From Lepidurus packardi (Eukaryota > Arthropoda > Branchiopoda > Notostraca > Triopsidae), in NCBI GenBank assembly GCA_023053545.1, contig JAKZAN010000007.1, forward strand, positions 9,424,001 through 9,488,000: a stretch of 64,000 nucleotides of DNA. Direction: 5' to 3'. How positions within the stretch are numbered: the first letter of the stretch is position 1; each line of letters opens with the position of its first letter. Of this stretch, positions 1 through 64,000 are shown piece after piece. A program made the translations under genes and the position numbers. The notes under the pieces were generated by a model. It was not told the DNA's origin. It did no database searches and was given only the letters and a program-made list of their open reading frames with translations.

Positions 1-22
1 TGACTCACTGACTCATTTTTAG

Positions 23-16666
<16,644 letters not shown>

Positions 16667-17282
16667 AGTTCGTAGAGGATTGGGACGTAATGATTCAATG
16701 GTATGTTTTGTTTTGGTAAGTTGCTCGCATTTTAAACAATTTTTTTAGAGCACCGAGTCGTTTGTTTTTCCTTTGACTTGATAGTACTGTATGCCAACTG
16801 CAAAATTATTAGTCAGTGAAATTTATTTGATCCTTTGGAATGTATCATAATTTCCAATGGACCAATTAATGAATCACGCTATTTGTTTATTCTTGGTTGG
16901 TTTCCTATTCTGATCTTCTTGAGAATGTTGTGTTGTAATGTCTGTTGAAATATAACTGTTTATTTCTTCCAGTGATACTACAAATGAGGATAGAAGTGTG
17001 GGATTTAGGCCTTTCCTATAATGTATAATTCTCCATGTTTTTTTTAAATTCTCTTGAATGATTCATTGCAATATGGTTTCCTACAAACGGATTCGGCGGG
17101 TTACGAACTGCCCGGGAACGGTAAGACAAATGGAAGGTGCTTGGGTACCGTTAGCGGTAACAGCGTTACCGAGTGCACTGTTTGGAAACATGAAATCACA
17201 GAACGAATCTTTGCGGAGTTCCCAGGACTTTCTGAAAGCTTTAAATCGCAGTTCAGAGTATACGATTACAGATGTCGCTTGT
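16667..17282. other. fry 3' flank, no gene seen
   Basis: This presumably contains the fry 3' UTR. I see no clear AATAAA close to the stop and no conserved coding sequence. Open frames at 17054-17297 show no recognisable family. Confidence 0.4.
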
Positions 17283-17351
17283 AGCTTGCAGATGTAAGCA
17301 AGCAAACGGTCGCGATAGCCAACCCTAAGCACCTCCCAGTACGCAAGCATC

Positions 17352-17357
17352 TATAAA
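17352..17357 (+). promoter_or_regulatory. TATA box of LRAT-like gene A
   Basis: TATAAA about 100 bp before the ATG at 17455, in a stretch conserved between the two paralogues. In copy B the matching site reads CCATAATAAACG and is no longer a good TATA box. Confidence 0.45.
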
Positions 17358-17454
17358 GCGACAGTCAAGGCGTAGATTGCATTATTTCAGGTCGACTTCC
17401 GGAACTGTCCGTATTCAAGTCGTTTTGCGGAGTACATATAAAACAAGCTGGAAA

Positions 17455-18114
17455 ATGTCAGGATTTGTGGGAAGTTCATTAAATTTGGGGTTGCGTTCAA
17501 TGCGACCGAAAAAGACAGGTAAACCCAACTGCATTAATATAGCTCGTATTAACTTTTTTATTGCTTCAGGGGAAGAAAAGCCTTTAGAAGATTACAAGGT
17601 AACCGACGAAGCTGAAAGAGATGTGGTAGTATATTTGTGTAGAGAACAGCTGAGCAGTTCTAAATCGGAATCAATGACACACTGGTCCTTGTACTTTTAC
17701 TTCAAAGATAGTGATTTCTATATAGTATACGATGCTGGAGAAGAGAATGGGAAGCTAACACCGTCCCGTAGAGTATATTTAAGTCTACCGCAGTCAGACG
17801 AAAGGGAAATTATGATTGATCAGATAGGAACGCTGACCATATCCCAGGCTGCACTACACAGGGCTGCATTAGCAAACCCTTTGAGCAATACGCCGTACAA
17901 AGTGGAGAATAATAATTGTCAACACTGGTGTCAGGCTCTTTGCAAAATCTTGGGCATAAGCAAAGCATTGGAAAACATACCTACTTTCCGTTCAGCAGTT
18001 AAAGCAGCTGAAATAGTAATGTTGTGTGGAATTGGTGCGTTAGTAACTGCAGGTATGACACTAACAGTACTTGAAAGTTTTGGATTACAACTTTGGTATT
18101 CGTATTACATTTAG
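17455..18114 (+). CDS. LRAT/NlpC-P60-like thiol protein, paralogue A
   Basis: 219 aa, no intron. It has a His in MTHWSLYF (residue 76) and a Cys in NNNCQHWC (residue 155), followed by a hydrophobic segment near residues 183-207. The His-then-Cys order, the NC-x-H motif and the C-terminal membrane anchor resemble the LRAT/PLAAT (HRASLS) acyltransferase and NlpC/P60 papain-like fold; overall similarity is too weak to give a substrate. ATG 17455 is chosen because it sits about 100 bp after a TATA box and is conserved in copy B; the frame stays open 26 codons upstream without ATG. AATAAA follows 18 bp after the stop. The lack of introns contrasts with the intron-rich neighbours and suggests a retrocopy or transfer. 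Confidence 0.65.
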   Translation: MSGFVGSSLNLGLRSMRPKKTGKPNCINIARINFFIASGEEKPLEDYKVTDEAERDVVVYLCREQLSSSKSESMTHWSLYFYFKDSDFYIVYDAGEENGKLTPSRRVYLSLPQSDEREIMIDQIGTLTISQAALHRAALANPLSNTPYKVENNNCQHWCQALCKILGISKALENIPTFRSAVKAAEIVMLCGIGALVTAGMTLTVLESFGLQLWYSYYI

Positions 18115-18131
18115 GTTTGTTGTGGACGCAA

Positions 18132-18137
18132 AATAAA
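18132..18137 (+). promoter_or_regulatory. polyadenylation signal of paralogue A
   Basis: AATAAA 18 bp after the stop at 18114, within an A-rich run. The corresponding position in copy B lacks it. Confidence 0.45.
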
Positions 18138-18275
18138 AAAAAAAACAACAAGAAAATGTGAACTGGGATAAATTGCCTGATAATCTATAGATTCGCATTT
18201 GGTTACGTGATTGCTCTCCTGCCTTTTCCAGTAAACTCGGTTTAAAATCTTGTGTTAATGTGCTTTCTATTTACA

Positions 18276-20102
18276 AGTTGTTTTTTGCTATGCGTTCCGG
18301 AACGGGGTGTTAAACAATGGTTTTGCATAAAGAAATACATATGTCCTTTGCATAACATAGTTTCTTTCAGAATTTTGTCTGTTACCTCAGCTCAGAAAAA
18401 AAATAATTGTAGACTACATACACTTGATTTGGTCCTGTAGTCAGTATCACAAGTTGAAGCTTGTTTGACCTTCGCAGTCGCACACTTGGCCTACAGGTTA
18501 CTTATTCTTCCCTTTTCTATACGTTTCCGAAACAGTAAAAGTACGAGAAAACCACCAACGTATACTTTGAAGGATCGCAGTAGTGAACAAAGTGCACTTA
18601 TTCTTCTCTTTCTATACGTTTCCGAAACAGTAAAAGTACGAGAAAACCACCAACGTATACTTTGCAGGATCGCAGTAGTGAACAAAGTGCACAAAATTTT
18701 ACAAAGTGTGCTCTAACGGCATTAAAGAAGAAGAGTCAGCGGTTGTTTACAAACACTCGTACATTTGTGTACCGAATTGCTCAAAAGTTGATAAAATCCT
18801 CTACGTACCCGTAGAATAGGTACACGTTACGGAAGTCTTTGCTCATGTTGCCCTATGTGACTGTTGCTTCTTGTGGTGTCCCAGACTCATTGTAGTCTAA
18901 ATGTGTAGCAAATTCGTATTAATCGGCGGTTTTCGGGCTCGACCTTTTGGCCGGACATCCTCTCTTGTAGATAGAACATGAGTTAACCATATTCTAAGTA
19001 CTTTATCAACTCATTCTAACTTATTCTAACTTATTCTAAGTACTTTTAAGTACTTCTAAGTACTTTCAACTTATTCTAAGTACTTTATCAACATCCGGAC
19101 CGGATAACATTCAGATGATTTTAAAGAGTATTTTCGCAACTGATGTACGTAGAGAGCAAACTGCGCAATAGAATTGAGATTTAAGTACTTGACGTTATCT
19201 GAATATTGCTTAGCCTGTATATTGTTGCCAATTTCTAATGCTTTTGTAGAAAGAGTATTGTCGCGAGTGACGTACGTAAAGAGCAAACTGCGCAATAGAA
19301 TTGAGATTAAATACTTGATGCAGTTGGTAGAGTTAAGTCGTACCTTTCCAGTAGAAATGTGTGCTGTAAGGAATTTCAAATGACGGCTCATGGGTTCAGT
19401 ACTCCCGCAGCAATAGTACAACGATAATAGTGAACATGAAGTTGATGTTGAAGACTTTGCGAGTTTGGCACACTTTGAATAGTATTTCTTTTTTTATCCC
19501 TATAGTATTTACTGCCCATGTTTATAGAATCATTTGTTTTTTTCTGCATGGAACATGTATAAATGCTTTCGTTAACTTGCTCTGCCTGTATTTCTGCCTT
19601 TTGTTAACCCAGAAAGGCCCTCACTCGTAATAATCTAAAAGGAACCTCTTTAACGGGCAATTTTAATTGCAATGCACACATGCCAAAAGCAAATTCGTGT
19701 GGGGTTCAATTAACGTAATCAAATGTGGTATTATTGAGTTGGGGTTTGTATTATATTTTGCTTAACGATGAGTATGAGTATAACTTTAATCCGAAAGATT
19801 TTTCCAACATTAATTTAATAGGAAAATAGGTCGCAGTGGTATCGCAGAAATTTTCCACACTTTAGTGGAGTAATTGCTTTAAAACTTTGAAGTTTAAACA
19901 CTTTATAAGAAATTCATTAATTTAATAGAAAATAGGTCGCAGTGGTATCGCAGAACTTTTCCACAATTTAGTGGAGTAATTGCTTTAAAACTTTGAAGTT
20001 TAAACACTGTATAAAAATTGGTTTTTTGCTGGTTTGGTTTGGAAGGCCAGTGGTTACTCACGGAGCCAGACCAGATTGCTGAAGCGTTCGGTTTTCAAGC
20101 GG
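18276..20102. other. spacer between paralogues with three local duplications
   Basis: No gene recognised. It holds a tandem pair of about 96 bp at 18499-18693 (CTATACGTTTCCGAAACAGT in each copy), a 128-bp tandem pair at about 19124-19320 (GAGCAAACTGCGCAATAGAA in each), TTCTAAGTACTTT simple repeats at about 18990-19085, and a pair of about 103 bp at 19811-20013 (AGGTCGCAGTGGTATCGCAG in each). Confidence 0.75.
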
Positions 20103-21105
20103 TTTGCAGCTTGCAGATGTAAGCAAGCAAACGGTCGCGATAGCCAAACCTAAGCACATCCCAGTACGCAAGCATCCATAATAAACGACAGCCAAGGCGT
20201 AGATTGCATCACTTTAGATCGACTTCTGGAACTGTCCGTATTCAAGTCGTTTTGCGTAGTTCATATAAAACAAGCTGGAAAATGTCACGACTTGTGGGAA
20301 GTTCATTAAATTCGAGTCGAAGTTCAAAGCCATCGTCAAATGCAGGTAAGCACAACTGCATGAATATAGCTCGTATTAACTATATAATTGGTTTAGCCCA
20401 AGCGTTGGTAAAGAAGCGTTTAGAAGACTGCAAGATAACCGATGAAGTTATACGAGATGTGGCAGTATATCTGTGTAGAAAAGTTGTCAGCTGTACATCG
20501 AAAACAATGACACACTTTTCCTTGTACTTTCACCTCCAAGATAGTGATTTATATATAGTATACGAGGCTGGAGAAGTGAATGGGAAGCTGATACCGTCCC
20601 GTAGCGCATGTTCAAGCCTACCGCCGTCAGACAAAACAGAAATTATGCATGAAAAGATAGGAACGCTGAGCATATCCCAGGCTGTACTACACATGGCTGC
20701 ATTAGCAAACCATTTGAGCAACAAGCCGTTCTGTGTAGAGAATTATAACTCTCAATCCTGGGCTTGGGTCCTTTGCTACATCTTGGGCATAACCAAAGAA
20801 CTCATTTCATTCTTTTCACCACTTACATTGTCGGACGCAATAATGACCGGAATTCTTGGTTTTGGTTCAATTGGTGCGTTGACTAACGACAAGTCTGCTA
20901 ACAGTACTTGAATTTTTGGTATTCAAACTTTGATATTCATATTACATTTAGGTTCGTTGTTGTCGACGCAAAAAACAAACAAGAAAATGTGAACTGGGAT
21001 AAATTGCCTGACAATCTATAGATTCGCATTTGGTTATGTGACTGTTCTCCTGCCTTTTCCAATGAACTCGGTTTAAAAGCGTGAGTTAAGGTGCTTTATT
21101 CTATA
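20103..21105. repeat. segmental duplication, copy B (about 1 kb)
   Basis: Direct copy of 17283-18275, diverged by many substitutions and small indels, including in the coding part. It includes the 5' flank, the coding region and the shared 3' flank. Confidence 0.85.
20282..20911 (+). CDS. LRAT/NlpC-P60-like paralogue B, predicted catalytically dead
   Basis: 209 aa, intronless, aligned with paralogue A over most of its length (NIARIN, MTHFSLYF, IPSR, IGTLSISQA). The His is kept at residue 78, but the NNNCQHWC motif of A is NYNSQSWA here, so the predicted nucleophile Cys and the next His are lost. The C-terminal hydrophobic segment is weaker and the end is changed. The frame is still open despite strong divergence, which suggests either a retained non-enzymatic role or a recent loss of constraint. 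The start corresponds to the ATG of A. Its TATA and polyA sites look degraded. Confidence 0.55.
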   Translation: MSRLVGSSLNSSRSSKPSSNAGKHNCMNIARINYIIGLAQALVKKRLEDCKITDEVIRDVAVYLCRKVVSCTSKTMTHFSLYFHLQDSDLYIVYEAGEVNGKLIPSRSACSSLPPSDKTEIMHEKIGTLSISQAVLHMAALANHLSNKPFCVENYNSQSWAWVLCYILGITKELISFFSPLTLSDAIMTGILGFGSIGALTNDKSANST

Positions 21106-21957
21106 TTTTGTAATTTGTTGAATACAGACAAAGAAATACGACATACTAGAAGCTTCAAGAGAATACAAAGTATGACTATAGGCGAACCGTCCTATTTTTA
21201 GAAATCGAACAAAAGTTGGGTCATGTTATGTCTATACACCACCTTAGTTCAAACATTGCATTTACACATGTTTGAACAACTTTGAAATATACGCCCACGA
21301 CCGCGTTGATAGACGTGTTCTTTATTTTGTCGAAAAAATTCAATGTTATATGGCTCCCGTTCGTTGTACCTTATGCCTTGCCGGCAAGGTTCCAATACCC
21401 GTCTTCGATATGGTGAAGCTTCGGCGTCACGAGCTCGAATACCGGGTAAAAGAAACTGAGCATGAGAGTTTGGGAACAAGGAAAGGCTCTCAACTTTTCA
21501 AAATTTTTGCAGGGACCCAAATTTTCGCGTTTATTTAAAAACAAAATACATATTTTACCAGAAGAAGGGTCTTTTAGGAATCAGATGTTATGCAGAACGT
21601 TTCAGGTACACCAAATACGCATAGGTTACAAGGAAATCGGCCTTTACGCAAAATAATTGATAAGTTGACAAGATTCCGTACAAGTGTCGCCATCTGTGAA
21701 CCGCTGCATGAACTAAGGAGCAAAACAATCCAGAACTGTCCCAACAAATATGTTCATGAGAAGGACCGGCATTGTTACAAAACAGCTATATAGATCCCTT
21801 TTTCCTCTCAATAATTTGCGCACAATCTCAGTAAGTACACAGACATAAACTACAGCTTACCCAATATACAACTATTACAAACCTAGCCTTATCTGTCCTG
21901 ATTTCATTATAATTTATAAAAAAAAACGTTCATTCGTCTTAGGTTACTCAATTTAAG
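21106..21957. other. HINT1 upstream region, no gene recognised
   Basis: It contains short open frames (for example 21350-21538 +), but none with family features or splice-supported continuation. It probably includes the HINT1 promoter and 5' UTR; TTCGTCTTAGGTTACTC just before the ATG may be an acceptor for a 5' UTR intron. Confidence 0.35.
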
Positions 21958-22470
<513 letters not shown>

Positions 22471-22493
22471 TCCATTCTCTCCCAAGAATCCCT

Positions 22494-22499
22494 AATAAA
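22494..22499 (+). promoter_or_regulatory. HINT1: polyadenylation signal of HINT1
   Basis: AATAAA, 24 bp downstream of the stop codon at 22470. Confidence 0.6.
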
Positions 22500-23305
22500 G
22501 TGAATTAAAGTCTCCGAAAATTGTTTCCTTTTGTCCCAATTGAAACTACTGATTAAGTCCTAATTCATTCTAACTTTTAGGGGTGATTAACTCGTTTTTT
22601 CGAATAGTAAAAGCATTTTGGAGTTGTGAATTCACGGAACTGCAAGCCTTTTGTTTTTTTTCCCCCATAACAATGAACTGATTATTCAACGACATACAAG
22701 ATAAAAATAGAATTTGTTCGGCGGGTGGCTGGGGGGAGGTGGGCAAAAAGCGGTCGGGGGAGGAGTTTTCAAGCGCGAATAATTAATTATGGCAAGGAAA
22801 TGTACAAGGACAAACGCGAGAAAAAAAAATACATGGACTAGAGCACCAACGTTCCGAATTTCAAGTTATTTGTTCTTTTTTCCTACTTTAATTGATATAA
22901 ATTTCTGATTCCGGTAAACGTCAAGTGCTCAACCCGTAAAAACACCCATCACTTAAAAAAATGTACAAAAAATGAATAATAATTTTAAAAATGTGCAAGG
23001 ATCTTCCGTGGCATGGAAAACACTTGGTACTCCTTATGTTCTCAACATGTCTAATTTGTTTTAAATACTTTTTCATCTCTTTTTTTCCCTGGTAACATTC
23101 CCGAAAAAAAGAGAAACAAAAAAAAAAAAAAAAAAAAAAACGATTGACGCTCTTATCACTCATAATCACAGTCGACATCCATCATTGTACCATGCAAACC
23201 ATTGTCTTCTTCAAAGAGAATCTGCTCTCGCGCAAAACGCAACGAAACGAAAGAAAAGGGGCAATTTTTGGAACATTTGAGGAATTTCCGGGCCAAAAAC
23301 AGTCT
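22500..23305. other. convergent HINT1 / wee1 3' flanks
   Basis: No coding sequence recognised. It holds a G-rich stretch at about 22720-22765 and a pure A run of about 25 at 23115-23140. The wee1 3' UTR lies in its right part. Confidence 0.4.
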
Positions 23306-26300
23306 TCAAAAGTTGGTCGTACTATGACTCCGATTGATCTTCTTGCCAATGAGTCGAGACATTCGATCCGATTGGGAACGGGAAGGAGGGGCAGGTTGGT
23401 TGTCCGGTACTGGCGTGGGAGCAAAGTTCTGTAGGCATTTGGCAGCTTCTTGGAGTTGTTTGGATAGCATTTCGTTCTTCAAACGCTCTTCGTTGAGCTC
23501 CTTGCGCAACTGCGCTTTCGTCTTGTTGCCGAAGGGACAAAGGACGCGGTGCTGGACCAGAACCATCGCGCCCGGCCTCGTTTCAGGGTTCGCATGAATC
23601 ATCAGTTTGAGCAAGTCATTAAAGTCCTTGCTGTAACGCGCGATGGGCTTGAGCATCCCCTTCCTGATCAAATGCCATTCGTCACCGTTTTTGGGCAAAG
23701 GACCCCCACCGGCCGCTTCGTAGATCGTCAAACCTGCAATTAATCACGGAAAAGATCGTTGCGGTTAATTCCTTCCTAAAAATCTCGTGAAAAAAAATCC
23801 GTTAAATTCACGGTTATTTTCTAAAAATTCCATGAAATTCCTCATTCTACTTATGACTCCAGGATGGGCACTAACACTTCTTTGCAATCTTGCATCTTGA
23901 ATCTTGCAATGAATTACGAAAAAGATCGCTAATTAGTCGTCGTTAATTACTTCCTAAGAATCTTAGAATCTCTGAAAATTCAGTTAAATTCACGCTTATT
24001 TTCTAAAAATTCCATGAAATTCCTAATTCTACTTATGACTCCAGAATGGGCACTAATCCTTCTTTGAAAGTATCTTGCAATGAATCACGAAAAAGATCGC
24101 TAATTAGTCGTCGTTAATTACTTCCTAAGAATCTTAGAATCTCTGAAAATTCAGTTAAATTCACGCTTATTTTCTAAAAATTCCTAATAATCACACACAT
24201 GTGTGTACTCTAATCTGCAAAGCTTCCAAGCTTTAACTTTATAAAATTTTTAAAAAAAAATCTTTAAACAATTCCAATGATTACCCAAAAATGACTAATA
24301 ATTCTACTAATGGTTTAGAATCATCACTTTGAAATCATCACTTCTTTGAAAATACCTTTCAATTAATCACGGACAATTGTACAATGTTAACTAATGTTAC
24401 ATTAGTTAACATTGTACAATAAAAAAAAATCTAATAAACTCCCCAAAAATGACTAATAATTCTACTAATGGCAAAGAATCGTCACTTATACTTCTTTGAA
24501 AATAGCTTGCAATGAATCACGGAAAAGAACGCTGTAAAATAAGTCTAAAAAAAATCAAAAAAAATCTAATAATTAAAAAAAAATTCTGAAATAAATTTAC
24601 TAATGACTAAAATGGCCATTAATACTTCTGTCAAAATACCTCTAATTTGTTTCTACAGATTCCATTAATAATCCCTGACACTTTCTCCACCAATTGCCAA
24701 ATATTTCCTCCACATTCCGCAAACTCACCTAATGCGAAGATATCCGCTTTAGAAAGATGGGTAAATTCCTCATGGAGGATTTCTTGAGACAAGTACCGAC
24801 AATCGCCTTCTTCTACTTGTGGATTGCCGACTGAGGTCACGTGTCCCAGATCGCCAATCTTATAGAAGACTTCTTCTTCCACTGCATCTTCTTCTTCAAA
24901 GCCATCGTCCGCCGAATCATAGGAATTGGAAAAGGAGCGTCTTTCCCTCGAGATGAAGATATTGCCCGGCTTAATATCCATATGGACCAGGTGCATGGAA
25001 TGAATATACCTAATTAACCCCAGGACCAATTCAAAAAAAAAGGGATTAGAAACTTGAAACCCTCCAAGAATCGTAATAAGATAAGTTTGCTCCTTGTTCA
25101 ACTTCTTACTTTAATCCCTCGGCCACTTGCAAAAGTACGTTCTTCAATTCAGACTCTTCGAAGAACCGGTTTGACCGTTTGTTCTCTTCGATCGCATCTG
25201 CCAGGCTTCCCCCGTTGCAAAACTCATTCTGAATGATCATGTGGTCGTTCTCGGCCCAGGCTGAATAGTAGCGTACAACGTGCTGATGTTTGCCCAAAAC
25301 CGCGTGAGCATAGACTTCATTCAAGGCAGCTTTCCTATACGAAAGAAACCGGCCACGAACACGGAATTAACAAACTCATTCTTCACTATTTTCATCCAAC
25401 GCTCGTCACGAAACTTACTCATTAGCACTCCCAGCCACCGGTCGAATACTCTTCTTTATGGCGTAAATGCACCCGTCTAACCGGTTGACACACTTATGGA
25501 CGGACCCAAACTCTCCCTTTCCAATTAGACACAGTTCATGGAATTCCTACAAATAAAAGCAAAAAATTTACAATAAAAACAAGACAAACCCAAGAATTTT
25601 ATCCAATTAACAAAATCAATTCCTTAATAAACAAACACCGGTCAAACTGCACCTAGAGAAGATAAAATATATTAAAATACCTATTCAATAAAAATTAAAA
25701 TATATTAAAATATAATTAAAATAATAAAAAATAAAATAATAATAATAATAATACATAATAATAAATAATAAATAAATAATAATAATACATAATAAAATAA
25801 TAAAAATTAAAATATATTCAATAAAATATAGTATGTTGGACTAATCCGAGTTGAACAAGAGTAATTCACAAATAAAAACAGAAAATAAAGACAAGACAAA
25901 TTTCTAACATCAAAAAACATAAAAATTCATTAAATGGCGTATATTAAATTTATTAAATGTATTAAATTAGGCTAAATAATTAAATTAGGTTGAACAAGAA
26001 TAATTCAACAATAAAATGAGCACTAAGAACGGACTAAAATTGCTCAAAATAATAACATTAAATTGTGAATCAATTGTGAATAAAATGTGAATAAAATGTG
26101 AATAAAATGTGAATAAAATGTGAATCAATTGTGAATAAAATGTGAATAAAATGTGAATAAAAAACGAGATTTACCTGATGGTATCGTGAAATATTAGATT
26201 CATGGAGGGCAATTCGCTTGGTCGGTTGCTCCAATTCGGAATCCGAGTCATCGGAATCCAGTTTCATCTCTTCTCCGGACGAATTCAATAATGATCTGTC

Positions 26301-28078
26301 AGATCCCACCAAAATAATAAAAAAAAAATGAAAAAGAGAAGAGCGATTAGAATTGGTGGTTAAAACGCTGGCAAATTGTAACCAGGCAACGCACTTTCCC
26401 ACGTTGCCAATACAATAAAGCTACCATCCATCTATCCATCTCGCTTCCATCTATCCCAAACATGTCACTTGAGCTTCGTGGAAAGCCCCTACTCCCCACT
26501 GATCAACAACAATACCCCCCTCACTCTTGAAAAAACTGAGGAGAAAAAACAATCTCTCTTAATAAGCGATTTTCGCTTTCTTTTCAATGGATGTTGACCA
26601 AATGAACCTGGCAAACACGTTGTCAAGGTCCCTTTTCGCAGTGCTTCAGGTAAACGATATTTGGAATCAATTCTTCGTTAGGAAAAATTGCGCTTTCCAT
26701 TTCCCTCATTCCCCATGTGATGAATACGTGTTTTTCTCTTCCGTCTTCTCTTTTACGCGCTCTTTCCCTATACTGCCCTGTAGCAAAGGAATAACATAGG
26801 GGGGATTGAGGAGGGTTTTAGTACCTTTGAAAATCTATTCAGAAGAGCTTCCAATCCAGGGAACAGAGAAGAAAAGACGCTGGTAATGCACAAAGTTTCC
26901 CCCCCCTCTCCCTTTTGCCCCCCTACTAAGGTAATACACTTTATCACACAAGATGCTCTATTCAAACATTTCAAATTTCACGTACTCTTCTACAGGACCT
27001 ACATCACATTCACCTTTGAACCCGAAATTAAATTCGACCTTCCGAAATTAAATTCAGAACCTAGAAAAACACCTACACTCGAAAACGCCTCCTAAATCTA
27101 CAAGTGAATCCCAAGTAAACTTAATATACGATTTTTCTATATTTTGAATCAATGATTGATTATGAACCCAAATTGAATTCGATCTTCCCAATTCAATTCA
27201 GAACCTCCCAAAACCAATACACTCTAAAACGCCCCCTAAAAAATAGAAACAATAAAAAATAAAAATAAAAATATAGAAATAGAAACTAAACTTAATATAC
27301 GATATTCTGTTTTTAATGAATTATTGATTATGAACCCAAATTGAATTCAATCTTCCAAATTCAATTCAGAACCTCTCAAAACATCTACACTCTAAAACAC
27401 CTCCTAAAAATTAGAAACAATAAAAAATAAAAAAAAAATAGAAATAGAAACTAAACTTAATATACGATATTTCTGTTTTTATGAATTATTGATTATGAAC
27501 CCTAATTGAATTCAATCTTCCAAATTCAATTCAGAACCTCTCAAAACACCTACACTCTAAAACACCTCCTAAAAAATAGAAACAATAAAAAATAAAAATA
27601 TAGAAATAGAAACTAAACTTAATATACGATATTTCTGTTTTTAATGAATGATTGATTATGAACCCAAATTGAGTTCAATCTTCCAAATTCAATTGAGAAC
27701 CTTCAAAAACACCTCCACTCGAAAACGCCTGAATAAACATACAAAGTGAATACAACCTATACTAACCTTAAAGCATGGTAATCGTGTTTTCAACTCATGA
27801 TTTATTACAATTATTTACGTCTTTAATCACTCATTAATTCACTAATAAATACTAATCAATACCAATTAATACCACCAACTCCTCACCGCAACCCTTTTAT
27901 GAAGAATTACTACTAACTGGCATAAACCGTAGTAATTAAAAAAAAATAGTTTCTATTTGGATGCTAAACTCTAGTTCAATTACGTTTCAATATGCAAAAC
28001 ATGTGAAACTCCATTCAAGTTTAAGCTTCATTGTTGTCCTTTGTACTTATATTACTATTTACTACTTATTATGTGTAC

Positions 28079-28131
<53 letters not shown>

Positions 28132-31100
28132 ATTTACGTATTTATGAATTCTTGTTTATCAACGTTGGAAAAGGTTCAATCCATTGTCAGGAAGTCCAAG
28201 CTTCTGTTTTTCATTCTTGTTTACAATTCCACTGTTAGGAACGTTGCGACTGGGTTCATTCATTTCATTCATGATGATTCATTGTTTCATCCGAAAGGTT
28301 CAAACCTTCTTAGTCCCTTAATTAACCTCTGACCTGTAACTCGTTGCGACACCTGATGACCTGGGATCTCTATCTAAGTGTTACAAAAGCCCCGAAATTC
28401 CATCAAACTGCATAAAAAAGGTCGGTCCGTTCTAACGGAAAAAAAGGTCAACAATTAATTCCACCTTGACCTCAAAAGCTCTCCCACTAACGGTTTTTTT
28501 GTCATCATAAACCCTCGTAAAAGAACGAAAGAAAGTCTTAAGAAAAGGGAAAGAGTTTTCACTTGATTTTCCGTATTTTCTCAACTTTCGCTTCCCTTTT
28601 GAATGTGGAACATCACCTATAGAAAACCCCAACTCATACACACCTATCCTCTTTATTCTCCTACACGCTCTTTCTATATCCTATATTCTCCTCCAATTTT
28701 CTCTATTCTAACAGGAGCAGATGTGCATTTCAGGTTGAATGCTGACCATTCCCACTCGCAAAAGGTGGATTCCACCTTTAGCGAGTGGGAATGATTTGGT
28801 CCAAAATAATAAAAAAAAAGAAGTAAAACTCACTTCGGAACTCGTACAAACGATAGACGTAGTAGTTTAGAAGTTATCCCGGAAACTCAAGGTGTTAGCA
28901 AAATGGCCTCAAGCTCTTTTTTCCCCATTCGTTCCCATGCAAGTGAAAAACACATCTGCTCCTCGATCCGACCCACATCACAACAAAGAGTTCAAAATTC
29001 CGAAAACCGGGCTACAGCAACCTTCATAGTACGTGCAGTACACTACAGAACAGTCCACTACGTTCTAATCGTTCTATTTACAAACAAAACTCGACTCAAG
29101 TCCTCAAAATTCAATGAATTCTATACTATAATCTATATATACTGAATTCTATTCTATAATTTCTAGTATGGATTGTTATTCCAGAACTATTCCAGAACAA
29201 AAGTTTTCCAGAACTTTTAAATTATTCTCTTAATGTTGGTTTATTCTAATTTTACCCTACACTCTTATTTAGTTATTCCACGCTTTAAAATATTGAAAAC
29301 AATCGATATTTTGTTCTGACATTATTCTGAAATAATCGTTTGTTAGCAATTTAACCCATTGATTGAACTTAATACGTAAAATTCCTCAAATCCATTTGAG
29401 GATTCTAGGCTAAAGGATTGAATATTTGGCGAAATCGATCTAGAATTTATGTCTAAATTAGTGTAATATTGTAAAACTACCAGAATATCTAAATATTTTA
29501 AAACTAAAACTGTCTAGTACTTTTCAATGGCTTTCAGTGTCAATTTGTCGGAAATAATTCTTATATTTACTCGTTAAATCGTATCGTTAATCGTCAAACT
29601 ATCGTTAATCGTTTACTCGTATTGTTAATCGTTAAACGTATCGTTAATCGTTTACTCGTTAATCGCAATATTTAATCCTTTTATTTATGAATTTAATAGG
29701 TAAAATTGAGATTCTACGCCAAAATTTGCGATATTATTTGAGATTCTACGCCAAATGATGGAATACTTTCCAAAATCTATGTAGAATTTATGTCAAAATT
29801 ATTACAAGACTTTCCAACATTTTCATACACATTTTACATATTTAATTATTTATTTACTTGTTATTAATTTGCTTGTTATTTATTTACTTAATATTTGTTA
29901 TTTACTTGTTATTCATTTACTTTGTTATTCATTTACTCTAGCCCTTATCTCTTCCTTTGATATTTCCGACAACTAAATTACCAAAATGACTCATATCACC
30001 TTTCTCGAAACAATGGCAACTTTTCTTAAGAAATGCAATCTAAAATTACTTATCTCTTCTATAATAAATCTGCTTTCTCCCTTTTATCAATCATGATTTA
30101 ATTGGCATTAAAATTTTAAACTTCCTCCACTGTTTTCTTTCCGAAGGACGTTGTGATAAAGTGCCAAACTTTAAACCTGGTTCAAAAGCAGTTTTTAATA
30201 ACCTTGGCACAGATCGAAAAATGACTCTTTAATTAGCAAAGGTTACTGCAACGGATTATGTTGACCCTGAACATTTGGGTTTGGAACCGCCTGGAACTCC
30301 CAAACTGTCGCTCTTGCCCCCCAAACTAACCTTGAAAAAAAACAACTCCCATACTTTCCGGAAGTAGAATGCACATAACTCGTTACGTCACGTGATGCAA
30401 GGTTTTTAAAAAACTCCTGCCTTAAAAAATCCATGCCAAGGACTTAACCCAATGGGCAAATTCAATTTTTTTTTTTAAAAAAAAAGGACCCAAATTCAAA
30501 CCCAGACGAACAATTTTTCCTTTCTGCTCGATAAAAAAAATCACAACTGATTTAAAATTTTTTTTTTTTTTTTTTTTAATTGATTTAAAAAAATGATTTT
30601 TTTTTTCTAAGACTATTTTCTGCCATAGCTTGTGGTCCTTTAATTTACAGCTTTCAGGGCATGGAAAGTGCATAATGCCTTGGGCACTGAGTAGTAAAGG
30701 ACATTAAAACGGTCGAATAACATTACTCAGATAACGAAATGTCTAAAATAATAAATTAATTAAGGTCAAAATGTCTCTGAGAACGTTTTTCGCGTTTGAG
30801 GCTGTGGGCCATAAACAGGAAGTAGGCCACATAAAGAAGGTAAAAGAAAACTGACTCATTTTCCTTATCAGGTCATTGAAATCACGGGTAGAAAAGTGAG
30901 TCAGCTGTTTTCAAACAATTTTTTTTTCGCCTCTTCCTTTTTGAATGCGACAGTCCTGTATAACGAAGAAAGCCTTTTTGGGCATTGAAGAGAAAGGGAG
31001 AGGCCTCATTAAAAACATTCCTGTTTGGGCGATGACGTCATCAGACTTCCTAAGAATCTTCTCTTCTCTCTTTCCCCATCTTCGAAATGGGACCACAACT

Positions 31101-32123
31101 TGGGATTAACCCGGACCTGCATGGACATGTGCGTCAGAGCCATTCCCCAAAGTGCTTTTTGCTGGGATTTTGTTTACCGACATTGGAATTAAATTACGCA
31201 AAATTAGAATAGCCATGTAAAAGCTATCGAGTCCTTTCCCGAAGGTATTTTGCGGGGATTTCTGTGTCAAGACAGTGGAATTAAATTACGGAAAAAAATT
31301 GTTAGCATACCCATTCAAATCTCGCTTGGAGCGAGTCCTCTTCTTGCTGCTAATAAGCATTCCGTTGGGGGTAAAAGGGTTGATATTAGCTGCTGGACGC
31401 AAAGGGTTGGCCAGGCGAGGGGTTCGTCTGACGGGTCCAATCACGATTCTTCGGCTAGGCGGAAAAAGACGAGTCCGAAGTCCGGTGAATTCATGTTCAT
31501 GCTCGTTGTCATGGTCAAGACTGATAGGATGATGTCTTGAATCTGGGAGATTGAGGTTGAAATTGTCGATTGGGGGGAAAGGAGGGGGTTGGGAGATGTG
31601 TTGGGGGGTTCTGAGCTCGGCCAACTTGCTCTTTTCGAGGAGGGTTTTGGGGGTTGCAGGGGAATCTTGGAGTTGGAGGGCTTGGACTCGTCTGTAAGGT
31701 GGAGATTGACTGGGATGTTGTGTTGTTGGCGTTTCTGTTATCGCGGAGGGGATGTTATCAGTCGTAGTAGTTGTAGTAGTAGACGTGAGCAGGGTACGTC
31801 GGCTCATGGGGAATAAATGGAGTTTGGACTTGATGTAACGCGGTTTACGAGGGCTGGAAGCTTGGTTGCCTCGCATTTGGAACGTTTCTTCACAGTTGGG
31901 CAAATCAATAAGATCTTCGTCCTCGTCCAGAGCACGGGGAGCTGCTGATAAACTTAACATGGGTCTATCCGTCTCCAGCCCTTCGTCATGATCAGCTTCT
32001 TCCTCTTCTTCGTCGTCTGAGGCGAATTTCAGGCGTTGTGCAATCGTTTCCATCACTTCGCCCGACTCGGAGATTCGTTCTCTTCGGGCCATACGGGCGT
32101 TAAATAACGACATTTTCGGCATG
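23306..32123 (-). CDS. wee1: Wee1 mitotic inhibitor kinase
   Basis: Nuclear kinase family that phosphorylates Cdk1 on the inhibitory Tyr. Exons in transcript order: 32123-31311, 26294-26175, 25546-25419, 25334-25110, 25009-24729, 23733-23306. They total 665 codons with stop (664 aa; human is 646). Exon 1 is an acidic, Ser/Pro-rich regulatory region ending with the Wee1 signature INPFTPNG (about residue 248). The kinase domain has IGKGEFGSV (about 319), YAIKKS (Lys about 342), [12 protein letters not shown] (Asp about 440) and IGDLGHVT (DLG, as in Wee1, about 482), then ADIFALG. The C-terminus [16 protein letters not shown] resembles the human one. A second ATG three codons later (32112-32114) could also start. 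Intron 1 is 5.0 kb and repeat-rich. No sign of disruption. Confidence 0.96.
23733..24540. repeat. degenerate tandem repeat of about 170 bp in last wee1 intron
   Basis: Three good copies start near 23733, 23908 and 24077 (TGCAATGAATCACGAAAAAGATCGCTAATTA-like start, split here as TGCAATGAATCACG and AAAAAGATCGC). Two more diverged half-copies follow at about 24278-24540. They fill the intron between exons 5 and 6. Confidence 0.8.
24376..24420. repeat. perfect 45-bp palindrome (22-bp arms, 1-nt centre)
   Basis: Arms 24376-24397 and 24399-24420 are exact reverse complements around a single T at 24398. The arms begin ATTGTACAATGTTAACTA. It lies in the last wee1 intron between repeat copies. Confidence 0.9.
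25670..25830. repeat. AAT/AATA microsatellite in wee1 intron 2
   Basis: Runs of AATAATAATAATAC and AAATAATAAATAA units with TATTAAAATA flanks. Confidence 0.8.
26070..26162. repeat. 11-bp minisatellite GTGAATAAAAT
   Basis: About eight copies of GTGAATAAAAT, with two GTGAATCAATT variants, immediately after (on the minus strand) the wee1 exon 2 donor. Confidence 0.9.
27060..27745. repeat. tandem repeat of about 162 bp, 4 copies, wee1 intron 1
   Basis: Copies marked by AAACTTAATATACGAT at about 27117, 27294, 27453 and 27618, followed by TGATTATGAACCCAAATTGA, CAATTCAGAACCTC and CACTCTAAAACGCC-like pieces. The rest of the 5 kb intron (26295-31310) is AT-rich with no recognised gene. Confidence 0.85.
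28081..28128. repeat. 48-nt poly(T) tract
   Basis: An uninterrupted run of 48 T in wee1 intron 1. It could be the A tail of a minus-strand retroinsertion whose body is not recognisable, or simple slippage. Actual length may be affected by sequencing. Confidence 0.9.
28747..28793. repeat. 47-bp near-perfect palindrome (22 of 23 bp, 1-nt centre)
   Basis: Arms 28747-28769 and 28771-28793 pair with one mismatch around a single T. The arm starts CATTCCCACTCGC. GGTC/GACC flanks hint at a longer decayed stem. Confidence 0.9.
29560..29670. repeat. ATCGTTAATCGT simple repeat
   Basis: Irregular copies of CGTTAATCGT and TCGTTAAAC in wee1 intron 1. The stretch 29670-31310 shows only AT-rich sequence with A and T runs (for example about 30465-30610). 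Confidence 0.7.
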
Positions 32124-32844
32124 AATTGTTCACTATAAAAGTATATGAAAAGTCTGTAAAAGGAACGGGCAAAAAAATCACTGTTGGAGGACGAAAACTT
32201 AACACACTTTTCACTTTTGGAGACAACACGCTGCACGCCACCACCATAAACGGATGCAAAAACGCGAATGAGCCAGAAAGACGCGGATCGCGGTCTTGTC
32301 AAGCGTCATGGCGTGCGCGTCGGCCGCCGGCCAATCCTAGCGCAGGAACAGGCTTGCCGGCTAGCATTGGTAGAGGACACGCGGGGAATTCAAGCTTGTG
32401 CTTGTTGCTATGCGGCTTGAAAACGCTTGGGAAAGTGAAAAAAAAACTGTTCTCGCCTGATAATAATCAAGATAATGAGCTTAACTTTTTAGAAGAAGTG
32501 GAAAACTCACACCTTCACTTTCTGGAGGGGTAGTAATACAATTAAAATAGCTTTTCCTGTATGGCCCTGTATATTAATTGAACCGCGTTTCCACCTGCCA
32601 ACCATGGGGATATTGGGATGTATACTCCAAAGACCTCCTTTACGGTTCCACGCTACTATACCCTTACTAGAAGGCCTCGAATGACAGGATTACAATACAA
32701 GAGTCTTAATTGAATAGTTCTTTCCAAGAAGGGGGGCCTCACTTTCCTTTCACAGTGCTGTAAACACAGAGAAAGTGACGCTACTAACATTTCACTAGCC
32801 CAATTTTGGCCCTTAATGTTATTAGGGCCGAAAAAACTTTGGAA
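32124..32844. other. wee1 5' flank, no gene seen
   Basis: It holds the presumed wee1 promoter and 5' UTR (GC-rich at about 32280-32400) and no recognised gene. No clear TATA box was seen on the minus strand near the start. Confidence 0.35.
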
Positions 32845-33570
32845 ATTGGGATTGTTAACGACTGTTTTTTTGTTAACAACAACTTCCACCTAAAAGAAGA
32901 GGAATTTCCTTTTTTAGAATGAAAAATTAACGCATTTTTATAAGATTTTAAAGCAATTTCAGGTGGTTTTACTTTGGCACCAGCATTGTGATCTTCGGAG
33001 TAGCCGATTTTGAAACAAGGCACGTTAAACTGCGCAAATGCAGCCAACACTTGTTCTTCTTGGCTTTCGTTAGCTTCTAGAACGATTCCCAACTCTTCAG
33101 AGAAGAGAACTTCCAACGCAGATCCTTTTGAGTTTCTAAATTGATCCGGATCCCGCAAACGCCAGCAATCGCCATTTCCAATAAACAAGTCACCAAGCCT
33201 CCATCGCTAATGTCGTGGCCGGCCGTAACAGATCCTCCTAGATAACACCAACAATGAAACGTATTAGCAATGAAATCGCCACAAATGAAGACTACCAACA
33301 ATATGATAGCCAACCATGAAAAGTTATACAAACCAAAAAAAAAGTTACATCAACAACACAACTTACAACAACGAAATCGTCAAAAATGAATCGATCAAAG
33401 CTTGTAAAACGATAAAATGCAACAACGAAACCAATTAGTAATTAAACCTAAAAAAGTAAAACGGTTGACAACAGGATAGTCAAGAATGAAAAATCTCAAC
33501 GATGAACCTATGAGCAAGGAAATTTGCAATACATCGCCAAGAATGAAAAAGTTTATCAACGAAATCGCGT
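32845..33570 (-). pseudogene. duplicated fragment of Pfas (one exon plus parts of neighbours)
   Basis: On the minus strand it matches 42640-43455 of the intact Pfas gene: most of intron 13, the exon coding [17 protein letters not shown], the next intron and the start of the following exon (EVVVN). It lacks the rest of the 20-exon gene. Relative to Pfas it misses 13 bp in the exon, which shifts the frame, and an internal tandem copy of about 80 bp in the intron. Similarity is very high even in intron sequence, so the duplication is recent. It lies about 9.8 kb downstream (in Pfas direction) of its source, in the same orientation. Confidence 0.9.
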
Positions 33571-34597
33571 AATACAATCCAAATCCCCTTCACTTCTTTA
33601 GAGCATTCGGGTAAGTCCCATGGGAGCTAATGTAGGTTAGCTGGAATAATGCTGGAACTAATTGCGTTTCTCTTCTCAACTGTGAAAATCAATTACAGAA
33701 CACAGACAGACAATGGCCCCACAATTGACTTCTCAAGGAATGGTAGAAAAGCTTAATAGAGCGCCGCGGAGTTCCAAGGTGCCTTGAAGGAATTACGCTT
33801 TGGAGCCGCAATAATCCCAAAATGATTTTCCCATAACGGTCGATGACAAGTGAAGCGAAAGGTTAGCTTGCTGGCGAAAAAGAAAAGGGGCAAAAGGTAA
33901 ACTTTTGCCAAGAAACACGTTTGACCTGCGTTGAGCGTACTGTGTAGTATAGTGAAGTGTACTTGAAGGAGTACACAACATGTTTACCGGTTAAGAATCA
34001 CCTTTGGGGGTTGCCTCTTTGAAAAATGAACGAAAAAGCCGGTAGAAATAACCCTTAATGGTAACTCTATTGTCCCACTTGATAGATCCTCCGGAGCTAA
34101 CGGTCTCTCTAACCCATTTTCTTGATCCAGGGCCCTTTTTCCATAACACTTGCCAATAGCAAGGGTTCCCAAACCGCAGAAATTACGTTCGACGTGTTTT
34201 TCATCCACTCCATCACGCATACAATCCGATCTTCGACCTTCTAACTCCCGTGCCAGTCTTTATCTCACAAAATGCCCTTGCGATATGAGATAACGAATGA
34301 CTAATGTCGTTTTAGCTCGGAACAAGGCTGAGCGTCTACCTGTACACGTACAGACCTGTTGGGCTGAAGCTTATCATGCGTAATCGGACATCCAGCAACT
34401 TATCCTCATGTAAACTTTGGGGTATTTGAAGAGGGAGAAGTGTCTACTCCCTAACTCCCTAACTCGTATGACACTTGAAATGCTAAAAGGTCTCGAAATA
34501 GCCAAGCGAAATAGTTCAACGTTGATTTTGGATGAATTGGCGCACTGAACACACCGATATGCTATGCACAACGTTTTGCGAACGAAGTTTAAAGGGC
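33571..34597. other. no gene recognised
   Basis: Unique sequence without conserved coding features. It contains the 5' flank of the first ferritin-like gene. Confidence 0.35.
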
Positions 34598-34625
34598 TAT
34601 AAGAACCCTCCACCCTCGCGAGGGT
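34598..34625 (+). promoter_or_regulatory. TATA-like box and 14-bp palindrome before ferritin-like gene 1
   Basis: TATAAG at 34598-34603, about 90 bp before the ATG, is followed by the perfect palindrome ACCCTCGCGAGGGT at 34612-34625 near the expected transcription start. No iron-responsive element (CAGTGN loop) is seen between here and the ATG. Confidence 0.35.
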
Positions 34626-34691
34626 AGTCTCAAACCCTTTCGTGAAATATAACTGAATTGTTGAAAGTTTGAACAAGTTTTGAGGAGAAGC

Positions 34692-36453
34692 ATGACTTCT
34701 ACTACTCAGAGTTTAGCGAGGCATCTTTACGCCAAAGATTGTGAAGATTGCACTAACGAGCAGATCAACCTTGAGTTGAAAGCTTTCTACAATGCATTGG
34801 CAATTGTAAGTACTCTACCATGCTTTTTACGAAATACAATTTACGAAATTAAAACGAATACTAATTTTACGAATAATTTTTAAAGCAAATTAACCGGAAC
34901 TTGCGTTTTATTCAAAGGATTTTACATTGCCAGGATTTAAAAGTTTAGCGGATCCGCAATTTACGTGTTTGTTGTTACTTTTTTACTAAAGTTTGTACTT
35001 TTTTACTAAAGTTGGTACTTTTTTTACTAAAGTTGGTACTTTTTTACTAAAGTTGGTACTTTTTTACTAAAGTTGGTACTTTTTTTACTAAAGTTGGTAC
35101 TTTTTACTAAAGTTGGTACTTTTTACTAAAGTTGGTACTTTTTACTAAAGTTGGTACTTATTTTTTACTAAAGCTGGTACTTATTTTTTACTAAAGTTGG
35201 TACTTTTTTACTAAAGTTGGTACTTTTTTTTACTAAAGTTGGTACTTTTTTTACTAAAGTTGGTACTTTTTTTACTAAAGTTGGTACTTTTTTTACTAAA
35301 GTTGGTACTTTTTTACTAAAGTTGGTACTTTTTTTTTTTACTAATGTTGTTACTTTTTACTAAAGTTGTTACTTTTTACTAAAGTTGGTACTTTTTACTA
35401 AAGTTGTTACTTTTTACTAAAGTTGGTACTTTTTTACTAAAGTTGGTACTTTTTTGTTACTAAAGTTGGTACTTTTTTACTAAAGTTGTTACTTGTTTAC
35501 TAAAGTTGGTGCTTTTTTACTAAAGTTGTTACTTTTTTTTACTAAAGTTGGTACTTTTTTTTTAACTAAAGTTGTTACTTTTTACGAGATACAGTTCAGT
35601 TTACGAAATAAAACTAACAGGAATATTTAAGAAATTTACGAATAGTTTTAAAGAAAATTAAGCTTTGGAGAATGGAACTCTGAGTTCTCTTACAGGATTT
35701 TACATTGTGATGATTTAAAAGTTTAGGGGATCTGGGATTTACAATGTTGTTAAAGTTTCAATGTTGATTTACAATGTTGTTGTCTACAATGAACGGAATT
35801 TAGATTTAAAAGAATGTACAAATGATAAGTTCAGAGTATGGCGAAGAATGTGAAGTTCTATTTCGTTTAGATTACGTTCTACTCCCATGACAATTGTCCC
35901 ATGCCTGGCATTGTGCAATTTGCTCGGCTCAAAGCGAAGAACTACCGCGAGCGTGCCTGTCGCATAATGGCCTATCAGGTATTGCGTGGCGCCCATGTTG
36001 CTTTCAAACCCATTGAGCCACCTAAGCAGCAGACCTTCAAGTCCTACATCGAAGCCTTCGAGGTACAAAACCACAAAATCCAATCCAACTGCGAAAAACA
36101 TTGGCTTTTGGATAGTTTTGAGTTTTCCAATGTTGTTTTAGTATTGCGTCAACGTCGCCAAATGCTTAGATGAAGGTCTCCACAAGTGGTTTGACTGCGC
36201 CCAAAAGTGTAAGGATGCTCATCTGATGCATTTCATCCAGGACAAGATGATGGACGAACTGCTCGTGTCCATCAAAGCCTCAGCGGACTGCTTATCCAAC
36301 CTCAGGATGGTCGGTGATGGGCTGGGAGTTTGGCTGTTTGATAGATGGCTTCAGAAAGTTGTATGTCAAGCCAAATCGGCCAAGCCTCCGCTTAACGTGA
36401 GCAGCGATATCGCCAAGTATTTGCCGGATCAGCTTTTCAACCCCTTGGGCTGA
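34692..36453 (+). CDS. Ferritin-family protein 1, ferroxidase residues missing
   Basis: Exons 34692-34805, 35871-36062 and 36142-36453 give 205 aa. From residue 28 to 142 it aligns without gaps to human ferritin heavy chain with a +1 offset: EQINLELKAFY (helix A), RACRIMAYQVLRG (helix B), DAHLMHFIQDKMMDELL and SNLRMVGDGLG (helices C-D), and VWLFDRWL near the E helix. Glu27 is kept (E28), but the other ferroxidase ligands are changed: E62 to Tyr, H65 to Arg, E107 to Ala, Q141 to Leu. Helix B is basic where light chains carry nucleating acids. No signal peptide is present, so it is probably cytosolic. A C-terminal extension of about 35 aa (AKPPLNVSSDIAKYLPDQ) is shared with the second gene. It is a lineage-specific paralogue; its role in iron storage is uncertain. 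Confidence 0.85.
34971..35584. repeat. minisatellite, about 20-bp unit, about 30 copies, in ferritin-like 1 intron 1
   Basis: Units read TACTAAAGTTGGTACTTTT with variable T runs and a GTTGTTACTT variant. The array is bracketed by two related segments (34834-34966 and 35582-35742), both with TTTACGAA-rich sequence and GGATTTTACATTG plus GATTTAAAAGTTTAG, so it expanded inside a duplicated block. Confidence 0.95.
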
Positions 36454-38780
36454 AAACACTCCCTCACAAACAACCAGTAACCTTGATGCTGGATACGGTT
36501 TTTGTTGAGCTTTGTGGCTTTTGTCTTTCACTTCAATGTTCGTTTTAACGTTTCAAGAATGTCAACGAATTGTATAAGAGTTTATTCGGGAATGTAGGTG
36601 GTGGGTTCTAGTTTTCTAAAATATAGTTTTCTAAAATACACGCATTCCAATGCACGTTTTGTGGTTCAACTTTCAATTAACTCCTATTTCACAACATAGC
36701 TTGAACCCTAAAACCATAGAAATCCCAAGTAATCAGCACTAAAATACAAATCGAACTTGTCCTGGTTTTATTTCGTAGCAATAATCCACTAGAATTACCT
36801 GGAAGGTGGAATACCTAGATTGATGCATTCATCGCCCTCAGTTTCAAGCTAATAAGTGACAAAAAAGTATCCTTGCGGAAAATGAAAATTCATTAGAGAC
36901 GAATTTCCTATGCTATAACTAACGAAAATGGACCTTAGTAACTGCCAAAGACGGCAAGGGCCATTTTCCTATGTTTTAAGCGTTGACAAGTCGTCCTTCG
37001 TAACATCAAACTTCAATATGGGCTACTTTATGTTCAAGTGGATAAAAGTAGACCTTAGTAAACATTAGACTACAATTAGGGAGCATTCCAATGCACGTTT
37101 TGTAGTTCAATTAACTTTCAATTAACTCCTATTTCACAACATAGCTTGAACCCTAAAACCATAGAAAATTCAAAATAACCAGCATTAAAATACAAATCGA
37201 ACTTGTCCATTGGTTTTATTTCGTAGCACTAATCCACTAGAATTACCTGGAAGGTGGAATACCTAGATTGATGGGTTCATCGCCCTTAGTTTTCAAGTTA
37301 AGAAGTTACAAAAAGTATCCTTACGGAAAATGAAAATTCCTTAGAGACGAATTTCCTATGCTATAACTAACGAAAATGGACCTTAGTAACTGCCAAAGAC
37401 GGCAAGGGCCATTTTCCTATGTTTTAAGCGTTGACAAGTCGTCCTTCGTAACATCAAACTTCCATAAGGGCTACTTTATGTTCAAATGGATAAAAGTAGA
37501 CTTTAGTAAACATTAGGCTGCAATTAGGGAGAAACTCCTACGCGTTTAACACCAACTCTTCTCATGTGCTCCTATTTTTTTAAATTTTCCTTCCCTTATT
37601 AGCAAAATTAGTATTTCATGCGCAATGGGACGAAACACAACAATAGGAATTCGATTTCTAGCTGTAGTTTGTTAACACAAGTTATTTTTTGGGTGGCTAT
37701 TCCCTTTTAAAAAGATCTCAGCTCCATAACAAGGTTTGTAAGCGTTTTATAATATTATATTTCTAAGATCATGTCCGGAGAAAACTCAAAATAAACAACT
37801 GAAATCGAACTTGTCCTAATCGTTTATTTCGTAGCACTGGTCCACTGCAATACCTAGAAATCGATATCAGATACATGCGTTGCCTTTGATTTGAAGTGAA
37901 TACATCCGAAAATGTTCGCACTCGAGCTTTCAACAAGGAAATTACAAGGTAGTACTGTATATGCAGCGACTATTTCACTGTTGACTTCCTTAACCCAGTA
38001 GCGTGGTTAGGAAATTTTCTATAGGCAACGACCATTTCATTGTTGACTTCCTTATCCCAGTAGCATCGCTTCAAATGACAAAAAACTTGTCACAGCATGG
38101 TAACAGTAAAGTAATTATACAAAAAGACCCTCGTTTACGGTACAGAAACCAATAACAAACCGTTTATACCCCCTTGCATTTGTCAGAGTAATAAAACTAG
38201 GCCAAGACTCTGAAGGTTGGGAACCCCCAACGTCTTCAACACAAACTTCTTCCTGTTGTCCACGTCACTCTTGGAGGGTCATAAACTTAGTCTTACACTT
38301 CCTACTGCGTTCCATGTGGCTTGCTGACCACCTTCCTGAATGACCTGAATGCTGAAGGTGCAATCGTGTTTCCATTCCAACCTGCCAAGTAAATAAACCC
38401 TTCAGCTGCTCTAATTGCGTACTGTAATCGACTTTCTACCCCACCAGACTTACCCAACAAACCCTCGAGACAGCTCCAAGCCTGTAATCTGCAATAAACT
38501 AACCTGACTAACCTGCAAGAACACGAAACGTTCTACAAACTAGTGATCCAAGTCGATCTGCAGAAGATATGGCAGACCATCGAGGCCATTTCGCATACCT
38601 GGAAGGCTTAAAACGGGGCAAAGTATGCAAACTAGAACGTTGATGCCTTCACACATTCGTACGACTCAAAACCCAGCCCAGTCACCCCCATTCCATCGTG
38701 AGGTGGTCGTCAGTTCCTGGAATTCGTATAGTACTTGTCTCGGCGAACCCAACCTAAGACCAACGACTCCCTTCTTAGCT
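36454..38780. other. spacer between ferritin-like genes with 441-bp tandem duplication
   Basis: A near-identical tandem duplication has copies starting at 36642 and 37083 (GCATTCCAATGCACGTTTTG), ending near 37534. Within it are degenerate units of about 60 bp (TTTCCTATG, GACCTTAGTAAC and CGTCCTTCGTAAC) related to the dispersed family in fry introns. A tandem pair of about 62 bp lies at 37958-38071 (TGTTGACTTCCTTA). No gene is recognised. Confidence 0.75.
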
Positions 38781-38788
38781 TATAAAAA
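38781..38788 (+). promoter_or_regulatory. TATA box of ferritin-like gene 2
   Basis: TATAAAAA in AGCTTATAAAAAGCTT, about 140 bp before the ATG at 38924. No CAGTGN iron-responsive hairpin is seen between it and the ATG. Confidence 0.45.
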
Positions 38789-38923
38789 GCTTGGGAGCAC
38801 GTACCCGTACTCTTGTAAGGGGACAAGTTGCAAACCATTATCACAAGCTAGTAATTTGACTTTAAAGTACCCAAAATTGGGGGCGCACAAGGAACTCATA
38901 CGCCGGAGGAAGGTTACCGAACT

Positions 38924-41089
38924 ATGGCAAGTAAATTAAAGAGTGAAGCTCGGCATTTCTACCATGAAGACAACGAACAATTCGCCAACGACCACATCAA
39001 TAAGGAACTCTACGCCAGCTACTGCGTAACGGCTATGGTAAGTTTGAGAATGAAAATCCTGAACAGGAAATCCTTTTAACTAGGCTGACGTTTCCTTATT
39101 ACTTCACAGTGGGCTTTCTTTGCTCGAGATGTAGCCGCAATGCCTGGAATGGTGGAGTTGGCTCGTTGCAAAGCCAAATTCCATCGCAAGCGTGCGAGTC
39201 GCATTATGGCGTACCAGGTTTTACGAGGGGCGCCTGTCAACTTGAAACCTATTGACAAACCTGTCAAGCAAGAATGGTCCAGCGGCAAAGAAGCCTTCGA
39301 GGTTCGTCATCTATTCATAATCCTTTTCAAGAAGTTCTTCTACTCGATTGACTCAAATGGATGGTTTATGGATGCGGTGGATAGGACTGTCTGAATATGG
39401 GGAAAATGCTGAACGAGAGCCTCCACGATTGGTATGAATCCGCCCAAAAGCACAACGACGGACATCTGCAGACCTTCTTGGAAGAGAAATTGATGGACGA
39501 ACTGCTCGTCACCATCAAATTCACAGCGGATTGTTATTCGAACTTGAATGTCGTGGGTGAAGGAGTGGGTACCTGGCTCTTTGATCGCTGGCTACAGGTT
39601 AGCTCCAACTTTGGCTAGTATTGCTTGATTTGCGCTTGAATTAATTCTAATTTGTGTAGAATTTTATATAAAATTATTCTAATTTTTTCAGAATTTGTCG
39701 GAAATTATTTAGAATGTTTCTAGATTTTTTCTTATGTAATTTTCTAGAGTCGTTCGGAAATTATTTCTACTTTTTCTATATTTTGTAAAAAAAAAAAAAA
39801 AAAAAAATAATATTTCCAATTTTCAAGAATTTTTCTGAAATTTTTCGAGAACTTTCTGCGATTATTTCTATTTTTTCTGAAATTATTTCTAAATTTTCTA
39901 GATTTTGTAAAAAAAAAATCTATTTCCAATTTTCTAGAATTTTTCTGAAATTTTTCGAGAACTTTCTGCGATTATTTCTATTTTTTCTGAAATTATTTCT
40001 AAATTTCCTAGATTTTGTAAAAAAAAAAAAAATCTATTCCCAATTTTATAGAATTTTTCTGAAATTTTTCGAGAACTTTCTGCGATTATTTCTATTTTTT
40101 CTGAAATTATTTCTAAATTTTCTAGATTTTGTAAAAAAAAAAAAAAATCTATTTCCAATTTTCTAGAATTTTTCTGAAATTTTTCGAGAACTTTCTGCGA
40201 TTATTTCTATTTTTTCTGAAATTATTTCTAAATTTTATAGATTTTGTAAAAAACAAATATATATATTTCCAATTTTCTAGAATTTTTCTGAAATTATTTG
40301 TTTGGCAGAATGAAGTTATTATGAATGAAATTATTTGTTTGGCAGTTTGGCAGAATTTTTCTGAAATTATTTCTAATTTCTCTAGAATCTTTCTGAATTA
40401 ACAATAATTTTTCTATATTTTTTTATTTTAAAATTTTCCTTGATTTTTTCTGAATTAATGTCCAATCTCTTTGCATTTTCTGAAATTATAGTCTTAAAGT
40501 ATCTCATTTTGTAGTCTTCTCCGAAAATACTTCTATTCTAGAATTTGTGTGAATTATTTCTAATTTGTATAGAATGTATGTAAAGTTATTCTAATGTTTC
40601 CAGAATTTTTCGGAAATTATTAAAAATATTTCTAGATTCTTTCTTGTGCAATTTTCTAGAGTCTTTCGGAAATTATTTCTAATTTTTCTATATTTTGTAA
40701 AAAAAAAAAAAAATATATTTCTAATTTTCTAGAATTTTTCTGAAATTATTTCTAATTTCTCTAGAATCTTTCTGATTAACAATAATTATTCCATGTTTTT
40801 ATTTTTAAATTTTCCTTGATTTTTTCTGAATTAATGTATGAATTAAATTTTCTAGAATTTTTCTGAAATTAGTTCAAACTTTCCAGACAGTTCCTGCAAT
40901 TATTCCTAATTTTTCTACAATATTTCTTACATTAATGTACAGTTCACTAGAATTTTTCAGAAATTATTTCAAATTACTTTTGTTTCGCAGAAAATGTGTC
41001 GTAAAGTGAAGTCAGAGAAGCCTCCGCTCGGGGTTGGCGACGACATCCAGAAATACATGCCAAATCCAATATTTGAACCGACACCTTGA
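38924..41089 (+). CDS. Ferritin-family protein 2, ferroxidase residues missing
   Basis: Exons 38924-39037, 39110-39301, 39385-39597 and 40991-41089 give 205 aa, the same length as ferritin-like 1. The first two introns are at identical positions (after codons 38 and 102) and a third intron, absent from gene 1, follows DRWLQ. The N-terminus ARHFYHEDNEQF and HINKELYASY is clearly ferritin. Glu27 is kept (E28), while the equivalents of E62, H65, E107 and Q141 are His63, Arg66, Gly108 and Leu142. The C-terminal extension EKPPLGVGDDIQKYMPNP is shared with gene 1. No signal peptide is seen. It converges with Pfas 209 bp downstream. The two genes are old tandem duplicates, diverged but both open and both lacking the ferroxidase centre. 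Confidence 0.87.
39660..40260. repeat. tandem repeat of about 115 bp in ferritin-like 2 intron 3
   Basis: Four to five copies contain TTTTTCGAGAACTTTCTGCG, ATTATTTCTATTTTTTCTG and a GATTTTGTAAAAA run of variable length. The whole 1.39 kb intron (39598-40990) is made of related TTTCTAGAATTTTTCTGAAA motifs. Confidence 0.9.
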
Positions 41090-41297
41090 CCAGCTTTTGA
41101 AGATCTGATTTTTATGCCGAGTTATTTTTGTTACGTTTGCTCAAATCTATGGGAATTAGTGTAGAATCGGTACTGGGAATACAAAACTTCTATTAAAATT
41201 CTCAAAAACCAATCAAACAAAACAAAAAATAAAAACGGCGAAAAACACCCCTACAATTTGTACTACAGAGCACCGTATGAACGATTTTTGGCACTTA

Positions 41298-44200
41298 CTA
41301 AGGCTTGGTATCACACCATTGGAATGCGTTATCGAATAATTTGATCCAGGGCGAGTATTGGCCTCGCTCCCAGTCAAACGGCATGTAAGGCCATTGCCAA
41401 GGTAGGACGCAACGTTCCGGATGGGGCATTAACGCCAAAAACCTTCCATCGGCTGAACATAATCCCGCAATTGCACCTTGAAAATAAAATAAAAAAAACA
41501 AAATTAACAAAAATCAATCAAATAACTGTAAAAAGTCTAATTTTATGTAGATGAGGTGTACTTGGGCTGCCATTGGGGTTCATTGGGTATTCTTGAGTGG
41601 GTTGCGCGTCATCATCGACGTATTTCAACGCTACACACCCTTGTGACGCCAAAGTTGGCAAAACTTGTTCATCCCTGAACGCGAAACGTCCTAATAAACC
41701 CCCATTTTCATTAAAAAACACGAAATTCGCTAGATATGATTGAATTCCATTGGATTTTCGCTGTTCTTTTCAGAAATTACCTTCTCCATGGGCTACCCAA
41801 ACACCCAGTACGGACCCTTGCATGCCCTTGAGCAGAATCGAGGAAGATTCTTCTATGCGAACGGTGCTAAAACGAGATTCAAAGCGTCCAGATTCATTGT
41901 GTTCCAAAACAACTTCGGAATGTAATGTATCTCCTCCCCCTACACCAATATTATTATGAATTCGCACAGCTTAAGTCAATTTTATGAATTATTCTATACT
42001 TTTAGGGTCCATCCAGCCCAAAAGGGCCATAAGTTGGCAGCCATTGCAAACGCCAAGGCTGAAAGTGTCTTGTCGCTTCCGGAAATGGTCCAATTGCGCG
42101 CGGATATCCGTATGGAAGAGCAAACTGGCGGCCCAACCCTTCGCCGAGCCCAAAACATCTGAAAAAGATGGATGAAATCGTGTTTTTCAGGAAAAGAAGG
42201 ATCCCACCAGCGTAGCTAAAGCCACCAGGGAAGATAATGCCACGAAAACGATCCAAAACTACTTTGTTTTGCAATAAATCAGTGGTTGTGATGTCCCATA
42301 CTTCGAAACCAGCCATCAACAAAGAAGCGGCCATTTCTCGGTCTCCATTCGTGCCTTCTTCCCTCCAAACTGCCACGCAATGAGCAGAATTAACGCCTGC
42401 AATTAAGAAAATGACATAATGAAGGATTTTGACAGAAACTTTCATGAATAAATGAGATAAATTATCGGTACCAATAGGGCGTTTGATGTTATACTGTTTC
42501 ATATCGAAGGACAGTTTGTAGCTGGGTCCCTTACGGCGCTGCAAGCCTTGAAATTCTTGCTGCACACACTCGGGATTGGCTTGCAAACGCTCGAGTTGGA
42601 AACTCGTTTCTTCCCAGTCGAATAAAACTTCATTTAGGGAACGATTAACGACTGTTTGATTGTTAACAACAATTTCCACCTAAAAGAAGAGGAATTTTTA
42701 TTGACTTTTTTGAATCAAATTTGAACGCATTTTTATAAGATTTTAATGCAATTTCAGGTGGGTTTACTTTGGCGCCAGCATTCTGATCTTCGGAGTAGCC
42801 GATTTTGAAACAAGGCACGTTAAACTGCGCAAACGTAGCCAATACTTGTTCTTCTTGGCTTTCGTTAGCTTCTAGAACGATTCCCAACTCTTCAGAGAAG
42901 AGAACTTCCAACGCAGATCCTGATCGCAGATCCTTTTGAGTTTCTAAATTGATCCGGATCCCGCAAACGCCAGCAATCGCCATTTCCAATAAACAAGTCA
43001 CCAAGCCTCCATCGCTAATGTCGTGGCCGGCCGTAACAGATCCTCCTAGATAACACCAACAATGAAACGTATTAGCAATGAAATCGCCATAAATAAAGAC
43101 TACCAACAATATGATAGCCAACAATGAAAAGTTATAAAAACGAGCCCATTAACAATGAAATTTACAACGAAATTGTCAAAAATTGCTCAATGATAGCCAA
43201 CAATGAAAAGTTATATAAAAAAAAAAAGTTACATTAACAACAAAATTTACAACAACGAAATAGTCAAAAATGAATCAATCAATGCTTGTAAAACGATAAA
43301 ATGCAACAAACGAAACCTATTAGTAATTAAACCTAAAAAAGTAAAACGGTTAACAATAGGCTAGTCAACAATGAAAAATCTCAACGATGAACCTGTGACC
43401 AAGGAAATTTGCAATAAATCGTCAATAATGAAAAAGTTTATCAACGAAATCGCGTAAAACGAAAAAATCCAACAATGAAAAGGCAACAATGAAACTGCTG
43501 ATACGAAAAGAAAAGAAATACGACAACGAAATCACCAGTAACGAAAAGCTTCAACAATGAAATTTCTAGCAACCTAAATATTCAACCATGAAAAATTTCA
43601 TCAACGAAAGCGGGCCAAACGAAAAATGCAACAATTAATTCGCGTAAAACAAAAAAAATGCAACAATGAAATTACTGGTATTAGTACGACAAGGAATCGG
43701 CAGTGTTGAAAAACTTCAACAATGAGATTGTGAGATTTCCAAAAACGAAGAACTTAATAATGGAAATTTCAACAATGATAAAGCGCTAATATTTACCCGC
43801 AATGAGTTGCTGGGTGGCTTCGAACATGTTGACCAACAATGAGCAGTCGTCTAAATCGGGTGTCGAGTTCCCGAGCTGCTGATAGCACTGGGCTAAAGCT
43901 GATCCTCCTAACCGAGCTTGAGCTCGACTTAAATCCACCAAGAAAATCGCTCCTCGTTGACCCACGGACGGCAGTTTCAGATCAGGCGTTATAACCTTGC
44001 GAATATCGGGACAGGGAGCATAGGCGGATACAACGATGGAACCGGGCGCTTTCACCACTTGTCCGTCGACTCTGGCAGCCATACTGAGCGAATCCTTGCC
44101 TCCATCGATAGCCACGCCTACTTTCTCCATGGCTTCGCATAAACTCAAGCAAGCGTCCACCAACAAGGCTCCTTCGCCTGGTAACTTGGCTGCCCACATC

Positions 44201-47200
44201 CAATTCCCACTACACTTGACATCCTACTCCGAATAATTTCAAAGTCAATAATACATAAAAGAGTTAATTTTCTTTTTTTTCTTTCTTTTTTTTAAACAAA
44301 TTTTTTTACTTTAATCTCAGTTATGGGAGCGAAAACCAAGTTAGTTAAGGCTTCAGCCAAGGCCATTCTTGCGCCTGCTGCTGAGTTTACCAAGCCTTTG
44401 ATTGGCTGTTCACCAATGGAGGTAGCTGATCCTTTCTAAATCGGTTCAAAAGAGGGAAATCAACAATTAAGTGACAATAAAGGAAAATGGTGAGACATAA
44501 GATACTAACCACGCCAAAATGAGACAAGGCAATAACTGCGACGTCAGCTAACGGAGTATGAAGCGGTCCAACGCATTGTTGTTGAGCAATTAAGCCAGTG
44601 ACGCATCTGTCGACTTTGTTGGTCAAATAGCGTTTGGATGCTACTGCAGGTAAGCGTAAAACGCGAGTCAAAGCCTCTTCGACGGTCACATTAGGGAGCT
44701 CTATAGGTTTCAGCTCAACTCCTTCATGATTCATATGGAATTCCTAAATAAAGACATGGATTTTAGGTCAGAATGAGAGGTATTAGCATGTTTTTTACCT
44801 TTTGCGGCATTTTTCCTAATACCAATTCTAACTCTAGATCTACTGGGTGTAAAGTAACGTCGAGATTCGAATCTTCTCTACTAGCTTCGATCAAAACCAC
44901 ACGGCCGTCATTGGTAATCTCTCCTACAAAGTCTACAGGACATTTTTCTCTTTTGGCAATCGATTTCAACAAAGGTTTATCTTCTTTACGACACAATAAC
45001 GCGTTGCTCTCCTAAACGGGGTAGACAATAAAATCAAATTAAATAACAATTAAAATTATGTATGAGCTAATTAGCATACTTGGTATTCAGCTCCCCATAA
45101 CTCCATAGTCCCAATAGACGTATCGCCCAATTGGAATTCCCTCGTGTAAATCTTGGCGCCCACTGGTTCGCAGATCTCTTTCAAGACGTTTCCTATTTAT
45201 TTTAATATTAAAAAAAAAAAAAAATTTTTTTTTTTTTTTTTTTTAAATCGAAACTGAATTAATAAAGACGTAAGTTAGTCCAGTTAAGTTACCATTCCCG
45301 CCAGCTCCTTGGTCATGGATACTGCAAATGGGATTCTGGCCTCGAAGCTCCAAACACGCACGAATCACTCGGTTCATTTTCTGCTCCATTTCAGGATCGC
45401 CTCTCTGTACAGCACCAAAGTCCAATTCTACTTTATTATCACCTTGGACCTGTAGAAAAAAAAAATATCTTTATTAGCAAGTATCTGATTTGTCTCGCAA
45501 GTTTACCTGCAAAGAACTCGCAGCTCCGCCACCAACTCCAATTCTGTAAATCGGTCCGCCCAGCTTGACTACTTCCATCCCTAGAAATAATTCAAAAGGT
45601 ACATATAAAAAAATATATTAAAATAAAATATTAAATATATTAAAATAAAAAATATATTAAATCAAAATTTACCTTCTTCTGGCGTCATTTTCGTGATCAT
45701 ATCATCCTCCATGCTTCCAATTCCGCCAGTAAACATAATAGGCTTGATCCATTCCCTGCGTTGTCCATCGCTTAACGTTTGTCCGAAAGATCTCGCGAAT
45801 CCAGAGATGATTGGTTCGCCAAATTTGTTGCCATAATCCGACGCTCCATTACTGGCTTCAATGGCGATTGTCAACGGCGTAGCGAAATTTGATGGGTAAA
45901 TAGCCTGTTTATCTTCCCAAGCCAAGTCATAGCCTAATTTCGTTAATACAAAATAAAGTCCAAAAGAATTTCCTTGTAATAAAACTTTGCACATTTTTAC
46001 CTGGAATTAGTAAATTGCCAAAGCAATATGCTGCAGTGCCAGCAATCACATGCCCACCTCTTCCAACAGCTTGTACATCACGAATTCGTCCACCAGTACC
46101 CGTACCAGCACCACTACAAAAGTTTCGAACGTTTTAATAGCTGTCTTAATCGATCCATAACATATCGATATCTAGCCATTTTCCTTTTCTTTAAATTCCA
46201 CGTTTTCAATAACAGACTAAAGTATCGATTACTCAAGTACGATGTCAAGTATCGATGTATCGAAGTGTCAAAGTATCGATGTCAAGTATCGATTTTTAAC
46301 ATATGAAAGGATCGAAATTTCAACTTTAAATAATTTCAAGAATTACTATTCAAAATAACAAGAAATTGATTTACTAGCGTTCTGAACGTAACTAATAGAT
46401 GACATACCTGAAAGGAGCCACGCCTGTGGGGAAATTATGAGTTTCTGCCGTGAAGATTATATGTTTTTTCATAGATTCGAGTTTGAAAGCACCGGCAGTA
46501 CCGGCTTCGCAGGGCATAATAACTTCTAGCTCGTACCCTTGAATAGCACTGCTATTATCGCTGAATTTGATAACGTTGTTATCATTAGAATGCTCTTGTG
46601 TTGCCATCAGATACTGGAAAAGAGATTTGGGCAGTTCAGTACCGTCTTGGAAAAGTTTTCCCCTGAAAAACCAATGACGAGAATGTTCGCTGTTGGATTG
46701 TGCCAAATCGAAGCATTCCACACTGGTTGGATTGCGTTTTAACTGATCTTGGAATAAACGCGTGTAGTAATCCAAATCCCAGTCATCAAACGCTAAACCT
46801 AAAAATCAAATCATAAGAATTAAAATAACTAAAAAAATAGCAAAATAACATTTCAGATTACTTTAACTTATTTTATTCTATGTTGTGATGAATTTTATTT
46901 ATTGTTATGTGAAGATAAATGGAAGTTAAATTTACCCAAATGAGAATTGACATCTTCCAATGCTTTTTTGCCCGATTTGAGAATATCCACTTCATACCAA
47001 GGCTCTGGTGTAATTCCATGGTTGAAATTCTCTAGTTTAGTCAAGTAACGACATTCGGTCATCCGATCATGTAACGCATTCGTAATCTATAAAGAAAATA
47101 TGGGCTGTAATAAATTACTCAATAAATTTCCTAACTTTTGTGTACGTCTAACTGCTGTTGTGGTGTAAGTTCATCGAACGTTTCAATGCAGTAACGCGTT

Positions 47201-47595
47201 GCTCTTTCAATGCGAGTGATACTTAAGCCAATGGCGCTGCAAATGGAAACAGCATTCGTGGAAAAAGCAGTCGAGAAATTTAACCTACAATAAGAACATT
47301 AAAATCTGTTAAACCCTATATAAACTATGTCTAACCTCGGTCCAATCTCGACGACTAAAGAATCATTAAACTTGGAATTTTCAGCCAAATCTTCTCCATT
47401 GAAAAGCGGATTTCCCAGTACCCATTTCAAGTTTGAAAGATCCGATGGGCTCAACGACGTGGCAGTAAGCTCTGCATAGTAACAGTACTCAACATCCAAG
47501 GTTTTAATCCCTGCGATTTTTTCAAGCGTTTCCAATTTACGCTGGACGACAGTTTTGCTTAATGCCGGGTACTGATACAGTGCTAGTGGCTGCAT
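41298..47595 (-). CDS. Pfas: Phosphoribosylformylglycinamidine synthase (FGAM synthase, PurL type)
   Basis: Cytosolic enzyme of step 4 of de novo purine synthesis: FGAR, glutamine and ATP give FGAM. Exons in transcript order: 47595-47336, 47284-47146, 47086-46936, 46798-46408, 46113-46001, 45933-45673, 45580-45507, 45449-45293, 45192-45080, 45011-44799, 44743-44510, 44435-44310, 44223-43797, 43045-42768, 42679-42472, 42396-42208, 42158-42000, 41939-41781, 41729-41562, 41476-41298. They give 1333 codons with stop; 1332 aa against 1338 in human. Motifs in order: [81 protein letters not shown], then the glutaminase domain with FPGGFSYADVLGSAKGW, catalytic Cys about 1149 (GVCNGCQL) and His/Glu about 1292/1294 (MPHPE). 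It looks intact and functional. Divergent from Eaf. Confidence 0.98.
43059..43790. repeat. Pfas intron 13 rich in CAACAATGAAA motifs
   Basis: Dozens of irregular copies of CAACAATGAAA, CAACGAAATCG and GTCAAAAATGAA follow each other, with a tandem duplication of about 81 bp near 43118-43215. Part of this intron was copied with the Pfas fragment at 32845-33570. Confidence 0.8.
46196..46320. repeat. AAGTATCGAT motif cluster in Pfas intron
   Basis: Several TATCGATGT/AAGTATCGATT units in the intron between the fourth and fifth exons (46114-46407). Confidence 0.7.
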
Positions 47596-48395
47596 TTTTC
47601 AATAGACAAGTCAAGACACCTGTGAAACGAGAAGAATTAGAAACACTGTCAACCCTTCCACTCTACAAATTATTAACAGTCCATACTTCCACTACTAGAC
47701 ATTACGATCCCATTCTGCTTAATATATTCAGACACCAAATACGAACCAGAACGTGAAGGTCAAGGGCGACCAGTTTGAATCCTTAAAAAATTGCATTATA
47801 TAACAACGCGTCTCTAGAGCCAATATTGGCTTGCAGATGGCGTTGAGAACCTTTGCCAGGCAAAAAAATCAACTAAAAAAACTTTTTTTTACTTTAAAAA
47901 TGCATGCAAATATTAAGCTTATCTCAAGAGCATTGAATAGTCTACTTTAAAAGCTAGAATTTTCTTAACTAGCATTTAAATAGTAAGTATTGTTGAGTTC
48001 ATCAGGCTTTAAGGCAGTAACTTTTTAACTGGTTCATGATTGGTTCTCGTCATGGTTTCGGTTTCAGGAGGAAAAATAGGGAGATCTGGCAACGCTGGCG
48101 AATAATCGTGTTTTCTGTTTACGCTCTGGTATGTGGGTCATTTGTCCGGAACTGTAGCGAAATTTCTCCTTTTAGCTGTACTAGAATGCCCAGGTTATAG
48201 CTTTGCAACTACGTTTAACTAGTTATAAAAGTGAAAAAGTTATGAAATTTGCATAATCAACGAGAGTTCTTCTTCTCACATGCTGGTAACGAGATTGTCA
48301 CCTTCAATTATTCGATTTTATTTAATTTATTTTTACTACAGGATTTGGATTTAGAACGGGTGGCTTAATTAGACTGCTACAAAAGAGCTTTCAGA
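47596..48395. promoter_or_regulatory. shared divergent promoter region of Pfas and Eaf
   Basis: An 800-bp head-to-head gap between two ATGs on opposite strands. No TATA box is evident near either start. TTTTATTTAATTTATTTTTACTACAG at about 48316-48341 (shown as TTATTTTTACTACAG) looks like an acceptor, so Eaf may have a 5' UTR intron. Confidence 0.4.
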
Positions 48396-49956
48396 ATGGC
48401 AGATAAGCTAGGGTTAGGCTTGGGAAGTGAAGTGAGAGAATTACGACTTGGGAGCAGTTTTACCGGCAAGAATAATCCGTTCCATACCATACGGTGTAAG
48501 GCTTTTTTATGTTAAAAATCAGTATTTGAAGACGTTTAGAAAAGGAAGGTAATTTGGATTGTTTTTCCATAGATGACTTTAAGCCAGCTAGTGTGGATAC
48601 GAGTAAGATGGCTTGCGTGGAAGTAGCCAACAACAATCAAGTGACAGTAACAGTTCCACATTGTGATGGAGCAGGCACAGCTTCGACAGTTTTTAGAGGG
48701 CCCCAGAAGCCTTATGGCAAAGAATGTGTGCTAATTATCGATAACGAAACGGGCGAAATCACGCTTGAAAGACTGTCTCAAAGTCTTATGCTAAAGAAAA
48801 CCAGGTGTGTTGTTCTAACCGTTTTTAGTACTACTTTTACTACTACATTGAGTAATTTATGCGTAGTTTCATCATACAGAAGTTTCGTTACGTTACTTCA
48901 TTGTTGAGAGCAATGAAATAACCCTCTAGCTTCGTGAATTTTCTTTAGATTTCTACATTGGAATGAAAGTTTCCTAGTTCTTGGATCATCTTTTGATTAT
49001 TGGCAACAATGAACTGTCTATTAGTTCGTTGTTGACAACAGTTAAAGTTGCATTTTGCCTTCGTGGTTATTTCATTGTTGACAATAATGAAAAGAAGGAG
49101 GATTGTATGGTGTTTATGGGAATTTTATTCGGCAAGAATGGAAAATTTCATGTTTGTTTTCATTGTAGAGCGGAAGGTTCGAGCCGTATGTCGTCATTCG
49201 TTCCGGAAGACCCGCCTCCCCCTGCTGTGTCCGCCTTCTCGTCGATTTCTCGCAACTCAGCTCCCTCTTCAAGCTCCTCTTTCCACCCACCCAACTCCCA
49301 CTCGCAATCCTACCCCTACTCCTCCAATTCCAAGAAGCCTTCGCCGGCCCGCAAGCCCGGGCACGTCAAGCGCTCCGCCTCTCCCGCTACCAAATCCCCC
49401 CCTTCTCCCGCCCCTTCCCGGCCCTCGCCGGCCCCGGCTCCCACCCCTGCGCCTGTCTACGCGCCTCCTCCACCGCCAGCTCCCAAGCTCCCAGGCAGCA
49501 TGCCCATGCTACTAGGTCTAGACCTGGACGACGGGAGCGACGGGGACAATTCCAGTTCGCCGTTCCATATGCCCTCCGCTTTCATTACTCCCACTCCTAA
49601 CCCCCCTCCCTCTGCCAATAACACCAACCCCGCGCCCGATGTCCCAGAAATCGGAGTCTTATCCGATTCCTCGAGTGACAGTGGCAGCGATTCTTCCAGT
49701 TCCAGCGATTCCGACAGCGATTCGGACATGGACAAGCAAACCGTGCCAAGACATAACGTTGGTAAATCTTAATAAAAACTTGTCTTTTTAAGTCAAGATT
49801 TAACACAAACACAAACCGTTAGGTGCAAATGGTGGTGCGAAAAGTGCCGAGATGGAGCGTCCAGCGCCTCTGGCTCCTCCGCCAACGTTTTCAATGCCTT
49901 CCCATCTCCTCAGTGAAGATTTGCAATTGTCGGATTCCGGATCTGATAGCGACTAA
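48396..49956 (+). CDS. Eaf: ELL-associated factor (EAF)
   Basis: Nuclear cofactor of the ELL elongation factor. Exons 48396-48495, 48573-48804, 49169-49761 and 49823-49956 give 352 aa (vertebrate EAFs about 260, insect forms longer). The conserved N-terminal domain is clear: LRLGSSFTG, FHTIRYDFKPASVDTS, VTVTVPHCDG, TVFRGPQKPYGKECVLIID, ETGEITLERLSQSLMLKKTR, then AEGSSRM. After residue 125 comes a low-complexity Ser/Pro-rich stretch with Pro-Ala runs, then an acidic Ser/Asp tract (VLSDSSSDSGSDSSSSSDSD) typical of the transactivation part, and an acidic C-terminus LSDSGSDSD. Coding GC is much higher in exon 3 than in its neighbours. Intron 2 (48805-49168) carries several TTCATTGTTG / CAACAATGAA motifs. 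Confidence 0.95.
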
Positions 49957-51395
49957 AAGAAGAATCCAAGAAGAGATCAAGACAAAGAGTTTGAGGATTC
50001 TAAAAAGGGGAGGATGCGTTCTTATGACTTATATTAGGTTTACTAAAATGGTGGGCAAACGGGGTTAAATAGACAGGGACAAGATCTGACGTCTTCTTTA
50101 CGGGAAGATTTTGCCGTGCCGAGTTCAACTTGAATTTGACAATTTGCTGTTCCAAAAAAAGCTCAACGTAGCATTTACAGATCATTATTATCGCTTTAGT
50201 ATATGTGTACATTTGGCTTGAAACTTGAAACCAACCCCGAACCCTTGCACAACAATGAAACACGAAATTCAGATGGTCTTAAGAAAGTTCTGGGGGTTTT
50301 GTTTTTTTGGGGGGTTTTATAAAGATTATTTGGCAATTTACGTTATGTAGCGTTATGCTGGTCGTATATATGGCGAAATTACAAAAGCGAATCTTAAAGC
50401 CTACTTTATACAATGCCCCTGTCAGCCTGGCATGTCAGACATTTTGGCGTTATGTCATGGCGGACATGACACTCGATTGTCATGATTGACAATCTCATGG
50501 CGGACATGACACTCGATTGTCATGATTGACAATGTCATGTCAACTATTTTCACTCTTGATTGCATCCTTATATCCTCGTAAGCTCTTATCGTACAAATGC
50601 GGTAAGATAAAATAAGATATATAATAATAATAATATAATATAATAATAATATATAATATAATAAGAAGAAGAAGATATATGCGGTAAGATAAGATAAAAG
50701 TCTATTAATTTATCTTCAAAAGACATTTTTTCACGAGTCAAAGTTTTCACGACTTTCAGCACTGGAAGCTTTTAAAACACTACACGGAAACGCAGCAACA
50801 CAGAAAGCTTCGGAGAAAACGTTCGAAAAAATTTCATGGGTAAATAGAATGGGCATATAGAATACATAATGGATATATAATAAAATATATAACGGATATA
50901 GAATATAGAGTGGATATATATAAGACTATGTATAATTACCTACAGGCTATAAAAATAATATCAAGTTAAATAATTCACAAGTAGTTCAAATCAACATCAA
51001 TGTTTACAAACACACGTGGCCCCACCCACCACTTTTGTGATTGGTGGAAGCAGGCCTGTCCGCCAGACAAGTTGAGCGCTGCTGGACTCTTGCTGTAGTT
51101 TTCTGAGTTTTCTGTAGTTTTCTAGTTCTGTAGTTTTCTAGAGTTTCTGTAGTTTTCTAGAGTTTCTGTAGTTTTCTGAGTTCCAGCCATGTTAGGACCA
51201 TGCTTCCAGCCATGACAGGAGTTCCAGCCATGCGCGGGACTGCGCATGCGGCTTGCCCGCTAGACTGACAGTTGATAGGGGCAGTGTAAACCAGGCTTAG
51301 CAAAGAATCAAAATGGCGACCCAGATTTAATTGCCAGAAAGGAAAGTGTTGATTGAATGAAGAAAACTAGGATTTGGCTGCAATGAGACATAAAT
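49957..51395. other. Eaf 3' flank with small repeats, no gene seen
   Basis: It contains a 38-bp tandem pair at 50462-50537 (CATGGCGGACATGACACTCG) with an ATTGTCATGATTGACAAT inverted repeat in each copy, AT-rich ATAATA tracts at 50615-50680, and a TGTAGTTTTCTAGAGTTTC repeat of about 19 bp at 51099-51185. Confidence 0.7.
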
Positions 51396-51752
51396 TCACG
51401 GTGTTGGGAGGCTTGTCATTGTGCAGTCATGCCCGGGGACATTTGAAGCGAAAACTCTTGCTTTAATCACGTTGTTTGCGGTTTGCAGCACTCGTGCGTG
51501 AGGATCTCCATGTTGGGAACTGTTTCCGAGCAAGTTAAATTTTTTACCTCCGGTATGCCGCAAACGAGACACAAATGACTCCTTAAGAGCGCTAAGCTTA
51601 TCATTATCTCCAGGTAGGACAACATAACCCTGACCTAGTTTGGGAAGTGAAACAATTACAGCGTTACTTCTTCCAAGCAAAAAGAGGGTTGGTCCTGGCT
51701 TTTTTGCTGTACGTTTCGAACGCTTCCTTGCATACCTTGATAGAGTTGTCAT
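51396..51752 (-). CDS. hypothetical small basic protein (118 aa)
   Basis: A single open frame from ATG 51752 to a TGA at 51396. The first 20 residues are very basic (RYARKRSKRTAKK), followed by a hydrophobic patch (TLFLLGRSNAVIVSLP). No family is recognised. Its ATG lies 118 bp from, and opposite to, that of the ORF starting at 51871, which would fit a bidirectional promoter. It could equally be chance. Confidence 0.25.
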   Translation of the reverse strand: MTTLSRYARKRSKRTAKKPGPTLFLLGRSNAVIVSLPKLGQGYVVLPGDNDKLSALKESFVSRLRHTGGKKFNLLGNSSQHGDPHARVLQTANNVIKARVFASNVPGHDCTMTSLPTP

Positions 51753-51870
51753 TGAAGCTTGTCAGTTTTGTTGCAGCTTCTTAAGATGACTGACATCGTG
51801 AAACAGCTTTAATTTGTACTTTTGTTTGTCTGGTTTAAGTCTACTTGAAAAGAAAAAACTTGTGGGGAAA

Positions 51871-52491
51871 ATGCAACAGTGGGACGCGTGGGTCACTTTA
51901 TGGACCTGTAGTGTGTTTGCCCTGTTCCTCGTGGTGGGGTTGGTAGCCCTGTTGTTGAAGACCAGCGTGGGGACGCCGATGCAGGAATGGCGTGCTAAAA
52001 CCGGGAATTTGACGTGTAATAGTTCTACCATCTGCAAGAAATGGCAGGATTTCGGGAATTGGCCAGCGGAACCGGTGCACAAATCATCGGTGGCCAAGCC
52101 CAGACAAGAGTTACGCATTTCCGCTCCTGTAATGGCGACGCTAAGGGTTACGAGTGGGTCTTCGTCCGCGTTGGCGCAGGTCCCGTCAAGGAGGATTTCG
52201 TCGCCAGGCCCCAATTTAACAGCTGCTCAAGCCTCGCGTGGCGGAAATCTCCAGGGAAATGCGAGACGATCTTATGCGGGATTACTGGACGGTGGAAGAG
52301 GGCCTATTATGCCGTTGACGCCAGGGGTGGCCCGGTTGTGCAGCTCTTTGTTGGACGTGCCGGAAGAATTGCTCCACAGAAACTCGTTAGCCAATTCCCA
52401 TCTGGCTGGACACGACGTCCGATCACTCGGATACGGCATGACGGCCACCGAAGCGCGTTCCAAACGGGTTCGGATGCTAAGGCGACGTTGA
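51871..52491 (+). CDS. hypothetical single-pass membrane protein (206 aa)
   Basis: Starts at an ATG with A at -3 (GGGAAAATGC). Residues about 10-31 form a strong transmembrane segment (TLWTCSVFALFLVVGLVALL) with no cleavable signal evident. The rest is Ser/Arg-rich and ends in a basic RSKRVRMLRRR tail. The frame is open for 206 codons in a region of raised GC. No family is recognised; the topology would be one N-terminal membrane anchor. Short overlapping frames on the other strand and frame look less protein-like. Confidence 0.45.
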   Translation: MQQWDAWVTLWTCSVFALFLVVGLVALLLKTSVGTPMQEWRAKTGNLTCNSSTICKKWQDFGNWPAEPVHKSSVAKPRQELRISAPVMATLRVTSGSSSALAQVPSRRISSPGPNLTAAQASRGGNLQGNARRSYAGLLDGGRGPIMPLTPGVARLCSSLLDVPEELLHRNSLANSHLAGHDVRSLGYGMTATEARSKRVRMLRRR

Positions 52492-53072
52492 TAAGCTGAA
52501 AACTGATGACCAAAAGAGCATTAACGGGGAAAGTCCTGTTAACTGGAGTGGAATTTATGGAAACGCCAGCACCTGGGAAACTCTACGACATCGGATTTAA
52601 CAAACTTCTTTCCTTTGGCTTCACACGTTCGATTGTACAAATTTTTTCCTTATGTCCGATCTGAGGATTTTTTTCCTTTTTCTCCATGGTAATGAATAAG
52701 GAAATGCGTCTATTTAAATAAGCTTCCCCCTTGTTGATGTAAAGTCAATTTGTTTGTGAAGGTCGATGATCTGAAATATATAAATTTTTTTTACTGCAAG
52801 AGCAGAAAAAAATGGGAACCTTTTGGAACTTTTGGCGGTCTCCATATCGGATTTCCAGATGGCTGGAGATTATGCAAGGACATTTTTATTTCCAAACTTC
52901 ACTTTGATGTTTATTGATTTAGAACGGAAATAAGCGTTCATTAAGGAAATAGACCGTAACGAAACTAGTTTACAGAAACAGCCAATTAAATTTATGCAAC
53001 CTAGGCTGGAATCTATAAAAACTAATCAGGTATCGTATAGCCAACCGGGCAACTGAACTCGATCGACAGTAT

Positions 53073-53642
53073 CACTAAATCTCCAATATTCCCACAATTA
53101 ATTTCAACTATAAATAACCGAAATAATCTATGAAACCTAAGCTGTAAGGTCCCCGCATACCTTAGCTTGTTGACGCGAATCAGTCACAGATGGCACTGAT
53201 GTTTGTTATTGTTTAGGAAAACCTTGCGTAAGAAAGTGAAAAAAGAAACAAATAGCTAGTAAACAACTAAATCTACAATATTCTACAATTCATTTCAATT
53301 ATAAATAACCAAAATAATCTATGCAAGCTAAGCTGTAAGGCTCCCGTATACCTTAGCTTGTTGACGCGAACCAGTCACAGATGGCACTGATGTTTGTTAT
53401 TGTTTAGGAAAACCTTGCGTAAAAAAGTGAAAAAAGAAACAAATAGCTAGTAAACAACTAAATCTACAATATTCTACAATTCATTTCAATTATAAATAAG
53501 CAAAATAATCTAAGAAACCTAAGCTGTAAGGCTCCCGCATACCTTAGCTTGTTGACGCGAACCAGTCACAGATGGCACTGATGTTTGTTATTGTTTAGGA
53601 AAACCTTGCTAAAATAGTGAAAAAAAGAAATACATAGCTAAT
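53073..53642. repeat. tandem repeat of about 190 bp, 3 copies
   Basis: Copies start near 53075, 53267 and 53457; each has TACCTTAGCTTGTTGACGCG, CAGTCACAGATGGCACTGAT and TTAGGAAAACCTTGC. Copies are highly similar. Confidence 0.9.
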
Positions 53643-54296
53643 TGTCCGATTTTTTAGCTTCTGATAACTATACACGACAGTTTGCTGTAGCAGCACTATG
53701 TCACAAATCAAATGGTCGAAATTACGGAACAAGATTTCGCAAAAACTCAAGGTTTCTGCTTGTCACGTCAGGTTTCAAGACATTCTAAACACAAGTTGTC
53801 TATTTTTAGCAGCTAGTGCACAATCAAAAGACATTTTTAGGCAACCTATTTCACATAGTTGCAAACTTCAGTTGCATATTACCAATTTATTATTAATCCC
53901 AAAATAATGTGGATTGGTCGTGCACTAGCCACAATTTTACTGTCAAAGAATTTTTCATAAAATGGGCTAATTTTAACGAAAAGTTGTTCCAAATCTCCCA
54001 TGCTAATCGACCATTCTTAGCTAAGATACACAGGAGCCAAACCTTGGAAACTTTGCTACAATTTAGAGATTCATTTTGATATTGAAAATTGACTTTGATT
54101 ACTATTTGAACTATTTGAAGCTGCAGAAACTATTGAAATGAGTCACTTTTGGATCTTAATACATCCTAACCAATCGAACTCAATCGAGAGCAAAAACTAA
54201 TCTACAACATTTCACAATTAATTTCAATTATAACTAACCAAAGTAAACAACCACGCTATCATTAGATCTACAATATTATATAATACCAATTATCAA

Positions 54297-54540
54297 GATC
54301 ATATTCTAAGTAATATCATTAAATTATCCTCAATATCATCAATATCAATATCATCAATATCAATATCATTATCAATATCAATATCATTATCAATATCAAT
54401 ATCCTTATCAATATAATTATCAATATCATTATCAATATCAATATCATTATCAATATAATTATCAATATCATTATCAATATCAATATCAATTTCATCAATA
54501 ATATCATCAATATTATCATTAATATCATTAAATATCACAA
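54297..54540. repeat. ATCAAT/ATCATT microsatellite
   Basis: About 240 bp of TATCAATATCATTATCAATA-type units. The Ile/Asp repeat peptides it encodes are not genes. Confidence 0.95.
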
Positions 54541-55419
54541 AAAATTAAAACTTGAACAATACTAAGCTAGAGTTCGTAATGAATTTCAATTATAAGTAAC
54601 CAAAAAACTACATATAAACTATAAATTACAATAAAAGTGAACTAGCTATAATATATATATTAAACGCCGCCGAGTTATTAACTTGATATAATCTCTCCTT
54701 TGATTAGAGGCTGCGACACCTAATCTCCACTGTTTTTGCGAATGTCTTCACTAATACCCTGACCTAACCTCACCCAAACATAATCCCTTCTATTGTAATA
54801 CTAAATCTGCCATCATTACAGCCAGTTACCACATCTTGGGATTCTTCGGCAGCTTACTAAATATATAGGTTTTATCCCTAAACCTACCTCATCAAAAGCC
54901 TCTAATTAAGAGACATTAATTTGACACGGCTATGCTGCGAACCCTCTCCATCCAACAATAGCATTTGCAAGAAGGCAAAAAGGTAATCCCCCGTCAGCAA
55001 AATAGGATTTCGCTCCGAGTTAACAACAAAAAAAAAAAAAAAAGGGTTGGGTTGGGTCCATTGTTATTGTCGGCAATTTTGGGAGAAGGACTTTCCCTAA
55101 GGGGGAAAGGTTCCACCATCTTGCTCTCCGTATAAACACGCCCATATGGTCCGTTTTTCCTGAAAAGGACCAGCAGAGCGTACATACTTCCACGCGGGTT
55201 GCTTTCGACGAATATTCAGTCCCATTATAGGCTTTGTCGGAAGCTCACCGTGTGTACTATTTTCCTGTGGATCCCAAACCTCTCAACAACTCGGTAACCA
55301 ACCTTAATCCTAACCTTAACGTACCCGCAATGTGAAATCCACACTCTTTAATTAAGAGTTAACGTTTAACCATTGGAAACTGTGCTGTGATACCCAAACT
55401 AGTTGGTTACTGTGTTTTT

Positions 55420-56065
55420 CCGAGTGATGAATTCCAATCTTCATTGTTGGACTACGCTGACTGTGTTGGAGTAACTTACCCTTTGGTAAACTACCCCTTG
55501 GATAGTTTTCATTGTTGGACTTCTCTTACTGTGTAGGAGTAACTATCACTTGGTAAACTACCCCTTGGATAGTTTTTAGTTTCATTGTTGGGACTAAAAA
55601 GTTGACTCTGTAGTATTCCGAGTGTTTATCAGACTGTTCAGTGGATAGTTTTGATTTTCATTGTTGGACTTCTGAGAGGTGTAGGAGTAACTATCCCTTG
55701 GTAAACTACCCTTTGGATAGTTTTTAGTTTCATTGTTGGGACTAAAGAGTTGACTCTGTAGTATTCCGAGTGTTTATCAGACTGTTCAGTGGATAGTTTT
55801 GATTTTCATTGTTGGACTTCTCTTACTGTGTAGGAGTAACTATCCCTTGGTAAACTACCCTTTGGATAGTTTTTAGTTTGATTGTTGGGACTAAAGAGTT
55901 GAGTCTGTAGTATTCCGAGTGTTTATCAGACTGTTCAGTGGATAGTTTTGATAGTGGATAGTTCTTGGATAGTTTTGATTTTCATTGTTGGGACTAAAGA
56001 GTTGACTCTGTAGTATTCCGAGTGTTTATCAGACTGTTCAGTATTCCTCAGTTGTCATTGGTGCA
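55420..56065. repeat. 149-bp tandem repeat containing TTCATTGTTGG
   Basis: About four copies (markers CATTGTTGGACTTCT at about 55510, 55659 and 55808), with GGAGTAACTATCCCTTGGTA, CTACCCTTTGGATAG and AGTATTCCGAGTGTTTATCA. Each unit holds two TTCATTGTTG decamers. Confidence 0.9.
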
Positions 56066-56139
56066 GCTTTTCATTGTTGGGAAACCCAACCCGAGTGTTG
56101 CCTTACGGACTTTTCATTGTTGACTGGAGCTGCAAAGGG

Positions 56140-56184
56140 ATGGAGCATTCGACCACAGCCAATTCGACCAGCTCTTTAACCACG
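56140..56184 (+). other. possible first coding exon of the GPCR
   Basis: ATG GAG then a Ser/Thr-rich stretch (MEHSTTANSTSSLTT, one N-glycosylation site) ends exactly at a GTAAAG donor in phase 0. This matches a phase-0 acceptor at 60393/60394, where the GPCR frame is open upstream of its own ATG. A short glycosylated N-terminus is typical of class A receptors. The 4.2 kb intron would contain the arrays at 56.6 and 58.7-59.9 kb. Confidence 0.35.
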
Positions 56185-56630
56185 GTAAAGTTACGCTCCT
56201 TCCTTGTCTTTGCCTTGTATACTTTGTCAGTTTTTTTGGGTGATTTATCATACGAAAAGTATTTCTCGGTTACTAGACCACTACATTCGCTTCACACGCA
56301 AATTTCACGATAGGTTTTAAGGGATCTTTGTATGGAACCGGATTATTTGCCCCGAGTTGGGAAGTTAGGAGCTACGGGGCTCAACTTAAAGCATTATCTA
56401 CGGGGGGAAAGAAGCTAATAGGTTTGGGATTTTCAGTTGTGTGCCTTAATTATCTTTTTGATATATGTAATTTTTTGTGCCCTTACGAGTTTTAGCTTGG
56501 TCCTTCCGCGTACGAGACAGAGGTCAAACCTCTGACTAATTTGGCAACGCGTTTTAACACTTTTTAAACCGTTATGTGTCCCTTTTCAGGTCATTTTCGG
56601 GTTCTTTTCGGGTCCTTTTCCTATACTGAA

Positions 56631-56879
56631 ACCATGTGTTTCGGTACTTGAACCACTCTTGTTCGTTTGAACAATTGTAACATGGACTCCATAAACCATG
56701 TGTTTCAGTACTTGAACTACTCTTGTTCGTTTGAACCATTGTAACATGTACTCCATAAACCATGTGTTTCAGTACTTGAACTACTCTTGTTCGTTTGAAC
56801 AATTGTAACATGTACTCAATAAACCATGTGTTTCGGTACTAGAACCACTCTTGTTCGTTTGAACAATTGTAACATGGAC
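56631..56879. repeat. 64-bp tandem repeat, 4 copies
   Basis: Starts at 56631, 56695, 56759 and 56823 (ACCATGTGTTTCGGTACTTG, CTCTTGTTCGTTTGAACAAT). Copies differ at a few positions only. Confidence 0.95.
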
Positions 56880-58747
56880 TGATTGTTTCCTCAAGAAGCT
56901 AAGTGCGTTATTCCTGCAAGCTCAAACCACCTGTTGCAGGATACGATTCCGATTTGTTGTCCAGATTCAAATTTCGAACGTTGGGAAAGACTGTAGGACT
57001 TGATTTACGTTGGAGGTGACCAACCGTGCTGGTCTAACCAGTTTTTTGAGTTGTTAACTTCTTTTCTGGGTAGTATTTTCAGCTGTTTTTTCTGTGTTTA
57101 CGTTCCTCAGCTGCGGTGGCAAGGTCTTTATTAGCATACTTTAGCCATTTCTGGTTGTATGATTGTTTAAGAAAAGAGTGCTCAGTCTGGCTTGGCAAAC
57201 TCCTCTTCTCTGTGTAGATTCGGGCGATTCCCCGATTGCATCTAGCCAAAACCTAACCTGTACCAAGCACAGCGTTGCCAGATCGTGTCAAAATAAGTTG
57301 AGGTCTATGGAAAAAGCGGGGAAATTAAAAATGTTAGGTTAGGTTAATTAGGTTAGGGTAAAGATAGTTAGTTTATACTAGTTTTAGTAGTCAGAAAAGC
57401 ATAATTATCTTAGCACACTAAAGGCCTTACTCTTAGAAGCACCAATTTTGTCACCACGTGGCAACGCTGTAAGAGCTTTTGAATTTTTCCCCATGCTATT
57501 TTCCCTATCCTGGTTTGTACAGGTTGGGTTTTGGCTCTATGCTCCCCGATTAGCCAAAATCCCCAAACGAGTTGAATGCTCTAACGCATGTATGTGCCAA
57601 ACTCAAAACCCGCACGATGATTCCAAATGACTGGGCTAAAAACTGTTTTCATTGCTGTTTTTTGGGGTTTTTTTGTTTTTTTTGCTGTTTTTTTGGTTTT
57701 TTTTTGCTGTTTTTTTGTTTTTTTTTGCTGTTTTATGTGGTGCAGGTTTGACACTTGGCAATCCCTTGAAGGTTCGCACGTTGGCACGTTGCGTGTGCTC
57801 TTCTGTTCGTCTCATTAGCATAAAGATGAGCCACAGGCCAAGGGAGCGCCTTTTGGTTGCTGGTTTCAACTTTTACTTTTTATGCAGTTCCAGTTAACAT
57901 TCTTTGGGAAGGTTTGGAACCTGTTTTTAGACAATGAGAGGGCCCCTTCTTGAGTGAGAAGGTTGTTTCGTATCAGAGGGTTGATCTCTTGGCGTTGGGA
58001 TGGCGAAGAAGCCTTGAAGACGATATCATATCATAGGCCTGGAACTCTCCGAGCGTGCCAGGGAATGAAATTGACGCTTTTAAAAGAGAGGAAGAGTTAA
58101 GGACAGAGTGTACAGAGTGTACAGAGTGTCACAAGCCCGGGGGCCTTTTTGAAGGACAGGGAAATGATTGGGTCGGAGAATAAGAATTGGCTTTGCATCG
58201 CTAACAGAGCATTCCTTTGACATGTGTTCACGCTTAACTAAGACAGTGTAAATATAAAAGGCCAATGACAGGTCTAGTGGTCTGATGCACGGAATAATGG
58301 CCATCATGCAGGAAGCTTTTTTCTCACTTTTTTTCGATAGGGCCATCTTTAGTACCTTTGGAATTTCTTAGCTCCTTTGAGGTCGTTGGAGTTCCCTTCT
58401 AGGGACCCAAGTAGATGCTACTAAAACAAAGAAGTTTGGGCGCAGAAACGGGAACCCTGATAACCCAGAGTAGTTTGCGTGTTTTGGTGTAGTTTTTGAA
58501 ATGGAAATAAGCTTTCTTGTTCAGTGATACAATAGTAATGTGGTTGGTAGTTAGGTCCGAAATAGGACCTAATCGATTAGAGTGCAGCGAGCATAGCAAG
58601 ACAGCAACAACGTTGTAAACACTGAATTTTCTGCCGAGTCACGTTTAGGCGTGAAGAGCGTAGAGCCACGTAGCCCGCACCACGCGCCCAAACGTTCGAA
58701 AGCATGGCACTACGGGGCCGCCAACTCTTTTTGCAGGGTCGTGAGCC

Positions 58748-59945
58748 GTTAACGCGTTAAAGTCACCTAGTTTTCAAGTTAGGATATCTCGGAGATTGGA
58801 CAACGTAGCAACTGGATAAAAATACGGAAAAGACAAGAAAAAATAGGGGATTTTAAGAGATAGAAAGATTGGCAAGGTTAGTATATTGAATGGTAAATAG
58901 AAAATCAAGTGTCCTGGGCAGTTAACGCGTTAAAATCACCTGATTTTGTTACGATATCTCGGAGATTCGACAGCGTAGCAACTCGATAAAAATACGGAAA
59001 AGAAAAGAAAAAATAGGGGATTTTAAGAGACAGAAAGATTGGCAAGGTTAGTATATCGAATGGTACATAGAAAATCAATTGTCCTGGGCCGTTAACGCGT
59101 TAAAGTCAACTGGTTTTGAAGTTAGGATATCTCGGAGATTGGACAACGTAGCAACTGGATAAAAATACGGAAAAGACAAGAAAAAATAGGGGATTTTAAG
59201 AGACAGAAAGATTGGCAAGGTTAGTATATTGAATGGTAAATAGAAAATCAATTGTCCTGGGCCGTTAACGCGTTAAAGTCAACTGGTTTTGAAGTTAGGA
59301 TATCTCGGAGATTGGACAACGTAGCAACTGGATAAAAATACGGAAAAGACAAGAAAAAATAGGGGATTTTAAGAGACAGAAAGATTGGCAAGGTTAGTAT
59401 ATTGAATGGTAAATAGAAAATCAATTGTCCTGGGCCGTTAACGCGTTAAAGTCAACTGGTTTTGAAGTTAGGATATCTCGGAAATTGGACAACGTAGCAA
59501 CTCGATAAAAATACGGAAAAAAGAAAAAATAGGGGATTTTAAGAGACAGAAAGATTGGCAAGGTTAGTATATTGAATGGTAAATAGAAAATCAATTGTCC
59601 TGGGCCGTTAACGCGTTAAAGTCAACTGGTTTTGAAGTTAGGATATCTCGGAAATTGGACAACGTAGCAACTCGATAAAAATACAGAAAAAAGAAAAAAT
59701 AGGGGATTTTAAGAGATAGAAAGATTGGCAAGGTTAGTATATTGAATGGTAAATAGAAAATCAATTGTCCTGGGCAGTTAACGCGTTAAAGTCACCTGGT
59801 TTTGTTACGATATCTCGGAGATTCGACAGCGTAGGAACTTGAAAAATATGGCAAAGAAAAGAAAAAGTAACTGAATTTTAAGAGATAGGACTTGCAAAGT
59901 TAGTATACTGAATGATAAATAGAAAATCAATTTTCCTTGTAAATG
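58748..59945. repeat. satellite-like array, unit 170-174 bp, 7 copies
   Basis: Unit starts GTTAACGCGTTAA at 58748, 58921, 59091, 59263, 59437, 59607 and 59777. It continues GATATCTCGGAGATTGGACA, ACGTAGCAACT, AGAAAAAATAGGGGATTTTA, AGATTGGCAAGGTTAGTATA. The 12-bp palindrome TTAACGCGTTAA marks each unit. Central copies are nearly identical and edge copies are diverged, as expected for unequal exchange. Confidence 0.95.
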
Positions 59946-60393
59946 AAGTGTGACTAGAAAACGCCGGTGAACACAGATTGAGATTTTCCGGGTTTCCAGG
60001 TAAGGAAAAGGTTGGGTGAAGGTCACGGATAAACCCGTTGGGGGCTCGTAACTTCGGTCCTCTACAGGTCGCATCACGTGTGTTAGATGGTTACTGCCTG
60101 GTGCCTTTTCTGTTGTTTTTTTTTGTGTGGGGTTTTACCGTCGTAATTTAGTCGAGTTAAGGGCCCAAGGTGGTGTAACGTAGGCATGAGGGCATTAGGG
60201 CGAGGTATGATACCCAAACCAAAGTTGCATTGCTAACCTGAACATTCCCGAAACAACGCCCTGAAAGTGCTCCCCTCGAATTCAGCGTGAAGGTAACCTA
60301 CACCTTCTGTCAACCTTGTCTCCTTCCCAACCTCACTAACCTCATAAAACACATCTCTATCTTTTTTTTCCATTTTTTGTCTTGTTTTTAGAG

Positions 60394-61431
60394 GTAGACC
60401 ACTACCAGATCGGGAGTCTCTCAGCTTCCACCATCATGGATCGAACCGCGGCCGTATGGCTCGGCTTGTCCATCGTCTCGCTGTTCAGCCTGGCGGTGGT
60501 GTCCTTGCTCAAACTGTTGCACACGTATCGCCGGCACTGGCGACCTTTGGACGTCCTGTTGGTCGCCCTGCTAACCGCGGACGTCTCGAGTGCCGTCCTG
60601 GCCTTTGGTTTGGCACTCCTGTCCTTGATCCGCGGCTCAGTGCGTCCTGACGAAACCTCCGAAGCTGCGACAGGGCCAATCTGCTCAGCCTTGGTCTGCG
60701 GATGGTCGGCGGCGCATACTTTACAAGCCGCGTTGCTCACTACTCTCATGTTGGATCGTACGTGTCTCCTCCGCTGGCCCTACAAGTACCGGCTCAGCGT
60801 TCGACGAACCCACGTACGGTACCACGTCGTCGTCGTGGCGATCATCAGCATCCTCGTGGGTGTAGCCGCCTTGTTCGCTGGTACCGACAGTCATAACTCT
60901 CCACAAACTTCCAAGTTCTTCTTCAATTTCAATTCCACTGAAGCTTTACCTCCGACCCACAACAATCACACCATTTTGGAAGACAGTGCCTGTGCCTTCC
61001 TCCCTCACGTCCTCGATAAACGGTTCAACCTCTTTTGGCTCAGCTTGCACGCCGGGTTATTGCTGACTACCCTTGCGGGGTTCGTCACGGTCGTAGTGAC
61101 ACACATCACGGCCAAACTGAAGGGACAACCTTTGGGCTCGGGATCGGATCTAAGGACGCTCGGAACTTGCGCTTCCGGCTCGGACAATACTTCCCGCGGA
61201 TCCGGAACTTTGCCGTTTCCGATGCCTCGTTACGCGACAGGGCCGTTCACTCCACCCGCTATTTTTGGCTCTGAAAAGCTCCACCATCATCACCATCCCC
61301 AACACTCCTTACCCAAACTGCCGGAACTGGGTGGATTAGACAGTCTACCCGACAATTGGATCGGCAATAGGCATTCCACCGTCGTCGCCGTCCTCATCCT
61401 CGCCTACGTCACTTACCATCTTCCTTTACTG
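60394..61431 (+). CDS. orphan class A (rhodopsin-like) GPCR, main exon
   Basis: The frame is open from an acceptor (TTTTTAGAG, exon from 60394) through ATG 60436 to a GTAAGT donor at 61432. Six hydrophobic helices are visible: VWLGLSIVSLFSLAVVSLL, VLLVALLTADVSSAVLAF, a third after PICSALVCGW, HVVVVAIISILVGVAALF, LFWLSLHAGLLLTTLAGFV and STVVAVLILAYVTYHLPLL. Helix 3 ends in LDRTCLLRWPYKYRLS, a DRT variant of DRY. Cys residues before helix 3 (PICS) and in loop 2 (SACAF) could form the usual disulphide. Loop 2 has NST and NHT glycosylation sites; loop 3 is long, Gly/Ser-rich and has a His run. Helix 7 is not found; an exon starting at 61470 would need a 38-bp intron and does not look like a helix, so the 3' exon is probably further on or beyond the window. 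The ligand is unknown. Confidence 0.7.
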
Positions 61432-62937
61432 GTAAGTTTGATCTTTGAAAGAACCTCATACCTTTCAGGCGTACGATACCTTGTATAGCGGTACAGTTGA
61501 CTGTATTTATCACCGAATTCATCCGCATGAACAGAAAACAGCCTCGTCATGGAACTTAACGGTTTGCTCCCGTAAGAAATCCCCGCATTCAAGCTCTTTT
61601 TCACGGTCAGAGGCCTATAGAGTCGAGTCAACGTAGAGATGGCTTGTAACCCTCAAGAAGAACCCAAAGTATTGTGTTGCAAGTGTTCTAAACCACGCCC
61701 AAGTTGCCTTTTACTAGCTTACCACATCCGGTCAACGCTATTAACGTAATCGGTCGTGTGTTGCGCTCTGCTCACCCCTAGGCTCATCACCATTTGCTTT
61801 TTTAACCATCCTCAAGGTAAACTGACACTCTCGCACGCAATCCAAGTACCTCACTGCGAAACAAACTTCAATGGACCCAATTCCCGGCCTTCAACAGAGG
61901 TTTTCTCAACAGAGTGATCGATTTTCAATGGACCCAATTCCCGGCCTTCAACAGAAGGTTTTCTCAACAGAGTGATCGATTTTAAGAAAAGTAGCTGTCT
62001 TTTCCAATGTAGACTAAGTGGCTGAACCCAACTTTTTCCTCTTGGAACTACTGGACTGGAACCCCCCCTAATAACCGTCGTTGATCCGTGGCGTTGAAAC
62101 ATTCCTGGGCCAAGTCAATACGCTAGCAAAGGTCTCCCTATCACTTTTACTCGGCGTTTTAGAAGCCTCGGAGCAAGGTTTTTGGGGTCTCAACTCGGCC
62201 TCCAAAAGTTCGACGTACCCCACAGTACCACGTCAGGGAGGAAGGGCCGATAACAATGAATAGATGAATAGGAACAAAAGCTGCTTTTGACGGTTAGGCA
62301 ACGCCACCGTATGGGGCGATGTAAACAAGCTACACTTGTACTCCCAATATGTCTATCTCTTCCGTCAACGATACATTGTGTAGACATCTGCATGTGTACT
62401 GTACGGTACTCTTTTGGTCGTGTTTTGGTCAAACTTGGCCAGCTTGGCCAGCTTCACCGTGCGTTGACTCTTGTTCAAGTCTTGTTCAATAGAAACCAGA
62501 CAAAATAAAACGAGAAAAAAAGAAACAGCGACAAGATTGATCTCAAGTGCCTGCTGCTCACTGCTCAACGTTCAGGACCTTCTTGGATGGACATTAGGAA
62601 TTCTTGTCATGTGGTAGGGACAGGTTTTCTCGTGTCTCTTTAAGCCTTGTCCTTCCACTTTGGGCTAAAGTAACCCGAGTTCAAGATTTCCTGTTGACCT
62701 GAGACTGTTCATCCAACTTTCGAGGCCTTTTGCTCTGCTTTCTGCCGTTTCGGCCACCTACAATCTCAATTACCTCCTGTTCTACCGCCCCTTTCCTTGG
62801 CAGTAATCCTTTATCTTAACAAACGTTTCCTTTAAGTCGAGATCATAGTCGGCTGCATGTAGGAAGTCAGTGTACTGTTAACTTATCGCACATTCTCACC
62901 GACTTTTAGCACCTTTCAACACCTTTCAGCTCCAAAA
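61432..62937. other. downstream of GPCR exon; 60-bp duplication, no gene seen
   Basis: A tandem pair of about 60 bp at 61863-61983 (TCAATGGACCCAATTCCCGG in each copy). No helix 7 or other conserved coding sequence was found. Confidence 0.6.
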
Positions 62938-64000
62938 CGCCTCAGGAAGGATCAATAGCGAGTACATTCCAAGTTTGAGTTCAAGTACACTCCGAGTACA
63001 TTCCAAGTGTACATTCCAGCTTTTGGTCTTCAAAGTCGTTAAAGGCAGAAGAAACAAAGTTACGCCTCAGGAAGGATCAATAGCGAGTACATTCCAAGTT
63101 TGAGTTCAAGTACATTCCAAGTGTACATTCCAAGTTTGGGCGAAGAAATGAAGACATTTGGTCTTCCAAGTCGTCAAAGGCAGAAGAAACAAAGTTACGC
63201 CTCAGGAAGGATCAATAGCGAGTACATTCCAAGTTTGAGTTCAAGTACACTCCGAGTACATTCCAAGTGTACATTCCAGCTTTTGGTCTTCAAAGTCGTT
63301 AAAGGCAGAAGAAACAAAGTTACGCCTCAGGAAGGATCAATAGCGAGTACATTCCAAGTTTGAGTTCAAGTACATTCCAAGTGTACATTCCAAGTTTGGG
63401 CGAAGAAATGAAGACATTTGGTCTTCCAAGTCGTCAAAGGCAGAAGAAACAAAGTTACGCCTCAGGAAGGATCAATAGCGAGTACATTCCAAGTTTGAGT
63501 TCAAGTACATTCCGGGTACATTCCAAGTTTGGGCGAACAAATGAAGACATTTGGTCTTCAAAGTCGTTAAAGGCAGAAGAAACAAAGTTACGCTTCAGGA
63601 AGGATCAATAGCGAGTACATTCCAAGTTTGAGTTCAAGTACACTCCGAGTACATTCCAAGTGTACATTCCAGCTTTTGGTCTTCAAAGTCGTTAAAGGCA
63701 GAAGAAACAAAGTTACGCCTCAGGAAGGATCAATAGCGAGTACATTCCAAGTTTGAGTTCAAGTACATTCCGGGTACATTCCAAGTTTGGGCGAACAAAT
63801 GAAGACATTTGGTCTTCAAAGTCGTTAAAGGCAGAAGAAACAAAGTTACGCCTCAGGAAGGATCAATAGCGAGTACATTCCAAGTTTGAGTTCAAGTACA
63901 CTCCGAGTACATTCCAAGTTTGGGCGAGGAAATGAAGACATTTGGTCTGAAAGAATGTCTTGGAAGTCTTCAAAGGCAGAAGTTGAAGGCAGAAGAAAAG
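62938..64000. repeat. compound tandem array, alternating 125/135-bp units
   Basis: Units begin CTCAGGAAGGATCAATAGCG at about 62941, 63066, 63201, 63328, 63463, 63595 (variant), 63719 and 63854. Two unit types alternate: one with CATTCCAGCTTTTGGTCTTC, the other with TTTGGGCGAAGAAATGAAGA. The higher-order period is about 260 bp. The array runs to the window end. Confidence 0.95.

Follow-up and report, generated by a model that had tools for sequence, protein, structure and literature searches.

The window, by which we mean the whole 64,000-nucleotide stretch of Lepidurus packardi DNA that was analysed, carries two ferritin-like genes, gene 1 and gene 2, arranged in tandem and head to tail on the + strand between positions 34692 and 41089, both of them spliced and with intact reading frames. 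Gene 1 consists of exon 1 (34692..34805, codons 1-38), which covers the helix A region and is followed by a GTAAGT donor, exon 2 (35871..36062, codons 39-102), which covers helix B and loop L, and exon 3 (36142..36453, codons 103-205 and the stop), which covers helices C, D and E together with an artemin-like tail. Gene 2 is divided into exon 1 (38924..39037, codons 1-38), exon 2 (39110..39301, codons 39-102), exon 3 (39385..39597, codons 103-173) and exon 4 (40991..41089, codons 174-205 and the stop), the last of which encodes the artemin-like tail only and is separated from the rest by intron 3 (39598..40990), an intron with A+T-rich repeats that has no counterpart in gene 1. All five introns are of the GT...AG type, each protein is 205 amino acids long, and the two proteins align from end to end without a gap, with 110 of 205 residues identical. 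Both are recognised by the Pfam ferritin profile PF00210 (E = 3e-11 and 43.9 bits for gene 1, E = 7.3e-16 and 58.8 bits for gene 2, against a curated cut-off of 24.5). Like the three canonical cytosolic ferritins of the host, a pair on contig C4 and one on C6, they have a ferritin domain and an intron 1 that is the same in position and phase; in contrast, intron 2, which is common to genes 1 and 2, and intron 3 of gene 2 are absent from the canonical genes, whose coding part has no intron after the first.

Several repeats lie in and around the pair. Intron 1 of gene 1 (34806..35870) contains a minisatellite at 34970-35590 with units of about 20 bp (TTTTTACTAAAGTTGGTAC), counted as 25 overlapping reference copies, and a tandem pair of units of about 445 bp, 93% identical, occupies 36642-37531 between the two genes. 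Furthermore, a piece of an FGAM synthase gene on the - strand (part of the AIRS_C domain) is duplicated, at 32855-33575 and 42645-43460, with approximately 92% identity; the duplicate sits across the ferritin pair from the original and looks partial. Elsewhere in the window, two similar open frames at 17329-18114 (261 aa) and 20144-20911 (255 aa) look like another tandem pair, and the former has a weak, sub-threshold Pfam match to Peptidase_C97 (E = 0.003).

The first-pass annotation of this DNA had described the two proteins as ferritins with a dismantled ferroxidase centre. Residues were compared in an alignment of genes 1 and 2, artemin and ten canonical ferritins, namely three from the host, six from the PDB and human ferritin H, which served as the reference for residue numbering. 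The gapless correspondence to human ferritin H from E27 to Q141 (offset +1) that had been claimed was recovered for both proteins. Each keeps one of the seven ferroxidase residues, E27, while all seven are present in the three cytosolic ferritins of the host. At Y34, E61, E62, H65, E107 and Q141, gene 1 has A, N, Y, R, A and L, gene 2 has V, F, H, R, G and L, and artemin has A, V, S, R, K and V, so that retention of E27 and the change of H65 to R are common to all three proteins and the change of Y34 to A is common to gene 1 and artemin. The replacements previously reported at E62, H65, E107 and Q141 (Y/R/A/L in gene 1 and H/R/G/L in gene 2, with E27 kept) were therefore correct, and the loss was in fact understated, because Y34 (A or V) and E61 (N or F) are replaced as well. 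Judged by the seven ferroxidase residues, both genes fail to qualify as catalytic H-type ferritins.

The sites of iron nucleation have changed in a similar manner. Human positions 57, 60, 61 and 64 in our alignment correspond to W73, H76, V77 and Q80 of artemin, which are the nucleation positions given in a passage of PMC9742257, and they read L, K, N and E in gene 1 and C, K, F and K in gene 2; one of the four acids is thus left in gene 1, where position 64 in helix B is E, and none in gene 2, where it is K. The basic residues noted earlier in helix B were also found, with R at human position 56 and K at position 60 in both proteins. The computed pI is 8.3 for gene 1 and 7.0 for gene 2, compared with 5.3-5.5 for the three canonical ferritins of the host. 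At the 3-fold channel, D131 is replaced by H or T in genes 1 and 2; however, the host canonical ferritins have N or Q there and gene 2 keeps E134, and therefore loss of the channel residues is no clear shared trait. The vertebrate ferritin L chain is without a working ferroxidase centre, keeps acidic nucleation residues and co-assembles with the H chain. Genes 1 and 2 likewise appear to be without a working ferroxidase centre, but their nucleation positions are mostly basic or neutral and they carry an extra tail.

The annotation had implied that such proteins are without precedent, which was not borne out, since artemin, a dormancy chaperone of Artemia for which a cryo-EM model has been deposited as 7RVB (described in passages of PMC9742257), is a precedent by structure match, tail, shared residues and tree. 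For both genes, 7RVB was the top match among solved structures (E = 1.4e-36 for gene 1 and 1.5e-37 for gene 2), spanning residues 9-203 of gene 1 and 8-202 of gene 2, and among the best 60 of 238 (gene 1) or 242 (gene 2) matches it was the only one to enter the tail, the other 59 ending at or before residue 173. An extra C-terminal tail with KPPL and DI-KY motifs is indeed common to both copies, as had been noticed from the letters; the canonical ferritins of the host have no such tail. According to passages of PMC9742257, artemin extends beyond the ferritin domain by a loop L' (with Pro198, Pro201 and a kink at Pro213) and by helix F (residues 216-229). Against the artemin tail, the 32-residue tail scored 37 in gene 1 and 32 in gene 2, each score being reached by 2 of 5000 shuffles; both tails align to loop L' and keep Pro201 and Pro213 but not Pro198. 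Because only 8 residues remain after the Pro213 equivalent, helix F can be at most a stub. The structure predicted for the last exon of gene 1 had a mean pLDDT of 52.7, too poor for use.

Within the ferritin domain, 12 residues are common to genes 1 and 2 and artemin and absent from all ten canonical ferritins, compared with at most one such shared residue in control triples of artemin and two canonicals (n = 45). Expressed differently, there are 27 columns in which genes 1 and 2 carry the same non-canonical residue, and artemin has this residue too at 12 of these, a number reached in 0 of 20000 shuffles. A maximum-likelihood domain tree under a profile-mixture model, which left out four host ferritin matches (one on C5 resembling the secreted type and three on small contigs), joined gene 1, gene 2 and artemin with support of 100/100, to be read with the caveat of a single artemin sequence on a long branch (1.35). 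Topologies that united genes 1 and 2 with the host ferritins to the exclusion of artemin were rejected (p-AU 0.0024), as were those that united artemin with the host ferritins (p-AU 0.0004); one group made of the trio and the host ferritins was neither favoured nor rejected (p-AU 0.27), and the tests settle no branching order within the trio. On the tree, these tests and the shared residues, the idea that each gene is a separate, degenerate copy of a host ferritin was rejected. Overall identity in the domain is less telling: artemin shares 39.3% with either gene, which for gene 2 is no more than some canonical ferritins attain (up to 40.7%) and for gene 1 is slightly above their maximum of 36.6%. 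As far as the sequences go, the signal that ties genes 1 and 2 to artemin is which residues are shared, plus the tail.

The resemblance to artemin of Artemia franciscana thus comprises the ferritin fold, E27 as the sole survivor of the seven ferroxidase residues, the change of H65 to R and an L'-type tail; artemin itself keeps 1 of 7 ferroxidase and 0 of 4 nucleation residues (passages of PMC9742257). Furthermore, both genes keep Cys119 and Cys166 (artemin numbering), and the cysteine count of gene 1, ten, equals that given for artemin in part of PMC7668597. Unlike artemin, gene 2 has five cysteines, the two genes form a tandem pair, the N-terminus is shorter by about 15 residues, helix F is truncated and Pro198 is not conserved. 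In addition, the equivalent of Cys61 is N46 in gene 1 and V46 in gene 2, and the first cysteine comes at residue 17 or 34, respectively; since there is no cysteine in the first 16 residues and Cys61 is replaced, the inter-subunit disulphide Cys22-Cys61, which forms the redox switch of artemin, is not conserved, although gene 1 has a cysteine (C47) one place off the Cys61 equivalent. Redox control is expected to be weaker or absent, at least for gene 2. Because of the helix F stub, the unconserved disulphide and Pro198, and the five cysteines of gene 2, we class the two proteins, on their residues, as variants of the artemin clade rather than as artemin proper.

The two genes are under purifying selection. 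A comparison of gene 1 with gene 2 gave a pN of 0.31 and a pS of 0.72; their ratio is 0.43, with a bootstrap range of 0.34-0.52. Synonymous sites are almost saturated, and therefore the duplication is old; no similarity remained between the upstream regions of the two genes when these were compared. That both copies are maintained, as the first-pass annotation had argued, agrees with the open frames and with this ratio. A dN/dS of about 1, named beforehand, together with a lack of expression, as a sign to the contrary, was not what the ratio of 0.43 indicates, and neither do the genes look like misassembled parts of a canonical gene, the other such sign, given that the gene models are intact and that canonical ferritins elsewhere in the genome keep 7/7 residues.

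The genome searched comprises 108.6 Mb in 344 contigs. A profile search of it with PF00210 gave seven exon matches, the window genes not being among them: the three canonical cytosolic ferritins, one on C5 that resembles ferritins of the secreted type, and a further three on small contigs. The ferritin-domain open frames on contigs C204, C197 and C42 (L001, L002 and L006) are intronless and possibly come from bacterial companions or contamination. When the gene 2 protein was compared with the genome, the best candidates included genes 1 and 2 themselves as well as all three canonical ferritins, and no further artemin-like gene. A search for Hsp20 gave five matches; a search for LEA_4 gave none in this genome and none in the control genomes either. 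Two loci (C4 at approximately 11.908 Mb, L034, and C1:706141-714694) have Cu/Zn-SOD exons that immediately precede vitellogenin exons of the same strand, an order that suggests a branchiopod; in Daphnia pulex, vitellogenins 1-3 are described in part of PMC2678069 as having an N-terminal SOD-like domain.

The regulatory regions also set the pair apart from the canonical ferritins. An IRE-like hairpin, made up of a C bulge, a stem of 5 bp and the loop CAGTGA, lies 101-108 nt upstream of the ATG in all three canonical cytosolic genes (L027, positions 4528 and 7102; L028, position 5554). Its identical 23-nt core, with up to two mismatches allowed, occurs at exactly three places, all in front of canonical ferritins. 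Compared with shuffles, the three folds reached z-scores of -2.4, -0.9 and -1.7. The Rfam IRE models matched neither the window genes nor the canonical genes, and because they do not recognise the element, the canonical hairpin was called by motif, pairing and exact conservation. In the whole window the strict IRE motif had no match, and hence none before genes 1 and 2; among seven loose matches, one lies 1.9 kb before gene 1 with 4 of 5 stem pairs and 1 of 6 lower pairs, and gene 2 has none. By the strict motif, IRE-based iron regulation of the pair was therefore rejected. Expression of artemin is Hsf1-dependent (as stated in part of PMC6034868), and the number of heat-shock-element-like sites in 1500 bp, 0 for gene 1 and 1 for gene 2 against a background of 1.5, showed no enrichment, which does not help the comparison.

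What the two genes might do is suggested by artemin. Passages of PMC9742257 and PMC7668597 describe the artemin 24-mer as binding no iron, giving dimers under heat or oxidant and preventing aggregation. Having retained both the defunct iron site and the L' tail, genes 1 and 2 would be expected to form iron-free shells with a chaperone function, and we consider it somewhat probable, at about 0.6, that they are ferritin-fold cages of the artemin clade acting as dormancy chaperones (holdases). The subunits would probably assemble into a 24-mer shell from which the ferroxidase site and the iron-nucleating acids have been lost, and the C-terminal segment, the equivalent of L', may lie against the inner wall, at the place otherwise used for iron nucleation. 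By analogy with artemin, the proteins could be ATP-independent holdases, perhaps RNA chaperones, for which the shell would store subunits that stress releases as dimers or small oligomers binding unfolding clients; the most likely setting would be the dormant egg of this branchiopod crustacean. The non-canonical but maintained role postulated in the first-pass annotation is supported, as are the dismantled iron chemistry and the conserved tail.

Other explanations should also be weighed. An iron-free shell of the same clade may be put to another use, with RNA, other metals, an egg protein store or a role in ordinary tissue in place of a dormancy chaperone; a different cargo was also among the suggestions of the first-pass annotation. 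The absence of helix F and of the inter-subunit disulphide, which papers tie to the stability or function of artemin, would be in line with this, as would the lack of an excess of heat-shock elements, the basic helix B residues and pI values of 8.3 and 7.0 as opposed to 5.3-5.5; on the other hand, both genes retain the defunct iron site and the L' tail as in artemin, and we regard this alternative as unlikely, although it carries more weight than the remaining two. It had also been suggested that the proteins cap or tune mixed shells, and regulatory subunits that co-assemble with the canonical ferritins of the host would account for a ferritin domain retained over its whole length in a genome that has three canonical cytosolic partners. 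However, the tail would fill the cavity as in artemin, the IRE-like hairpin of the supposed partners is missing from genes 1 and 2, and the clade is that of artemin, which is reported in a passage of PMC9742257 as a homomeric 24-mer; nothing was found in favour of the capping role, which we consider improbable.

Finally, functionless decaying duplicates or assembly artefacts could be imagined from the lost active-site residues and the repeat-rich introns, but this is very improbable in view of two open frames with GT-AG introns at equivalent places, a pN/pS of 0.43 with an upper bound of 0.52, complete canonical ferritins at separate loci, and residues and a tail held in common with artemin. 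A misassembled or decaying ferritin was rejected on the gene models, the alignment and pN/pS.

In a passage of a 2020 review (PMC7649794), artemin is reported to account for 7-13% of soluble protein in Artemia cysts and is called Artemia-specific, and according to part of a 2012 paper (PMC3253786), other species had yielded no artemin orthologue. In the open-licence PMC literature, we found no title on artemin outside Artemia, though relatives may already be annotated in sequence databases, and the artemin or ferritin passages of rotifer, springtail, tardigrade and copepod papers report no artemin orthologue. It is tempting, if tentative, to speculate that artemin is an older crustacean and probably branchiopod-wide dormancy cage, an older form of which combined the defunct iron site with the L' tail but was without helix F or the disulphide. 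Artemia would then have added the redox switch and the helix that fills the cavity (unless both were lost here), and the host would split the work between tandem paralogues with ten and five cysteines. Divergent homologues outside Artemia provide a comparative handle, in that the defunct iron site and the L' tail persist whereas helix F and the disulphide do not. If the interpretation is true, one could test for a single origin of ferritin-derived dormancy cages within the branchiopods and for a strict need of redox control.
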